Shown piece after piece: positions 1-64,000 of a DNA stretch of 64,000 nt. A model generated the notes under the pieces. It did no database searches. It was not told where the DNA came from and saw nothing but the letters and a program-made list of their open reading frames with translations. The stretch is from Xanthobacter agilis. Its GTDB lineage: Bacteria > Pseudomonadota > Alphaproteobacteria > Rhizobiales > Xanthobacteraceae. The position numbers were made by a program, and so were the translations under genes. The stretch covers positions 62,001-126,000 of the forward strand of contig NZ_JABWGX010000001.1 of assembly GCF_021730435.1 (NCBI RefSeq), read 5' to 3'. Positions within the stretch are counted from its first letter, which is position 1. Every line of letters starts with the position of its first letter.

Positions 1-525
1 CGCGTCGAGATTCCCCGTTGCTGACTGACTGCGAGTGACGAGATCGCTGAGAGTAGCCTCATCGGAAGCGAGGTTTTCGGAGACCTGCGCCTGCATCTTC
101 ATGGCCGTTTCCAGAGCGGCCCGAGACTGCTCCCAGCGCTTTCGCACATCGGCGAGGATCTGGTCGCCCGATGCGGATGCCGCGTATTCCTTCGGGTAGA
201 GCTGCTGGAATTGCTGTTCCATCGCCGATATGTCGAAGCTCAAGCCCTCGGCCTCTTTGATAAGGCGCTCCGTCTTGGCGACGGACTGCTTCATCTCGTT
301 TAGTGCGGAGAAGTCGAGGCTCGTCAGGTTCTTTGTTTGATTGAGGAGCGACTGAGCTTCGTTTTGCAGGCTCTTGATCTGGTTGTTGACCTGGTCCAAG
401 GCTCGGACCGCCGACAGCACATTCTGGCTGTAGTTGTTTGGATCGAAGACGATCTGCGCCGCGACCGGCGGCGCGAGAGCGATGCCAAGCGCGCAGGCGC
501 CGGCAAGGCAAAGTGGTGTCCTCAT
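1..525 (-). CDS. trbJ: Conjugal transfer protein TrbJ, partial
   Basis: TrbJ is a periplasmic VirB5-like component of the P-type mating-pair apparatus. The reading frame opens at an ATG whose last bases overlap the trbE stop codon (ATGA), as in other trb operons, and it stays open to the window edge for 175 codons, so the C-terminus is missing. The N-terminus is a signal peptide (MRTPLCLAGACALGIALAPP) ending near PVAAQ. A Gln- and Asn-rich helical region follows, with VNNQIKSLQNEAQSLLNQT near residue 45, as expected for the coiled-coil TrbJ fold. It is the last visible gene of the trb operon and is co-transcribed leftwards. Confidence 0.85.
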   Translation of the reverse strand, partial: MRTPLCLAGACALGIALAPPVAAQIVFDPNNYSQNVLSAVRALDQVNNQIKSLQNEAQSLLNQTKNLTSLDFSALNEMKQSVAKTERLIKEAEGLSFDISAMEQQFQQLYPKEYAASASGDQILADVRKRWEQSRAALETAMKMQAQVSENLASDEATLSDLVTRSQSATGNLDA

Positions 526-2954
526 GATGCGGTCTCCTGATTTTGCGGAAGCGGGAATTGGCGGATGAGGTCGGCTGCCCAATCGAGCCCGCGCACGTCG
601 AGCCATGCTGCGGCAAAGGCATCGCGCCCATAGGACAGGAGGACATCGTCCATCTGGCGATGATCCTCGGGGCGGCTGGCACCGGCGAAGGCGAGCGCCA
701 CAGGCCCGAGATCGAGATCGAACAGCCGATTACCGAGACGGGATTGGTAGTAATAATCCCGCTTCGGCTGAGCCCGCGTGATGATATCGATCTGGCGGCT
801 GTTGAGGCCAAATCCTTCATAGATCGTGCGGAGCTGCGGTTCGCTCGCCTGCGGCGACGGCAGGAAGATCCGGCTCGGGCAGCTCTCGACGATGGCCGGC
901 GCGATGGCAGAACGCTGGATGTCGGCAAGCGACTGGGTGGCGAAGACGACGGCGACGTTCTTCTTGCGCAGCACCTTCAACCATTCACGGATGCGTGCAG
1001 CGAAGATGGGATCGTCGAGAAATACCCAGGCCTCATCGAGTACCAGCAGCGTGGGCGATCCGTCGAAACGCTCATCGAGACGATGTAAAAGATAGGTGAG
1101 TACCGGCGTCACGGCGCTCGCCGTGTGCATCAGCTCCTCCATTTCGAAGCCCTGCACGTCGCCGAAGCCAAGCCGATCGGAATCAGCGTCCAGCAACCGG
1201 CCATGCGGCCCCGACAGTGTGTAGGGTTGCAACGCTTGGCGTAGCCGGTTCGATTGCAACAGCGTGGAAAAGCCGGTGAGCGTTCGCTCCTCGCGCGGGG
1301 CGGACGCAAGGCTGGTCAGCGCCGACCAGACGGCGTCCTTCACATCGGGCGTGATCTCGACATGTTCGTGCCCGAGCAGGCCGGCGATCCAGTCGGCCGC
1401 CCACGAGCGGCTGTCGTCATCCTCAATGCGGGCGAGTGGCTGAAAGGCAATGGCGTCGGAGGATCCGAGATCGTAATACTCGCCGCCGAGGCCCAAGATG
1501 GTAGCACGGGCCGAGCCACCCTTGTCGAAGATGAAGATGCGAGAGCCGGCGTAGCGGCGGAATTGGAGCGCCAGCATTGCCAGCAGCACGGATTTGCCGG
1601 CACCGGTGGGGCCGACGATCAGGGTGTGACCGACATCGTCGACATGAGTGACGAGTCGGAACGGCGTGCCGCCGGCCGTGCGGGTGACGATCAGCGGCGG
1701 AGCATCGAGATGGCCGTTCTTCTCGGGGCCTGCCCAAACCGCCGAGACCGGCATCATGTGTGAGAGGTTCAGAGTCGAGATCAGCGGCTGGCGAACATTG
1801 GCGTAGGCATGTCCAGGGATCGAGGATAGCCATGCCTCCGTCGCGTTCAGCGTCTCCGGAATGGTGACGAAGCCACGCCCCTGGATGATCCGTTCGACGG
1901 CCTTCAGCTTCTCGTCGGCGAGGTCCGGACTTTTGTCCATGACCGTAACGGTGGCCGTGACATAGCCATAGGCCACGGCATCTGAGCCCAGCTCCTGCAA
2001 TGCTTCGTCCGCATCGGCGGATTTGTTGGCGGCGTCTGAATCGACCAGCGAAACTTCCTGCTGGAAGATCGTTTCGCGCAGCAGCGTGACGATACCCTTG
2101 CGCTTCGCGAACCATTGCCGCCGCACCTTGGTCAGCTCGCGTTCGGCTTCCGCCTTGTCGAGCGACAGGAAACGGGTGGACCAACGATAGGCGAAGCCGA
2201 GACGGTTGAGATCGTCAAGGACGCCGGGCCAGGTCGAGGGCGGAAAGCCGCGAATGGTCAGCACACGCACATGCTGGTCGCCCAGCATCGGCGCTAGTCC
2301 ACCGGTGAAATCGCAATCGGGCAACAGCGCGTCGAGATGGAACGGCACCTGGGGAACGGCGACAGGGTGCCGCTGCGTGGAGATGCAGGCGTGAAGGTAA
2401 GTCAGCGTCTCCTCATCGGAGAGCCAGCGGATCTCCGGCATGACGCCGTCGAGCAAGGAGAGAAAGCGGTCGGTCTCGGAAATGAAGGCTGCGAGATAGT
2501 CGCGCCAATTCACGGTGCGCCGCTCGGTGCTCTCGTAGAGGAGCTGGCCGGCGCGGGCCTTGCTTTCGGACGGCGGCAGGAAGGCGAGCGTGATGTAGTA
2601 GGCACTCTCGAAATGCGTGCCCGCTTCCTCGAACGCCGCGCGCCGCTCTTCCTCCACGAGCCACGACACCGCGTCGGGAAATTCCGAGATGGGATATCCG
2701 GCGGCGATGCGCCGTTCTGCGTCGACGAACAGCGCCCAGCCGGAGCCGAGGCGCTTCAGCGCATTGTTGAGGCGGGCGGTGGTCGCGACCAGCTCGCTTT
2801 CCGTTGCACTGTCGAGGTCCGGGCCACGAAACTGCGCGGTGCGTTGGAACGCACCGTCCTTGTTGAGCACGACGCCCGATGCGACCGGCCCGGCCCAAGG
2901 GAGATAATCCGCGAGGCTCGCGGGGCGCTTGCGATATTCGGCAAGGTTCATCAT
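522..2954 (-). CDS. trbE: Conjugal transfer ATPase TrbE (VirB4 family)
   Basis: TrbE is the VirB4-type ATPase that energises assembly of the type IV secretion channel at the inner membrane. The 810-residue length is normal for the family. A CagE/TrbE/VirB N-terminal domain covers roughly residues 180 to 390. The ATPase domain has Walker A GPTGAGKS at 448-455 and Walker B LLVLDEAW at 636-643, followed by the ATQSLADI region. It starts 5 bp after the trbD stop and its stop overlaps the trbJ start, so it is translationally coupled in the trbBCDEJ order. No damage is visible. Confidence 0.96.
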   Translation of the reverse strand: MMNLAEYRKRPASLADYLPWAGPVASGVVLNKDGAFQRTAQFRGPDLDSATESELVATTARLNNALKRLGSGWALFVDAERRIAAGYPISEFPDAVSWLVEEERRAAFEEAGTHFESAYYITLAFLPPSESKARAGQLLYESTERRTVNWRDYLAAFISETDRFLSLLDGVMPEIRWLSDEETLTYLHACISTQRHPVAVPQVPFHLDALLPDCDFTGGLAPMLGDQHVRVLTIRGFPPSTWPGVLDDLNRLGFAYRWSTRFLSLDKAEAERELTKVRRQWFAKRKGIVTLLRETIFQQEVSLVDSDAANKSADADEALQELGSDAVAYGYVTATVTVMDKSPDLADEKLKAVERIIQGRGFVTIPETLNATEAWLSSIPGHAYANVRQPLISTLNLSHMMPVSAVWAGPEKNGHLDAPPLIVTRTAGGTPFRLVTHVDDVGHTLIVGPTGAGKSVLLAMLALQFRRYAGSRIFIFDKGGSARATILGLGGEYYDLGSSDAIAFQPLARIEDDDSRSWAADWIAGLLGHEHVEITPDVKDAVWSALTSLASAPREERTLTGFSTLLQSNRLRQALQPYTLSGPHGRLLDADSDRLGFGDVQGFEMEELMHTASAVTPVLTYLLHRLDERFDGSPTLLVLDEAWVFLDDPIFAARIREWLKVLRKKNVAVVFATQSLADIQRSAIAPAIVESCPSRIFLPSPQASEPQLRTIYEGFGLNSRQIDIITRAQPKRDYYYQSRLGNRLFDLDLGPVALAFAGASRPEDHRQMDDVLLSYGRDAFAAAWLDVRGLDWAADLIRQFPLPQNQETAS

Positions 2955-2958
2955 GGCC

Positions 2959-3222
2959 TCACGCCTCCAGAAACGCGCGGTGCTTCAGGTGACGGGCGAA
3001 GACCTCCATGAACTGGGGATCGGCCTTCGCCCCCCAGACGGCGAGCGCATGGCCAGCCATCCAGAGCACGATGCCGCCAATCCACAGATGCAGGCCGATG
3101 CCGATGGCGGCGGCGAGTGTCCCGTTGAGGATCGCCACCGATCGTGGGGCGCCGCCCAGCAGGACGGGCTCCGTCAGTGAGCGGTGCAGCGGCACTTCGA
3201 AGCCGTCGGCATGGACCGCCAT
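2959..3222 (-). CDS. trbD: Conjugal transfer protein TrbD (VirB3 family)
   Basis: This 87-residue inner-membrane protein carries one long hydrophobic region (residues about 30 to 62, AILNGTLAAAIGIGLHLWIG onward) that fits the VirB3 hairpin. VirB3/TrbD works with the VirB4/TrbE ATPase, and its gene lies directly upstream of trbE here. The ATG shares one base with the TAA of trbC. The N-terminal motif EVPLHRSLTEPVLLGGAPR is characteristic of TrbD. Confidence 0.92.
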   Translation of the reverse strand: MAVHADGFEVPLHRSLTEPVLLGGAPRSVAILNGTLAAAIGIGLHLWIGGIVLWMAGHALAVWGAKADPQFMEVFARHLKHRAFLEA

Positions 3223-3674
3223 TAGACCAGCGCTCCGCCGCCAAAGCTGAAGAAGCTGAGGAAGAAGGAACTGGCGGCGAAGGCGATGGAGAGGCCGAAG
3301 ACGATCTGGACCAGCTTGCGGAAGCCACCGCCGGCATCGCCGAACGCCAAAGTGAGCCCGGTCACGATGATGATGATCACGGCGATGATCTTGGCAACCG
3401 GCCCCTCGATCGATTCAAGGATGGATTGCAGAGGCGCTTCCCATGGCATGGACGAACCAGCGGCGTAAGCTGGGGAAACCAGAAAGGCGGACATCAGCAA
3501 AGCCGCCGTTCCGGAGATCCGGTTTCGAAACTTTCCTGCAATGCTCGAAAGCGGATTTGCTGAAATGCGTGTCTCCGGATTTACGGAAACGCACGAATCC
3601 GCACTTGCGGATTTACGTTTCTGGTTTGTTCCGGCATTCAGGAAAAGCGTGAATACGGACGTGATGGGCGGCAT
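3222..3674 (-). CDS. trbC: Conjugal transfer pilin TrbC (VirB2 family)
   Basis: TrbC is the pilin subunit of the conjugative pilus. The C-terminal 100 residues carry the family pattern: a hydrophobic signal segment (GTAALLMSAFLVSPAYAAG), the pilin-like SMPWEAPLQSILESIEGPVA motif and two membrane helices ending SFFSFGGGALV. The start chosen is the first ATG after the trbB stop, giving 150 residues. That leaves about 45 extra N-terminal residues (MPPITSVFTLFLNAG onward) ahead of the signal peptide, encoded by DNA rich in short palindromes, so the true start could lie further in. TraF (12005-12556) is the expected processing peptidase. Confidence 0.88.
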   Translation of the reverse strand: MPPITSVFTLFLNAGTNQKRKSASADSCVSVNPETRISANPLSSIAGKFRNRISGTAALLMSAFLVSPAYAAGSSMPWEAPLQSILESIEGPVAKIIAVIIIIVTGLTLAFGDAGGGFRKLVQIVFGLSIAFAASSFFLSFFSFGGGALV

Positions 3675-3676
3675 CC

Positions 3677-4645
3677 CTAATCTCCTGTGAAGTGCTCTAT
3701 TGCGTAGGCATCGCCGTCGAGGCCCGTGACGCGGATGATGTCCTCGACGCGGCGTTTGCTGCCGCGCCCGGCGATGAAGACGATGATGTCTACGGCCTCC
3801 GCGATCAGCGCGCGCGGCACGGTGACGACGACTTCTTGTATGAGCTGCTCCAGCCGGGTGAGTGCTCCCCGCGCCGAGCCTGCATGCAATGTCGCGATGC
3901 CGCCGGGGTGCCCGGTTCCCCACGCCTTCAGGAGATCCAGAGCTTCGGCGCCGCGCACCTCGCCAACAACGATGCGATCCGGGCGAAGCCGCAAGGTGGA
4001 ACGCACCAGATCGGCGGTGGAGACGGTATTGGCCTTTGTCCGGAGAGCCACATGATCGTCGGCTACACATTGCAGCTCGATCGTGTCTTCCAGCACCAGG
4101 ACGCGATCGCCAGTGGCCGCGATCTCTTGGAGCAGGGCGTTAGCGAGGGTGGTCTTTCCCGTTGACGTTCCACCGGCAATGATGATGTTCCGTCGGTCGA
4201 GGACAGAGCTCCTCAGAAACTCTGCCTGCACCTCGGTCAAGATGCCGTTGGCGACATATCGGGCCAGCGGTATGACGCCGGCGGCGCGCTTGCGGATGGC
4301 GAAGATCGGTGCGACGGCGATGGGCGGCAAGACGCCTTCGAACCTTTCGCCCGTTTCCGGCAACTCGGCGGAGAGAATCGGATGCTCGCGGTTGACCTCG
4401 AGGCCGACATGGTTCGCCACGACCTTGATGATGCGGGCGGCATCCTCCGGGGAGAGGATGGCGCCCGTGGGCTCGCGGCCCGAGCCGAGCCTGTCGATCC
4501 AAAGCTTTCCATCGGGATTGAGCATGACTTCCACGACGTCCGGATCGTCGAGCGCGGCGATGATCGCCGGCCCCATGGCGCTGCGCAGCATGCGGACCTG
4601 GCGATCGCTGACGATCCGGGACGGGGAGCGCGGCCTGTCCATCAT
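3677..4645 (-). CDS. trbB: Conjugal transfer ATPase TrbB (VirB11 family)
   Basis: TrbB is the hexameric VirB11-type traffic ATPase on the cytoplasmic face of the type IV secretion system. The 322-residue protein shows an N-terminal domain with the PDGKLWIDRLG and LSPEDAARIIKVVA stretches, Walker A GGTSTGKT near residue 155, an Asp box LVLEDTIELQ, and the Walker B region DRIVVGEVRG followed by GHPGGIATLHAGS. Its start overlaps the stop of the small ribbon-helix-helix gene by ATGA. It is the first trb gene after traG, the usual traG-copG-trbBCDEJ order. Confidence 0.96.
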   Translation of the reverse strand: MMDRPRSPSRIVSDRQVRMLRSAMGPAIIAALDDPDVVEVMLNPDGKLWIDRLGSGREPTGAILSPEDAARIIKVVANHVGLEVNREHPILSAELPETGERFEGVLPPIAVAPIFAIRKRAAGVIPLARYVANGILTEVQAEFLRSSVLDRRNIIIAGGTSTGKTTLANALLQEIAATGDRVLVLEDTIELQCVADDHVALRTKANTVSTADLVRSTLRLRPDRIVVGEVRGAEALDLLKAWGTGHPGGIATLHAGSARGALTRLEQLIQEVVVTVPRALIAEAVDIIVFIAGRGSKRRVEDIIRVTGLDGDAYAIEHFTGD

Positions 4646-5139
4646 GGCGGCGCCGCCTCTGCATCGTGGTCTTCCGATCCAGCGGACCCCTGATCCTCGT
4701 TGTCATCGGCTAGGCCGAAGAAGCGACCTTCATCAGGGAAGATTTCTTCATGGACCTGCCGAACGAGGCTGCCGCCACGCTGCAGGTGGCGGCCGAGTTG
4801 GTCGACGAATTGGTTGAAGCGTAGGCGCCCCTGCGCGCGAGCCGCCTTCTGATGCGCCTCCGGAAGCGGAGCTGAAACCGACAACGTGTAGCGGATGAAT
4901 AGCGCCAGGGTCTCGATCAGGATGGTCTGGTCACGTTCCAGCCGGCCGAACTGGTTCGACAGTCGGTCGAGGCGTGAGGCAAGCGCCGCCTCTCGCCGGT
5001 CGGCACCATCGGGAGAAAGATAGGAAGAGAGCGCGGCCGCGACGATCGCTGATTTCGTTTCACCTTTGAGGGCTGCAAGCTGACGCAGTCGCTTGGCATG
5101 GTCGGGCTCGATAAAGATGTTGAGACGGGTTTTGCTCAT
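4642..5139 (-). CDS. Ribbon-helix-helix (CopG-type) transfer-associated protein
   Basis: The first 45 residues (MSKTRLNIFIEPDHAKRLRQ, then LAALKGETKSAIVAAALSSYL) match the strand-helix-helix DNA-binding fold of CopG/Arc repressors. The rest, to residue 165, is helical and ends in a very acidic tail (DDNEDQGSAGSEDHDAEA). The gene is locked between traG and trbB by 4-bp overlaps on both sides, so it is co-expressed with transfer genes. It is probably an operon regulator or a relaxosome accessory protein; the role is inferred from the fold and position. Confidence 0.85.
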   Translation of the reverse strand: MSKTRLNIFIEPDHAKRLRQLAALKGETKSAIVAAALSSYLSPDGADRREAALASRLDRLSNQFGRLERDQTILIETLALFIRYTLSVSAPLPEAHQKAARAQGRLRFNQFVDQLGRHLQRGGSLVRQVHEEIFPDEGRFFGLADDNEDQGSAGSEDHDAEAAPP

Positions 5140-7142
5140 AGCGCGATCCCGTCATCGGGATCGAGCGAGGCCAGACGCGCCACGCGCCGGAACTGCCGGT
5201 CCGGTTTGGGGAGCTTACCGTCGCGTGTGACGGGGTTATCTGTCTCATCGTCGAGGACGGACAGATCGTCATCGCGGCCATCATGCAGACGTATGACTTC
5301 GGCTTTGTCGAGCTCCGGTAGGAGTTGATGTCCGCCTTCTACGGGCACGGCCGATGCCTGTGCGCCCGTAGAAGCGGGGATAGAAAATTTCAACCGCGGA
5401 AGGCCGGTCCAATCGTCCGTTCGCGCTGCCGGCCGATCAGCATATCCATCGTCTGAGAGAACCGGCGCCGGCAGCACGCGCGAAGTGAAATTGCTGTCGG
5501 TGAAGTATCGGATCTTGGTGGCCTTGGCCGGTGGATGGCCGGAGACCATGATGACTTCTTGAGTGTCGGGAAGCTGCATGACCTCGCCGGGCGTCAGGAG
5601 CGGGCGGGCTGTCTCTTGCCGAGATACCATGAGGTGTCCCAGCCAGGGTGACAGGCGATGGCCGGCATAGTTGCGCTGGGCGCGAAGTTCCGTCGCCGTG
5701 CCGAGCGCGTCCGAAATGCGTTTGGCTGTGCGTTCGTCATTGGTCGCGAAGGCGATTCGAACGTGGCAGTTGTCGAGGATGCTGTTGTTCGGCCCGTAAG
5801 CCTTTTCGATTTGATTGAGGCTCTGCGCGATGAGGAAGGAGCGCAGGCCATAGCCGGCCATGAAGGCCAAGGCGCTCTCGAAGAAGTCCAGCCGGCCGAG
5901 CGCCGGAAACTCGTCGAGCATGAGAAGCAGCTTGTGCTTGCGGGCGATGCCGTCCGAGCCGTCGAGGCTTTCTGTCAGCCGGCGGCCGATCTGATTGAGG
6001 ATCAAGCGAATGAGCGGTTTGGTGCGCGAAATGTCCGAAGGCGGCACGACCAGATAAAGCGAGACCGGATGATCAGCGGCGATCAAGTCGGCGATGCGCC
6101 AATCGCAGCACGATGTAACGGTCGCGACCGTCGGATCGCGATAGAGGCCGAGGAACGACATCGCGGTCGAAAGCACACCGGAGCGCTCGTTCTCGCTCTT
6201 GTTCAACACCTCGCGCGCGGCGCTGGCAACGACGGGATGCGGGCCAGGCTCCCCGAGATGCGCCGTGGTCATCATAGACCACAAGGCCCTCTCGAACGGG
6301 TGAGCCGGATCGGAGAGAAAGTTGGCCACACCGCGGAGCGTTTTGTCCTCTTCAGCGTAGAGGACATGCAAGATGGCGCCGACTAGAAGCGAATGGCTGG
6401 TTTTTTCCCAGTGATTGCGCCGCTCCAACGCACCTTCGGGATCCACCAATATGTCCGCAATGTTCTGGACGTCGCGGACCTCATGGACGCCTCTGCGGAC
6501 TTCCAAGAGGGGATTATAGGCGGCGCTCTTCGGGTCGGTCGGGTTGAACAGGAGGCAATGGGAGAACTGCGCGCGCCAGCCGGCGGTCAGCGTCCAATTT
6601 TCCCCCTTGATGTCATGGATGACGGCAGAATGCGGCCATGACAGCAGCGTCGGCACAACGAGCCCGACGCCCTTGCCGCTTCTCGTCGGCGCAAACGCCA
6701 TGATGTGTTCGGGGCCGGCATGGCGCAGATAGGTGCTGGCCATGAGCCCGAGAAAGACGCCGGCTGGCTTCGTCAGGCCCGCCGCCGCGATGTCCGTCTT
6801 ATCGGCCCAGCGGGCGGAGCCATAGGTGGTGACGAGCTTCGACTGCCGGGCTCGCCAGACGGAACCGATGATGGCGGACAGAGCGGCAATGACGCCGCTG
6901 CCGCCAGCGATCGTACCCCCCGTTTGGAAAATGTCTGGAGCATAGGCATCGTAAACATACCACCACTCGAACAACCGCCAAGGGTAGTAGACGGGTAGGC
7001 CGTTGATCAAGAACCAGGGCTCTCCAAGGCGTGGCTGGAAGCCGAGCTCGAAGGCGACCCATTGCGTGGCGGCCCAGGTGCCGGCAAGCGCGATGCCGAA
7101 CACCACCAGCATCTGACCGATCAACACCTTCGTCGGTGTCAT
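5136..7142 (-). CDS. traG: Type IV coupling protein TraG (VirD4 family)
   Basis: TraG links the relaxosome to the secretion channel as a membrane-anchored ATPase. Hydrophobic segments lie near the N-terminus (VLIGQMLVVFGIALAGTWAA and GGSGVIAALSAIIGSVW). A Walker A AFAPTRSGKGVG and a Walker B LLLMLDEFPALGRLDFF follow, as in VirD4/TraG. The start chosen at 7142 has a strong ribosome binding site (CAGGAG) 7 bases upstream; the frame stays open 18 codons further without one. The stop overlaps the next gene's start. The 668-residue length is typical. Confidence 0.94.
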   Translation of the reverse strand: MTPTKVLIGQMLVVFGIALAGTWAATQWVAFELGFQPRLGEPWFLINGLPVYYPWRLFEWWYVYDAYAPDIFQTGGTIAGGSGVIAALSAIIGSVWRARQSKLVTTYGSARWADKTDIAAAGLTKPAGVFLGLMASTYLRHAGPEHIMAFAPTRSGKGVGLVVPTLLSWPHSAVIHDIKGENWTLTAGWRAQFSHCLLFNPTDPKSAAYNPLLEVRRGVHEVRDVQNIADILVDPEGALERRNHWEKTSHSLLVGAILHVLYAEEDKTLRGVANFLSDPAHPFERALWSMMTTAHLGEPGPHPVVASAAREVLNKSENERSGVLSTAMSFLGLYRDPTVATVTSCCDWRIADLIAADHPVSLYLVVPPSDISRTKPLIRLILNQIGRRLTESLDGSDGIARKHKLLLMLDEFPALGRLDFFESALAFMAGYGLRSFLIAQSLNQIEKAYGPNNSILDNCHVRIAFATNDERTAKRISDALGTATELRAQRNYAGHRLSPWLGHLMVSRQETARPLLTPGEVMQLPDTQEVIMVSGHPPAKATKIRYFTDSNFTSRVLPAPVLSDDGYADRPAARTDDWTGLPRLKFSIPASTGAQASAVPVEGGHQLLPELDKAEVIRLHDGRDDDLSVLDDETDNPVTRDGKLPKPDRQFRRVARLASLDPDDGIAL

Positions 7143-7371
7143 TCCCGCTCCTGCAACAGCCGCCGTTTCCGGCCGTGCGAACGGCCGACAAGGCATAAGG
7201 CTTGTTGCTTGAAGGGGTTAAGTCAAAGACCATTCTTGCGCACGACGGCAGCAACTATGATCTAAGTACGACCCGGCACTACTCCTTACCATTTCTTACT
7301 ACTAATGGCAATTTAGTATTGCGGCAATGAGCCACGTAAACTATTGGAAATATCTTGAGCACCGAGACGCG

Positions 7372-7719
7372 TCAGAGACAAATCGCATACAGCGGCGCAA
7401 TACAGTACCTGCACTCTACTTTTAGTAAGCCCGGAAGGCGCCTACTCTGATAGCGATTGCTGCGGTGCACCAAAATGGGGTGACGCAAGCGGGTATATAC
7501 GCCACGTAGCTTAGAGGCCATGTCGACATTCCCGACTTCGCATCGGTTTATGCAATCGATCACGGTCTCGCGCTTCAGATCGATGTCATTGGCACTTACG
7601 GTAAGAATTGAAAGCGCCAATGACGATAAAGTTGAGATGTTCTCGATCTCGCGCTCGGTTAGGCAGCTAACGCCAGTTTTACCCCGTCGTTCGTCATCTT
7701 GGAGCTGATGTTGAACCAC
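7372..7719 (-). CDS. Possible small hypothetical protein (doubtful)
   Basis: An open frame of up to 115 codons fills much of the stretch between traG and the next hypothetical gene. It would start at GTG and overlap that upstream gene by about 60 bases. The central part (NISTLSSLALSILTVSANDI) is helical. No ribosome binding site or family is recognised, and the surrounding DNA is AT-richer than its neighbours. The frame may be a chance opening; I see no other gene between 7143 and 7658. Confidence 0.2.
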   Translation of the reverse strand: MVQHQLQDDERRGKTGVSCLTEREIENISTLSSLALSILTVSANDIDLKRETVIDCINRCEVGNVDMASKLRGVYTRLRHPILVHRSNRYQSRRLPGLLKVECRYCIAPLYAICL

Positions 7720-8333
7720 GCATTTGGAGAATCGGGATCGATCTGCTGGACCTTGAAGCCAAGGGCCAACGCGGCTGCGATCAGCATTCCATTCGCGACA
7801 TAACCACGCGAATGCCGTGAATCCCCGAAGCGCTCAGCCTGATGTTTCAGACCATAGCTAGAAGATTTGCGGTTGATCGTCTTACGTTTGCTGAATTGCG
7901 ATAGAAAACGGCATGCTTGGATGAACTCATCGGCGGCGTGATCGCTCAGCATTGACGCTCGGTCTGCCATGAACTCGGCCCGGCGCTCCTCAGGGGTCTT
8001 TGAACGGCCGCGATAGACGTTATAGCCGAATTGAGTGAGGAACGGTTCCAGCGCCATCGCACGTCGAATGCCGACCTTGGCCAAAGTGCGTGCGATCCGT
8101 CCAGGTTCGGAATCGAAACCGTGTTCCTGCAGATAGCCCAGGAAGGCTCCTTCGTCGGTGGAAACCTCGGCTGAGCCATTCGCGAGTCTCGCCCTCATGG
8201 CGGCATTGGTGTTCCACCCGAGGCCCCGAGCAAGGGCTTCGATCCTGTGCGACGATTTCACCTCCGGCAGAGTTGCACGCAGCTCTGCCTTCATGTCCTC
8301 GACGTCGTTTGCGGTGATTTCCAATTTCATCAT
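7659..8333 (-). CDS. Hypothetical protein of the element
   Basis: The 224-residue product is not one I recognise. It begins MMKLEITANDVEDMKAELRA and reads as a mixed helical, soluble protein with no signal peptide or membrane segment. A Lys/Arg-rich patch (QFSKRKTINRKSSSYGLKHQ) near residue 150 could contact nucleic acid. The ATG chosen follows a GAGGAC ribosome binding site; a second ATG follows immediately. It lies between traG and the relaxase gene on the same strand, so a transfer-related or entry-related role is possible but not shown. Confidence 0.6.
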   Translation of the reverse strand: MMKLEITANDVEDMKAELRATLPEVKSSHRIEALARGLGWNTNAAMRARLANGSAEVSTDEGAFLGYLQEHGFDSEPGRIARTLAKVGIRRAMALEPFLTQFGYNVYRGRSKTPEERRAEFMADRASMLSDHAADEFIQACRFLSQFSKRKTINRKSSSYGLKHQAERFGDSRHSRGYVANGMLIAAALALGFKVQQIDPDSPNAWFNISSKMTNDGVKLALAA

Positions 8334-8509
8334 CAAGTCCTCGGTTCCGGGCTCGAGCAGTTCGCCGATTACGCAGCCAGCCCAATCCGCAAGGATTGAT
8401 GAGAGGTCGCACGAGGATCAATATTTAGGCCGTTTGACCCGGCGATAGGTCGAAGGTGGCAAACCGAGTTCGAAGATGGTCATCGCGTGGCTCGGCGTCA
8501 AGGTTGACG

Positions 8510-10474
8510 TTAAATTCCCAGTCCCTTGGGCCGCCCGAACTCCCAGGAGACGCTATTGCCACGAACAACCCCACCGACCGTCTGACCAAGGCGCTTTTCC
8601 AGCACCGGACGCCACGGCACGAGGCTGAATCCCACGCCGTCGTCCAGCATGGCAAAGCGACCACTGGCGAGCATGATGGAGCGGCGATAGATGCCGGCTA
8701 CGTGTTCTCCGTCGCGCACGGCGCGATGATGCAGGCCGGTCTCCTCGACGATCTTCCTGGCAGCGGTTTCGACTTCCCGATCACGAAGCGTGGCGAGCAG
8801 ATTCCGGGCGAGCAGCACACGCTGCCCACGCCGCTCGGCCAGGCCCTGATTGACGAGGAAGTTCTCCCGCTCGCGCATGGCGTCTCGAACGCTGGCGCCG
8901 AAGCCGGTCTGCGCGAGTAAGGAGGTGTCGCCTAAGCGCTGCCTGTCGAGCCAAGTCGCACCAATCGCGCGCGTCTGTCGATCAAGCGGCAGATGTGATC
9001 GAAGCTCGACGTCAAAACCACCAAGGCCGCGGGCATCATGAGCTTTACCGCGCTCGGCGAGGTCGGCCGGCACGCGCCAGACGCCTTCGTCCATACGGTC
9101 GACGATCCCGACCCGGCGAAGGGCTTCGAGTCGACGGACGTGTGCGGCGACGAAGTTCTCCGGATCGTATCCTGGCTTGGCTTCGGCGCGCTCCACCGCA
9201 AGATGGTGTTCGGCGCGGTAGATGCCGTCAATAGCGAGGCTGGCGATGGTCCTGTCCGCCCCGCGTTCCACTACCGCGCGCGTCTCGACGATGCCGCCGA
9301 TCGGAAGGGCCTCGAGATCGGCGCTCACCGAAAGCGGAACATAGTGTGCCCGGCCATCGATCCCGTCGACAACGAGATAGGCGCGATCATAGAGTTCGTC
9401 AGCCAGTCCCTTGTCGACGATGCGACCGATGACGGGCGTTTGTGATGACATCGCGTCGAGCACGACCAGCTCACGCTTCTCGCCGGACATGACGCGCTGC
9501 ATGGTACGGATGATGTCGCCGCGCTCGCCCATGCCACGCAACGCGGTTTCGGCGTCGTCGTGAAGCGCCCAGACGCAACTGCCAGTGCGGTCGGCAAGGC
9601 CCATCTCAGTGAGCCGCTGGAGCCGACCGATCATCACCGTGCGTCGGAAGCGAGCGTGGGCGTCGGCGGGTTCGCTAAGCAGGTCGATGATACCCGCCTC
9701 CGCCTCATGCTGGATCATTCGGTCGACGCCGGTCCAGCGCTCCTGCTCGACCTCGCGCGACATGGAGTTGCGGATTTCCATCTCAGTGCGGGGACCGAGC
9801 CATTCGGTTGCCAGTTCGCGGGCACGGTTGCGCATGCCGTCGGCGATGTAGTCGCGGGCGATAACCAGATCCGATCCGTCGTCCTGGCGACCGCGCAGCA
9901 CGATATGAGTGTGAGGATTGTCCGTGTTCCAATGATCGACCGCCACCCAATCGAGCTTGGTTCCTAGATCGGCTTCCATGCTGCCCATGAGATCGCGGGT
10001 GAAGGCTTTGAGATCGCCAAGATCGACCGCATCTTCCGGTGAGACAATGAAGCGGAACTGATGTCGGTCCTCGCGGCCGCGCTGTTCGAAAGCGGTGGTA
10101 TCGGCCTTGTCCATGCCGGGGTCATAGGCGTGGGCCTTGCCGCCATCCTTGGTCACGCCGTCGCGCTCGATATAGCGCAGATGGGTGATGGTCGAGCGCG
10201 CACCGGCCTTCTCCAGCCTGACCACGCGGGCCTTGATGACCACGCGGCGAGAACTGCCGCGCAGGGACTGACCAGCGAACTTCGCGGCGACGTGGCCGCG
10301 GCCGAGACGGGCGCCGGAACGCATCTGCCCGGAACTGAACGATCGGCCGCTTGTCGAACCGGAATGGGAAACGGCCTTAAGAACGCGTGCGGTGAACTTC
10401 GGCGTCCTTCCTCGGCCACGCGATTTTGGTGGCGAGACCCTTGGCCGGAAGCGGTTGTCGTCACGATCTGGCAT
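8510..10474 (-). CDS. Relaxase/mobilization nuclease, VirD2-like with DUF3363
   Basis: This is the DNA-nicking relaxase that starts conjugative transfer. After a basic N-terminus, residues about 95 to 195 hold the relaxase core: HLRYIERDG with a candidate catalytic Tyr101, and the HUH-type metal site DHWNTDNPHTHIVLRG at 180-195. The remainder is DUF3363 (from about EAGIIDLLSEPADAHARFRR to the end), including LDRQRLGDTSLLAQTGFGAS. The start at the MPDRDD ATG was preferred because the 30 upstream codons look non-coding. The candidate oriT lies directly upstream of this gene. The 654-residue length is normal for the family. Confidence 0.93.
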   Translation of the reverse strand: MPDRDDNRFRPRVSPPKSRGRGRTPKFTARVLKAVSHSGSTSGRSFSSGQMRSGARLGRGHVAAKFAGQSLRGSSRRVVIKARVVRLEKAGARSTITHLRYIERDGVTKDGGKAHAYDPGMDKADTTAFEQRGREDRHQFRFIVSPEDAVDLGDLKAFTRDLMGSMEADLGTKLDWVAVDHWNTDNPHTHIVLRGRQDDGSDLVIARDYIADGMRNRARELATEWLGPRTEMEIRNSMSREVEQERWTGVDRMIQHEAEAGIIDLLSEPADAHARFRRTVMIGRLQRLTEMGLADRTGSCVWALHDDAETALRGMGERGDIIRTMQRVMSGEKRELVVLDAMSSQTPVIGRIVDKGLADELYDRAYLVVDGIDGRAHYVPLSVSADLEALPIGGIVETRAVVERGADRTIASLAIDGIYRAEHHLAVERAEAKPGYDPENFVAAHVRRLEALRRVGIVDRMDEGVWRVPADLAERGKAHDARGLGGFDVELRSHLPLDRQTRAIGATWLDRQRLGDTSLLAQTGFGASVRDAMRERENFLVNQGLAERRGQRVLLARNLLATLRDREVETAARKIVEETGLHHRAVRDGEHVAGIYRRSIMLASGRFAMLDDGVGFSLVPWRPVLEKRLGQTVGGVVRGNSVSWEFGRPKGLGI

Positions 10475-10554
10475 GACGGCGGTCCTGCCAATCCTGTACA
10501 AGCCCATGCGATGAAGCACGCGAAAGCTCACGCATAAACAATGGCTTGATGATT

Positions 10555-10660
10555 CTATAGGCACGCGGGCTCATCCGCCGCGTGCCGCCCCAACCGACGT
10601 GCAGACAAGAACTTCGGGACAGGCGTGTGCCGTCCCCTTTTATCTTGCCCTGCGCCCCTA
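10555..10660. other. Candidate oriT with inverted repeats and nic-like site
   Basis: The gap between the relaxase and transglycosylase genes contains two hairpins on the + strand. The first has GGCACGCGG and CCGCGTGCC arms near 10560-10588. The second, near 10618-10637, pairs GGGAC-GGC with GCC-GTCCC around a GTGT loop. The second is followed closely by TATCTTGCCC (10641-10650), which matches the IncP/MOBP nick region TATCCTG|CCC in all but one base. Position next to the relaxase, inverted repeats and nic-like core together resemble an origin of transfer. The hairpins could instead be transcription terminators. Confidence 0.45.
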
Positions 10661-10695
10661 GCGCTCCGCATCCGTGCTTCATCGTGGCTATGCCA

Positions 10696-11400
10696 TCACT
10701 TCTGCTGCACGTCGGGGCTGTCGCTGTCGTCTGGTTCGACGTGTTCGACGCGTGGCTTGACGGTCACAAAGAGCGTGCCGGCAGATGGTTGAGATGGGAG
10801 CGAGCCGATGGTGGATTTCGTCCGCGCGTCGACCGCGAACAGTGGTGCTCCCGGACCGCGGTTTATGTGCGTCTCCGAACCCGCGAAGAGGCTCGGAGCC
10901 GGGCTGCCGATGATCGACGCGAGCTTGTCGAGATAAGCACGCGTCTCATCAGGAAGCGGCACACCCAGGAGTTTGTGTTCCTCATAGCGCGCCGGCCCCG
11001 CATTGTAAGCTGCGAGGAACCCCGGCGCCCCGTAGCGATCGTACATCTCGCGCAGATAGGCAGCACCGGCGGTGATATTGTCATACGGATCGAAGGGATC
11101 GTCGCCGAGCCCGTATCGGCTTCGCATCGCCTCCCAGGTGGCAGGCATGATCTGCATCAGGCCGATCGCACCTTTCGCTGACACCACGCGCGTTTCGCCG
11201 TCACTTTCGACACCCATGACGGAGCGTATCCACTGCTCCGGAATGTCGAAACGTTGTGCCGCTTCGGTGATCTGCGCAGCCCACGGATCGGCCGATAGTT
11301 GATGGTTCGCGGGCGCTTTCTCAGGCGGCGGTGTGGACGCAGGTTCCGCTCGGGCCTCGGCGCCGGAAATCATCAGCAGCGTACAGATCATCGCCTGCAT
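10696..11400 (-). CDS. Lytic transglycosylase (SLT family), conjugation-associated
   Basis: This VirB1-like muramidase opens the peptidoglycan for the transfer apparatus. The SLT domain runs from about AAQRFDIPEQWIRSVMGVES through AKGAIGLMQIMPATWEAM to YLREMYDRYG and LAAYNAGPARY; the catalytic Glu is in GVESDGE. The start at 11400 was chosen because it places a short signal peptide (MQAMICTLLMISGAEARAEP) at the N-terminus. The frame is open another 85 codons upstream, to an ATG overlapping the DUF736 stop, so a longer product cannot be excluded. The C-terminal 80 residues are Pro/Ser-rich. Confidence 0.88.
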   Translation of the reverse strand: MQAMICTLLMISGAEARAEPASTPPPEKAPANHQLSADPWAAQITEAAQRFDIPEQWIRSVMGVESDGETRVVSAKGAIGLMQIMPATWEAMRSRYGLGDDPFDPYDNITAGAAYLREMYDRYGAPGFLAAYNAGPARYEEHKLLGVPLPDETRAYLDKLASIIGSPAPSLFAGSETHINRGPGAPLFAVDARTKSTIGSLPSQPSAGTLFVTVKPRVEHVEPDDSDSPDVQQK

Positions 11401-11641
11401 GGCGCGCCGTTGAGGCGAGCGCGACGATGTTTTGCACCATGCTCCTTGTCCGAGCGCGGACAGCCTGCCACCGTCCTCGCTCCCGTCAAGGGCGAGGCGT
11501 TGCCGGCCGCAAAGCGACCGCCCCTGACCTTCGCTGCGCGCGGTGGCTGTCTGGCCAGCGATCGGGTCGGAGGGATGATCCCGTTTCCCATCGATCAGAG
11601 GGATAAGGGTCAATCCCGGTTCGCGCGACCCGCACATGACA

Positions 11642-11971
11642 TCAGGTCCGCTCATCGCGCTTCGATGGGCGTGTCCAGAGCAGGTTCCAAGTCGCGTTGT
11701 CGATTTCCGACTGGAACAGGTGAGCGCGGATCGGCTGGGTGAAGGACGGATCGTCTATGGCGAGCGAAAGGTAATCTCCAGCTCTCTCGCCGGTGCGCTT
11801 CCAACCAGCCCCGGTTTCGATATCGTCGGTGGTGAAGACGCGATAGTGCGGCGCATTCTCGGCGTCCGTATTTTCAGCCGACCTGATGGCCAGCTCGGCG
11901 TCAAGCGTCAGCGTCCGGATACGGCCGGTGAAGCCGTCCTTCGTCTTCTTGAAAGTCCCAATCTGCGGCAT
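11642..11971 (-). CDS. DUF736 family protein (first copy)
   Basis: The 109-residue protein begins MPQIGTFKKTKDGFTGRIRT and ends with a LLWTRPS stretch, the pattern of DUF736. These small beta-rich proteins are almost confined to alphaproteobacterial ICEs and plasmids, and their function is unknown. The gene lies between the transglycosylase and traF genes in the transfer operon. A second intact DUF736 gene (18858-19169) and a decayed third copy occur in the same element. Confidence 0.9.
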   Translation of the reverse strand: MPQIGTFKKTKDGFTGRIRTLTLDAELAIRSAENTDAENAPHYRVFTTDDIETGAGWKRTGERAGDYLSLAIDDPSFTQPIRAHLFQSEIDNATWNLLWTRPSKRDERT

Positions 11972-12004
11972 GGCACACTCCTTCTGGGGTCGGACACGAG
12001 CCGC

Positions 12005-12556
12005 CTATGGCTCGTCGGGAACCGACTCTGAAGCCGGATCAATGTCGTCGTCGTTGGTCCAGATCGGAACCGCGCGACCGACGATGGAAGAGAGGGGAAG
12101 CGGGCCAAAATACCGACTGTCGAATGAGTCCGGCGCATCCCAGTTCATGAGGAAAGCGGCGCCGCTCGGGACGATGCGGCAGCCCTGCCAGACAGGCAGT
12201 GGTCGGCCACGACTGTCACGCTCACGAGCCGCCCCATAGCGCCAGCCGTAAGCGATAATGTCGAAACCCTCACGGCAGACGGTCTGGCCTGCGAGCGCGA
12301 GCACGCGCTTCAAGAGCGGCACGCCGCGCGGAAGATAGCCGCGGGCATCGAGAAAACCGGCGAGCGGTTCCGGCGGCATGACAATGGCGAGGTCCGTGAC
12401 CGCGATCCGGTCTGCCGGTTCGACGCGATAGAGGCCGACCGGCACACTTGCCGACGCGTTCCAGATGAAGCGCGGCGCGTGCCCCGACCAGACGGGTGCT
12501 GCGATCAGCAGCACACCGCTGGCCGTCATCATCAGGAAGAGGCTACGTCCCATCAT
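12005..12556 (-). CDS. traF: Conjugative transfer signal peptidase TraF (S26)
   Basis: TraF is the S26-type peptidase that processes the TrbC pilin. The protein has one N-terminal membrane segment (MMGRSLFLMMTASGVLLIAA), the catalytic-serine box NASASVPVGLY near residue 40 and the lysine box PLLKRVLALAGQ near residue 85, then an SFDSRYFGPL stretch typical of S26. The start was set at the first ATG overlapping the DUF2840 stop by 4 bp. It is co-transcribed with the DUF2840, ribbon-helix-helix and parA genes upstream. Confidence 0.92.
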   Translation of the reverse strand: MMGRSLFLMMTASGVLLIAAPVWSGHAPRFIWNASASVPVGLYRVEPADRIAVTDLAIVMPPEPLAGFLDARGYLPRGVPLLKRVLALAGQTVCREGFDIIAYGWRYGAARERDSRGRPLPVWQGCRIVPSGAAFLMNWDAPDSFDSRYFGPLPLSSIVGRAVPIWTNDDDIDPASESVPDEP

Positions 12557-13023
12557 GACAGCAGCTCCCGGCGACGGAGCCAAGCGTCATGCTGTTCTAA
12601 CGAATAGGTGCGCGGTGTCTCATGCACCCAGAGCCTGTTGTGGACCTGCTGCCAATATTCCGGCGCGGCGTCAGAGGGAGCCACGCCGAGGGCTTCGACG
12701 GTGTCGACCGCCTTCAAGGCACGCTCGACCTGACCCCATCCGGCGACGAAGAGCAGTATTTTCGCGCCGGGACGCACATAAGGCCACATGCAGCACGTTT
12801 CACCCGGCGCAACCGCGCGCATGATGGCGAGATGGGAGAGGGTCGTGCCATAAGCGTTCGCCTCCCAGCGCAATAGCGCGAATGTGCTGCCCGGAGTGAA
12901 CATCGCGAGGCGTCTGCGACGATCGATCTGGCGCTCGCACACCGGCTTGCCGAAGCGCAGCCGGACATTGATGCGGTCGCGGTCGAAGACGGCCAGGACG
13001 CTCGTGTAGCGGCGCGTGGTCAT
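12553..13023 (-). CDS. DUF2840 domain protein
   Basis: The 156-residue product (MTTRRYTSVLAVFDRDRINV to the C-terminal HETPRTYSLEQHDAWLRRRE) matches DUF2840, a family found next to traF and parA in alphaproteobacterial conjugative elements. No catalytic motif is obvious. The ATG overlaps the preceding ribbon-helix-helix gene's stop, and its own stop overlaps the traF start, so the whole set is translationally coupled. The open frame extends upstream but runs antisense-like through the neighbour, so the shorter start is preferred. Confidence 0.88.
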   Translation of the reverse strand: MTTRRYTSVLAVFDRDRINVRLRFGKPVCERQIDRRRRLAMFTPGSTFALLRWEANAYGTTLSHLAIMRAVAPGETCCMWPYVRPGAKILLFVAGWGQVERALKAVDTVEALGVAPSDAAPEYWQQVHNRLWVHETPRTYSLEQHDAWLRRRELLS

Positions 13024-13295
13024 GCGTCTGCTCCGCCTTCGGGAAAGCGCGTTTCGAGCAGCGCGCGGATCATCTCGGCGACGGTGACGCCTTGCCTGAA
13101 GGCGGCGACCTTGACGCGGCCGCGCAGCTCCGGCGTCACGTCGATGGTAAGGCGCGCGGTGAAGATCTCGGCTTTCGCTGCCGAAGCCGGCGGCGTTGCC
13201 TGAACGGCCATCTCGACGCCGTTGCCCTGCTGTACCCAGGCATCGACTGTGGGTGCGGCTGGCTTCGCGCCGAAGGTGACGCGCTTGCCGCTCAT
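13020..13295 (-). CDS. Ribbon-helix-helix protein, ParA partner
   Basis: The 91-residue protein has an unstructured N-terminal 45 residues and a C-terminal ribbon-helix-helix (IFTARLTIDVTPELRGRVKV, then AAFRQGVTVAEMIRALLETR). It starts inside the stop of parA (ATGA). A small ribbon-helix-helix gene directly after parA is the layout of ParG-type centromere-binding partners, and that is the likely role here. It could also regulate this operon. Confidence 0.82.
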   Translation of the reverse strand: MSGKRVTFGAKPAAPTVDAWVQQGNGVEMAVQATPPASAAKAEIFTARLTIDVTPELRGRVKVAAFRQGVTVAEMIRALLETRFPEGGADA

Positions 13296-13927
13296 GAGTC
13301 GCCTCCCATGATCTCGGCAGCGAGCGCGGTGATCTCCTGCGCGGCCGCGCCGGCGGGCTCCAGTTCGCGGGCCAGGCGGCCAGTGGCGACGCTCTCGGCG
13401 AAGACGACGCGCTGGCCAATATCGGCGGTGAGCGCGGGCGAGCCCTCGGGCAAGGCCGAGCGCACGTCGCGGCCGATGATGGTGCGAACGACGCGGCGGT
13501 TGACGACGAAGGCGGCGCGGAGCTGCGGCTTGAATAATCGCGCCTCGCCGATCAGCGCTACGATCTCGGCACTGGCCCAGACGTCATAGGGCGACGGCTG
13601 GACCGGGATCAGCACCAGGTCGGCGGCGAGGATCGAGGAACGCGCCAGCGCGGTCACACGCGGCGGCCCGTCGATGACGACGTGATCAGCGCCGCGGGCG
13701 ATGTCAGGAACTTCCGCATGTAGCGTCTCGCGAGGCAGCCCGAGAACGCCGAACAGGCGCGGCAGGCCGCTTTCCGCGCGCCGCTGCGACCAGTCAAGCG
13801 CCGAGCCTTGCGGATCGGCATCGACAACGGCGACACGCGCCCCAGCGGCCGCCAGCTCACCGGCGAGATGGGTGGCGAGCGTGGTCTTGCCGACGCCGCC
13901 CTTCTGGTTGAGGAGCGCCACGATCAT
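13292..13927 (-). CDS. parA: ParA-family partitioning ATPase
   Basis: ParA moves DNA over the nucleoid to secure inheritance of the element in its circular form. The protein opens directly with the deviant Walker A (MIVALLNQKGGVGKTTLATH), and it has switch motifs DADPQGSALDW and DHVVIDGPPRV. The 211-residue length is that of small type Ib ParA proteins, which lack an N-terminal DNA-binding domain and pair with a small partner such as the gene just downstream. The candidate iteron origin lies just upstream. Confidence 0.93.
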   Translation of the reverse strand: MIVALLNQKGGVGKTTLATHLAGELAAAGARVAVVDADPQGSALDWSQRRAESGLPRLFGVLGLPRETLHAEVPDIARGADHVVIDGPPRVTALARSSILAADLVLIPVQPSPYDVWASAEIVALIGEARLFKPQLRAAFVVNRRVVRTIIGRDVRSALPEGSPALTADIGQRVVFAESVATGRLARELEPAGAAAQEITALAAEIMGGDS

Positions 13928-14039
13928 GACGCGCCCTCCAGGCTGGCATGGGCGCCATGTCCGGGTATCAGTCGCCCTTGGGGGCGTGCTAGCGCTATAG
14001 GCTGCGCGACGATCGTACGGGATTGCTCATAGGCGTACT

Positions 14040-14280
14040 TATTCGTATAATTTAAGACGTAATCATCTTTTGTCAGTTTAAATTTGTCGTACTTATCAAC
14101 AACGTCGCCAGATAAATAAAGAAAGTTAGATTCCATATTAGAGAGGTTAAGGGATTGATTTTGCCAATCGTCACAGTTGCTTAACGCGCATTTGCGCCTT
14201 TGATAGCACGAGTGTCGTGCCTCCGATAGCACGAGTCCGAATGCCTTCGATAGCACGAGACTATTCACAGCCTTTCCACA
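14040..14280. other. Candidate oriV: AT-rich segment, iterons, DnaA-like boxes
   Basis: Between parA and repA the base composition changes sharply to an AT-rich stretch (about 14035-14160). It is followed by three direct repeats of GATAGCACGAG and by DnaA-box-like sequences: TTATCAACA at 14093-14101 and CTATTCACA at 14261-14269, each one base off the consensus, and CTTTCCACA at 14272-14280. Iterons, an AT-rich unwinding region and DnaA sites beside an initiator gene are the parts of an iteron-type plasmid origin. This is a structural inference; replication has not been shown. Confidence 0.5.
14201..14260. repeat. Three iteron-like direct repeats
   Basis: GATAGCACGAG occurs at 14202, 14225 and 14249, spaced 23 and 24 bp apart, each preceded by C or T. 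The spacing is about two helical turns, as expected for initiator binding. The repeats sit just past the 3' end of repA. Confidence 0.7.
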
Positions 14281-15128
14281 GCCTCCCTTGAACGAGCGGA
14301 CAGAAGCGGTGTGGCCCGCGCGAAGACGAGCAGTTCACGGCCGTTGTCGAGCCGGTCGATGCGCAGCCGATAGCCAGGCAAGGGCTGGCGGCGCACGATG
14401 TCGCGCAAATCGCAGGCGAAGTTCGAGAAGCGTGAGAGGCTGCCGGACTTGGCGTGGAGATGATGAAAATCGAAGCTCCAACCGCCGGGCTGGTGTCCGC
14501 CATGCTTGCGCACCAGGCGGTAGAGCCAGCGTTCGATGCCGCCGAGCAGATCGAAGTAATTCCGGTCGATGGTCAGGATCAGGGCGTTGTTGAGAATGCC
14601 TTCGTAGAACCAGTCCGGCACGATCAGCTCGATGCCGAGCGGTCGGCCTTTGGCGTCGAGCCTCTCCTTCCATTCGTTGATCCAGGAAAAGCGATGTCGG
14701 CGCCGCTCGGAGGGCTGGCGGATCGACGTGGCGACGGTAGTGGCTTGCAAACGGTCGAGCGCGGCCTTGAGGCGCTGATAGTCGCGGACGGACGTGCCGC
14801 GGCCGATGAAGGTCAGGATTTCATAGGGGGTCGTCGCCATCAGCCGCGAGGTGCGCAGGCCGAGGTCGCGGGCGTCGATGATCTGCGAGGCGGCCCAGAT
14901 CAGGATGTCGGCGTCCCAGATGGTGGCCAAGCCGAACTCGGCCGGGGCCTCGACGTGGATGCGGACGTCGCCGGCCTCAAATTTGATCGGCTGGACGCGC
15001 TTCGACTTGGCGAGGGAGAAGAAGGGATAGGCCATGAGATCCTGCGAGTCGCGGGTCGCCATGTCGCCGGGGCGCGATCGGAACAGTTCGAGCTGGTCAC
15101 GCTCGGATATGCGTCTGCGCGCCGGCAT
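14265..15128 (-). CDS. repA: Replication initiator protein A (RepA)
   Basis: The 287-residue protein matches the replication initiator A family (RPA) of alphaproteobacterial plasmids and ICEs. It begins MPARRRISERDQLELFRSRP, followed by MAYPFFSLAKSKR, DILIWAASQIIDARD and a C-terminal SRFSNFACDLRDIVRRQPLP block that resembles the winged-helix half of Rep proteins. Its stop codon overlaps a DnaA-box-like sequence, and the iterons follow immediately downstream. It probably supports replication of the excised circle. Confidence 0.88.
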   Translation of the reverse strand: MPARRRISERDQLELFRSRPGDMATRDSQDLMAYPFFSLAKSKRVQPIKFEAGDVRIHVEAPAEFGLATIWDADILIWAASQIIDARDLGLRTSRLMATTPYEILTFIGRGTSVRDYQRLKAALDRLQATTVATSIRQPSERRRHRFSWINEWKERLDAKGRPLGIELIVPDWFYEGILNNALILTIDRNYFDLLGGIERWLYRLVRKHGGHQPGGWSFDFHHLHAKSGSLSRFSNFACDLRDIVRRQPLPGYRLRIDRLDNGRELLVFARATPLLSARSREAVERL

Positions 15129-15137
15129 GCGTTGCCG

Positions 15138-15368
15138 TCAGCGGGCTTGGGCGTAGCGGGGATCGGAGGTGGTGCTGCAGGCGCGCGCCTCGATCCAGGT
15201 TTCGAGGTCGTCGATCGCATAGACGACGCGGGAGCCGAGCTTGCGGAACTTTGGTCCGCCGCCAATGACGCGCTTCTTGTTCAGCGTGTGCGGCGAGAGC
15301 TTGAGATAGGCGGCCGCTTCCTCATTGGTGAGGTAGCGGCTGGCCGGTTTGGATTCGGGACGATCCAT
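15138..15368 (-). CDS. AlpA/MerR-like helix-turn-helix regulator
   Basis: This 76-residue protein contains a winged helix-turn-helix (YLTNEEAAAYLKLSPHTLNK, then KRVIGGGPKFRKLGSRVVYA), the pattern shared by AlpA regulators and excisionases. It lies 9 bp upstream of repA on the same strand, so it may control repA or act as a recombination directionality factor. The sequence does not separate the two roles. Confidence 0.88.
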   Translation of the reverse strand: MDRPESKPASRYLTNEEAAAYLKLSPHTLNKKRVIGGGPKFRKLGSRVVYAIDDLETWIEARACSTTSDPRYAQAR

Positions 15369-15483
15369 GAAGCTGCCTCCGTCTCAGGCTGGCCGAGCGA
15401 AGCCCGGTCCAGCGGTTGGGAGGCAGCTTGGGGAAAGCCTGTCCTGCCGCGTATGGAGAATCCTGGCCGGTCGGCTTTCTCCC

Positions 15484-16125
15484 TCACGGGGCGGCGGCGG
15501 GCATGGGATACTCGCCGGCCCGACGCGCGGTCGCGCCCCAGAGGAAACGGCGATAGCCGCCGTTCATGAGCGCGCGGCCACGGTGGACGAGATAGCGGAC
15601 CCTGGCGCGCAGTTCGCTGTCACCATGCCATTTCTCCTTCACGATGCGTGCGCCGAAGATCGCGATGGCGATTTCGCGCTCGCTAGCTCCGGCGAGATGA
15701 CCGTCGAGGGCCTGCAAGGACTGCATGGTGATGATCGGCTCGGCCGAGCCGCGCTGGCCGGCAAGTCCGGCTTGACGGGTGGCGATCACGGCCAGCAGCT
15801 CTTTGGCTTCGCGCAAACGGGCATCGGCCCGGTCGTCCGGTGCGATCGCAAAGGTGAAAGGCATGGTGGCGTCGAGCGCGCCGGCGATATGGACATGCCA
15901 GGAGCGGCCGCGCCGGGTGAGCTTCAGCGCGAGACGGCCGCCGTCATGGCCGATCGCCTTGCGGCCGGGAAAGGTCCAGAGGTCGAAGACCGGTGCGACA
16001 GCCTCCGGGTCTTCGTCCGGCACGATCGGCAGGGCAATGTCTGGATCAGGACGCCAGAACGGCAGCGCATCGCGCGCGTCGTGTTTGGGGTTCTCGAAGA
16101 AATCGTAACCCCCAATTCTGCGCAT
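15484..16125 (-). CDS. DUF2285 domain protein (C-terminal part of a split pair)
   Basis: The 213-residue product carries DUF2285 in its second half (TMQSLQALDGHLAGASEREI, IAIFGARIVKEKWHGDSELR, VRYLVHRGRALMNGGYRRFL), a helical DNA-binding-like region common in alphaproteobacterial mobile elements. The first residues (MRRIGGYDFFENP) overlap the DUF6499 gene in another frame. Elsewhere these two halves form one continuous protein, so this is either a coupled two-gene arrangement or a frameshifted fusion. The ATG at 16125 has no clear ribosome binding site. Confidence 0.75.
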   Translation of the reverse strand: MRRIGGYDFFENPKHDARDALPFWRPDPDIALPIVPDEDPEAVAPVFDLWTFPGRKAIGHDGGRLALKLTRRGRSWHVHIAGALDATMPFTFAIAPDDRADARLREAKELLAVIATRQAGLAGQRGSAEPIITMQSLQALDGHLAGASEREIAIAIFGARIVKEKWHGDSELRARVRYLVHRGRALMNGGYRRFLWGATARRAGEYPMPAAAP

Positions 16126-16282
16126 GTGCGCTCAACGATGGACGTCGCTTCGTGCCAAAGCGGCGCCAGTCGTTCCGATAGCCGGGATTGCGCCGCAGGT
16201 GCTCCCAGGCGACAGCCGGACGGTCGAGAAAGAGGATGTAGAGATAGGCCGCGTTGGCCATCCAGTCTTGCGTGTGGGGCAT
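16046..16282 (-). CDS. DUF6499 transcriptional-regulator-like domain protein
   Basis: The 78-residue protein (MPHTQDWMANAAYLYILFLD, then RPAVAWEHLRRNPGYRNDWR) matches the short DUF6499 domain that normally precedes DUF2285. The resemblance ends at NWGLRF, after a run of five Gs; shifting frame by one base there continues directly into FFENP of the DUF2285 gene. The last 20 residues, in the original frame, are probably not native. A regulatory, DNA-binding role is inferred from the family. Confidence 0.7.
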   Translation of the reverse strand: MPHTQDWMANAAYLYILFLDRPAVAWEHLRRNPGYRNDWRRFGTKRRPSLSAHAQNWGLRFLREPQTRRARCAAVLAS

Positions 16283-16577
16283 GTTTCCTCCGTGTGTTTC
16301 GGAAAGCTTCTGTTCTCAAGAGCACGCACCGTGTCCCCCAAAATGAGGCGGCTAAAGTTAAGGTGTCGTGCATCGTCGGGAGAGGACGATTGCAGACGGC
16401 AATTGTTCGGATAGTTGAGGCCGTTCCAATTATGACTTGCGAGCCGGGCGGAGCCCGGCGAGCCGCGGCCGTGCTGTCGAGGCGCGGCCGCGCCGCCGAC
16501 CCGGATTTACGGATCGGCGGAAAATTCCGGATACGGAAAGCCGCACGGTCGATGGACCGACCGCGCGGCATCTGTGG

Positions 16578-17774
16578 TTATGCGGCTTTCTCCAGTAGGG
16601 TCTTTGCTTTCGCTTCCAGTTCAAGGCGGCTGTCCTGATGCGCCTTCGCGCGGGCATGCGCCGTCATGCCCTGCACGAAATCGAAGATGCTTTCGGGCGG
16701 GCGGCCTTCCTCCTGCAAGACCGTCTCGATGATCTTGCCGGTCTCGGCCTTGCTGAAACCGCGCTTGCGCAGGAAGCTCTCGCGGTCCTCGTCCGTACGG
16801 GCGACGATCTTCTCCCGGGCCGCCTTGATCCCGGCGACGAATGGCGCGGGCGAGGAATTAGCGAAGCTCGTCAGCGCCGGGGCCGCTTCATGGGCGAAGC
16901 GCTGCGCGGCAAACTTGCTGTGCCGGATGCTGATTTCCTCGAAACCTTCCACGCCCCAAAGGTTGCGGTTCATGCACACGGCGCGGAGATAGAAGCTCGC
17001 AATGCCGAGGGTCTTCGATCCGACTTCGCTGTTCCAGCAGTAGAAGCCCCGGAAATACAAATCCGGCTCGCCGTTCGGCAGGCGCCCCGCCTCGATGGGG
17101 TGGGTGTCGTCCACGAGGAACAGGAACACGTCGCGGTCGCTGGCATAGAGGGTGGTCGTGTCCTTCGTGATGTCCACGAAGGGATTGTGCGTCATGGTCG
17201 TCCAGTCCAGCACGCCGGGCACCTTCCACATGGTGTCGCCGGTGCCGTTGCCGGCGATCTTCATGACGGCGGCGACAAGCTCATGGTCCCAGATACGGCC
17301 ATAGTCCGGGCCGGTCACGGCGCGAAGCTCAACCCGTCCGTCTTCGGTTTCCAGCGTCTTCACAAGCTCGGCGCGGTGCGACAGCAAACCATGCTGCAGG
17401 TTGATGCCGGCGAGCGGTGCGGGAAGCTGACGCATATAAGTCGAGGGCGCACCCACTAGGCTGCACAACTGCCCGAAGCTCCAATGCGTCGGGGCGATGG
17501 GCTCCTCCTGTCCGGGAACGATCAGCGAAAGCCGCTCCGCATCCTCCCGGCTTGCCTCCACGCGTACGGCGCGGCTCTCCACGGTGCGGGCCTTGGCGCG
17601 ATCCGCGCGGGCCTTCACGGCATCGTAAAGCTCGGTGAGCGACAGGAAACGCTCGTCGTCGGGCCGCGAGAACCATTCCGACGACACGCGGCCGATCCGC
17701 TCGCCGCGTGAAATGTCCACGCGGAAGCCGCTTTCAACGGGCTGGCCATTCTGGCTGGTGCTGATGATGTTCAT
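16578..17774 (-). CDS. DUF932 domain protein
   Basis: The 398-residue protein matches DUF932, a plasmid- and phage-associated family related to the LigD/phage-Mu Gam neighbourhood proteins but of unknown function. Visible blocks are THWSFGQLCSLVGAPSTYMR, GPDYGRIWDHELVAAVM, LYASDRDVFLFLVDD, YFRGFYCWNSEVGSKTLGI and NRNLWGVEGFEEI. The start at MNIISTSQNG has a GGAG ribosome binding site 8 bases upstream. It stands alone on the minus strand, upstream of the split DUF2285 genes. The 295 bp between them hold no gene that I can see. Confidence 0.9.
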   Translation of the reverse strand: MNIISTSQNGQPVESGFRVDISRGERIGRVSSEWFSRPDDERFLSLTELYDAVKARADRAKARTVESRAVRVEASREDAERLSLIVPGQEEPIAPTHWSFGQLCSLVGAPSTYMRQLPAPLAGINLQHGLLSHRAELVKTLETEDGRVELRAVTGPDYGRIWDHELVAAVMKIAGNGTGDTMWKVPGVLDWTTMTHNPFVDITKDTTTLYASDRDVFLFLVDDTHPIEAGRLPNGEPDLYFRGFYCWNSEVGSKTLGIASFYLRAVCMNRNLWGVEGFEEISIRHSKFAAQRFAHEAAPALTSFANSSPAPFVAGIKAAREKIVARTDEDRESFLRKRGFSKAETGKIIETVLQEEGRPPESIFDFVQGMTAHARAKAHQDSRLELEAKAKTLLEKAA

Positions 17775-18150
17775 GGTCGTTGCTCCTTTTCCCGTAAATG
17801 CCGAAGGCATGTCCCCCGACATGCCTTCCGGGGGCGCGAGAGCGCGCGGGAATGGAGGGGGCACATGCCGGCGCGCGGAGCCGGACTGCCAGGCCGAGCG
17901 AGGTGGGGCCGATGATGGGAAGGATGACCGTCATGACCACCTTGCGAGGCGGCGGCCCTGCTCTGCAACAGGCGGCATTTGCGGGGAGCAAGGGGAAAGT
18001 CCCCCTTGGCTCCCCCGAGGATCGGCAAGGCTCCGGCTGCGGCCGATCAGGACAAAGGGAGCGCAGCTCGCCATACTCGATGCTGGCTGTGGGAGACTTC
18101 GTCAGCCCCGGTCGATGGCCGTCCGCCTCTCGCAATCGTCGCGGAGACGG
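17775..18150. other. Intergenic stretch without a recognisable gene
   Basis: About 375 bp separate the DUF932 gene from the toxin-antitoxin promoter. Open frames exist on both strands because of the high GC content, but none shows a ribosome binding site or a familiar product. It holds one copy of a 30-bp imperfect repeat (18043-18074) whose partner lies just beyond the toxin gene. Confidence 0.4.
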
Positions 18151-18154
18151 GCTA

Positions 18155-18178
18155 TATAGTTCGAAATTCAATATCGAA
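18155..18178 (+). promoter_or_regulatory. Candidate promoter and operator of the toxin-antitoxin pair
   Basis: A TATAGT element at 18155-18160 could serve as a -10 box. It touches an inverted repeat TTCGA-N9-TCGAA (18160-18178), about 40 bp before the antitoxin start. Autoregulatory operators over the -10 region are normal for Phd/RelE systems. No convincing -35 box is seen. Confidence 0.35.
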
Positions 18179-18218
18179 ATCGGACCTGATTTTGATGCCG
18201 TTATTCGAGGACGAGGCC

Positions 18219-18464
18219 ATGCAGCGCGTGGAAGCCGAAATCGCCGTCAGCGTCTCCGACCTGAAGAAGAACCCAACCGCCATCGTCGATGGCGCGCGGG
18301 GCAGCGCGGTCGCGATCCTGAACCACAACCGGGTCATGGCCTATATGGTACCGGCCGATACCTATGAGGCGATGATGGACGCGCTCGACGATCAGGCGCT
18401 CGTCGAAATCGCCAAGGCGCGCGCGAGCGAGAAGGGTGTGCCGGTCAGCCTCGATGACTTATAG
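18219..18464 (+). CDS. Phd/YefM-type antitoxin
   Basis: The 81-residue protein (MQRVEAEIAVSVSDLKKNPT, AIVDGARGSAVAILNHNRVM, YMVPADTYEAMMDALDD) has the Phd/YefM fold pattern: an N-terminal DNA-binding and dimerisation part and a C-terminal toxin-neutralising tail. The start at 18219 was chosen over an ATG 24 bases earlier because only it follows a good ribosome binding site (GAGGACGAGG). It overlaps the toxin gene by 11 bp, so the pair is co-translated. It should bind RelE and repress its own promoter. Confidence 0.88.
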   Translation: MQRVEAEIAVSVSDLKKNPTAIVDGARGSAVAILNHNRVMAYMVPADTYEAMMDALDDQALVEIAKARASEKGVPVSLDDL

Positions 18465-18738
18465 GCTGGAGTTCCTGCCTTCCGCACGCAAGGAATGGGA
18501 CAAGCTCGGCGCGACGCTGCGCGAACAGTTCAAGAAGAAGCTAGCGGAGCGCGTGAGCCAACCGCATGTGCAGGCCGACACGCTGCGCGGCATGCCGGAT
18601 CACTACAAGATCAAGCTGCGCTCGGCCGGTTATCGGCTGGTCTATCGCGTCGAGGATGAAAGGGTCACGGTGGTCGTCGTCGCTGTGGGGAAGCGCGAGC
18701 GTTCCGAGGTGTATGAGGCGGCAAAGAAGCGCCGTTAG
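18454..18738 (+). CDS. RelE-family toxin
   Basis: The 94-residue basic protein (MTYRLEFLPSARKEWDKLGA, LRGMPDHYKIKLRSAGYRLV, YRVEDERVTVVVVAVGKRER) matches RelE ribosome-dependent mRNA interferases. It keeps the conserved Lys/Arg-rich core KIKLRSAGYRLVY and the C-terminal VGKRERSEVYEAA. The gene begins inside the antitoxin gene. Such pairs stabilise ICEs and plasmids after loss by killing segregants. It is intact. Confidence 0.9.
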   Translation: MTYRLEFLPSARKEWDKLGATLREQFKKKLAERVSQPHVQADTLRGMPDHYKIKLRSAGYRLVYRVEDERVTVVVVAVGKRERSEVYEAAKKRR

Positions 18739-18818
18739 GACGCTTCACAGCCGATCAGGGCAAAGGGAGCACGGCTCGCCGTATCTCCTTCGGGCGGCGG
18801 CGGACATGAACATGGCGA

Positions 18819-18838
18819 AGCCCCGCTTTGGCGGGGCT
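18819..18838 (-). terminator. Hairpin after the second DUF736 gene
   Basis: AGCCCCGC-TTTG-GCGGGGCT forms a perfect 8-bp stem 20 bp past the DUF736 stop codon. It lacks a long T-tract. A diverged, inverted copy occurs near 19805-19825. Confidence 0.45.
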
Positions 18839-18857
18839 CCCCCTGTGGTGGCTGGTG

Positions 18858-19169
18858 TCACTCGGCGGCGCGGCGGGACCAGATGAGTGCGAACTCACCC
18901 TCGGTCTCCGTCTCGACCAGGCTCGCATAGATCGGAGCCGGGAATGACGGATCGTCCAGCTTGACGGAGTGGTAGTCGCGGCCCTCGCGCGAGGTCTTCT
19001 TCCACGCCGCTCCGAACTCGGTGGCACCGGAGAAGATGCGGAAGTCCGGCCCCTTCTCGTTATCGCCTTCGGCGGGGACGAATTCGACCGCCTTGACGTT
19101 GAGGCTCAGGGTCTTGACCGCGCCCTTGAAGCCCTTGGCGGTGGCAGTGAAAGTGCCGATGGTGGCCAT
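18858..19169 (-). CDS. DUF736 family protein (second copy)
   Basis: The 103-residue protein ([60 protein letters not shown]) is a complete DUF736. The start codon follows an AAGGAA ribosome binding site. It stands apart from the transfer operon, downstream of a degraded inverted copy of itself. Function is unknown for the family, whose members are confined largely to mobile elements. Confidence 0.9.
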
Positions 19170-19439
19170 TGCGGTGGTTCCTTCTGCTGACCGGGCCGCG
19201 CCCATCGCGGCCTCGATGGGGGTCGGCAGACCGGGGACGATCGGCCCGCAACATCCGGCGAGGACTTTTTCGCTTCGCGGTGCAAAGCCGGCCTTGGCCG
19301 GCGGCGGGAAAAAGCCGCAGGCGGCGTGTTGCGGGTTCAAGATCGAGGTGACGCCAGCGTCGCCGGTCTTCGGTCAGACCCCTGCCTATCGAGGACGAGA
19401 TGGACGTGGCTTGAGACAGGCGGACAGGAGGAACCGCCT

Positions 19440-19830
19440 GATAGCTGCAATCGGAACGACGCTTTCACTGCCACCGCCAAGGGCTTCTCTGAGAGGGCCG
19501 GACAGGCCCTCAGCCTCACCGGCGAGGCGAAGTGATCGGTTCACCCTGACGGTCGGCCGGCGACAATGAGAGCGGGCTGAACCCTCTCCACGCCTTGCCT
19601 GCCACCGAGTTCGGGGCGGCGTGCAAGAAACGACATTGCTCCCACCTGGGGCCGTGGCTGCCTCGCCTCCTCAAGCCCCCGGACGATGCGGGCTTTCCCG
19701 ATCCGTTCGATGCAATGCGGGCACGGTCGAGATCGACATTTGGGGGTAGGATCGTCCTCATTCCCTTACGTCATCACGATTTGCCGAGTGACGCCGGTCA
19801 TCACAAGGGAAGCCCCGCGAAAGCGGAGGA
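19440..19830 (+). pseudogene. Decayed inverted copy of the DUF736 gene and its 3' flank
   Basis: On the + strand, 19450-19535 encodes [20 protein letters not shown], and 19600-19630 encodes PATEFGAACKK; both match the intact DUF736 gene in order. Around 19783-19825 the reverse complement closely matches the sequence after the intact gene's stop, including the GCCCCGC hairpin. The frame is interrupted and no complete protein remains. The stretch from 19170 to 20024 holds no other gene that I can support. Confidence 0.75.
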
Positions 19831-20024
19831 TTTCATCGTGGGAATGCCCACCGCCGCTGTCCCGCGCGTCAGGGATCGTTACCGGAGGCGAAGACCCTTA
19901 AGGGGCTTCGGAAGCCACCGCAGGAGGCGCGTAGAGCCCGGCCCGAAGGGCGACGCCTAGCATCTCAGAAATATAGGAGGTGAGAATGTGTTAGCGTTGT
20001 GAAAATTGCACTGATGTTCGATCG

Positions 20025-20291
20025 TCACGTCTTTCGCTTCGCTTTGCGCTTCGTCGCAATTGCAGATACTTCGCGGATGACGTCATGGGGATCGAAGCCG
20101 ATCGTTTCGGCCAGCTCAAGGAACTCGATGACATCGATGCGACGGCCGCCGGATTCGATGGCGGCAACGACGGACTGGTATCGGCCGAGCGCTTCGGCCA
20201 GATCGGACTGGCTCATGCCGGCTTCCCGGCGCTTGTCGACGATGATCTGAACCAGACGCATATGCCTTGGCGAGCGAAGCGTTTTTTGCAT
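20025..20291 (-). CDS. XRE-family helix-turn-helix regulator
   Basis: The 88-residue protein (MQKTLRSPRHMRLVQIIVDK, RREAGMSQSDLAEALGRYQS, VVAAIESGGRRIDVIEFLEL) is a Cro/C1-type helix-turn-helix with the recognition helix near residues 35-50 and a basic tail KRKAKRKT. MQKTLRSP at the start is shared by many short XRE proteins of Rhizobiales mobile elements. It is divergent from the PAS-like gene, so it may control that gene or itself. Confidence 0.9.
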   Translation of the reverse strand: MQKTLRSPRHMRLVQIIVDKRREAGMSQSDLAEALGRYQSVVAAIESGGRRIDVIEFLELAETIGFDPHDVIREVSAIATKRKAKRKT

Positions 20292-20386
20292 ATGCCCTGC
20301 CGGTCATTGACGAAACCGGCAGATCAATTAAACCGAAATACAGATAACCAGAAAATCTGGTTAGCCTTGGCACGACGGATTCCGGC

Positions 20387-20824
20387 ATGGATTCTCGATT
20401 GTTGGCGGACCGACATCCAGCGCTAGGCCAGCTTTATCGCGTCTGGCTTGCGCGCGGTGAAGGCGTGGCCATGCCGCCCGCTGGGAATATCACCGAGCGT
20501 CTGGCCGATCTGGATGATGTGATCGTCGTGATCCGGCGCCCGGCCGAATCGGATGAGACGCTGAGGATCGAGCGCAGCGGCAAGGATGTCGACCGGCTCT
20601 ATGGAGTTGCTTTGGCCGGTGAGCCGGTCGGCCGGCTCACGCCGTCGAGCGCGGATGCGGACAATGAGGCGGCCATCGTTCTCGCATCCGGGCGCACGCT
20701 GATGATGGAAGACCAGGTGCAGCTTCCGGGTGGGTCTGCGCGCATCGTCCGGCTCTATCTGCCGTTTGCCGACGAGGCCGGCGCTGTGGCGGGCGTTGTG
20801 GTCGGCATCGTCAAGGCCGCCTGA
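20387..20824 (+). CDS. PAS-like domain protein
   Basis: The 145-residue protein (MDSRLLADRHPALGQLYRVW, then GRLTPSSADADNEAAIVLAS, ending YLPFADEAGAVAGVVVGIVK) has the look of the short alphaproteobacterial PAS domain that begins with LY..W and ends with a LPL..DG-like strand. No output domain is attached, so it would act as a small sensor or be degenerate. It is transcribed away from the XRE gene, with a strong hairpin at its stop codon. The assignment is by pattern only. Confidence 0.6.
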   Translation: MDSRLLADRHPALGQLYRVWLARGEGVAMPPAGNITERLADLDDVIVVIRRPAESDETLRIERSGKDVDRLYGVALAGEPVGRLTPSSADADNEAAIVLASGRTLMMEDQVQLPGGSARIVRLYLPFADEAGAVAGVVVGIVKAA

Positions 20825-20846
20825 AATCCGCAAAAGCGGATTTCAG
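20821..20846. terminator. 11-bp stem hairpin at the end of the PAS-like gene
   Basis: CTGAAATCCGC-AAAA-GCGGATTTCAG is a perfect inverted repeat that begins at the stop codon. No T-tract follows. The core AATCCGC-N4-GCGGATT also occurs in the trbC 5' region, so it may be a protein-binding or repeat element rather than only a terminator. Confidence 0.45.
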
Positions 20847-21016
20847 GGAACGGAGCGATCATCATTGCGACCGCTGCTCGATATAGCTTCTCATGGTCAT
20901 GGTTCCTGCTCTCGCGCAGTCGAGGTCTCCGGCCGCGCCGTACCGGCGCGGCCGGAAAATTCTCGATGCTGTCGAGAGACCGGCCGGAACCGCCGAAGCG
21001 GCTCCGGCCGTGGGGC

Positions 21017-23005
21017 TCATTCAGCGGCGTGGTTGAAGGCTGCGCCGTCCTCGACCGTGCCGGTATCGTCGCGACTGGCTGCGGCCGGCGCATTTAGGAC
21101 CACTCCGGCGTCAGCCTCCGGGGCATCCAGCCATGCGGGCCGTTCGGTGCGCAGGAATGTGGGGAGCCATCCGGTGGCGGCGACAAGCTGCTCGGCGGCT
21201 TCCGCCATGGGTTGTTTTTTCATGCCGGCGATCCGGTCGGCGGCCTCGTCGCTGACGGCCTCCCGCACGGCGGCGACAATGTGCGCCTTGGTCACGCGAC
21301 TGAGGTAGGTCCGTGCCGTGGGCGTCCAGTGCGCCGTCATGTCGAGTGCAAGCGCGGTCGCTAGCCGGTCCGCCGTCTCATGGACGCGGGGCTTGCGGTC
21401 CCAGGGCAGCCTCACCGCATTGACGGTGAGTGAAGCGCAATGGGCGAACAGCGCCAGCACGCTCGCCTGATCCAGCGCGGCGATGAAGCCCCACAGGTCA
21501 GCCACATCGCCCGGCATATCCGCTGCCCATCCGGCATGACGATCCGCCAGCGCCTTCGCCGGAGCGGTGTCATTGATGCCGTCCGCGTGCCCGGTGAGGG
21601 TGCTGCTCGTCGACCGGATTTCGAGGCAGGCGGCTTCCGCGCCGCGATAGAAGGTCTGCGCGGCGAGGGCATGGGTGACGGCGATCAAGGCTATGTCCGG
21701 CTGCTCGCCGAGAGCGAGGCGCAGGCCGAGCGTGCGGTGGGCCGTGAGGTCTCGCACGAGAAGGTCGGACAGCGGCTTGCCCGCATCCCCGGCGTCCTCG
21801 TCCTCGGGGTCGAGCGCGGAAACGGGATTTCCATCCTTGTCATCCGTGCCGTCCTCGATGATCTCGCCATCCTCGGTGACGCGTATGTTCTCTGCGGCTT
21901 TTTCCGGCTCGGGTTTCTCGTCCCCGGCCCGGATGAAGCCGCGCTCGATGCGGGCAGTGCCGTCATGCGACAGCACGACCAACACGCCGCCGCGCGCGAT
22001 GTCGTCCGGGTCATAGATGTGCTGGAGCGCGTCGATGCGCTCCATGTCCGCTTCAAGTACCCCGAACCGCTCGTCCGCCTCTTGGGGAAGCTCCTCTGCG
22101 CCATCCCATTCCTCCGACAGCCGGTTGTATTCCTCCTGCGCGGCGGCATAGGCGGCGGCATCTTCCTCGGAAAGCTCCACCGGCTGCGGATAGGCGCGGC
22201 GCAAGCCGTGGGCATGGGGATAGTCGATGTGGACCGAGACCCACTTCCAGCCTTCCGCCTGAACCTCGGCGGCGATCCGCTCCAGCTTCCTGGTGACGAG
22301 CCCGTCCAACAGCGCGGCATCCTCGTAGAAGCCCCCACGATCCTCCGTGAACAGGTCGCGGATGATGGTGCCGCCCGCCTCGGTGTACTCCTCCGGGCCG
22401 ATGAAGATCGCCCGGCGATCCGTCGCCGGAATGTGTGCCTTGGTGAGGTCGCGGCGGATGATCCACGGCTCGCGGTTGTAGGAGAGGTTCGCAAAAACCT
22501 GCTCCTGCCGCCCGTGGTCCTCGGTGATGGCGAAGGCCATCAACTGGTCGAGGCTCAAGCCGCCGTCGCGGTACACCTGCAACAGCTTGGGGCTGACCGC
22601 GCCGAGCCGCAGGCGCTGGCGCACCACTTGCGCCGTCACGCCGAAGCGGGCGGCGATCTCCTCCGCTCCCCACCCGCGATTTTCCGCAAGCTCGCGGAAT
22701 GCCTCGAACTGGTCGGCCGGATGCATCGCCTCGCGGGTGACGTTCTCGTCAAGGCTGATCTCGTGCGGGTCATTCGCCGTGTCGATGACGCAGCGCACCG
22801 GCTCGGTCTTCCTGATCTCCTTGCGCTTCACGCGGAGAAGCTGGGCAAGCCTGCGGCCTTCGCCCACCGTCACGAAATAGCTGCCGGTGGGCTCTCCCGC
22901 CGCATCAAGCTCGGGCTCCACCACAAGGTTTTGCAGCATACCCTTGACGGCGATGCTGGCTGCCAGCGCCTCAATGGTCGCTTCGCTGTGCGGGGTCTCC
23001 CGCAA
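21017..23005 (-). CDS. ParB/RepB/Spo0J-type protein lacking the usual N-terminus
   Basis: The large ParB-like proteins of this ICE family bind DNA and carry a long C-terminal region of unknown role. Present here are the ParB nuclease-like domain (ATIEALAASIAVKGMLQNLV, TVGEGRRLAQLL, LDENVTREAMHPADQFEAF), the helix-turn-helix (EEIAARFGVTAQVVRQRLRL) and an acidic linker (residues about 290-420). Family members normally begin with about 35 further residues ahead of the first conserved helix. Here the frame opens only at a TTG and runs into the 3' end of the neighbouring gene, so the 5' end looks deleted. It may be poorly expressed or inactive. Confidence 0.82.
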   Translation of the reverse strand: MRETPHSEATIEALAASIAVKGMLQNLVVEPELDAAGEPTGSYFVTVGEGRRLAQLLRVKRKEIRKTEPVRCVIDTANDPHEISLDENVTREAMHPADQFEAFRELAENRGWGAEEIAARFGVTAQVVRQRLRLGAVSPKLLQVYRDGGLSLDQLMAFAITEDHGRQEQVFANLSYNREPWIIRRDLTKAHIPATDRRAIFIGPEEYTEAGGTIIRDLFTEDRGGFYEDAALLDGLVTRKLERIAAEVQAEGWKWVSVHIDYPHAHGLRRAYPQPVELSEEDAAAYAAAQEEYNRLSEEWDGAEELPQEADERFGVLEADMERIDALQHIYDPDDIARGGVLVVLSHDGTARIERGFIRAGDEKPEPEKAAENIRVTEDGEIIEDGTDDKDGNPVSALDPEDEDAGDAGKPLSDLLVRDLTAHRTLGLRLALGEQPDIALIAVTHALAAQTFYRGAEAACLEIRSTSSTLTGHADGINDTAPAKALADRHAGWAADMPGDVADLWGFIAALDQASVLALFAHCASLTVNAVRLPWDRKPRVHETADRLATALALDMTAHWTPTARTYLSRVTKAHIVAAVREAVSDEAADRIAGMKKQPMAEAAEQLVAATGWLPTFLRTERPAWLDAPEADAGVVLNAPAAASRDDTGTVEDGAAFNHAAE

Positions 23006-23327
23006 CGTCGGGTGGCAGCTTGTCGCCCTTATCGAAGAGTTTGAGCCCTTCGTTCATAAGGTGCTCGATCAGCCGATAGGGCTGAAGTTCCTCAGGAAAG
23101 AGGGCCTCCACGACAGCCTTGAGTCCGCCGTCCGCGTCTACGCTGCCGACGTTCCATTTTGTACCGGCGCCTTCAGACGTGCCGCGCTGGACGCCTTGTT
23201 CGATGGCGTGAGCCATGGCGAATTTCGCCGCTTCGATCTCCGACCCAAACTGGCCCGCGGCCACGAGGGCGGCCAAGACGCGCTCATTACCGCTGGTGAT
23301 CCCGATGGTCTTCTTGTCGGTGCTCAT
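22971..23327 (-). CDS. Small unassigned protein paired with a DndD-like ATPase
   Basis: The 118-residue product (MSTDKKTIGITSGNERVLAA, LVAAGQFGSEIEAAKFAMAH, then TKWNVGSVDADGGLKAVVEA and EELQPYRLIEHLMNEGLKLF) is soluble and helical. I do not recognise the family with certainty. Its N-terminal half resembles a short ribbon-helix-helix or DndE-like fold. Its ATG overlaps the ATPase stop by 4 bp, so the two are coupled and probably act together. Its 3' end overlaps the truncated parB by 35 bp, probably a rearrangement junction. Confidence 0.65.
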   Translation of the reverse strand: MSTDKKTIGITSGNERVLAALVAAGQFGSEIEAAKFAMAHAIEQGVQRGTSEGAGTKWNVGSVDADGGLKAVVEALFPEELQPYRLIEHLMNEGLKLFDKGDKLPPDVAGDPAQRSDH

Positions 23328-25216
23328 GCCACAGGTTCCTTGCGTTGAACGAGTTCGGTGTGGCGGGCGGTCACCCGCTCCAAGCTCCACTCCGCGCGAA
23401 GGCGTCCCTTAAGCGCCTCGCGCGCGCGGGCCGGTGGCATTTCCTCTTCGTAGACCAGGAGAACCACTTGGTCGGCCATGTCTGGGAGGGCCTGCACGAT
23501 CCGAGCCCGGTGTCCGCCGTCAAGTCGCCCGAACGGGGAGTCGATCACGATTGGGCCTCGAAGCGGCGCGTTGTTCTGTAGGGCCGCTACCAGCGAAAGG
23601 GCGACCACGTGCTCGGCGCCGGCCGAGCGAACGGGAATGTCCGTGTTGTCCTTGTGAACAATGGTGAGACCGTACCCGTCGTTGATCCGCAGCCCCCCAT
23701 AGTCCGGCTCTGTGGTCAGCTGGAGGAAATAGCGCGAGGCATCTGCTTCGACACGGCGGCGCAGTTGTTCCCGATAGACACTCACCGCGTCTTTGAAGAG
23801 ATCCTGGAGGTCCGACGCGAGCGCGCGGCGCCGACGTTCCACGTCGAGCTGGCCACCGGCGAGCTTGTCCAGTTGGCGTTGGAGCTTTTCCCTGAAGGTT
23901 TCGTTCTTCAGCAAAGCCGAGCGGCTTTCGGTCAACCCATCTTCCAATATCTGGATTTGTCGGATGACGTCGTCGTAGTCGCGTCGGAGGCCTCGCAGTT
24001 CATCCTCCGTGCCGTCGCTGATTTGGCGGTCCAGCTCTTCGACCTCGGCCTTCTTGGCGTAAATATCCCGCTCGATTTCTTCGAACCCGCTCCACAGCAA
24101 GACCAGTGCTTCCGGGTTCGCTGTCGCCAGCTGCTCGTCGATGGCGTCAAGCCGGCGTCGGAGGCTGCCGAGTTCGCGTTGCATCACCTGTGGGGCGGCC
24201 CTTTCTTCGCTAACGGCTTCCCGGATCTTTGCTTGAGCCGCCGGAGAGACTCCTTGCAGGCAGGTTGGGCATGACGGGTCGTGATCTTCGGCCAGACTGT
24301 GGAGGACGTGAGCCCGGGTCAGGGCGATCTGGAGCTCACTCTCGCGCGTTCGTAGTGCTGTGGCAGCGGCCAACAGCCGGGGTTTCAACAGCGCCGACCA
24401 AGCGGGTCCCATCGCCTTGCCGATCAGTTCCCGCTGCCTCTCGGCGCGGTTGTCGAGGCCTTTCACCTCATCTTTGAGGCGGTCACGCTTATCGAGCAGC
24501 GACGCCAGACGTTCCCGGCGGCGCATGTCATCCTCGATGGCCACCTTTCGGGCGCGCTCAGTCTCGAGGTCCCGTTCCTGGCGGAACAAGTCATTGGTGA
24601 GCACGTCCCGTTCCTCCACCAGCGACTGGAGTTGATTGCCAAGCTCACGGGTTTTCTGATCGCCCTGCGCTTCAAGCGCGACGCGGGCGTCGGCCCGGTC
24701 CAGTGCTGCCTTCAAGCTGTCGCGCGACGCCGTAAGCACGGGTAAGCCCAATATCCGTTCAATTGAAGCGCTGATCTTCGGCCCGATATCGGTGTCGCCG
24801 TGGAGCAGGTCTTCATATTCTTGGAGCAACTCCCCGTCGAAGAGGAAGAAGCGCGCGATCTGCTCTGGAAGGATTCGTTCCAGTTCGACCTTCGCTTGTT
24901 GTGGCCCGAGAATATGACCACCCCGCTCAAGGTAGTAGTCGATCTCATAATCATCGTCGGTGGTGGGCACGATGCCGCGCACCTTCGGCCGACACGTCCG
25001 GGTGAGCCGATAGTCGGCACCCGCGTAGGTCAATTCCAGACGGACTTCAAAGCCGAAGACGCCATCGGCGCGCGCTTCCCAATTCTCGGTGTCATGCCAG
25101 GAGACGTCGCGCCTTTCCACAGGGGGCTGGTGGACACTCTCGACATCGGTGGTCACCAAGTGGTCACCAAACAAAAAACGACAAAACCGCCTCTCGGCGG
25201 TTTCGCTATAAGTCAT
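23324..25216 (-). pseudogene. DndD/Rad50-like ATPase, N-terminally truncated at the element end
   Basis: The protein has two long coiled-coil arms around a CPTC zinc-hook-like turn (DPSCPTCLQG near residue 350). Its C-terminal ATPase half has the signature-like RSAGAEHVVALSLVAAL and a Walker B IVIDSPFGRLDG. It also has the FFLFDGELLQEY block typical of DndD. The N-terminal 80 to 100 residues with Walker A are missing. In their place the frame reads through the tRNA terminator (ETAERRFCRFLFGDHLVTT). ATP binding should therefore be lost. Homologues act in DNA phosphorothioation-linked or similar defence systems; that role is inferred. Confidence 0.72.
25172..25203 (-). terminator. Rho-independent terminator of tRNA-Gly
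   Basis: Read on the minus strand, AAACCGCC-GAGA-GGCGGTTT is followed by TGTCGTTTTTTG. It lies about 30 bp after the tRNA 3' end and should end the tRNA transcript before the element genes. Confidence 0.8.
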
Positions 25217-25234
25217 TGTCTTTCTGAAGAATTT

Positions 25235-25309
25235 TGGAGCGGGCGATGGGATTCGAACCCACGACCCCAACCTTGGCAAGGTTGTGCTCTACCCCTGAGC
25301 TACACCCGC
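25235..25309 (-). tRNA. tRNA-Gly (GCC)
   Basis: The cloverleaf is complete: acceptor stem GCGGGTG with CGCCCGC, D-arm TAGCTCAGGGGTAGAGCA, anticodon loop CTTGCCAAG (anticodon GCC) and T-arm GTGGGTTCGAATCCCAT. The 3' CCA is encoded. The conjugative element begins directly at its 3' side, so this is the probable attachment site and the gene was restored on integration. Confidence 0.97.
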
Positions 25310-25660
25310 ATCCATCTCGCCGCGCCTCAGTCAGTCGCGGCGGTGCGTTCGTATGCCAGCACGCGATGCCAAATGCAACACTCTTCGTTCCGGTCGCAGT
25401 CAGGGCTGTGGATGTCTCGCCGGCTGAGTATCTGTAAATATATGAAAAATATATTGAAAATACTCCAGCGTAAGGTGCCGCGGCGCGGGGCGGGCGCTTG
25501 ATGCTCATGTGGACCGCTCGCGATCTGCCGAACGCCCAGCGGTGTCAGCGGCGGGAGCCGCGCAACGCGGCGGCGCGGAGAGCATGGGCGGCTTGCCGTG
25601 CTCCGGCCGCACCGCTACAACGGCGCCAACTTTCGCAAACCCCGATGGAGCCGGCGGCTT
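25310..25660. other. Intergenic region between tRNA-Gly and ettA
   Basis: About 350 bp hold no supported gene. An AT-rich patch (25435-25470, with TAAATATATGAAAAATATAT) contrasts with the GC-rich surroundings and probably contains promoter elements for the tRNA or ettA. I cannot place a -35/-10 pair with confidence. Confidence 0.4.
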
Positions 25661-27316
<1,656 letters not shown>

Positions 27317-27371
27317 CGGGCCTTGCCGGCGGATGGACGTGTCCGCCGGCACCCGCGTTCTCGGGGGCTTC

Positions 27372-28691
27372 TCAGGCGCCGCCGGGGGAGATTTCGGCCA
27401 CGCGCACGGTGTTGCGCCCGCCCTGCTTCGCCTTGTAGAGCGCGGCATCGGCCGACATGAGCAGCGTCTGGCGATAGGTCGTCAGATCGCCAATCTTGGG
27501 CACGCGCTCCAGTGTCGAGCCGCCCACGCTGACGCTCAGACGGCCAAGATCACTTGCTTCATGGGGAAGGTCGAGGACGAAAACCGCCTGCCGCACGCGC
27601 TCGGCCACCACCTGCGCGCCGGCGTGGTTGGTCCCCGGCAACACGATCGCGAACTCTTCGCCGCCATAACGGCAGACCGAATCGCGCGGTCGCGAGCAGG
27701 CGCTGACCAGGGCTTTTGCCACCTCCCGCAAGCTGCGGTCGCCGGCGGCGTGGCCATAATGATCGTTGAAGCGCTTGAACTGGTCCACATCGACGATGAG
27801 CAATGACACCGGCTGGCGTTCGCGCCGGGCCGAGCCCAGCTCCATCCGGAAAATCTTCTCGAACTGGCGCCGATTGAACAGGGTCGTCAGGTAATCGCGC
27901 TCGGCCAGCAACTGGAAACGTCGATTGGCGTTGGTGAGGCCGCGGATGGTATTGTCGTAATTGGTGACATCCACCAGGGCGATGCTGCCGCCGACGATGT
28001 CGCCCTCCGCGTTGCGCACCGGCTCCACCGACATCCGGAAGAAGCGCCCGCGCCATTTCAGCTCATGCTCGGCCACATCTCCACCGAGGTCGAAGATTTG
28101 AATGTTGCTTTCGAATTTTTGCGCGGCTTCCGGCGAGAGGTCGGCGAGGGGAAGGCCGATAATGCTCTCGGGCGCGAGGCCGGCGGTCCGGGCGAACTGT
28201 CCGTTGACCCGTGTGTAGCGCCCTTCGCGGTTCACGACGCACAGGGCGACCGGCGCTTCAGTATATAGCGTCTTGGGATCGAGCAGGCCGCGTGCGTCGG
28301 AGGCTTCGGCGGTGATGTCGATGCTGACGCCGAAGAAACCATCCGGCGCGCCGTCGTCCCGGCGCACGGGAGCGCCACTGACGTCAAGTATGCGGATGGT
28401 TCCATCCGCGTGCTGGGTTTTGTGAACAAGGTTTTCGAGCGAGCTGCCGTTATCCACGGCGGTCCGGAATGCGGTCTCGAAATCAATGGGGCCGATATTG
28501 GGCAAAAGGGAAAAGTATGGGCGCCCGATGACTTCATTGGGAGAAAGGCCGAGCAGGGATTTACTTGCAGAAGAGGAAAAGCTGAATTCGCAATTCCGGT
28601 TGACCTGCCACACCCAATATTGAGACGTCTCGGCTGTTCGCTGTAGGGGTGGCTCGTCGAGCACGTTGCTTTCACTCATCGCAATTGGCAA
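27372..28691 (-). CDS. PAS-PAS-GGDEF diguanylate cyclase
   Basis: This enzyme should make cyclic di-GMP. Two PAS domains (about residues 20-135 and 150-265) precede a GGDEF domain. The active site reads RYGGEEFAIVLPG near residue 340, an active GGEEF. The product-inhibition site RPRD lies exactly five residues upstream. No membrane segment is seen, so it is a cytoplasmic sensor. The start could also be the second ATG, four codons in. It is convergent with ettA and shares no operon with metA. Confidence 0.93.
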   Translation of the reverse strand: MPIAMSESNVLDEPPLQRTAETSQYWVWQVNRNCEFSFSSSASKSLLGLSPNEVIGRPYFSLLPNIGPIDFETAFRTAVDNGSSLENLVHKTQHADGTIRILDVSGAPVRRDDGAPDGFFGVSIDITAEASDARGLLDPKTLYTEAPVALCVVNREGRYTRVNGQFARTAGLAPESIIGLPLADLSPEAAQKFESNIQIFDLGGDVAEHELKWRGRFFRMSVEPVRNAEGDIVGGSIALVDVTNYDNTIRGLTNANRRFQLLAERDYLTTLFNRRQFEKIFRMELGSARRERQPVSLLIVDVDQFKRFNDHYGHAAGDRSLREVAKALVSACSRPRDSVCRYGGEEFAIVLPGTNHAGAQVVAERVRQAVFVLDLPHEASDLGRLSVSVGGSTLERVPKIGDLTTYRQTLLMSADAALYKAKQGGRNTVRVAEISPGGA

Positions 28692-28841
28692 TCCTGCAGC
28701 ACATGCTCCAGTGTCGTCGTTATTTGGTGAAGACTTTCACGAAGACTTGTAGTTGGATAAGATCAAAACTCTAGGTTGGCTGACGAAGCTTGTCAATGTA
28801 TACTTTCTGTCCCGAAACGGCGTGTGGGTGTCTGGTGTTGT

Positions 28842-29810
28842 TTATGGTTCCGGGCGCCTGGCTGGGTGTAATGCGGTATATTCATGCTCCTCACTGCGCC
28901 CGATGTCCTCCGTCGCGAAGGGAGTCGTCTGGTATATCTCGTTGATCCAGTTCGCGAACAAGAGATGGGCGTGGCCGCGCCAACGGTTTTCGGGGGGCTC
29001 GCTGGGGTCGTTGGCCGGGAAGTAATGGGCGGGTAGTCGGGTCCGTGGATCCTTCGCGGCATCCCGGAAATATTCATTCGCCAGAGTTGAGGTATCATAT
29101 TCCAGGTGATTGAACAGGTGCAGGGTCCGCCGCCGGGGATCGTCGATGAGGCATAGCCCGGCTTCCGCGCATTCGGCCAACACGACGAGCCCGCTGTCGG
29201 CGGGGATGTCGCGCGCTCGCGCTTCCGCCCAGCGGGAGACCGGCACCCGGAATGTGTCCGGGAAACCCCGCAGGAAGGGGGAGGCGGGCTGCAACGTACG
29301 GTGGCGGTAGAGGCCGAAGGCCTTTTGGGGCAGGTCGTGCTTCGGCATGCCGTGGAAGTGGTGCACGGCGGCGAGGGCGGCCCAGCAGATGGTGAAGGTG
29401 CGGTGGACGTGGGTCTGGGTCCAGTCCAAAACGCGGGCGACCTCGTCCCAGTAAGTGACAGCCGAAAAGGGCAGGTGCTCCACCGGCGCGCCCGTGATGA
29501 CGAGGCCGTCGAACCGTTCGTGGCGCACCTCCTCCCAGGGCCGGTAGAAGGCGGCCATGTGGTCATGGGGCGTATTGCGGGAGACGTGATCGGTCAGGCG
29601 CACCAGGGTCAGTTCCACCTGGAGCGGCGTGGCGCCCAGCAGACGGGCGATCTGCACTTCGGTGGCGATCTTGTCGGGCATCAGGTTCAGCAGCGCGATG
29701 CGCAGGGGGCGGATGTCCTGCCGCACCGCCTCGCCCTCGCCCATCACCATCACGTTTTCCGCTTCCAGGGTGCGGCGCGCGGGCAGAAGGTCGGGGATCT
29801 TGATGGGCAT
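28842..29810 (-). CDS. metA: Homoserine O-acetyltransferase, MetA type
   Basis: MetA acylates homoserine in the first committed step of methionine synthesis. The 322-residue protein keeps the canonical numbering: catalytic Cys142 (FTICWAALAAVHHF) and the HLEYDTSTLANEY block with the catalytic His and Glu. Residue 111, the acyl-CoA selector, is Glu (TGAPVEHLPF). Published work on the family links Glu111 to acetyl-CoA and Gly111 to succinyl-CoA, so acetylation is expected here despite the usual succinyltransferase name. The start is MPIKIPDLLP; the upstream 32 codons overlap a structured leader. Confidence 0.94.
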   Translation of the reverse strand: MPIKIPDLLPARRTLEAENVMVMGEGEAVRQDIRPLRIALLNLMPDKIATEVQIARLLGATPLQVELTLVRLTDHVSRNTPHDHMAAFYRPWEEVRHERFDGLVITGAPVEHLPFSAVTYWDEVARVLDWTQTHVHRTFTICWAALAAVHHFHGMPKHDLPQKAFGLYRHRTLQPASPFLRGFPDTFRVPVSRWAEARARDIPADSGLVVLAECAEAGLCLIDDPRRRTLHLFNHLEYDTSTLANEYFRDAAKDPRTRLPAHYFPANDPSEPPENRWRGHAHLLFANWINEIYQTTPFATEDIGRSEEHEYTALHPARRPEP

Positions 29811-29869
29811 GGCGTCGTCCTCGGCTCGCGGGGAACTGACGCTTGGTGGCTGGGCCCGTGGTTTGCCGG

Positions 29870-29992
29870 CTTGGCCACATCCTCTCACCAGGGGTGAGAG
29901 TACCACCTTGCCCGGGACGGCAGGTTGGTGTTGGGCGTCGCCCCAACTCTTGATGTGACGCCGTCTCTACGCCGTGTCGCCGGGCTTGGCAA
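29870..29992 (-). promoter_or_regulatory. Structured 5' leader of metA, possible riboswitch or attenuator
   Basis: On the minus strand upstream of metA, GACGGC pairs with GCCGTC around an inner GTTGGG/CCCAAC stem. A perfect CTCTCACC/GGTGAGAG hairpin follows, then GC-rich pairing segments up to the start codon. The density of stems suggests an RNA leader. I could not match it to the SAM-II consensus common upstream of metA in this order, so the ligand is unknown. Confidence 0.35.
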
Positions 29993-30023
29993 TGCGCGCC
30001 GGCGGCCCTTTGCCGGGCGGGGC

Positions 30024-31172
30024 CTATTCGTAGGTGGCGATGCTGCCCGCCAGCGGGTAAGCCGATTGCACGGCTTGGCTGGCTTTTTCGATCTCGATGC
30101 CGTCGTCGCGCACCTGGGTGATGCGGCCGGTCACTGTGAAGGCCGGATAGACGAAGGGCAGGGCATTGCCGGTGATGACATCGGGCCGGTCCAGAAGGCT
30201 GAAGTGCAGGTGCGGCGCGGTGGAATTGCCCGAGGAGCCGACCTTGCCGATCACATCGCCCGCCCTGATCTGCTCGCCCACCTTGGCGCTGACGGAGCCC
30301 TGCTTGAAATGGGCGTAGAAGGCATAAACGCCGGGCGCGATGCGCTGGACCACATAATTGCCGCCGAAGTCGGGCGGCCCCCGCAGGCCCATGGCGGGGG
30401 TGTGGGGCGCACCATCCGCCATGCCATCCCGCATGGCGATCACCTCGCCGTCGGCCACCGCCAGAACCGGTTGGCCGAACGCGGGAAAATGCGCGTTCTC
30501 CTTGCCGTCGCCGGTAAAGGGCAGGTCGTTGACGAGCTGGACGTAGTCGATGGAATAGGTCTCCGGTGTTGCGATCCGGGTGCCGGCGGAATGGCGCACA
30601 TTGCGATGCAGAGCGGGCGTGCAGCATCCGTTGAAGGTCACCCATCCCTCGCCCCTCAAGGGCGGCTGGATGGTGATCGGGGGCGCGGTGTTCACGCTCA
30701 CCTCTGGCCCCTCGATCGGCGCGCCGGTGAACAGCGCGCGCACCGGCGCCGGCGCGTCCTCAAGCGAGGTGAAGATGCGATGGGTGAGCCGGTCCGGCAC
30801 CGGGCCGCCCTCAAGCTCGAGGTCCACCTTGATGGCTGCCGCTCCGTTGGCGGGCAGGCGTGACAGGGCCTTCTGGTCGAGGATCTCCCGTGTGGCCGCG
30901 TTCAGCTCGGCCCCGGTGAAACGGCCGAGCGTCCGCCCCGCCGGGTCCAGGATTTCAAGTGCGCTGACCGCGACCGGCACCGGAAAGGTGTTCACGACGA
31001 GCAGGTCATATTCCACGTGGAGCTTGCCGTCGTCGCCACGCATCCAGCTTGCCGGACGCAGGGGGCTCACGAACAGCGCCGTCGACTCCGTTCGAATCGC
31101 TTCGGCCGGTTCCCCATGGAGCGGTCCGGCGGCCAGCAGCAGGAGGGCGACGAGGGCAGCGCGAAGGGTCAC
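30024..31172 (-). CDS. M23-family peptidase (LytM-like), exported
   Basis: The 382-residue protein has a clear signal peptide (MTLRAALVALLLLAAGPLHG). A beta-rich N-terminal domain of about 150 residues follows (EYDLLVVNTFPVPVAVSALE), then an M23 domain from about PETYSIDYVQLVNDLPFTGD to SSGNSTAPHLHFSLLDRPD. The HLHF motif is the second zinc site. The first site is less canonical: the usual HxxxD is not obvious, although SIDYV supplies an Asp, so the enzyme may bind rather than cut peptidoglycan. It would act in the periplasm. Its gene stands alone, divergent from tam. Confidence 0.85.
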   Translation of the reverse strand: MTLRAALVALLLLAAGPLHGEPAEAIRTESTALFVSPLRPASWMRGDDGKLHVEYDLLVVNTFPVPVAVSALEILDPAGRTLGRFTGAELNAATREILDQKALSRLPANGAAAIKVDLELEGGPVPDRLTHRIFTSLEDAPAPVRALFTGAPIEGPEVSVNTAPPITIQPPLRGEGWVTFNGCCTPALHRNVRHSAGTRIATPETYSIDYVQLVNDLPFTGDGKENAHFPAFGQPVLAVADGEVIAMRDGMADGAPHTPAMGLRGPPDFGGNYVVQRIAPGVYAFYAHFKQGSVSAKVGEQIRAGDVIGKVGSSGNSTAPHLHFSLLDRPDVITGNALPFVYPAFTVTGRITQVRDDGIEIEKASQAVQSAYPLAGSIATYE

Positions 31173-31299
31173 GGCAAGGCTCCGCGGCGGAACGTGATCG
31201 AACTATAGCCGAACGGTGGACGCGGCGGTAGCGCGCAACGCAAACGTCCCGCCACATGGAGTGCTAGTGTGAGTGCCCGCGTCCGTCAGGAGACCTCCC

Positions 31300-32076
31300 A
31301 TGGCCGATTGGAATGCCCGCCAGTATCTGAGATTCGAAGACGAGCGCACCCGCCCGGCCCGAGACCTTCTGGCGCAGGTTCCGTTGGAGCGAGCGTCGTT
31401 CGTGGTGGATCTCGGCTGCGGTCCGGGCAATTCCACGGAGCTGCTGGCGGCGCGCTTTCCCGACGCGGAGGTGGTGGGGCTCGACACCTCCGCGGCGATG
31501 CTGGAGGCGGCGCGGGCGCGCCTGCCCCGCGGGCGGTTCGAGATCGCCGATGCCGCCACCCTCACGCTGCCGCGGCCGGCCGATCTCATCTTCGCCAACG
31601 CGGTCCTGCAATGGGTGCCGGACCATGAGAGGGTTTTCCCGCGCCTTCTCTCCCTGCTCGCGCCCGGCGGCGTGCTGGCGGTCCAGATGCCCGACAATCT
31701 GGACGAGCCGTCCCATGTGGCCATGCGGGAGACGGCCATGTCCGGCCCCTGGTCATACAAGCTGCGCGACGCCGTGGCCGCGCGCACCGTGCTGCCGCCG
31801 CCGACCGCCTATTACGACCTGCTGATCGCCGCCGCGGAACAGGTGGATATCTGGCACACCATCTACAACCATCCTCTCGCCAGCCCCGCGGCCATCGTGG
31901 AATGGGTGAAGGGCACCGGCCTCAGGCCTTTCATCGACCCCCTGGAGGGTGACGAAAAGGTTCAGTTTCTGGAGGGTTACCGGCGGCGGCTGGTGACGCC
32001 TTATCCGATGCGGGCCGACGGCAGGGTGCTGCTGGCCTTTCCGCGCCTGTTCATCGTGGCGCGACGTGCCGCTTGA
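31300..32076 (+). CDS. tam: Trans-aconitate 2-methyltransferase
   Basis: Tam methylates trans-aconitate, a spontaneous by-product and inhibitor of the citrate cycle, with S-adenosylmethionine. The 258-residue length and the motifs [32 protein letters not shown] (SAM binding), [23 protein letters not shown] and the C-terminal [20 protein letters not shown] match the family closely. The start is an ATG preceded by AGGAGA. A strong terminator follows. Confidence 0.95.
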
Positions 32077-32082
32077 AACGGC

Positions 32083-32112
32083 AAGCGCGCGGGGGGGCTT
32101 CCGCGCGCTTTT
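32083..32112. terminator. Terminator between tam and metQ
   Basis: AAGCGCGCGG and CCGCGCGCTT form a 10-bp stem around a short G-rich loop. Only short T and A runs flank it, but it sits between two convergent transcripts and could serve both. Confidence 0.65.
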
Positions 32113-32232
32113 GAGTCAGGGCATGTTCAAGCGAAGTGGAGTCCGGTTCGCGTGAAGAAAAGGCGTCCATACACATCCGAGGGCGCATGACGCGAGCCCA
32201 GACGCACGGAAACCGCTCGAATGGCCGGGGGG

Positions 32233-33036
32233 TCACCAGCTCGGCAGCACGGCGCCCTTGAAGGTGTCGAGGATGAAGGTCTTCACCTCGGGCGACTGAT
32301 AGCTTTCCACCAGCGTCTTCACCCAGGGCTTGTCCTTGTCCTCGGTGCGCACGGCGATCACATTCACATAAGGGCCCTTGGGCTCCTCGCGGAGGATGGG
32401 GTCCTTCACCGGGTCGAGGCCGGCTTCCTTGGCATAATTGGTGTTGATGCCGGCGGCGTCCACGTCGGGCAGGGAGCGGGGGAGCTGGGCGGCGTCGATC
32501 TCGACGAACTTGAACTTCTTGGGGTTCTCCAGAATGTCCGCCACCGAGGCCTTCACGCCGGCCTTCGGATCGACCTTGATGATCCCCTTGTCCGCCAGCA
32601 GCAACAGCACGCGGCCGCCGTTGGTGGGATCATTGGGAATGGCGATGGTCGCGCCCACCGGGATGGCGTCAAAGCTCTTGTACGTCTTGGAATAGATGCC
32701 GATGGGGAAGTTCACGGTGTAGCCCACGGGCGTGATCTTGTAGCCGCGGTCGGCGATCTGGGCGTCGAGATAGGGCTTGTGCTGAAACGAGTTGGCCTGG
32801 ATCTCGCCGGATGCCAGGGCGGCATTGGGCACCACATAGTCCGAGAATTCGACGATCTGGATGTCGAGCCCGTTCTTGGCGGCGATGGGCTTCACCGCCT
32901 CCAGAATCTGGGCATGGGGGCCGGGGGTGACGGCCACCTTGATGGCCTCGGCGCGGGCCGCGCCCGCCGCGAGGCCGGAGAGCCCCAGCGCGGCCGCAAG
33001 GGTGAGCGCGGAAAGGGCAAGGGCGGGGAGCTTCAT
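32233..33036 (-). CDS. metQ: Methionine ABC transporter substrate-binding protein MetQ
   Basis: MetQ captures methionine in the periplasm for MetNI. The 267-residue protein has an N-terminal signal peptide (MKLPALALSALTLAAALGLS) and the NlpA-family blocks LDIQIVEFSDYVVPNAALAS, ANSFQHKPYLDAQIADRGY, AIPNDPTNGGRVLLLL and INTNYAKEAGL. No lipobox cysteine is seen at the cleavage site, so it may be a free periplasmic protein rather than a lipoprotein. It is the last gene of a metNIQ operon. Confidence 0.94.
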   Translation of the reverse strand: MKLPALALSALTLAAALGLSGLAAGAARAEAIKVAVTPGPHAQILEAVKPIAAKNGLDIQIVEFSDYVVPNAALASGEIQANSFQHKPYLDAQIADRGYKITPVGYTVNFPIGIYSKTYKSFDAIPVGATIAIPNDPTNGGRVLLLLADKGIIKVDPKAGVKASVADILENPKKFKFVEIDAAQLPRSLPDVDAAGINTNYAKEAGLDPVKDPILREEPKGPYVNVIAVRTEDKDKPWVKTLVESYQSPEVKTFILDTFKGAVLPSW

Positions 33037-33106
33037 GGATGTCTCTCCATCGACGTGAGGGCGGCACGCGTGCGGCCGCGGATGACGGGTTGGGGCGCGC
33101 CGGGCT

Positions 33107-33793
33107 TCAGCCGCGATGGCGCTTGTCGAGGCGGCGGGCGAGGCCGTCGCCCAGGGTCTGCACGCCCTGCACCAGCAGGATCAGCACCACCACCACGGCG
33201 GCCATCACCTCCGGCATGAAGCGCTGGTAGCCGAAGCGGATGCCAAGGTCGCCGAGCCCGCCGCCGCCCACCGCGCCCACCATGGCCGAATAGCCGAGCA
33301 GCGACACCACGGCGAGCGTAAGCGCGAGGGTGATGGAGGGCAGCGCCTCGGGCAGCAGCACCTTGGCGACGATCTGCAGCGGGCTCGCCCCCATGGCGCG
33401 CGCGGCTTCGACCAGGCCCTGGTCCACCTCGCGGATGGAGGCCTCGATCAGCCGGGCGATGAAGGGCGCCGCCGCCACCGTGAGCGGCACGATGGCCGCA
33501 TTGGTGCCGATGGAGGTGCCGGCCACCAGCCGGGTGAAGGGGATGATGGCCACCACCAGGATGATGAAGGGCGTGGAGCGCGCCGCGTTCACCACCAGCC
33601 CCAGGGCGCTGTTCAGCCACGGCGCGGCGAACAGCTCGCCGGGCCGGCTGGTGGCCAGGAACACGCCCAGCGGCAAGCCGATGGCGGTGCCCAGCAGCCC
33701 GGAGACCAGCACCATGTAGAGGGTCTGCCGCGTGGCCTCGAGGATGAGATCCACCATGGCCGGGGAAAGAAGGCCGAATGTGAAGTCAAACAT
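33107..33793 (-). CDS. metI: Methionine ABC transporter permease MetI
   Basis: MetI is the membrane channel of the methionine importer. The 228-residue protein has five hydrophobic helices and the inner-membrane loop [20 protein letters not shown] that docks to the ATPase. Conserved MetI stretches include [20 protein letters not shown] and [20 protein letters not shown], then GYQRF. Its start overlaps the metN stop by 8 bp, and metQ follows after 70 bp. Confidence 0.95.
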
Positions 33794-34952
33794 AGCCGAG
33801 CACTTCCGAGCTGAGCTTCAGGCGCTCCACCGCATTGGTCACGGCGGACAGGGTGGGGGCATCCCCCGGCACCGAGATGACGATGACGCCGAAGGGGCGG
33901 CCGGCGATCTCGTCGACCTGCGCCTGGATGATGTTGATGTCGACGGACAAGAGGCGCGCGACCCGCGACAGCACCGGATCGGTGGCATGGCCGCCGGTGA
34001 AGACAATGCGGATGAGGGCGTCGCGGCCGGGGCCGGGCTCGGCCTTCAGGCGGTCCGCCACATAGGGCGGCAGGTTGGCGCCGGTGAGGGCGGACAGGAA
34101 GGAACGGGTGGTCGCGTGCCGCGGATGGGCGAAGACCTCGTAGGTGGAGCCCTCTTCCACGATGCGCCCGCCGTCGATGACCGCAACCTTGTCCGCCACC
34201 GCCTTGATGACCGCCATTTCATGGGTGATGAGCAGCACCGTGAGCTTCAGCTCGGCATTCACTTTCCGCAGCAGGGCCAGGATCTGGTTGGTGGTCTCCG
34301 GGTCGAGGGCGGAGGTCGCTTCGTCCGAGAGCAGAACCCGTGGCTGGGTGGCCAGGGCGCGGGCGATGCCCACGCGCTGCTTCTGCCCGCCGGAAAGTTC
34401 GGCCGGATAGCGGTCGCGCTTGTCGGCGAGGCCGACCAGCTCCAGCAGCGGCTCTACGCGGGACTTGATCTCACGCTGCGGCAGTCCGGCGATCTCCAGC
34501 GGCAGCGCCACGTTGGCGTAAGCGGTGCGGCGGGCAAGCAGGTTGAAGTGCTGGAAGATCATGCCAATGGCGCGGCGCTGCCCGCGCAGCGCCTGTTCCG
34601 ACAGCGCGCCGATGTCCACGCCGTCCACCACCACGCGGCCGGCGGTCGGCTGCTCCAGCCCGTTGACCAGGCGGATGAGGGTGGACTTGCCGGCGCCGGA
34701 ACGGCCGATGACGCCGACGATGGCGCCTTCCGGCACCGCAAGGGAGATGTCGGACAGGGCCGTCACCGGATTTTGCCCGTGGCGGCCGGAATAGGTCTTC
34801 TCGACCTTTTCGAACAGGATGGCCGACGCGGCTTCAAGGCGGCGCGGCGTGGTTTCGACCGAAACAGGGGCGTTCACGGGAGGCTCCGTGGTGGCGCCTG
34901 GGGTGCGTTCGTCAGATCGAATGCTCGGGCCGGTGGAACGGGGGTTCGACAT
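33786..34952 (-). CDS. metN: Methionine ABC transporter ATP-binding protein MetN
   Basis: MetN drives methionine import. The 388-residue protein contains an ABC domain with Walker [10 protein letters not shown]-loop FQHFNLL, signature LSGGQKQR and Walker [13 protein letters not shown]. It ends in the C-terminal NIL regulatory domain ([20 protein letters not shown]), which senses methionine to inhibit transport. An unusual 45-residue Pro/Ser/Thr-rich N-terminal extension precedes the ABC domain; the start could be further inside. A good promoter lies 150 bp upstream. Confidence 0.95.
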
Positions 34953-35102
34953 GACGCGTGACCACAGGGCTGGAAATGAAAATCCGCCGGCACGCACGCG
35001 GGACAAGGCTCAGGTCTCGCTTTGCGGCAGGCTGCCAGATCACAGGGAAGAGCGACACATCGACATGATTGGCCCGTGCGTTCTGGGGCGGAATAGAACA
35101 CA

Positions 35103-35131
35103 AGTATCGTTCTCTTTACCGAACGGGTCAA
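35103..35131 (-). promoter_or_regulatory. Sigma-70-like promoter of metNIQ
   Basis: On the minus strand TTGACC (35126-35131) and GATACT (35103-35108) are separated by exactly 17 bp. The start site would be near 35096, leaving a leader of about 145 bases before metN in which I see no recognised riboswitch. Confidence 0.6.
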
Positions 35132-35201
35132 GATCTGCGTTAAATTATTTAATCCCGTGCATTTTTCGTTTAATTGGACGACGCGGTGTCGGAGCCTCCG
35201 C

Positions 35202-36179
35202 TCAGCGGCACTCCACCGTGACATGCGCCAGCTCGTGGATGGGGGCAAGGCGCTGGCGGATGGTCTCGGCGTTGATGCCAGGGCCGCGGACGCTGACGAT
35301 GGCGGCGCGGGCCTGCGGGCCGATCCGCCAGACGTGGAGGTCGCGGATTTCCGTGCCGCCGGCGCTGGCCAGGGCCTCCCGCACCTCCTCGGCCACATGG
35401 CCGTCGCTGGAGTCGAGCAGGACTGCCGCGGTGTCGCGCATCAGTGTCCACGACCAGCGACCGATGACGAGGCCGCCGACGATGCCCATCAGCGGATCGC
35501 ACCACACCCACCCGAGATAACGCCCCGCCACCAGGGCGACGATGGCCAGGACCGAGGTCAGCGCATCGGCCAGCACATGGAAATAAGCCGACCGCAGGTT
35601 GTTGTCGTCGTGCCGGGCGCCATGATGATCGTCACCGGGGTGGTCGTCATGATGATGGTCGCCATGGTGGTGCCCGTGATGGGGGTGGCCGTGATGGGGG
35701 CCGTGGCCACCGCTCAGGAGCAGCGCGCTGACGAGGTTGACGCCGAGCCCGACCACCGCCACCGCGATGGCTTCGCCGAACGCCACCTGCACCGGCTCCA
35801 GCAGGCGCGCGACCGATTCTACCGCGATTCCCAGCGCCACCAGCCCCAGCACCAGGGCCGAGGCGAAGCCGGCAAGGTCGCCCACCTTGCCTGTGCCGAA
35901 GGAAAAGCGGGGATCGGCGGCATGGCGCCGCGCATAGATGTACGCGATGGCGGCGACGCCCAGGGCGCCGGCATGGGTCGCCATGTGGAAGCCGTCGGCA
36001 AGCAGGGCCATGGAGCCGGTGATGGAGCCGGCGATGATCTCCGCCACCATCATCACGGCGGTCAGGATCACCACCCACAAGGTCCGCCGGGTGTTCTCCT
36101 CGTGATGCGCGCCGAGAAAGACGTGGCCGTGGAGCGCGTCCGGCCGGTCGGCGGGGGCTGCTTGGTCGAGGTGTGACAT
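35202..36179 (-). CDS. dmeF: Cation diffusion facilitator, DmeF-like (Co/Ni efflux)
   Basis: This is a CDF antiporter that exports divalent metal from the cytoplasm. Six membrane helices are visible, with the metal-site motifs LLADGFHMATHAGAL (helix 2) and YFHVLADALTSVLAIVALV (helix 5). A long His-rich loop (HGPHHGHPHHGHHHGDHHH near residue 165) and a C-terminal cytoplasmic domain are also visible. The His-rich N-terminus (HGHVFLGAHHEENTRRT) is typical of DmeF. It follows its own RcnR/FrmR-type repressor by 35 bp, as in dmeRF operons that respond to nickel and cobalt. The start is MSHLDQAAPA. Confidence 0.9.
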   Translation of the reverse strand: MSHLDQAAPADRPDALHGHVFLGAHHEENTRRTLWVVILTAVMMVAEIIAGSITGSMALLADGFHMATHAGALGVAAIAYIYARRHAADPRFSFGTGKVGDLAGFASALVLGLVALGIAVESVARLLEPVQVAFGEAIAVAVVGLGVNLVSALLLSGGHGPHHGHPHHGHHHGDHHHDDHPGDDHHGARHDDNNLRSAYFHVLADALTSVLAIVALVAGRYLGWVWCDPLMGIVGGLVIGRWSWTLMRDTAAVLLDSSDGHVAEEVREALASAGGTEIRDLHVWRIGPQARAAIVSVRGPGINAETIRQRLAPIHELAHVTVECR

Positions 36180-36214
36180 GGTGTGTTCTTCCGGTCGGAT
36201 GGGGCGGGGACCTG

Positions 36215-36496
36215 CTATTTCGCGTAACGGCGCAGCACCGTGGCGAGCTCCTCGGCGCCGCGGCTGCGCTCCTCGTCGGAAAGGCCGGGGCGGGCCACGT
36301 GGTCCTTGAGGTGCGCCTCGAAAATCTCGTCCATGAGCCCGTTCACGGCACCGCGCACGCCGGCCACCTGATGCAGCACGTCGGCGCATTCCGAGCCGGA
36401 GGATAAAGCGCGCTCGATGGCCTCGATCTGGCCGGCGATGCGCTTCACGCGCATCAGCAGGGCCGCGTTGTGCTTGGGGTCGCGGGTATGTGCCAT
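36215..36496 (-). CDS. dmeR: Metal-sensing repressor, RcnR/FrmR family (DmeR-like)
   Basis: The 93-residue all-helical protein (MAHTRDPKHNAALLMRVKRI, AGQIEAIERALSSGSECADV, LHQVAGVRGAVNGLMDEIFE, HLKDHVA) belongs to the CsoR/RcnR/FrmR class. His3 near the N-terminus, the ECADVLHQ cysteine and the EAHLKDH histidine are the positions used for metal in RcnR. It represses the downstream dmeF-like gene, and metal binding would release it. A G-tract operator lies just upstream of its start codon. Confidence 0.9.
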   Translation of the reverse strand: MAHTRDPKHNAALLMRVKRIAGQIEAIERALSSGSECADVLHQVAGVRGAVNGLMDEIFEAHLKDHVARPGLSDEERSRGAEELATVLRRYAK

Positions 36497-36499
36497 GGG

Positions 36500-36520
36500 A
36501 TAGGGGGGTATACTATATGG
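36500..36520. promoter_or_regulatory. G-tract operator for the RcnR-type repressor
   Basis: ATAGGGGGGTATACTAT stands a few bases before the dmeR start. RcnR sites have the form TACT-G6-N-AGTA, and the G6 tract flanked by TA and ATACTAT here is close to that. The ATACTAT part may also be the -10 box, so binding would block initiation. Confidence 0.6.
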
Positions 36521-36598
36521 CGCCTGCTGGCAAGGTGACGGTCTGGCTGCGCCTCGTGGGTGCCGCGGCGGCGCCCGATGGGGGTGTTGCCGCCTCAC

Positions 36599-36668
36599 CA
36601 TATGGCAATGTATTGACATTAAATCACGGTGGCGATAGCTTCCGAAATATAGCAACTAATTGCCATAT
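36599..36668 (+). promoter_or_regulatory. aliB promoter flanked by a long inverted repeat
   Basis: TTGACA (36613-36618), a 17-bp spacer and TAGCTT (36636-36641) form a plausible promoter. ATATGGCAAT (36600-36609) and ATTGCCATAT (36659-36668) are a perfect 10-bp inverted repeat on either side of it, 49 bp apart. This suggests a regulator that binds both arms and loops or covers the promoter. The regulator is not identified; BadR is a candidate, although its own operator looks different. Confidence 0.5.
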
Positions 36669-36718
36669 AAGCGGCCCACCCACGGGGCAGGGCGGCGACG
36701 AGGAGAGGTCCAGGGAGC

Positions 36719-37894
36719 ATGACGCAGCCGCAATCCGCATCGCCGGAAGACTTCGGTTTGACCCCCGACCAGGCGAGCTTTCGTGAGACCACCCGCCGCT
36801 TCGCGGCAGATGTGCTTGCGCCCGGCTACAAGGCGCGCGAGGTGAGCGCCAGCGTGCCGGTGGAGCTGCGCCGGCAGATGGGCGAGCTCGGCCTGATCGG
36901 GGTGGAGTTCCCGGCGGAATACGGCGGTCTTGGTGCCGATCATGTGACGGCGGGGGTGGTGCTGGAGGCCATTTCCGAGGGCGACTTCAACGTCGGCTAC
37001 ATTCAGCTCCTGTCGTCCCTGTGCGGGGCCATCGTCGCCCGTCACGCGGCGCCCGAGATCGCCGCCGCCGTGCTGCCGAAGGTGGTGGCGGGGGAGGCCC
37101 TGATCGCCCTGGCCCTCACCGAGCCGCAGGGGGGCTCGGACGCGGCCTCGCTCGCGCTGAAGGCGGTGCGGGACGGCGACGATTATGTGCTGGAGGGCGA
37201 GAAAACCTCCATCTCCATGGCCGACCAGGCCGATCTTGCGGTGGTGTTCGCCCGCACCGGCACGCCGGCGGAGCGGGCCCATGGCGTTTCCGCTTTCCTG
37301 GTGGACATGAGCTTGCCGGGCATCACCCGCACCCGCTTCAACGACCTCGGCGAGCATGCCATCGGCCGCGGCTCCATCTTTTTCGACCGGGTGCGGGTGC
37401 CGGCCTCCCATCGCCTGGGCGCGGAAGGCTCGGGTTTCGTGCAGGTGATGCAGGGCTTCGACTTCTCCCGCGCCCTGATCGGCCTGCAATGCCTGGCGGT
37501 GGCGCGCATCTCGCTGGCCGAGACCTGGGCCTATGTGAGCGGGCGCAAGGCGTTCGGGAAGCCGCTCTCGGACAACCAGGGCGTCACCTTCCCGCTGGCG
37601 GAGGCGGAGACCATGGTGGAGGCGGCGCGGCTGCTCTGCTACCGCACCCTCGCGGCCAAGGATGCCGGCGTGCCCCACACCAAGGAGGCCGCCATGTGCA
37701 AATGGTGGGCGCCCAAGCTCGCCTTCGAGGTGGTGCAGACCTGTCTGCTCCTGCACGGCCACGCCGGCTATTCCACCGAACTGCCGTTCGAGCAGCGCCT
37801 GCGCGACGTGTTCGGCCTCCAGATCGGCGACGGCACCGCCCAGATCATGAAGCTCATCATCGCCCGCGAGGCTTTGAAGGCCACCCCCCGCTGA
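36719..37894 (+). CDS. aliB: Cyclohexanecarboxyl-CoA dehydrogenase (AliB-type)
   Basis: The 391-residue acyl-CoA dehydrogenase would convert cyclohexanecarboxyl-CoA to cyclohex-1-ene-1-carboxyl-CoA, passing electrons to ETF. It has the usual three-domain layout, with ALTEPQGGSDAASLALKAVR (FAD region), KTSISMADQADLAVVFARTG and the C-terminal GDGTAQIMKLIIAREAL. The residue where most acyl-CoA dehydrogenases place the catalytic Glu appears to be Asp371 (IGDGT). Substrate is inferred from its place ahead of aliA and badI. The start follows a purine-rich ribosome binding site. Confidence 0.88.
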   Translation: MTQPQSASPEDFGLTPDQASFRETTRRFAADVLAPGYKAREVSASVPVELRRQMGELGLIGVEFPAEYGGLGADHVTAGVVLEAISEGDFNVGYIQLLSSLCGAIVARHAAPEIAAAVLPKVVAGEALIALALTEPQGGSDAASLALKAVRDGDDYVLEGEKTSISMADQADLAVVFARTGTPAERAHGVSAFLVDMSLPGITRTRFNDLGEHAIGRGSIFFDRVRVPASHRLGAEGSGFVQVMQGFDFSRALIGLQCLAVARISLAETWAYVSGRKAFGKPLSDNQGVTFPLAEAETMVEAARLLCYRTLAAKDAGVPHTKEAAMCKWWAPKLAFEVVQTCLLLHGHAGYSTELPFEQRLRDVFGLQIGDGTAQIMKLIIAREALKATPR

Positions 37895-37955
37895 CCAACA
37901 GACGGCCACGCCAAAGGGGCCGCACCGGAGGATCCGTTCCCGTGAGGACTTCATC

Positions 37956-39584
<1,629 letters not shown>

Positions 39585-39612
39585 CTTGAGCGTACCGCAA
39601 GGGAGAAACGCC

Positions 39613-40410
39613 GTGACTTACGAGGATATCATTTACGAGGTGCGCCCGGCCGGCGTCGCCCGCATTACCATCAATCGGGTAGACAAGTACAATGCGTTCC
39701 GTGGTCAGACCGTGGAGGAGCTCATCCACGCCTTCCAGACCGCCGGCTGGGATCGGACCATCGGCGTGATCGTGCTGACCGGCGCCGGCGACAAGGCCTT
39801 CTGCACCGGCGGCGACCAGAGTGCCCACGATGGCCAGTACGACGGGCGCGGCACCATCGGCCTGCCCATCGACGAATTGCAGAGCCTCATCCGCGATGTG
39901 CCCAAGCCCGTGATCGCGCGGGTGAACGGCTTCGCCATCGGCGGCGGCAATGTGCTCGCCACCATCTGCGATCTCACCATCGCCTCGGACAAGGCGCAGC
40001 TGGGCCAGGTGGGGCCCAAGGTGGGATCGGTCGATCCCGGCTTCGGCACCGCCTATCTCGCCCGCATCGTCGGCGAGAAGAAGGCGCGGGAGATCTGGTA
40101 TCTGTGCAAGCGCTACACCGCCCAGGAGGCGCTGGCCATGGGGCTCGTGAACGCGGTGGTGCCCCATGAGGAGCTGGACGCCGAGGTGGATCGCTGGTGC
40201 GCCGAGCTGCTGGAGCGCAGCCCCACCGCCATTGCCCTCGCCAAGCGGTCCTTCAATGCCGATACCGAGAGCATCCGGGGCATCTCCTCCCTCGGGATGG
40301 CGGCGCTCAGCCTCTATTACGACACCGACGAATCCAAGGAAGGCGGGGTCGCCTTCCGCGAGAAGCGCAAGCCCGACTTCCGCCGGCACACCCTGAAGCC
40401 GAAAGGCTGA
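39613..40410 (+). CDS. badI: 2-ketocyclohexanecarboxyl-CoA hydrolase BadI
   Basis: BadI opens the alicyclic ring of 2-ketocyclohexanecarboxyl-CoA to give pimeloyl-CoA. The crotonase-fold protein carries the BadI-specific stretches NAFRGQTVEELIHAFQTAGW, FCTGGDQSAHDGQYDGRGTI, GQVGPKVGSVDPGFGTAYL and YYDTDESKEGG. The GTG at 39613 has a strong AGGGAG ribosome binding site and aligns with the normal BadI start. An in-frame ATG 39 bases upstream lacks one and overlaps aliA. The 265-residue length is normal. Confidence 0.94.
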   Translation: MTYEDIIYEVRPAGVARITINRVDKYNAFRGQTVEELIHAFQTAGWDRTIGVIVLTGAGDKAFCTGGDQSAHDGQYDGRGTIGLPIDELQSLIRDVPKPVIARVNGFAIGGGNVLATICDLTIASDKAQLGQVGPKVGSVDPGFGTAYLARIVGEKKAREIWYLCKRYTAQEALAMGLVNAVVPHEELDAEVDRWCAELLERSPTAIALAKRSFNADTESIRGISSLGMAALSLYYDTDESKEGGVAFREKRKPDFRRHTLKPKG

Positions 40411-40486
40411 GCGTCAGCCTCAGACCGCGAGGCCGAACGGCTGAAGCGGTCGGGACCGGGCGGCGGAGACGGGGAGCGCCGCCCGG

Positions 40487-40990
40487 TCACACCACGTTGA
40501 GCCCGCCTTTCAGCCGGTCGAGCAATTGCACCAGCACCACTTGTTCGGCTTCGGTCAGGGGGGAAAGGGCCTGGTTGTAAAAGGCCTCGATGGGGCCGCG
40601 CATGGCCTGCCAGGTGCGGTTGCCGTCCTCGGTCAGGCGGATGAGGCGGCTGCGGCCATCCTCTGGGTCCTTCACCCGCTCCACCCAGGCCCGCGCCTCC
40701 AGCCGGTCCAGCACGGCGGTGAGGTTTTGCCGGCTGAGCAGAAGGAACTCGATCAGGTCCTTCACGCTCATGCCCTTGGTCGCCACCAGCGGCCGCGCCA
40801 GGGCGCCCAGCACCGCCCATTGCTGGGTTGTGGCGCCGAAGTCGCCCATGTGGCGGGTGCCGTTCTTATGCAGGAGGTTCGAGCATTGATAGAGGCGAAA
40901 GAACAGGCGGTTCGCCACCTCGAACCAATCGGCCTCGGCGGCCGGCTCGCGGCGGGGCGAGGCGTCGGACGGTGCTGCGGGTGGGCTCAT
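40487..40990 (-). CDS. badR: MarR-family regulator BadR
   Basis: The 167-residue protein has a MarR winged helix (TTQQWAVLGALARPLVATKG, SVKDLIEFLLLSRQNLTAVL, DRLEARAWVERVKDPEDGRS). It stands between badI and badH and is divergent from badH, the place of BadR in alicyclic acid degradation. It should control the ali/bad genes and respond to a CoA-linked intermediate. A 20-bp palindrome between badR and badH is the likely operator for both. The ligand is inferred from the family. Confidence 0.9.
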   Translation of the reverse strand: MSPPAAPSDASPRREPAAEADWFEVANRLFFRLYQCSNLLHKNGTRHMGDFGATTQQWAVLGALARPLVATKGMSVKDLIEFLLLSRQNLTAVLDRLEARAWVERVKDPEDGRSRLIRLTEDGNRTWQAMRGPIEAFYNQALSPLTEAEQVVLVQLLDRLKGGLNVV

Positions 40991-41061
40991 GGCTTCATCG
41001 GTCTCCTGCCGGGCGGCTGCGCCCGGCTCCCTCGACGGGAGGTGTCGTGTCTCCCGAAATA

Positions 41062-41081
41062 TATATCAATATATTGATATA
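41062..41081. promoter_or_regulatory. 20-bp palindromic operator between badR and badH
   Basis: TATATCAATA followed by its exact complement TATTGATATA forms a perfect 20-bp palindrome, 71 bp upstream of badR and 75 bp upstream of badH. AT-rich palindromes of this size are standard MarR sites, and this one could control both divergent genes. Confidence 0.7.
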
Positions 41082-41155
41082 AGCAACGGGGTGGACGTGC
41101 TGATGGCCGCCATTCCGGACCTTCCCTCCACTTCAGAAGCGAGCGAGACTTCATC

Positions 41156-41923
41156 GTGAACGACTTCAATGGCAAGACCATCATCATCACCGGCGGCGGC
41201 GGCGGCATCGGCGGCGCCACGGCGCGGCGCTTCGCGGCCCTGGGCGGCAAGGTCGCCGTGTTCGACCGCGATCTTGCCGCGGCCGAGCGGACCGTCGCCG
41301 AGATTGCCGCCGCCGGTGGCACCGCGCGCGCGTATGCCTGTGATATCACCGATCGGCCGGCGGTCGAGGCGGCGGTGGCGGGCGTAGAGGCCGATCTCGG
41401 CCCGATCGACGTGCTGGTGAACAACGCCGGCTGGGACGTGTTCAAGCCGTTCCTGAAGACCGATCCCGAGGATTGGCGGCGCCTCATCGAAATCAACCTC
41501 GTGGGCGCCCTGCACATGCACCATGTGGTGCTGCCGCTGATGGTGGCGCGCAAGGCGGGGCGGGTGGTGAACATCGCGTCCGACGCCGCGCGCGTGGGCT
41601 CGAGCGGCGAGGCGGTCTATGCCGCCTGCAAGGGCGGGCTGGTGGCCCTGTCCAAGACCTTGGCCCGCGAGCACGCCCGCGACGGCATCACCTTCAACGT
41701 GGTGTGTCCCGGCCCCACCCAGACCGCCCTGTTCGAGGATTACAAGAAGGGCGCGGGCAACGCGGAGAAACTGACCGAGGCGTTCCGCCGGTCCATTCCC
41801 CTCGGCCGCATTGGCGAACCCGAGGATCTGCCGGGCGCCATCACCTTCTTTGCCTCAGACGCTGCGGCCTATGTGACGGGGCAGGTGCTCTCCGTTTCCG
41901 GTGGTCTCAGCATGGTGGGCTGA
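41156..41923 (+). CDS. badH: 2-hydroxycyclohexanecarboxyl-CoA dehydrogenase BadH
   Basis: BadH is a short-chain dehydrogenase that oxidises 2-hydroxycyclohexanecarboxyl-CoA to the 2-keto form, the BadI substrate, with NAD. The 255-residue protein shows the cofactor motif TGGGGGIGGATARRFA, the NNAGWDVFKPF segment, and a YAACK catalytic pair preceded by a serine region (IASDAARVGSSGEAV). It starts at GTG. Unlike the compact order in some relatives, badH is separated from badI by badR on the other strand. Confidence 0.93.
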   Translation: MNDFNGKTIIITGGGGGIGGATARRFAALGGKVAVFDRDLAAAERTVAEIAAAGGTARAYACDITDRPAVEAAVAGVEADLGPIDVLVNNAGWDVFKPFLKTDPEDWRRLIEINLVGALHMHHVVLPLMVARKAGRVVNIASDAARVGSSGEAVYAACKGGLVALSKTLAREHARDGITFNVVCPGPTQTALFEDYKKGAGNAEKLTEAFRRSIPLGRIGEPEDLPGAITFFASDAAAYVTGQVLSVSGGLSMVG

Positions 41924-41939
41924 GGCGAGAGCTGGCGCC

Positions 41940-41999
41940 GGGGCCATGAGCGGGGCCATGAGCGGGGCCATGAGCGGGGCCATGGGCGGGGCCATGGGC
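41940..41999. repeat. Five-unit 12-bp tandem repeat
   Basis: GGGGCCATGAGC occurs three times in succession, followed by two copies of GGGGCCATGGGC. The array starts 17 bp after the badH stop. No gene is supported from here to 42229. Confidence 0.95.
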
Positions 42000-42229
42000 G
42001 GCTTCGCGCGCCTCTCGAAGCGGGGTGATGTGTCGCCCCGTCCTCGCATGTCGTCCTTGGGCCGGCGGCGCGGCGTTTGCTGGAGACGCGCTCAAAGCGC
42101 CACCGTGGCGGGTCCGCTTCCAGGCGAACCGGCCGGGTGGAGCGCGCGGAATCGCTGGCCGGGCGGGCTGGGCGATTCCTTCTTCGGCCGCGCCCCGGCC
42201 TCTTTTTCAGCGGCGCGAATCGGCGGCCA

Positions 42230-42484
42230 TCACGATTGGGAACTGTCCGGTGTATCGGCCTGGGGCCGGCGGGGCGGCGCCCACGGCGCGGCCGTGCCGC
42301 CGAGGAGCGGATCCGGTGGCGCGGCATGGAAGACCACGCGCACGCCGTGGCCCGGCACGTCCCGGATGATCCAGGCGCCGCCGTCGGCCTGCATGATTCT
42401 CAGCTCGTCCTGGGTCTCGGTCGCCACCTGGCCCCATTGCAGGTCGAACTTGTAACCGCGCCAGTGCACTTGAAATCCAGACAT
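42230..42484 (-). CDS. Small hypothetical protein
   Basis: The 84-residue product (MSGFQVHWRGYKFDLQWGQV, TETQDELRIMQADGGAWIIR) starts well and looks like a short beta-rich domain, but its last 30 residues are Pro-rich and low in complexity. It matches no family that I know. It is isolated between badH and the sugar-transfer operon. It may be real; the C-terminus could be read-through. Confidence 0.45.
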   Translation of the reverse strand: MSGFQVHWRGYKFDLQWGQVATETQDELRIMQADGGAWIIRDVPGHGVRVVFHAAPPDPLLGGTAAPWAPPRRPQADTPDSSQS

Positions 42485-42748
42485 CGCCCGGCCTGCCCAT
42501 CCCTGATGCGTTCAGGACAGACCTACACCAGGATGCATCCGTTCCCAAATCCGCGCGCCAGGGGCACCTTAGAAGCGGTGTCGAGGTCGGGGAGATAAGG
42601 ACGCCGATCGCGCGGTGCATCCGCCGGCGCCTGGATCTTCCGGGGACGCGCCGCCCTTGAAAGGGGACGCTATCTCAGCTCTCCGGAGGCAGACGGCCGG
42701 GGGAGCGCCCGCCGATTTTCGCCGTGTCGCGCCCCCATCGGCGCGCTG

Positions 42749-43078
42749 TCAGGTCACCGCGCGGTTGGTGCGGCGTTCGCGCAAGGCAAACTGAAGATTG
42801 CGGATGTAGATGAAGGTGGAAAGGGCCTGTCCGGCGATGAACACTGGATCGCGCCGGTAGATGGCATAGACCAGCAGCAGAGTGCCGCCGCCCAGGGAGA
42901 AGGTCCAGAAGGCGAACGGGATGACCGAGCGCTGGGCCTTCTCCGAGGCGATCCATTGCACCACGAAGCGCATGGTGAACATGAATTGCGCCACGAGACC
43001 CAGCACCGTCCACCAGTCGAACTGGTCGATGAAGACCTCGTGGAGATACTGGCCGATCTCGCCAAGATAATAGAGCAT
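42749..43078 (-). CDS. Lipid A biosynthesis N-terminal domain protein
   Basis: The 109-residue membrane protein (MLYYLGEIGQYLHEVFIDQF, VGLVAQ-like FTMRFVVQWIASEKAQRSVI, GGGTLLLVYAIYRRDPVFIA, FIYIRNLQFAL) matches the LAB_N domain, three helices found at the N-terminus of some LpxB proteins or as a separate gene next to sugar transferases. It is probably a membrane partner or flippase subunit in lipid A or undecaprenyl-phosphate sugar modification. It overlaps the stop of the glycosyltransferase gene upstream by 4 bp and ends the operon. Confidence 0.88.
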   Translation of the reverse strand: MLYYLGEIGQYLHEVFIDQFDWWTVLGLVAQFMFTMRFVVQWIASEKAQRSVIPFAFWTFSLGGGTLLLVYAIYRRDPVFIAGQALSTFIYIRNLQFALRERRTNRAVT

Positions 43079-43824
43079 CAGCCGCGCTCCACCACCTGGG
43101 GCACCCGGCGCCGCTTGACCAGCCACCACACGCCGAGCAGATCGGCGATGCCCACCCACAGGCGGTTCCAGAAGCCATATTTCGACACGCCGTGCCAGCG
43201 CTCGCGATCCACCACCTTCACGGTGAGGATCTCGTAGCCCTCGCGCTTCACCAGGGCCGACATGAAGCGGTGGAGGCCATCGAACAGCGGCAGCCGCAGG
43301 TGCAGCTCGCGGCGCACCACCTTCAGGCCGCAACCGGTATCCCGGTTGCCGTCATTGAGGAGGCTTCGTCGCACCCCATTGGCAAGCCGCGACTGGAAGC
43401 GCTTGAAATTGGTGTCCTTGCGGCCCTGCCGCTCGCCCTGCACCATGCCCACCTTCGCGCCGCCGGCGTCGATCACGCGCACCATCTCGGGCAGGTAGGC
43501 GGGGTTGTTCTGGCCATCGCCATCGAGCAGCAGCAGCAGCTCGCCACGGGCGGCGCGGGCGCCGGTGTCCACGCCGGCGGATTTTCCGCAGGACGTGGCG
43601 TGGACCAGAATGCGCAGATAGGGCCGCGTGGCTGCCGCCTTGCGCAGTTCCGCGAGGGTGGCGTCGGAGGAACCGTCGTCCACGAAGATCAATTCGAACG
43701 GCTCGAAGGTGAGGGCCGCGTCGATCTCCGCGATCAGCGGTGCGATATTCTCCGCCTCGTCGCGAACGGCGATAACCACCGAGAGGCGGGGAGCGGGGGC
43801 GATTGGTGCATCAGCAGAGGTCAC
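43078..43824 (-). CDS. Glycosyltransferase family 2, polyprenyl-phosphate type
   Basis: The 248-residue enzyme resembles DPM1/ArnC-like transferases that charge a polyprenyl phosphate with a sugar. Visible motifs are VVIAVRDEAENIAPLIAEID, LIFVDDGSSDATLAELR, LLLLDGDGQNNPAYLP (DxD region) and NDGNRDTGCGLKVVRRELHL, then LPLFDGLHRFMSALVKREG. No C-terminal membrane helices are evident, but WVGIADLLGVWWLVKRRR at the end is amphipathic. It lies in the same operon as an ArnT-like enzyme that could use the product. The sugar is unknown. Confidence 0.9.
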   Translation of the reverse strand: MTSADAPIAPAPRLSVVIAVRDEAENIAPLIAEIDAALTFEPFELIFVDDGSSDATLAELRKAAATRPYLRILVHATSCGKSAGVDTGARAARGELLLLLDGDGQNNPAYLPEMVRVIDAGGAKVGMVQGERQGRKDTNFKRFQSRLANGVRRSLLNDGNRDTGCGLKVVRRELHLRLPLFDGLHRFMSALVKREGYEILTVKVVDRERWHGVSKYGFWNRLWVGIADLLGVWWLVKRRRVPQVVERG

Positions 43825-44735
43825 GATCTCGCCTCTTCAAGGGAAACGGGGAAACGACCGCTCCAGGGCAGCAGCCGCCCGAGCCGGCGCGCGGACGGCC
43901 CTGCCATGGGCGCGATGGCGCCGCGCGCGTCAACCCGGAACACGAGCCGGCGGGCGGCGAACACCTTCGCCATCCACAGAACGAAGGCCGTCGCCACGCC
44001 CGCCCCCGCGATCACATCGCTCGGATAATGGGCGCCGAGCAGCACCCGCGTGGTGGCGACCACCACCGCGAGCGCGATCAACGGCCGGCGCGCGCGGGGA
44101 AACAGCATGGCGAAGGCGACCGCCGTGGCGAACACGGTGGTGGCGTGGCCGGAGGGGAACGAGGCATAGCTCGCCTTCCAGGAGAGCCAGTCGAAGGTGA
44201 GCTGCGCTTCCGCGCCGGGCAGTCGCAGCGCCACATGGGGCCGCGCCCGGCCGATGAGGCGCTTGACCACAGTGACCAGCAGGCCGGCGCCGGCGATGGA
44301 CACGAACAGGAAACCGATCCGCGCCAGCAGCGCGGTCGCCACCCTGCGGCCCATGGCGTCGCCCGCGGCGGCCAGATGGCGCCGCAGCACCAGAACCGTC
44401 ACGAGAGCAAGGCCGAGCGGCCACAGCACCACGCCGCCGAGGCCGAGGTCCGTCAGGCGCTCGGCGAGCACGACCATGCCCGCCGACAGGTGCGCCCGCA
44501 GGCCGGGCGTCAGCGGGTCCACCAGCAGCATGGCCGCCGCCACCAGCCCGCACGCGAGCGCCCCGAAGGCCAGGATCTCCGGCCAGCCGGCGCTGACCAC
44601 CTGCGGCCGTGGCCGGCGCACCGGGCGTCGCCACAGGTCCCGCAGCCCATCGATGGCGTCGGTGATCGCGTCCCGTCCCCCTTCCGCGAGGCGGCGCGCG
44701 CGGTTGGATGCGCGCAAGGCGCCGGCACCCGTCAT
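43821..44735 (-). CDS. PAP2-family membrane phosphatase
   Basis: The 304-residue protein has five or six membrane helices and all three parts of the PAP2 active site: KRLIGRARPH, SFPSGHA and RVLLGAHYPSD. It should remove phosphate from a lipid such as undecaprenyl pyrophosphate or lipid A. The gene overlaps both neighbours by 4 bp. Together with the GT2 and ArnT-like genes it suggests envelope-lipid remodelling, in which undecaprenyl phosphate is recycled or lipid A dephosphorylated before sugar addition. Confidence 0.9.
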   Translation of the reverse strand: MTGAGALRASNRARRLAEGGRDAITDAIDGLRDLWRRPVRRPRPQVVSAGWPEILAFGALACGLVAAAMLLVDPLTPGLRAHLSAGMVVLAERLTDLGLGGVVLWPLGLALVTVLVLRRHLAAAGDAMGRRVATALLARIGFLFVSIAGAGLLVTVVKRLIGRARPHVALRLPGAEAQLTFDWLSWKASYASFPSGHATTVFATAVAFAMLFPRARRPLIALAVVVATTRVLLGAHYPSDVIAGAGVATAFVLWMAKVFAARRLVFRVDARGAIAPMAGPSARRLGRLLPWSGRFPVSLEEARS

Positions 44736-46465
44736 TGTGCCGGCTCCTGGGATCGGTAGACGGTGATGCTCACCGGCCGGCCGCCGTTGTAGGTGAAGCC
44801 GTCCACGGTGGCGATGGCGCTGTATTTCAGGTTCAGCTCCGCGGCCCGCTTTTCGAACAGGGGCTGCATCTTGCGATCGATGAAGGCGAGGGCGCAGCCG
44901 CCCTTCTTCAAAAGGTCCGCCGCCTCGGTGGGGGCGATGTAATTGATCCTGGTGCCCACGAGGAACACGAGGCTCGGCTCCTGATAGGGCACCGAGGCGA
45001 TGTTCTCAGCCGGGCAGCCGGTCTCGGCCGCGATGGCGGCGAGGCGCTCGGAAATCCACACCGCCCGCATCTGCGGCAGCAGAACCTGATACACGGCGAA
45101 ATAGAGGAAGAGCGCCGCCACCACCATGGTGAGAAAGGCGCCTTCCACTCCAGTGCGTGGCAAAGCCCGCGCGGCGATCACGGCCAGCCCCACGGCGACC
45201 AGCAGCAGCGGCCATGCCAGCACGCCGAAGCCGCTGCCGAGCCACAGATAGGCGCCGCCCAGCGCCACCGCGAGCAGGCCCGCCATGACCGACCACAGCC
45301 AGACGAGGCCCGCAAGCCGGCTGCCAGCCTTGGCCAATGCGTTCCGCTCCAGCGCCAGCGCCGCGAGAATGGCGAGCCCCGGATAAAGCGGAAGCACATA
45401 ATGGGGCAGCTTGGTGGCCGCGATCTCGAACGCGATCCAGGTCGGGACCACCCAGGCGAGGAGGAAGCGCACGGCCGGTTCCCGCCGCGCGCGCCAGGCG
45501 AAGGGAACGGCCATGGCGGCCAGCACCACGCTTGGCCAGAAGGTACCCCATACTGCCAGCAGATAGGTCCCCGGCGGCCCCCAATGGCCTTCCTGTCCTT
45601 CCGTCACCTTGCCCAGCATGTCGACGCCGACCGCGAGCTGATAGAAGGCGCCGTTGGTGACGTAATAGATGGCGATGAACCAGGGCAGCACCAGCAGCAG
45701 GCACCAGAGCAGGCCCGGCAGCGGCTTCAGCGGCTTCAGGAAGCGCCCCGAACGCTCGGTGATGGCCAATGCCAGCACGGCGAGCCCCACGAACAGGGGC
45801 GCCATCGGCCCCTTGATGAGGATGCCGCCGGCCATGGCGGTCCAGAAGATGGCGGCGAGCTTGAAATCGCTCATGCGCGCGCCGGCGGGCTGAAGATAGG
45901 CCCGTGCCAGGGCGCCGAACGCGGCGACGATGGTGAACAGCAGCACCGCGTCGGTCTTGGCGAGGCGGGCTTCCACGCCCAGCAGCACGCAGCTTGCCAT
46001 CAGCAGGCCGGCGATGAGCGCCCCGCGCCGCGAGACGAAGACCAGCGCCGTCCAATAGGTGAGCAGCACCGCGCCGATGGCGCCGATGAGCGAGGGCAGG
46101 CGATAAAAGGCGATGGAGGTGCGGGCCGAGGGGCCGACCACCGCCTCGCCCAGCTTCACGGATGCCGCCTGCAGCCAGTGGATGCCCACCGGCTTCTTGT
46201 AACGGACCTGAACGTGGAACCGGATGTCCACGTAATTGCCGCTCTCCAGCATCTGCTTCGTGGCCTGCGCGAAGCGGGCTTCGTCGCGATCGATGGGCGA
46301 GAGGGAGAAGAAGCCCGGCAGGAAGGCGAAGAGCGCCACGATGACGAGCAGCAGGCAAGCGTGGGCGTGGCGCGTCGCGGCGCGGTCGAGCAGGCGCGGC
46401 AACCGGCGCGGAAGGTCGAGGTCGAACGCCCGGCCCGAAGGCGGGGTGGGCTCTGAAATGGCCAT
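44732..46465 (-). CDS. ArnT-like glycosyltransferase (GT39/GT83 family)
   Basis: The 577-residue integral membrane enzyme moves sugars from a polyprenyl-phosphate donor to a lipid or other acceptor on the periplasmic side. It has about 12 helices. The first periplasmic loop holds the catalytic-type acidic pair SLSPIDRDEARFAQATKQML, and HVQVRYKKPVGIHWLQAASV follows. A soluble C-terminal domain of about 90 residues ends in GFTYNGGRPVSITVYR. It is the first gene of the operon. The start MAISEPTPPS was taken because the upstream frame looks non-coding. Confidence 0.9.
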   Translation of the reverse strand: MAISEPTPPSGRAFDLDLPRRLPRLLDRAATRHAHACLLLVIVALFAFLPGFFSLSPIDRDEARFAQATKQMLESGNYVDIRFHVQVRYKKPVGIHWLQAASVKLGEAVVGPSARTSIAFYRLPSLIGAIGAVLLTYWTALVFVSRRGALIAGLLMASCVLLGVEARLAKTDAVLLFTIVAAFGALARAYLQPAGARMSDFKLAAIFWTAMAGGILIKGPMAPLFVGLAVLALAITERSGRFLKPLKPLPGLLWCLLLVLPWFIAIYYVTNGAFYQLAVGVDMLGKVTEGQEGHWGPPGTYLLAVWGTFWPSVVLAAMAVPFAWRARREPAVRFLLAWVVPTWIAFEIAATKLPHYVLPLYPGLAILAALALERNALAKAGSRLAGLVWLWSVMAGLLAVALGGAYLWLGSGFGVLAWPLLLVAVGLAVIAARALPRTGVEGAFLTMVVAALFLYFAVYQVLLPQMRAVWISERLAAIAAETGCPAENIASVPYQEPSLVFLVGTRINYIAPTEAADLLKKGGCALAFIDRKMQPLFEKRAAELNLKYSAIATVDGFTYNGGRPVSITVYRSQEPAQ

Positions 46466-46791
46466 GCTTCTTGTCGGATCCGCTCGAATTGGGCGCGGAC
46501 AATAGCAGAACCGCCCACACCGGAAAGGCCCGACGGCGGGACGCTGCGCCCCTCCCCCGAACCGGCGGACCTCTTGCAAAGGAAAAGGGCAAAGGAAAGG
46601 CGCGAATTGCCACGCTGCCGGCGCCGTGCCCGGAGTTGCGCCGTCGCGCCGTGTCCGCGCCGTTAACGCCGCCGTTCGAGGCGGTATCGCCAGCGCGGGC
46701 GCCCCCCTCGCCAAGCCGGCCCCGCGCGGACCCGTCATGTCCTACGCGGCGTTGACCCGGCCGGGGCGGGATCCGCCGTCGCCGCGCTCGC
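46466..46791. other. Intergenic region without a recognised gene
   Basis: About 325 GC-rich bases separate the sugar-transfer operon from hemP. Open frames on both strands lack ribosome binding sites and familiar products. The operon promoter should be here, but I cannot place it. Confidence 0.4.
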
Positions 46792-47016
46792 CTATTTGGT
46801 CAGGATCAGCTTGTTCTGGGCGGTAAGGCGGAGCTGATAGGTCTGGTCGCCATGGGCGATGGTGATGAGCCGCCCGGCCGCGAACAGGTCCCGGCTGTCG
46901 AGCTGGGCATCCACCATGGGGATGGCGCGCGCGGCGGCGCTGGACCGACCCATCCAGCCGTCCGCAGGCGATTGATCCCCGGACCAGGAGGCGCGCAGAT
47001 ACTCTTGCTTGGTCAT
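46792..47016 (-). CDS. hemP: Hemin uptake protein HemP
   Basis: The C-terminal 40 residues (LDSRDLFAAGRLITIAHGDQ, TYQLRLTAQNKLILTK) are the HemP domain, whose YQLR-T--NKLILTK ending is diagnostic. HemP proteins are small, iron-regulated and act in haem uptake gene expression. The start MTKQEYLRAS at 47016 has a GGAG ribosome binding site; an upstream ATG at 47061 would add 15 residues but lies only 15 bp from an iron box. No haem receptor gene is adjacent. Confidence 0.88.
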   Translation of the reverse strand: MTKQEYLRASWSGDQSPADGWMGRSSAAARAIPMVDAQLDSRDLFAAGRLITIAHGDQTYQLRLTAQNKLILTK

Positions 47017-47075
47017 TTTGAATCGCTCCAAATTGCCCGTAGTGAGATCATAAGTATTCATGTCTACATGGCCAC

Positions 47076-47092
47076 TTTAGAAGCATTCAATA
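47076..47092. promoter_or_regulatory. Irr-type iron control element upstream of hemP
   Basis: TTTAGAAGCATTCAATA matches the palindromic ICE motif TTTAGAA-N3-TTCTAAA at 12 of the 14 fixed positions. It lies about 60 bp upstream of the chosen hemP start. Irr control of haem genes is known in Rhizobiales and Bradyrhizobiaceae. Confidence 0.55.
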
Positions 47093-47284
47093 TTTCGCTT
47101 CATGGCCCTCGTATTTGAATAATACATGAACTTGTTCGGATCAACTCGCAATATGGCGCTGCTGTGTCGGCAAATGACCGGGTGCCCGGTGCGTGGGGCG
47201 ATGCGCGCCGGTGGAGACCCGCGACGGGGCGGACGACGGTGATGGCGCGGGGGCTGCGGCGCGGAACAAAACGGTGCCGGGGCC

Positions 47285-47923
47285 CTACCAGCGCAGCAGG
47301 CGCCAGCCCAGCCCGGCACCCAGCGCCGCGACCAGGCCGATGGCAAGCGTGTACCAGACCGCAACGAACAGGGGCGAGTCGTCCGTGCCATGGGCTGCAT
47401 AGAAGAAGGCGCCGATGCCGCCGGCGGCCAGCCCCGCCACCAGCCCGGTGAGCGCGCCCGATTCGCTGGCGCTGCGGCGCAGGGCGGCCAGCAGAAGCGC
47501 GAGCGGCGCCAGCGACAGGGCCGGCACCATCACTAGGCATATGGCCCCGTTGACTCCCACCATCCGCCGCGCCCAGGAGGCTTCGGGCACGCTCGCGAGT
47601 TCCAAAGCCACCGCGCCGAACAACAGCAGAGCCGGCACGAACAGGCCCGCCTCGGCCGACCAGCGGGGCGCCCCGGGTCGGGCCATCTGTGCGGCGAGCC
47701 GCACGGCCATCAGCGTCAGCGCCGCCGTCTCCACGCATTTGAACAGGAAACGCGGTGTCGCGAGGGCGGCGAGGATGTCGGGGCGCAGGCCGAGGGTCAG
47801 CTGCATGCCCACCAAGGCGGCCACCGCGCCTGCGGCCACCGCCGCCCCCAGCGCGATCGCGAGCGAGGGCCCGCGCGGAGGCACATCGGCGGACAAGGCA
47901 AGGATCAGATCGTCGGTCTTCAT
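47285..47923 (-). CDS. nrsF: NrsF-family anti-sigma factor (DUF1109)
   Basis: The 212-residue protein has six predicted membrane helices with little soluble sequence, and begins MKTDDLILALSADVPPRGPS, the NrsF/DUF1109 pattern. Such proteins hold an ECF sigma factor at the membrane until a signal releases it; in Caulobacter the partner is SigF. The gene overlaps the stop of the ECF sigma gene upstream by 4 bp, so the two are co-expressed. Confidence 0.92.
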   Translation of the reverse strand: MKTDDLILALSADVPPRGPSLAIALGAAVAAGAVAALVGMQLTLGLRPDILAALATPRFLFKCVETAALTLMAVRLAAQMARPGAPRWSAEAGLFVPALLLFGAVALELASVPEASWARRMVGVNGAICLVMVPALSLAPLALLLAALRRSASESGALTGLVAGLAAGGIGAFFYAAHGTDDSPLFVAVWYTLAIGLVAALGAGLGWRLLRW

Positions 47924-48513
47924 GACTGTGCTCCTCCGTCGCCGGCGGCCAGGCGCTTCAGCGCGCGATGCAGCGCCCTCCGCACCGCCCCCTCGCTCAT
48001 GGCGAGGCGCAAGCCCGCCTCCGTGGTGCTCGCCCCCGCGAGATAGACCGCCTCCACCACCGCCCGTTCGCGACCCGAGAGGCTTTCCGCGAGGCGGGCC
48101 ACGTCATTGCCGGCGTGGGCGTCGTCCGCCTTCGCCGCCGTGTCGGCCAGCACCGCGTCCAGCTCGTCGATGGGTACGTGCACCCGCCGGCCCTGGCGGC
48201 GCAGGGCGTCGAGGACCTTGTGGCGGGCGATGGCCCAGACCCAGGGCATCAGCGGCTGGGCGGGATCCCAGGTCTGCCGCTTGAGATGGATGGCGAGCAG
48301 GGTTTCCTGCACCACGTCTTCCACATTCTGGGCATCGGCGCCGGCGCGATCCAGGATACGCCGCGCCGCCACGCGCAGCACCGGCGCAAGCGCCGTCAGC
48401 AGGCGGCGATAGGCGGTTCCCTCGCCCTTCAGCGCGGCGCGCATGAGTGCCGCCCACTCCTCTGTCGTGGCCGTTTCGGTCGGGGCGGTTTCCGTCATCG
48501 CAGTTTCGGTCAT
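47920..48513 (-). CDS. ECF sigma factor, SigF-like
   Basis: The 197-residue protein has sigma region 2 (VEDVVQETLLAIHLKRQTWD, PWVWAIARHKVLDALRRQGR) and region 4 (SGRERAVVEAVYLAGASTTE, GLRLAMSEGAVRRALHRALK). The N-terminus carries a short TETA-type repeat (MTETAMTETAPTETATTE) unlike ordinary ECF factors. It is paired with an NrsF-type anti-sigma gene, which places it near the SigF group that in Caulobacter responds to chromate and cadmium. The start was put at MTETAMTE; the upstream frame has no support. Confidence 0.9.
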   Translation of the reverse strand: MTETAMTETAPTETATTEEWAALMRAALKGEGTAYRRLLTALAPVLRVAARRILDRAGADAQNVEDVVQETLLAIHLKRQTWDPAQPLMPWVWAIARHKVLDALRRQGRRVHVPIDELDAVLADTAAKADDAHAGNDVARLAESLSGRERAVVEAVYLAGASTTEAGLRLAMSEGAVRRALHRALKRLAAGDGGAQS

Positions 48514-48765
48514 GGCGTCCCGGACCGTACCCCTCCTCTTCGGCGGCAAGCGGTGGATCGTGACATCACGCCACCGCACAAGGTCATTTCGCACGGGGGC
48601 GCGTCAGCGCGGGAACACAGGCGCGTGATCGGCTAGACGGCGGCCTCGGCGCGAAATGAGGTCATGGCCGCGATGAGCGTGGCCGGTGCTCCAACCGCAG
48701 AAGACCTCTGAAGCTTGATGCCACCCGCGCCGTCCCAGGCTCCATCGCCGCGCCGTGTGGCTGCT

Positions 48766-48981
48766 TCACCACGGGTTTTGCGGGTGCTGCGCGGGCCGTG
48801 ACCAGATTTTCGAGCGAGATGGATCGCCGGCGATGTGGATCAGATGCAGGTCGCTCGGCAGATCGGGGCTTGCCACATAGGGGTCATAACGGAAGATCGG
48901 CGCGCCGATCACGATGGCGACGTCGTACCCCTCGCGTGTCTTCGCCAGCGGGCCAATTGCGAAGGGCAGGGCCGCGCCGCG
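48766..48981 (-). pseudogene. Remnant of a benzoylformate-decarboxylase-like ThDP enzyme
   Basis: The minus-strand frame reads RGAALPFAIGPLAKTREGYD, VAIVIGAPIFRYDPYVASPD, LPSDLHLIHIAGDPSRS, which is like the central domain of benzoylformate decarboxylases (mdlC). In-frame stop codons close it on both sides, so only about 70 of more than 500 codons remain. No other fragment of this gene is seen in the neighbouring 500 bp. The rest of the 48514-49089 gap holds nothing I recognise. Confidence 0.65.
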
Positions 48982-49089
48982 TCACCGGGCGGGTTTCGTG
49001 GCGTGCCGTGGCATCGCCTGTTTCCGTCGAGGCCGAATCGCTAGAGTTTGTCCGCTCCTGGGAACGGTGTTTAAAGAAGGGCGGCGGGG

Positions 49090-52053
49090 ATGCGCGGCGT
49101 GCGATTGGTTTCAGCTGTCCTGGTCGCGATGGCCGCCGCGCGGGCCGCGCTTGCGGGTGATCTGCCGGTCAAAGGGGTCGAGGCGCCGGACGCCGGGAGC
49201 TGGACCGGCTTCTATCTCGGCACCTATGTGGGCGCGGGCTTGGTGGACAGCCAATGGAGTCCGGGAGCCACGCCCGGCACCCTTGCCGCCGTCTCGTCCG
49301 TCAGCGGACTGGGCTCCGCGTCGGGCGCGATGATCGGCTCGCAGGTCGGCTACAATCAACAGGTTGGCGCCTTTGTGTACGGCATTGAGGGGGAAGTCGG
49401 CACCGGCTTCCTCCTGTCGCGCGCCCGCTGCCGCGATGGCAGCACATCCGTATGCGCCATGCAGACCGATCTTGTCGCCACGCTGACCGGGCGTCTCGGC
49501 TACGCCTTCGACAACGTGCTTGTGTATGGAAAGGCCGGCGCCGCCTTCCTCGATTCGAGCGCCAGCGCGACGGGCAGCGGATACCAGGGCCAATACACGG
49601 GCTCGGCGCTGCGCACCGGGTGGACCGTCGGCGGTGGCGCGGAATTGGGCCTGACGCCGAACCTGTCGGCCAAGGCGGAATATGCCTATCTCAATTTCGG
49701 CACCGACAGCATCGATCTGAACTATGGCGTCTATGGCGGCGCCATGTCCGTGTCCCAATCCGCGCAGATGGTGAAGCTGGGCCTCAACTGGCGCCCCTGG
49801 GGCGCGCCGCTGCCGGGCACGGGCGCGCGCCTGCCGGTGCCGGGGCGCGACTGGAGCGGGCTCTATGCGGGTCTCCACGCCGGCGGCGCCTGGGGGCGGG
49901 ACGAATGGACGTCCGGGACCGGCTTCCTCGCGGATGCCGCCGTCTCCGGCGCCTTTCCGGGCACCGGCACGGCCATGGGCCTGCTCGGGGGCGGGCAACT
50001 GGGCTTCAATTATCAGATGGGCCCCTGGGTGGCGGGAGCCGAGGTGTCGGCCAGCGCCGCCGACCTCGGCAGCTATACCAAATGCGTGACCAATGCGCTG
50101 TCCATGTCGAGCTTTGGATGCCACAACACGGTGGATTCGCTCGGCTCCATCTCCGGGCGGCTCGGCCAGAGCTGGGGCGACGTGCTGTTCTATGGGAAGG
50201 CGGGCGCGGCCTGGGTGTCTGGCTCGGGCGCGCTGTTCCCGACCACCGCCACCCTCCAGTACACCGCCAGCGGCACGCGCTGGGGCTGGATGCTCGGCAG
50301 CGGCGTCGAATATGCCCTGACGCGGAACTTCTCGGCCTTTCTGGAATATGATTACTACGATTTCGGCACCCAATCGCTCACCTATTCAGGGGGCGGGCTG
50401 AGCGCGACGGCCGATTTCAAGCAGCGGCTCGACGTGGTGCGGATGGGCCTCAATTATCGCTTCGGCACGGGGCCGGATGGCGCTGTCGCGGCCTTCAGGG
50501 CGCCGGAGCTGCCGGCGGGTTGGACGGCGGAGATCGGCGGGCGCTATTTCGCCAGCACCGGACGCATGCAGAAGGACCTGATGCATCCGGCCTTGACCGA
50601 TCGCCTCAACTCGCGCCTGATCTATGGTAACACCACCGGCCAATCGCTGGAGACTTTCTTCCGTTTCGAGAACCGCGACGGCTTGTTCCTGAAGGGCTTC
50701 GCGGGGCTGGGGACGCTGGCCGGCGGCCGCCTCAACGACGAGGATTTCCCCTCCGACGTCGTCTATTCCAACACCCTTTCCGATTTGCGTGACGGAAGCC
50801 TGAGTTACGGTGCGCTCGATCTCGGCTATGAGCTGGTGCGCCGGGGCGAAAGCACCCTCGGGGCCTTCGTGGGCTACCGGGCCCTGTACCAGAACGTGAA
50901 CGGTTTCGGCTGTTGGCAATTGGCGCGGGACACGACCTGCGACCAGGCCTCCCACCAGCAGGTGCCGGCGCTCGCCTCGGCGCTCGCGCTCAGCGAAACG
51001 GAGACATGGCAGGCGGTGGCGCTGGGCCTCAACAGCCGCCTGCAGCTCGCCGAGCGGCTGCGGCTGGAGGTGGATGCCGCCTACCTGCCCTATGCCACGC
51101 GTTCCAGCATGGACAATCACTGGTTCCGCGCGGACATCAACCCGCAGATCGAACGCGGCACCGGCTGGGGCACGCAGCTGGAGGCGGTGTTGAGCTACGC
51201 CGTGACGAATCGGCTCGATGTAGGCCTGGGCGGGCGCTATTGGTATTTCGCGACCGACGGGGCCTCGACGGGCTTCCCACAAGTGCCGATCCGTTCGCCC
51301 ATGACCTTCTATTCGGAGCGCTATGGCGCCTTCGTTCAGGCGTCCTACCGTTTCGGCGACATTCCGCCGGCCGAGGCCGATGCGGCTGGTATGCCCACCA
51401 AGGCGGAACCAGCGCCGGTGAACTGGAGCGGGCTTTATGCCGGCGGTACGCTGGGCGGGGGCAAGGCGCACACCACTTATGCCTCGCCGTTCACGCCGCC
51501 GGTGTCCGGAGATGCGGTGGATCTCGGCGGGGCGATGGCCGGCGGGCAGCTGGGCGCGGACGTCCAGATGGGCGCGATCGTGCTGGGTGCCGAAGCCTCC
51601 GCCGCCTGGAGCAATGTGGGCGGGACCGACACCTGTTTTTCCACCGCGCCGGTCGGCGCCGCCTCGGGTTTCAATTGCGGCAGCCGGGTGAATGGGCTGG
51701 GCACCGTCACCGGACGCTTCGGCTATGCGGTCGATCGTGCGCTGGTCTACGCCCGCGGCGGCTTTGCGTGGGACCGCCAGGGTGACAGCTTCAACACTTA
51801 CGCTTTCACGGGCACGGTCCCGGACCACCAGAGCACCAATACCGGCTGGACCCTCGGCGGCGGTATCGAGTATGCGCTGCTGCCCAATCTGTCGGTGGGC
51901 CTCGAATACAAGCATTTCGATTTCGGCGGCGCGTCGGGCTTTACCACCACCTGGCTACCGCTGGCGGGGTTGGATCTTGCCCCCGATAGCCTGCGGCTCG
52001 ACATGGTCGCCATGACCGTCAATTACCGCTTCCTCACATTCTCGGGACGTTAG
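49090..52053 (+). CDS. Outer membrane protein with four tandem beta-barrel domains
   Basis: The 987-residue protein has a signal peptide (MRGVRLVSAVLVAMAAARAA). Three Omp25/RopB-like barrels start at about residues 37 (WTGFYLGTYVGAG), 255 (WSGLYAGLHAGGAWG) and 777 (WSGLYAGGTLGGG). Each has the pattern GGQLGFN..MG..VAGAE, RLGY.....LVYGKAG and EYxYxxFG. A fourth, different barrel of about 280 residues starts near 476 (WTAEIGGRYFASTGRMQKDL) and is omptin- or opacity-like. Relatives usually have one barrel of about 250 residues. It lies alone, with no operon partner. Confidence 0.9.
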   Translation: MRGVRLVSAVLVAMAAARAALAGDLPVKGVEAPDAGSWTGFYLGTYVGAGLVDSQWSPGATPGTLAAVSSVSGLGSASGAMIGSQVGYNQQVGAFVYGIEGEVGTGFLLSRARCRDGSTSVCAMQTDLVATLTGRLGYAFDNVLVYGKAGAAFLDSSASATGSGYQGQYTGSALRTGWTVGGGAELGLTPNLSAKAEYAYLNFGTDSIDLNYGVYGGAMSVSQSAQMVKLGLNWRPWGAPLPGTGARLPVPGRDWSGLYAGLHAGGAWGRDEWTSGTGFLADAAVSGAFPGTGTAMGLLGGGQLGFNYQMGPWVAGAEVSASAADLGSYTKCVTNALSMSSFGCHNTVDSLGSISGRLGQSWGDVLFYGKAGAAWVSGSGALFPTTATLQYTASGTRWGWMLGSGVEYALTRNFSAFLEYDYYDFGTQSLTYSGGGLSATADFKQRLDVVRMGLNYRFGTGPDGAVAAFRAPELPAGWTAEIGGRYFASTGRMQKDLMHPALTDRLNSRLIYGNTTGQSLETFFRFENRDGLFLKGFAGLGTLAGGRLNDEDFPSDVVYSNTLSDLRDGSLSYGALDLGYELVRRGESTLGAFVGYRALYQNVNGFGCWQLARDTTCDQASHQQVPALASALALSETETWQAVALGLNSRLQLAERLRLEVDAAYLPYATRSSMDNHWFRADINPQIERGTGWGTQLEAVLSYAVTNRLDVGLGGRYWYFATDGASTGFPQVPIRSPMTFYSERYGAFVQASYRFGDIPPAEADAAGMPTKAEPAPVNWSGLYAGGTLGGGKAHTTYASPFTPPVSGDAVDLGGAMAGGQLGADVQMGAIVLGAEASAAWSNVGGTDTCFSTAPVGAASGFNCGSRVNGLGTVTGRFGYAVDRALVYARGGFAWDRQGDSFNTYAFTGTVPDHQSTNTGWTLGGGIEYALLPNLSVGLEYKHFDFGGASGFTTTWLPLAGLDLAPDSLRLDMVAMTVNYRFLTFSGR

Positions 52054-52109
52054 AGCGGCATCTTTGGTGGCGATCGGCGGTTTCGCAGGGGGCCTCCACC
52101 GGATCCGCT

Positions 52110-52781
52110 TCAGGCGGCGCAGGCCGTGTGGGCCAGGCGGTCGCGCCACAGGACGGCGCCGGCCGTGTTCGGATGCAGGCCATCGGAGGTCTCGGCGGTG
52201 CGCGGCGCCGGCACCAGGCGTGCGCCGTTGAGGGCGGCCAGCTCGCGGATCACCGCATTCTCGCGGGTGATGAAGTCCTGATCGAAATAGCGTGCGACCA
52301 CAGGAAAGCGCGCGTCGACCGGATTGATCTCCACGAGGGTGATGTCGGCGCCGGCGAGCGCGGCCAGAAGCGTGCGGAGCTGGTTCGTCCATTCCTCGAT
52401 GCTGAGGTGCGGCATGATGGCGTCGTTGACGCCGATGGCGACCACCACATGCGCGGGGCGGATGCGGTCGGCGATCCGCGTTCCCTGGCCCAGGAGGTCC
52501 TTCAATTTTGCGCCCGGGATCGCGGCGTTGAACACCTCCCCATCGCAGAGCCGGCCGGGACCACTGGCGTAGGAGATGCTGTCGCCCAGCAGCAGCACCG
52601 GCGCAGTGGTGAGGAAGGACTGCACTTCGTGGCGAGCCCAGATGCGGGAGGTCGGGGGAATGTGGAGGACGGCATAGGCCAGCGCGGCCAGGGCCGCCAG
52701 GATGACGCCCGCCTTCCATGCACGGGCGGACAGCCGCCGCGGCCGAGGGATGTGAAGTTCGCAGGTGTGGTTATGAGTCAT
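52110..52781 (-). CDS. SGNH/GDSL-family hydrolase, membrane-anchored
   Basis: The 223-residue protein has one N-terminal membrane anchor (AGVILAALAALAYAVLHIPP) and the SGNH blocks GDSISYA (Ser nucleophile), GVNDAIMP (Asn) and TSDGLHPN (Asp and His). It should act as an esterase or acetyl hydrolase on the periplasmic side. No substrate can be inferred from the neighbours. It is convergent with the multi-barrel gene. Confidence 0.85.
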   Translation of the reverse strand: MTHNHTCELHIPRPRRLSARAWKAGVILAALAALAYAVLHIPPTSRIWARHEVQSFLTTAPVLLLGDSISYASGPGRLCDGEVFNAAIPGAKLKDLLGQGTRIADRIRPAHVVVAIGVNDAIMPHLSIEEWTNQLRTLLAALAGADITLVEINPVDARFPVVARYFDQDFITRENAVIRELAALNGARLVPAPRTAETSDGLHPNTAGAVLWRDRLAHTACAA

Positions 52782-53159
52782 GGGACGCCGTGAGGATGGG
52801 GAAACGCGATGGAGCCATGCTCAGGCGTGCCGGTGTTCAGGGTGAGACCGTCCGGAATCAATTGTTTGCGCGGCTGTGTCCGAATGTTGCCCCGGATCGC
52901 GCCGATGGCGGGGTCTCTGGCGCGGTCTCTGGGGGGCGGGCCGGAGCTTCCATTTGAGGCTGAAGATCACGCGCGGACCTTGGGCCGGGCGCCGAACGGC
53001 TGAGGCGGGCAGGTGGCGATGCGGTGAGGGGAGTGCTCCCGCGCGGGGATTTTGTGCGCGGCCCTGACGATGGAGTGCGCGCCTTGGCCTTGGCCCGGCA
53101 GCCCCGCCCCGTGCCCCGATGGGCTCATTCTTCAATAACGGCAAAGCTGAGGAAAGGAA
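52782..53159. other. Intergenic region before tRNA-Val
   Basis: Around 380 bp carry no supported gene. The frames that stay open are GC-skewed shadows. The region is downstream of tRNA-Val on the minus strand and upstream of the SGNH hydrolase gene. Confidence 0.4.
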
Positions 53160-53234
53160 TGGTGGGCGATGCAGGGATTGAACCTGCGACCCCTCCCGTG
53201 TGAAGGGAGTGCTCTCCCGCTGAGCTAATCGCCC
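53160..53234 (-). tRNA. tRNA-Val (CAC)
   Basis: The minus strand folds as a complete tRNA: acceptor GGGCGAT with ATCGCCC, D-arm TAGCTCAGCGGGAGAGCA, anticodon loop CTTCACACG (anticodon CAC) and T-arm GCAGGTTCAATCCCTGC. The 3' CCA is encoded. No sign of element integration is seen next to it. Confidence 0.97.
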
Positions 53235-53420
53235 ATTCCAATCGCGGAGGAGCGCTTGTTAGGGCCCAGGACCCCCTGGTGTCAAGGGGGGCATTCCGGA
53301 GGCATCACCTATCCACAGGTCTTGCCTCAGGTTTTGGCGCTTGCGTTTGGCGACGATGCCGCCCGCTCGCCATAAAATCCTTGTGGCCGAAGGGTTTGAT
53401 GGCAGAAACGCGGGTCTGGC

Positions 53421-54158
53421 TCAGGTGGCGGAGCGCGGCAGCAGGGCGAGGACGGCGCGGCTCAGATCGTCGTAATGGTGAATCAGCGCGTCGGCGCCCA
53501 GCTCCGCCGGCGGGGTTTCGGTGTAGCCGAAGGAGACTGCGATCACCGGCACGCCGGTCGCGCGGGCCGCCCGCACATCGGTGATGCTGTCGCCCACCAT
53601 GATGGCGCTGGCGAGCGCACCGCCGGCGGCGGCGATGGTGGCGCTGAGGGGCAGGGGGTCGGGTTTGGGCTTGGCATAGGTGTCGCCGCCGGTGACCACG
53701 GTGAAGCGGCCGGTCAGGTCGAGGGCGTCGAGCAGGCTGCGGGCCAGGCGTTCCAGCTTGTTGGTGCACACGCACAGGCGGGCGCCGGTGTCGGCGAGTC
53801 GGTCGAGCGCCGGCAGCAGGCCGGGGAAGGGACGCGATTCGTCGGCGATATGCGCCGCGTAATAGGCCACGAACTGTTGATTCAGCTCGCCGAGCTCGGC
53901 TTCGGAAAAGGGAACATTGGCGCTGGTGAGGGCCCGCTGAATCAGCATCTTGGCGCCGCCGCCGATCATGTTGCGGGCGTTGGCGCGGTCCACTGGGGGC
54001 AGGGCGTGACGCGCCAGCGTCGCATCGAGAGCGTTCAGGAGGTCGGGCGCCGTGTCCACCAGGGTGCCGTCGAGGTCGAAGGCGATAACGGGCATGTCCG
54101 TCGGCGCGGATGGTTTCGGCGCAGTTGGTGTTAGGGCAGTCGTCGTCGGGGCGGACAT
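53421..54158 (-). CDS. gph: Phosphoglycolate phosphatase
   Basis: Gph removes phosphate from 2-phosphoglycolate, which is made by oxygenation of RuBisCO or during DNA repair. The 245-residue HAD protein has motif I FDLDGTLVDTAPD, motif II VCTNK, and motif III/IV TYAKPKPDP with MVGDSITDVRAA. An N-terminal 20 residues of Thr/Pro/Ala (MSAPTTTALTPTAPKPSAPT) precede the catalytic domain, and the start could be the inner MPVIAFDLDG. It lies 187 bp from tRNA-Val. Its nearness to rpiA suggests carbon metabolism. Confidence 0.92.
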   Translation of the reverse strand: MSAPTTTALTPTAPKPSAPTDMPVIAFDLDGTLVDTAPDLLNALDATLARHALPPVDRANARNMIGGGAKMLIQRALTSANVPFSEAELGELNQQFVAYYAAHIADESRPFPGLLPALDRLADTGARLCVCTNKLERLARSLLDALDLTGRFTVVTGGDTYAKPKPDPLPLSATIAAAGGALASAIMVGDSITDVRAARATGVPVIAVSFGYTETPPAELGADALIHHYDDLSRAVLALLPRSAT

Positions 54159-54301
54159 GGGTCGTTCCTCGCTTGATTGGGGCTGCTGCGGGCCTTATGC
54201 GTGCCCCGCCATAAATCCTGCCGCTTTTCGGCGCCAGCGTCGCGGCCAGCGGTGACCCTGCGGCCACACAGCGCGGGGCGAAGCAGCCGATGGAGAGGGG
54301 T

Positions 54302-54751
54302 ATGCAGATGGTGCGACAGGGGGTTCGTTCCCGCGGTGGACGTGTCGTGCGGGGCGCGGGGGTGGCCCTTGCCGTGGTCGGGTTCGCGCTCGCGGCGCTG
54401 CCAGCGGCTTCGGCCCAGACCTTCGGCGCGTTCGATTTCGTGGCGCCGCCATCGGCCGAGGCGAACCGGGTCTATGGCGTGAACCGCAAGACCGGGGAGC
54501 TCTCGGCCTGCCAGTTCGAACGTCCCGCCGGATCTTCCGTCGGCGTCACCCGCTGCTTCGCACTGGGCGAGGGGGCTGGCGCCCAGAAGGCCGGGCGCTA
54601 CGGGCTTCTCGCCACCCATTACGCGGGTGAAACCGGCGTGTTCCGCGTGAATTACGAGACCGGCGAGATGAGCATCTGCTACGTTCGCGACCTTCCCCGG
54701 GCCGACGGCAAGGTGGAACCGACCGTGCTGTGCACGCCGCAGGGGCGCTGA
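54302..54751 (+). CDS. Exported hypothetical protein
   Basis: The protein has a basic N-terminus and a signal peptide ending ALPAASAQT near residue 40. A small beta-rich mature part follows (YGVNRKTGELSACQFERPAG, RVNYETGEMSICYVRD) with two related halves, each carrying a TGE-S-C motif. The paired cysteines could form disulfides in the periplasm. I do not recognise the family. The ATG at 54302 was chosen for its GGAGAGG ribosome binding site. Confidence 0.7.
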   Translation: MQMVRQGVRSRGGRVVRGAGVALAVVGFALAALPAASAQTFGAFDFVAPPSAEANRVYGVNRKTGELSACQFERPAGSSVGVTRCFALGEGAGAQKAGRYGLLATHYAGETGVFRVNYETGEMSICYVRDLPRADGKVEPTVLCTPQGR

Positions 54752-54894
54752 TCTCGCACCGCAACGCGGTGGGGTGAGGCGTCGCGGCGCTTGTCCGCTG
54801 GCGCGATCGGGGCTAGAGCCGGGCGACGGGGTGCCGTGCCTTGCGCGGGTCCGGCGCCCTTTACCCCAACCGCGCACCACGACGGAAACGCCCC

Positions 54895-55599
54895 ATGGTC
54901 CACGCCGAAGACTTGAAGCGCCGCGCCGCCGCCGCCGCCCTCGAATATGTCACGGACGGCATGCGGGTTGGCCTTGGCACCGGCTCCACGGCCCGCCACT
55001 TCGTCGAACTGCTGGCGGAGAAGGTCTATGCCGGCCTCAAGGTGATCTGCGTCCCCACCTCCGAGCAGACTTTAGCTCAGGCGGTGGAACTCGGCGTGCC
55101 GATCGCGACCCTCGACGAGGTGGGCGAGCTTGACCTGTGCGTGGACGGCGCCGACGAGGTGGGGCCGGGCCTTGCCCTGGTGAAGGGTGGCGGCGGCGCG
55201 CTGCTGCGTGAGAAGATCGTGGCCCGCGCCGCGAAAGAGATGGTGGTGATCGCCGATTCCACCAAGAAGGTGGGTGTGCTCGGCCGCTTCCCGCTGCCCA
55301 TCGAGATCGTGGATTTCGGTGCCGTCAGCATCGCCCGCAGCCTTGAGGAGGCGATCCGCTCCGCCGGCTGCGTGGGCGAGCTGCGGCCGCGCCGGGACCG
55401 CGACGGTCATCCTTTCATCACCGATCACGGGCATGTGCTGCTGGACGCCCATCTTGGCCGTATTCCCGACCCGGCGGCGCTGGCAAGCGCCATCTCCGAA
55501 GTGCCGGGGGTGGTGGAGCATGGGCTGTTCATCGGTCTCGCCAGCCGCGCGGTTCTCGCCGGGGCAGAGGGCATCGTGGTCCTCGACCGCCAGAGTTGA
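54895..55599 (+). CDS. rpiA: Ribose-5-phosphate isomerase A
   Basis: RpiA interconverts ribose-5-phosphate and ribulose-5-phosphate in the pentose phosphate pathway and, in autotrophs, the Calvin cycle. The 234-residue protein has [15 protein letters not shown] (substrate loop), [32 protein letters not shown] with the catalytic Asp and Glu region, and [11 protein letters not shown]. The start is [10 protein letters not shown]; an upstream frame is open but unsupported. It is followed after 29 bp by a DUF2059 gene on the same strand. Confidence 0.96.
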
Positions 55600-55628
55600 G
55601 TGAACAATTGCGCTTTCCGGAGAAGATG

Positions 55629-56168
55629 ATGCGTTCTTCCAACTTCGCCCATCGCCGTTTCGCCCTGCTCATGGCCGCGGCGGTCTCGGTGTCGGTTCTT
55701 TCGGGCGCGTTCGTCGGCCCGAGCCTCGCCGTGGCGCAGCAGGCGGCGCCGTCACCGGCGCAGATCGCCCTCGCCAAGGATCTGGTGGAGGCCAATGGCG
55801 AGGCGCATGCCTTCGACGGCGTCATCGCCAACATCGTGGACGGGGCGGCGTTGTCCTTCCTCTCCACCAATCCCGACCTCGCCGCGCAGCTGCGCGATGT
55901 GGCATTGGCGGTGCGGCCGGACTTCGAGAAGCGCAAGCCGGAGATCCTGCAGATCCTCGCCACGGCTTATGCTTCGCGCTTCTCCGAGACGGAATTGAAG
56001 GAGGCTTTGGCCTTCTACCGCACGCCCACCGGCAAGAAGCTGGTGAGCGATCGCCCGGCCATCGTGCAGCAGGCGGTCCAGGGCATCCAGGCCTGGGGGG
56101 CGCAGCTCAACGCCCAGGCGGTGGAGCGGGTGCGCGCCGAGATGCACAAGAAGGGCTTCGACCTCTGA
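55629..56168 (+). CDS. DUF2059 domain protein, exported
   Basis: The 179-residue protein has a signal peptide (FALLMAAAVSVSVLSGAFVG). A helical DUF2059 domain follows, with the signature FSETELKEALAFYRTPTGKK and SDRPAIVQQAVQGIQAWGAQ. Family members are periplasmic and of unknown function. The start was set at the second of two adjacent ATGs because GGAG then has normal spacing. It is probably co-transcribed with rpiA. Confidence 0.88.
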   Translation: MRSSNFAHRRFALLMAAAVSVSVLSGAFVGPSLAVAQQAAPSPAQIALAKDLVEANGEAHAFDGVIANIVDGAALSFLSTNPDLAAQLRDVALAVRPDFEKRKPEILQILATAYASRFSETELKEALAFYRTPTGKKLVSDRPAIVQQAVQGIQAWGAQLNAQAVERVRAEMHKKGFDL

Positions 56169-56356
56169 GATCGGGCCGGTTTCAGCTCCCGGCCGGCGCA
56201 TGACCGGCTCGGAGCGGATTCGCTTGGGGCCGATTCCTTTGGGAATGGTGTGATGAGCGGCCGGCGGGGGCGACCTCGCTGGCCGTTGTCGTGCCGGGTG
56301 AACGACCCGGGTGAATGTCGCGGGTGAACAGCCCTTGGGGCGCGGGCGGCGGGGAG

Positions 56357-58552
56357 TCAGATGGCGTCGGTTCGGGCATCGCGCGGGCCCTCGGGCGCGC
56401 TGGCGCAGGCGGCGAGCAGGCTGTCGCGCTTGAGGTTGGGATTATAGTGCGGGTCCACCAGCGTGCTGGCGTGCCACAGGGCATCGAAGCGCGCCCGCTG
56501 CGCCTTCAGGCGGGCACGGTGCTCGGCGGTGCGGCGCCGCCCGCGCGAGGCGGATTCGTGGTGGATCAAGAGTGCGAAGGGCGTCTGCACCACGCCGTAG
56601 CCGCCCCGGCGGGCGCGCAGGCATAGGTCGATGTCGTTGCAATCCTCGGCGAACCGCACCGCGTCGAGGGGGCCGATGGCGGCCCACACATCCTTGCGGA
56701 TGAGCAGGCAGGCGCCGGTGACCGCGCTCAGGTTCTGCCGGGTCAGCAGCCGGCCCTCATAGCCTTGCGCCCAGTGCGGGCAGTGGGCGAACCAGTGGGC
56801 GGCATAGCGGAACAGACCGGCGATGACGCCCGCATGCTGGATGGTGCGGTCCGGAAACAGCAGCTTCGCGCCCACCACGCCGGTGTCGGCGGCGCCGTCG
56901 CGACGGCAGATCAGGGCCACCATCTCGTCGAGCCATCCGCCATCGATGACCTCGATGTCATTGTTGAGCAGCAGGATCAGCTCGCCGGTCATGGCGGCGA
57001 CGCCGGCATTGCAGATGCGCGGGAAGTTGAAGTCGCCGTCGTCGCGCACGATCGTCGTCGCGGGCCAGGCGGCCTTGGTTTCCTCGAACAAGGCGAAGGT
57101 GTCCGGCTCCACCGAGCCGTTGTCCACCACGATGATCTCGAAATTGCGATAGGCCGTGTTGGCGATCAGGGTGCGCAGGGTCATCCCCAGCACTCCGGCC
57201 CGGTCGCGCGTGGGGATGACAATGGAAACCTTCGGCGCTGCCGCCGGTACCGGAAACAGGGGGCGCAGGAAGCGACCGTCGGCGCTCATCTCCACCGCGG
57301 TGCCGAGCCGGGCCGTGAGGGCGCGGGCACCAGCCGCGGCGGCGGCCGGGTCGGCGAAGCCGGCTTCGCGGCCGGTCCCGCTATAGGCGATGCGCGGCAG
57401 GTGGCGGATCGCGGGGCCGTCGAGCCCGTCCACGTAGCGCAGCAAGAGGTCGTAGGTCGCGGCGTCGCCATAAGCGGGATCGAGCCCCAGCGCCTGCGCG
57501 CGGTCGGCGCGGAACACGGTGAAGGCTCCGGTATAGGGCCAGGCTTCCAGCAGGTGGCGGTTGAAGGCGGGCTTGAACACCCCTTCGAGCGGCGCGCCCG
57601 CCGCGTCGCGACGTTCCTCGTCGGTGTAGAGCAATTGGCAGTCGGGATGGGCGGCAAAGGCGGCGCGGATCATGGCCACCGCGTCGCGGGTCGGCTGGCC
57701 CGAGGGGTCCAGAACGGTGATGAGGCGGTCCGGCGTGGCGGATGCGAGGGCGGCGGCAAGGCCTTCCGCTGCGCCGCTGCGTGGCGCCGGCACGAGGCGG
57801 GCGAAGCCTGAAGCCACGCTCTCCAGAGCCCCGGCGGATGCGGCGAGGTGCGCCTCGGGCACCGCGATCAGCCAGTCGAAGCGGGGGTCGGTCTGGGCCT
57901 TGAGGGCGGTCGCGCAGGCGTTCAGCGCGGCAAAGTCCGCCTCCGTGCCATCGCTGGCGGTGATGAAGGTCAGGAGCGGCGCGGCGTCCGGCGGCACGGC
58001 GGCGGCGAAGTCCTCCACCCACTTGGCGCGAAAGCGCCGGTAGTCCGCTTGCAGGGCATGGCGGCCGAAGGCCGAGCAGACGATGAGGGTCGAAAGCCGC
58101 GCGCGCAGCTCGCGGGCGGCATCGGTGGCGATCTTCCAGCGCAGCGCGAGCCCCGCGATGCCGCCCTTGGCGTCGGGTGGCATCTCGATGCGGCCGCGCA
58201 GGAAGGCGTTGAGCTTCAGCGCCAGCCGGCCGAGGGGAAACGAATCGGGCACCGGCAGGAAGCCGGCGTGCAGGTCCGCGCCGGCGCCGGCCGCGACGAT
58301 CCGCGCCGCGCCGCGGGGCAGGGCGAGGAGGATCAGCGGTTCGTCGGTGGCAAGCGGCGCGGCGAACAGGGCGTGGCCGCGCGCATCCTCGACCCGCACC
58401 GTAACGCCGGCGCACGGTCCGGCGAAGCGAAGGGCGATCAGGCCATCGCGCGTCAGCCCCCGCAGGCGCAGCGGCAGCGGCAGGGAAAACACCACGCCCT
58501 CAGGCCCCGCCCGCCCGCGTCGCAAGGGAAGGGGAGGGATCTCATCCGCCAT
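56357..58552 (-). CDS. Large glycosyltransferase with two GT-A-like domains
   Basis: The 731-residue protein has an N-terminal beta-rich domain of about 200 residues. A first GT-A-like fold (LLTFITASDGTEADFAALNA, QLLYTDEERRDAAGAPLEGV) and a canonical GT2 domain follow. The GT2 domain carries KVSIVIPTRDRAGVLGMTLR, EIIVVDNGSVEP, ELILLLNNDIEVIDGGWLDE (DxD-type NND) and CLLIRKDVWAAIGPLDAVRF. It resembles rhamnosyltransferase-like enzymes of O-antigen or exopolysaccharide clusters. No polysaccharide cluster is near, so the acceptor is unknown. It is divergent from gor. Confidence 0.88.
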   Translation of the reverse strand: MADEIPPLPLRRGRAGPEGVVFSLPLPLRLRGLTRDGLIALRFAGPCAGVTVRVEDARGHALFAAPLATDEPLILLALPRGAARIVAAGAGADLHAGFLPVPDSFPLGRLALKLNAFLRGRIEMPPDAKGGIAGLALRWKIATDAARELRARLSTLIVCSAFGRHALQADYRRFRAKWVEDFAAAVPPDAAPLLTFITASDGTEADFAALNACATALKAQTDPRFDWLIAVPEAHLAASAGALESVASGFARLVPAPRSGAAEGLAAALASATPDRLITVLDPSGQPTRDAVAMIRAAFAAHPDCQLLYTDEERRDAAGAPLEGVFKPAFNRHLLEAWPYTGAFTVFRADRAQALGLDPAYGDAATYDLLLRYVDGLDGPAIRHLPRIAYSGTGREAGFADPAAAAAGARALTARLGTAVEMSADGRFLRPLFPVPAAAPKVSIVIPTRDRAGVLGMTLRTLIANTAYRNFEIIVVDNGSVEPDTFALFEETKAAWPATTIVRDDGDFNFPRICNAGVAAMTGELILLLNNDIEVIDGGWLDEMVALICRRDGAADTGVVGAKLLFPDRTIQHAGVIAGLFRYAAHWFAHCPHWAQGYEGRLLTRQNLSAVTGACLLIRKDVWAAIGPLDAVRFAEDCNDIDLCLRARRGGYGVVQTPFALLIHHESASRGRRRTAEHRARLKAQRARFDALWHASTLVDPHYNPNLKRDSLLAACASAPEGPRDARTDAI

Positions 58553-58780
58553 GGTGCGCGCTCGCTGAATTGCTCAAGCAGGCCTTACACCACCGACCGG
58601 CGGGCGAAGGCAAGGGCCGAAGCCTCCGGCGCCGGCCAGGGGTGGCCAGGGGTGGCCAGGGAGATTGGTCAGGCGCCCCGGCGGTGTGATCTGCCCCTCG
58701 CGGCACCGTGCCAGCTTGACGCGGGGCAGCAGGGCAGACTTGTCTGGGCGCCTTACGGTGCGGCCAAAAGGTGGAGCCCC

Positions 58781-60157
58781 ATGTCGCAGGCGTCGCAGTC
58801 GCAGAGGGAAGTGGATCTGTTCGTCATCGGGGGCGGCTCTGGCGGCGTGCGCGCGGCGCGGATCGCCGCCCAGCATGGCGCCAAGGTCATCATGGCCGAG
58901 GAATACCGCGTGGGCGGCACCTGCGTGATCCGCGGATGCGTGCCCAAGAAGCTGTTCGTCTATGCCGGCCGCTATGCCCACGACCTCGCGGACATGGCCG
59001 GCTTCGGCTGGCGGGTGGAAGACGTGGAATTCGATTGGCTGACCCTGGTGGCCAACAAGGACAAGGAAATCGCCCGCCTGGAGGCGGCCTACACCCGCAA
59101 CGCCCAAACCTCCGGGGTGGAGCTGGTGGCCTCCCGCGCCGTGGTGGTGGACGCCAACACCGTGCGCATCATCGCCACCGGGGAAGAGGTGAAGGCGCGT
59201 TACATCCTGGTCGCCACCGGCGGTCAGCCGGCGCTGGGGCCGGCGATTCCCGGCGCCGAGCTCGCCATCACCTCCAACGAGGTGTTCAACCTGCCGCGCT
59301 TCCCCAACCGCATCGTGATCCAGGGTGCCGGCTATATCGGTGTCGAGTTCGCCAGCCTGTTCCGGGCGCTGGGGGCGGAAGTGACGCTGGTCTATCGCGG
59401 CCACGCGGTGCTGCGCGGCTTCGACGAAGAGGTGCGCACCCACATGACGCAGGAGTTCACCACCGCCGGCCTGCGCCTGATGCCCGGCCAGTCGCTCTCC
59501 GCCATTGAGGCGGTGGAGGGTGGAAAAAAGGTGACCCTCACCGATGGCACCAGCATGGAGGCGGACGAGGTGATGCTCGCCGTCGGCCGCATTCCCGCCA
59601 CCCGCAACATGGGCCTGGAGGCCGCCGGCGTGGCGCTGGACAAGGTGGGCGCAGTGGTGGTGGACGCGCAGTCGCGGTCCTCGGTGCCGTCCATCTATGC
59701 GGTGGGTGATGCCACCAACCGGGTGAACCTCACCCCGGTCGCCATCCGCGAGGGCCATGCTTTCGCCGACACGGTGTTCGGCGACAAGCCCTGGACCGTG
59801 GACCATTCCCTGGTCCCCACGGCGGTCTTCTGCGAGCCGGAGATCGGCACCGTGGGCCTGTCGGAGGAGGTCGCGCGGGCCGCCGGTGGCCCCCTCGACA
59901 TCTACAAGACCACCTTCCGGCCGCTGAAGGCCACGGTGTCCGGGCGCGACACCCGTTGCTTCATGAAGCTGGTGGTGGATGGGCAGACCAATCGCGTGCT
60001 GGGCGTCCACATCGTCGGCGAGGGGGCGGGGGAGATGATCCAGCTCGCCGGCATTGCCGTGGGCATGGGCGCGACCAAGGCGGATTTCGACCGCACAATC
60101 GCGGTGCATCCCACCGCCGCCGAGGAACTGGTGACGCTGCGCACCAAGGCGTCGTGA
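58781..60157 (+). CDS. gor: Glutathione-disulfide reductase
   Basis: Gor keeps glutathione reduced with NADPH. The 458-residue protein has the FAD motif VIGGGSGGVRAAR, the redox pair Cys48/Cys53 (GGTCVIRGCVPKK), the NADPH motif QGAGYIGVEFASL and the C-terminal AVHPTAAEELVTLR with the catalytic His and Glu. The missing hydrophobic insert and the RGCVPKK form are those of glutathione rather than trypanothione or lipoamide reductases. The start MSQASQSQRE has a GGTGGAG ribosome binding site. Confidence 0.96.
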   Translation: MSQASQSQREVDLFVIGGGSGGVRAARIAAQHGAKVIMAEEYRVGGTCVIRGCVPKKLFVYAGRYAHDLADMAGFGWRVEDVEFDWLTLVANKDKEIARLEAAYTRNAQTSGVELVASRAVVVDANTVRIIATGEEVKARYILVATGGQPALGPAIPGAELAITSNEVFNLPRFPNRIVIQGAGYIGVEFASLFRALGAEVTLVYRGHAVLRGFDEEVRTHMTQEFTTAGLRLMPGQSLSAIEAVEGGKKVTLTDGTSMEADEVMLAVGRIPATRNMGLEAAGVALDKVGAVVVDAQSRSSVPSIYAVGDATNRVNLTPVAIREGHAFADTVFGDKPWTVDHSLVPTAVFCEPEIGTVGLSEEVARAAGGPLDIYKTTFRPLKATVSGRDTRCFMKLVVDGQTNRVLGVHIVGEGAGEMIQLAGIAVGMGATKADFDRTIAVHPTAAEELVTLRTKAS

Positions 60158-60212
60158 GCGCGCGGCCCCGGTGTTCAGGCCGGGGCCGCCGATCCGGCTT
60201 GAAGCGCCGCCC

Positions 60213-61448
60213 TCAGGCCTGGTGGCCGAACAGCCGCCAATGCTCGGCCCAGAGGGTGGCCACCAGCGCCAGCACGCACAACACCAGATAGGTGAGGCTG
60301 AGCGGCAGAACCGTGCCATCGAAGGCGCGGCCGGCGAAAAGGCCCAGTACCGCCGCCGTCAGCGTCGTATAGCAGCCGATGAAGGACGAGGCGGTGCCCG
60401 CCACCGATCCCAGGGGCTCCATGGCCATGGAATTGAAGTTCGGCACCGTGAGTGCGAACAGGAACTGGCCGAGCGCGATGAGGGTGCAGAACATCCAGAA
60501 CGGCGGCTTGCCGCCGAAGGCCACCGCCGCCGCCACCAGGCCGACCGACACCGCAAGGAAGCCGAGCAGCCCGCCATGGGACAGCCGTCGCATGCCCATG
60601 CGCCGCACCAGGCTGGCATTGAGGAAGGAGGCGACCGCCATCGAACCCGCCACGCCGGCGAACAGCACCGGGAACAGGGATCCCAACTGGTACACGTCGG
60701 TTTGGAACACCTGCGAGGCGGAGCCCACATAGGCCATGAGGCAGCCCATCATGAGGCCCATGGCGGTGGCGTAGCCCACGGCGCGGCGCGTGGTGACGGT
60801 GAGCTTCATACCCGCGAAAATGGCGCGCGGCGAGAATGCCATGCGATATTCGGGATGCAGCGTTTCCGGCATTCTGAGCCCGAACCACAGCGCCAGCACC
60901 AGCGCCAGCGCCACCATGGCCACGAAGATCAGCCGCCACGAGCCGAAGACGAGGATGAGGCTGCCGGCCGCCGGCGCCAGGATCGGTACCGCCAGGAACA
61001 CCATCATGGTGAGCGACATGATGCGCGCCATCTCGCGCCCCTCGAACCGGTCACGCACGATGGCCACCGCCAGCACCCGCGCCGCGCCGGCCCCCGCCCC
61101 CTGAATCACCCGCGCCACGATGAGGGTATTGAAGGAATCGGTGACGAGCGCCAGCACGCCGGCGGCGATGTAGATGGCGATCCCCACCATCAGCACCGGG
61201 CGCCGGCCCACCACGTCCGACCAGGGCCCGTACACGATCTGCGCCGCGCCGATGCCGATCAGGTAGGCGTAGACGGCGAGCTGCACGTCGTTCGGATTGC
61301 CGAGCGCGAAATGCTCGCGGATGAAGCCGAAGGCGGGCAGCAGATTGTCGATGGAAAAGGCGGTGATGCCCATCATCAGGGCCACCAAGGCCACGAATTC
61401 GTAGAAGCCGGGAGCGGATTTCGCAGCGGAACCGGTGGGGTGGGACAT
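60213..61448 (-). CDS. Bcr/CflA-type MFS multidrug efflux transporter
   Basis: The 411-residue protein has 12 membrane helices. MFS motif A is GPWSDVVGRRPVLMVG, and the helix-5 region reads VPILAPAAGSLILVFGSWRL, as in the DHA1 Bcr/CflA subfamily. These pumps export drugs such as bicyclomycin or small metabolites using the proton gradient. It is convergent with gor and divergent from the DAHP synthase gene. The substrate cannot be inferred. Confidence 0.92.
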   Translation of the reverse strand: MSHPTGSAAKSAPGFYEFVALVALMMGITAFSIDNLLPAFGFIREHFALGNPNDVQLAVYAYLIGIGAAQIVYGPWSDVVGRRPVLMVGIAIYIAAGVLALVTDSFNTLIVARVIQGAGAGAARVLAVAIVRDRFEGREMARIMSLTMMVFLAVPILAPAAGSLILVFGSWRLIFVAMVALALVLALWFGLRMPETLHPEYRMAFSPRAIFAGMKLTVTTRRAVGYATAMGLMMGCLMAYVGSASQVFQTDVYQLGSLFPVLFAGVAGSMAVASFLNASLVRRMGMRRLSHGGLLGFLAVSVGLVAAAVAFGGKPPFWMFCTLIALGQFLFALTVPNFNSMAMEPLGSVAGTASSFIGCYTTLTAAVLGLFAGRAFDGTVLPLSLTYLVLCVLALVATLWAEHWRLFGHQA

Positions 61449-61766
61449 GACGCACTCGAGCGGTGAGGTGTCCCGCAACAGACACGCGAGGGAGGCGCGG
61501 CAACCGTGAGGCGGCGCCACGCGGAGCGCACTCATAAGGGAACGTGCCGGCGAAGAGAAGGCAGGAGAAGAGCCTCTTCGCATTTGCAGCATGATCTTGC
61601 GATTGCGGTGCAGCATCGCCACATGGCGTTCCACCGACACCGTCGCCTTTCGGATGACACCGTGTTCATGTATAAGCCCGCTTCCCGGCTAGGCGAACAC
61701 AAGAGGAACGCCAGTCCGGGTCCGGTGGGGAACAGCCCCGAGCCGGCGAACTTCATGGAGAGTCAA

Positions 61767-63203
61767 ATGGTGACCCGCCCGCATTCCGCACCTGTCCCTG
61801 GCGCCGAGATGTCTCGCCGCGCCGAAGGCTGGCGTCCGGACAGCTGGCGATTTTATCCCGGCGTCCAGATGCCCGATTATCCGGACAAGGCGCTGCTCTC
61901 CGAGGTGGAGGCGAAGCTTGCCTCCTACCCGCCCCTCGTGTTCGCGGGCGAGGCCCGCAAGCTGAAGGCGGAGCTGGCCCGCGTCGCCAGGGGCGAGGCG
62001 TTCCTGCTCCAGGGCGGCGATTGCGCCGAGAGCTTCGAGGAGCATTCGGCCGACAATATCCGCGATTTCTTCCGGGTGTTCCTGCAGATGGCGGTGGTGC
62101 TCACCTTCGCCGGCGCCTTGCCGGTGGTGAAGGTGGGCCGCATCGCCGGCCAGTTCGCCAAGCCCCGCTCGGCTGACACCGAGACGGTCGATGGCGTGAC
62201 GCTGCCCAGCTACCGGGGCGATATCGTCAACGATCTCGCCTTCACGGAAGCCGCGCGCGTGCCGGATCCACGCCGCCAGATCGAAGCCTACCGGCAGGCG
62301 GCGGCGACGCTGAACCTGCTGCGCGCCTTCGCCAACGGCGGCTATGCGAACCTCGCCAACGCACATGCTTGGATGCTGGGGTTCGTGAAGGATTCGCCCC
62401 AGTCCTCCCGGTATCAGGAACTGGCGAACCGCATCACCGAGGCGCTGGAATTCATGCGCGCCTGCGGGATCGATCCCAAGAGCCACCCCGAACTGAGCTC
62501 GACGGATTTCTTCACGAGCCACGAGGCGCTCCTGCTGGGCTACGAACAGGCGCTCACCCGCGTGGATTCCACCTCCGGCGATTGGTACGCCACCTCCGGC
62601 CACATGCTGTGGATCGGCGACCGTACCCGTCAGGCGGATCATGCGCACGTGGAGTATTTCCGCGGCATCCATAACCCGATCGGCATCAAGTGCGGTCCCT
62701 CGCTGACGCCGGACGGCCTCATTCGCCTGCTCGACATTCTCCAGCCCGACAATGAGCCGGGCCGCATTAGCCTCATCTGTCGCTTCGGCGCGGACAAGGT
62801 GGGCGATCACCTGCCGGCCCTGGTGCGGGCGGTGGAGAAGGAAGGCCGCACGGTGGTGTGGTCGTGCGATCCCATGCACGGCAACACCATCAAGGCGGCC
62901 TCCGGCTACAAGACCCGTCCGTTCGAGCGGGTGCAGGCGGAAATCCGCGCCTTCTTCGACGTGCACGCGGCCGAGGGCACCTATGCCGGCGGCGTGCATC
63001 TGGAGATGACCGGCAAGGATGTGACCGAGTGCACCGGCGGCGCCCGCGCCATCTCGGACGAGGATCTGCGCGATCGCTACCACACCTATTGCGATCCGCG
63101 CCTCAATGCCGAGCAGGCCATCGAGACCGCGTTCCTGGTGGCCGAGCTGCTGAAGCGCGACCGCCTCGCCCGCGGCCGGGTCGCGGTGGCGGCGGCGGAG
63201 TGA
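61767..63203 (+). CDS. aroG: 3-deoxy-7-phosphoheptulonate synthase, class II
   Basis: This enzyme condenses phosphoenolpyruvate and erythrose-4-phosphate in the first step of the shikimate pathway. The 478-residue length and the motifs [90 protein letters not shown] and [18 protein letters not shown] are those of class II (plant-like) enzymes, including the metal-binding Cys and His. The ATG at 61767 has GGAG 6 bases upstream. Divergent promoters must share the roughly 320-bp gap before it, where I see no gene. Confidence 0.96.
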
Positions 63204-63234
63204 TCCGCCCGTCTGGCCCTGCTCTCAAATAGAA

Positions 63235-63264
63235 GGCGCCGCCGGGATCGGCGGCGCCTTTTTT
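63235..63264. terminator. Rho-independent terminator of the DAHP synthase gene
   Basis: GGCGCCGCC-GGGATC-GGCGGCGCC is followed by six Ts. It lies 32 bp after the aroG stop codon and can also close the convergent cynS transcript. Confidence 0.9.
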
Positions 63265-63295
63265 CGTGTGCGCCGGCAGTTGTGGCTTGCCGGCC

Positions 63296-63778
63296 TCAGT
63301 CTTCCTTGTAGCCGAGCTGCGGAATGCCCTGCTCTGCGCCATAATATTTGTAGGGCAGGAACTTGCCCGACATGGAGATGGCCACGCGATCGCCCTTCTC
63401 GTTGGCTTCGCGGGCGATATCCATGTTGAAATCGATGGCCGACATGATGCCGTCGCCGAACTCGTCCTCGATCAGGGCCTTGATGGCGGGGCCATTCACC
63501 AGGATCAGCTCGTAGAAGCGATAGATGAGCGGGTCGGTGGGCGGCATGGTTGTGCCGCGCATGGGCACCTCGTTCAGCATCTTCTCTTCCAGCTCGGAGA
63601 GGCCGAACAGGGTCGCGGCCTTCTTCGCCAGGGGCTTCACCAGCTTCATCTGGCCAAGCAGGGCGCCGGTGACGAGGATCGGGGACATGCCGCCGATTTC
63701 CTCGCAGATATACTTCCAGCTCCAGCCCTTTTCGCGCTTGATGTCGAGGATCTTCTCGGTGAGCTGTTCACGCTTCAT
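63296..63778 (-). CDS. cynS: Cyanate hydratase (cyanase)
   Basis: Cyanase converts cyanate and bicarbonate to ammonia and carbon dioxide. The 160-residue protein keeps the N-terminal helix-turn-helix-like domain and the catalytic set Arg87, Glu90 and Ser113 (DPLIYRFYELI, GDGIMSAIDF), with the same spacing as in Escherichia coli cyanase. The C-terminus GKFLPYKYYGAEQGIPQLGY is family-typical. An ABC ATPase gene upstream on the same strand should supply cyanate or nitrate uptake. Confidence 0.97.
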   Translation of the reverse strand: MKREQLTEKILDIKREKGWSWKYICEEIGGMSPILVTGALLGQMKLVKPLAKKAATLFGLSELEEKMLNEVPMRGTTMPPTDPLIYRFYELILVNGPAIKALIEDEFGDGIMSAIDFNMDIAREANEKGDRVAISMSGKFLPYKYYGAEQGIPQLGYKED

Positions 63779-63822
63779 GTTTCATCTCCACATTTCAATC
63801 GGGGGTGGGTTCGCCGGGGCCG

Positions 63823-64000
63823 TCAGTCGCGGGCGCTGGCGGTGGCGGGAAAGGGGATGGTGTTGGCCATCTCCGCCGCCTGGGCGGCGGATCCGAGCTT
63901 CACGATCGGTGGCCGGCGGGGGTCGTAGCCGGCGGGCTTCTCATCGCGGAAGGTGCGGCTGCGGCTCACCAGGAAGTCCACCAGGTGGTTGCGCACCACA
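63823..64000 (-). CDS. Nitrate/cyanate-type ABC transporter ATPase, C-terminal end
   Basis: The last 58 codons of a gene entering from the right are visible. They read VVRNHLVDFLVSRSRTFRDE, then PPIVKLGSAAQAAEMANTIP. The first part matches the C-terminus of NrtD/CynD-type ATPases, where the motif LVDFLV-RS follows the last ABC helices. It ends 45 bp before cynS on the same strand, so cyanate uptake and hydrolysis are probably in one operon. The rest lies outside the window. Confidence 0.75.
   Translation of the reverse strand, partial: VVRNHLVDFLVSRSRTFRDEKPAGYDPRRPPIVKLGSAAQAAEMANTIPFPATASARD

Follow-up and report, generated by a model that had tools for sequence, protein, structure and literature searches.

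CxC ABC-ATPase/DndE systems have been described in a paper that equates them in part with PbeABCD, which it states to be of the same kind; according to it, some CxC/DndE systems are accompanied by cytosine methylases, and those systems often also have an MTaX1 gene (PMC10853773). In a study of the pbe genes, deletion of each gene impaired protection, low-level resistance was retained by pbeBCD without pbeA, and 155 of 320 solitary pbeAC were near methyltransferase genes (PMC6459918). An operon that we found in a MAG of another genus (G048) resembles these systems in having a methylase, MTaX1, PbeA and a PbeC that bears a CPTC motif, together with a 65-codon ORF and a small gene in the DndE position. 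Thus, the intact operon belongs to a described kind. One point of difference is that PMC10853773 speaks of cytosine methylases, whereas the G048 methylase matches the profile N6_N4_Mtase.

The corresponding locus of Xanthobacter agilis (genome of 4.81 Mb in 66 contigs) was analyzed in a stretch of 64,000 nucleotides, here called the window (C11:62001-126000). It differs from the CxC/DndE systems in that it retains only a pbeC gene without a P-loop and a pbeD gene with a changed tail. The feature is real and its cause is ordinary: it is the deletion scar of a defence system of a described kind.

Table 1. Features of the element discussed in the text. Positions are those of the window, except where the contig (C11) is given.
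Feature	Position	Strand	Description
Tyrosine integrase	C11:9651-10961		Left end of element; Pfam Phage_integrase and Arm-DNA-bind_3
ParB-like gene of element	21017..23005	-	N-terminus lost at junction 2
pbeD-like gene	22971..23327	-	Assigned by position and conservation; ATG start by eye; junction 2 changes the last 8 residues
Deletion junction 2	22997..22998	.	Lacks 2,664 bp present in G048; flanking blocks overlap by 2 nt (AG)
pbeC remnant	23324..25114	-	Residues 60-655 of the 655-residue PbeC, a CxC/DndD-type ABC ATPase; without Walker A
Deletion junction 1	25114..25115	.	Lacks 7,700 bp present in G048; flanking blocks overlap by 2 nt
Right terminus of element, retained	25115..25234	-	Terminator-like hairpin (by eye) and repeat pair
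tRNA-Gly(GCC)	25235..25309	-	ARAGORN; 3' half is the attachment core

The pbeC remnant and the element terminus

The remnant lies in an open minus-strand frame (25279-23324 in the ORF table) that starts inside the 3' half of the tRNA-Gly(GCC) gene, in line with a first-pass annotation of this DNA, which described the N-terminus as replaced by read-through of the tRNA-Gly terminator. The PADLOC PbeC model PDLC02747 matches it with E=1.9e-189, from profile position 59 of 632, so that the resemblance to PbeC is not due to chance; when the frame is read from the ATG at 25216, residues 35-593 align to profile positions 59-631 of 632. The best DndD model gives 3.2e-33 (among the best 25 of 57 PADLOC families listed). 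Judged by these profile scores, the remnant is nearer to PbeC than to DndD. The earlier label of a DndD/Rad50-like ATPase is corrected accordingly. The NCBIfam DndD equivalog TIGR03185 scores 114.6 bits with the remnant and 155.2 bits with the G048 protein, both below the cut-off of 245.85.

Both CPTC and DSPFG are present in the remnant, in agreement with the annotated zinc-hook-like turn and Walker B. We take CPTC to be zinc-hook-like, DSPFG to mark the Walker-B region and GKT to mark the P-loop. By sequence, CPTC is a CxxC zinc-hook-type turn in the coiled coil, found at residue 341 in G048 and, with the remnant numbered as read, at its residue 316. The P-loop motif GKT, which G048 PbeC has at residue 39, does not occur in the remnant, which lacks the first 59 PbeC residues, including Walker A. 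The first-pass annotation was thus right that Walker A is absent, but 59 residues are gone rather than half of the protein, and homology resumes at residue 60 rather than at about residue 40. Whereas the G048 homologue covers positions 1-631 of 632 of the PbeC profile, the remnant matches only from position 59 on. A Pfam search of the remnant gave no ATPase match at E<=0.1; the N-terminus of G048 PbeC matches AAA_23 above the cut-off and SMC_N below it. Of the 596 residues common to the two proteins, 595 are identical.

The gene had been thought to be cut exactly at the attachment site, but PbeC homology stops at window 25114/25115, within the element and 120 bp from the tRNA 3' end. The intervening DNA holds the terminator-like hairpin, recognized by eye, and, at window 25149-25169 (C11:87149-87169) beside the tRNA end, the repeat pair TGGTGACCAC-T-TGGTGACCAC. 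The element's own terminus is still in place, and the break is not at the attachment core. The exact 21-bp pair TGGTGACCAC-N-TGGTGACCAC also occurs beside the integrase gene (C11:9595-9615) and nowhere else in C11:1-126000. The element in G048 has the exact pair at its right end (C632:100472-100492), and none was found at its left end in a search of C632:14001-102933. We read the pair as putative arm-type integrase sites; the lack of an exact copy at the left end of the G048 element speaks somewhat against this. At the right end, the terminal 146 bp are found in 2 of 391 family genomes, our own and G048. A second tRNA-Gly(GCC) gene on C34 (L010:7980-8054) is 99% identical over 91 bp; the DNA downstream of it is different and is without the element's terminal repeat pair.

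The integrative element and its intact relative

The tRNA 3' half is repeated directly at C11:9416-9477, the second copy being on the same contig and strand as the first. The two copies are 91% identical over 62-65 bases in a genome search and identical at 44 of 44 core bases, with ca. 78 kb between the core copies on C11. The locus thus has the makeup of an integrative element at tRNA-Gly: direct repeats of the tRNA 3' end bound it on both sides, and an integrase gene lies next to one of them. In the part of the element that falls inside the window, Pfam matches RPA, ParA-type AAA_31, Peptidase_S26, DUF3363, T4SS-DNA_transf, T2SSE and CagE_TrbE_VirB, which indicates that the element is probably conjugative. 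By these seven matches it resembles Tn4371-like integrative conjugative elements, from which it differs in being integrated at the 3' end of tRNA-Gly. The left half of the element also encodes a P-type ATPase with a hemerythrin-like domain (L006:14174-16582) and an AcrB-family efflux protein (L007:12009-15140), which are possibly metal-resistance cargo.

Relatives of the integrase at E<=1e-60 occur in 85 of the 391 family genomes. All five integrases that are at least 61% identical (our own, two in G048, and one each in G217 and G057) adjoin a copy of the tRNA-Gly core that agrees in 42 to 44 of 44 bases; among 26 further integrase loci (35-42% identity, with flanks of up to ~1.5 kb), L054 is the one that matches the core at 34 or more of 44 bases.

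PbeC matches at E<=1e-20 were found in four family genomes of 391 (our own, G048, G352 and G303), and the open frames around the match in the three others measure 666, 665 and 759 aa. The 655-aa PbeC of G048 has a P-loop. The intact copy of the element is known from a single contig of one MAG (G048, 79% complete); the operon proteins of NCHM01000001.1 (MAG Rhizobiales bacterium 24-66-13) are 100% identical to those of G048. The G048 element is bounded by a core copy at C632:23368-23412 and by the tRNA-Gly at 100558-100632, and in both genomes the integrase is at the left end. Alignment establishes how closely the two are related: identity is 93% at the integrase end, 95% over 26 kb of backbone and 98.6% over the terminal 209 bp including the tRNA (C11:87114-87322), with 84% in the chromosome beyond. 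At its right end, beside the same tRNA-Gly, the G048 element carries the intact operon methylase-MTaX1-PbeA-small ORF-PbeC-PbeD, in which the methylase (1276 aa) has HTH and N6_N4_Mtase matches and the MTaX1 protein has HTH_17 and MTaX1 matches. The HTH part of the MTaX1 gene (L016:5260-6111) additionally gives 55.9 of 80 bits with the NCBIfam model of the MADS protein MAD1, which is below cut-off, and a weak match to PADLOC mad1 (E=0.0017).

The order methylase, MTaX1, PbeA, PbeC, PbeD recurs in all six loci found with PbeC in genome_contigs, namely the G048 MAG and five loci separate from it (two Sphingomonas, one Sphingosinicella and two uncultured Tateyamaria). PbeC coverage is at least 650 of 655 residues in each; the small ORF between pbeA and pbeC was read, among the six, in G048 only. 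A PbeA-type nuclease-helicase, PbeC, PbeD and the methylase are found together in 6/6 loci, and this combination does not occur in our genome.

Junctions in the operon remnant and the fate of the missing DNA

At junction 1, blastn gave two blocks, C11:84997-87115 = C632:90619-92737 (99.76% identity) and C11:87114-87322 = C632:100436-100644. These define the missing 7,700 bp, the 2-nt overlap and the position of the break relative to the tRNA end. The DNA lying between the pbeC breakpoint and the terminus in G048, and lost here, comprises codons 1-59 of pbeC, the 65-codon ORF, pbeA, the MTaX1 gene and the methylase gene. Junction 2 is bounded by the first of these blocks and by C11:82868-84998 = C632:85823-87956, from which it follows that 2,664 bp are missing at the 3' end of pbeD. 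The pbeD-like protein matches nothing in Pfam, PADLOC or NCBIfam at the cut-offs used; a relative follows pbeC in 6/6 loci. On the other side of junction 2, the ParB-like ORF is longer in G048 (805 codons, L015:15970-18387), and in 4/4 NCBIfam ParB-type models our gene's match starts 9 to 18 profile positions later than that of G048. No copy with just one of the two deletions was found, and the junction, as an exact pattern, had 0 matches in viral_contigs.

The pbeC-pbeD DNA of the two elements is 99.8% identical, compared with 91-95% elsewhere in the common element. Given this mosaic, recombination between elements may have brought the segment in, before or during cutting. At window 20868-20873 (C11:82868-82873), G048 has a further 3.8 kb (C632:81986-85822) that is absent from our element here and that contains oxidoreductase-like and transporter-like ORFs, as judged by eye.

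Searches of the assembly showed no match to the missing parts elsewhere. The 7.8-kb stretch of G048, used as a DNA query against our genome, returned only the two edges of junction 1 (best 40 of 152 candidates). Neither PbeA (all 19 candidates scored) nor the methylase (all 23 candidates scored) had a match in our genome at E<=1e-5, and the same two queries recovered their genes in G048. Full-length PbeC, searched as protein against the whole genome, found the remnant alone. PbeC, PbeA and the methylase were the protein queries.

Origin of the remnant

The pbeC remnant is almost certainly a recent deletion scar of an anti-phage operon, left by ordinary gene decay, and not a gene that is restored on circularisation. 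Very probably, the element once carried a complete virus-defence operon beside tRNA-Gly. We propose that an integrative element in tRNA-Gly(GCC) would have held, at its right end, a methylase-type CxC-ATPase/DndE defence operon made up of the methylase, the MTaX1 protein, the PbeA nuclease-helicase, the small ORF, the PbeC ATPase and PbeD. A deletion of ~7.7 kb would then have brought codon 60 of pbeC up against the element's terminal 120 bp, and another of ~2.66 kb would have fused the pbeD 3' end to the interior of the ParB-like gene, both sparing the attachment core and the putative arm sites. Because G048 has whole genes at both places where our genome has fragments, deletion in our lineage is the simplest direction, and we infer that it took place there. 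The form of the junctions suggests illegitimate (short-overlap) end joining. The data fit the fallback reading of the first-pass annotation, a scar of lost cargo, the cargo being a defence operon that the element carried at its right end and that suffered an internal deletion. The remnant is presumably inactive, as it lacks the P-loop and has lost its nuclease-helicase, small-protein and methylase partners, although the low-level resistance of pbeBCD without pbeA, as reported in PMC6459918, means that the loss of pbeA alone is no proof of inactivity.

The reading that the annotation had preferred was a split gene, with its 5' part at the left end of the element and an intact ATPase gene rebuilt on excision and circle closure. 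The remnant does reach near the right terminus, and the left end, with its direct repeat, is on the same contig; but where a Walker A-bearing start was expected, the left end has unrelated sequence, the integrase gene, on the strand opposite to the remnant. The best match to PbeC residues 1-59 in C11:1-126000 has E=1.8, which is chance level, and the remnant's frame, followed upstream from the core, runs into a TGA at the 11th codon without passing a start. The whole-genome protein search recovers only PbeC residues 60-655. The relative at tRNA-Gly with which the locus could be compared points the same way: in the G048 element pbeC is whole and internal, and the terminus lies 7.7 kb away from the breakpoint. 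A full-length gene that continues past the breakpoint, which the annotation had taken as the mark of simple deletion in closely related strains, is thus present in a close copy of the element, albeit in another genus and not in a closely related strain. Since no P-loop-bearing frame leads from the left end into the core, circle closure would restore nothing, and we give a split gene practically no chance.

It is very unlikely that the strain has an intact operon whose missing DNA was dropped in assembly. The genome is in 66 contigs and the junctions are known from the assembly alone, but junction 1 lies inside a 255-kb contig with the second junction 2.1 kb away, there is no further match to the missing segment, PbeA or the methylase, and the genome scored 99.99% complete. 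In a variant that is compatible with the deletion model, the integrase would have recombined a core-like or arm-like site in pbeC with the terminus, excising the DNA between. The deletion end is indeed 34 bp beyond the putative arm pair; however, when the 60 bases on each side of the G048 breakpoints were inspected by eye, neither the core nor the arm repeat was found at the pbeC side, the overlap is just 2 nt, and nothing resembling an attachment site was seen at junction 2, which is of the same form, so that we hold this variant to be highly improbable. Finally, a P-loop-less PbeC and a near-complete PbeD might still be produced and counteract a related CxC/DndE system in trans, whether as a DNA-scanning decoy, as a dominant-negative partner or in some other way, giving the element counter-defence. 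No finding here supports such a role, and we consider it extremely unlikely.

Recognition of the remnant as a deletion scar removes a tempting false lead, that of a defence gene reassembled on excision. It also shows clearly, in a recent case, how defence cargo at one end of an integrative element can decay through short-overlap deletions that leave the integrase and the attachment site in place.
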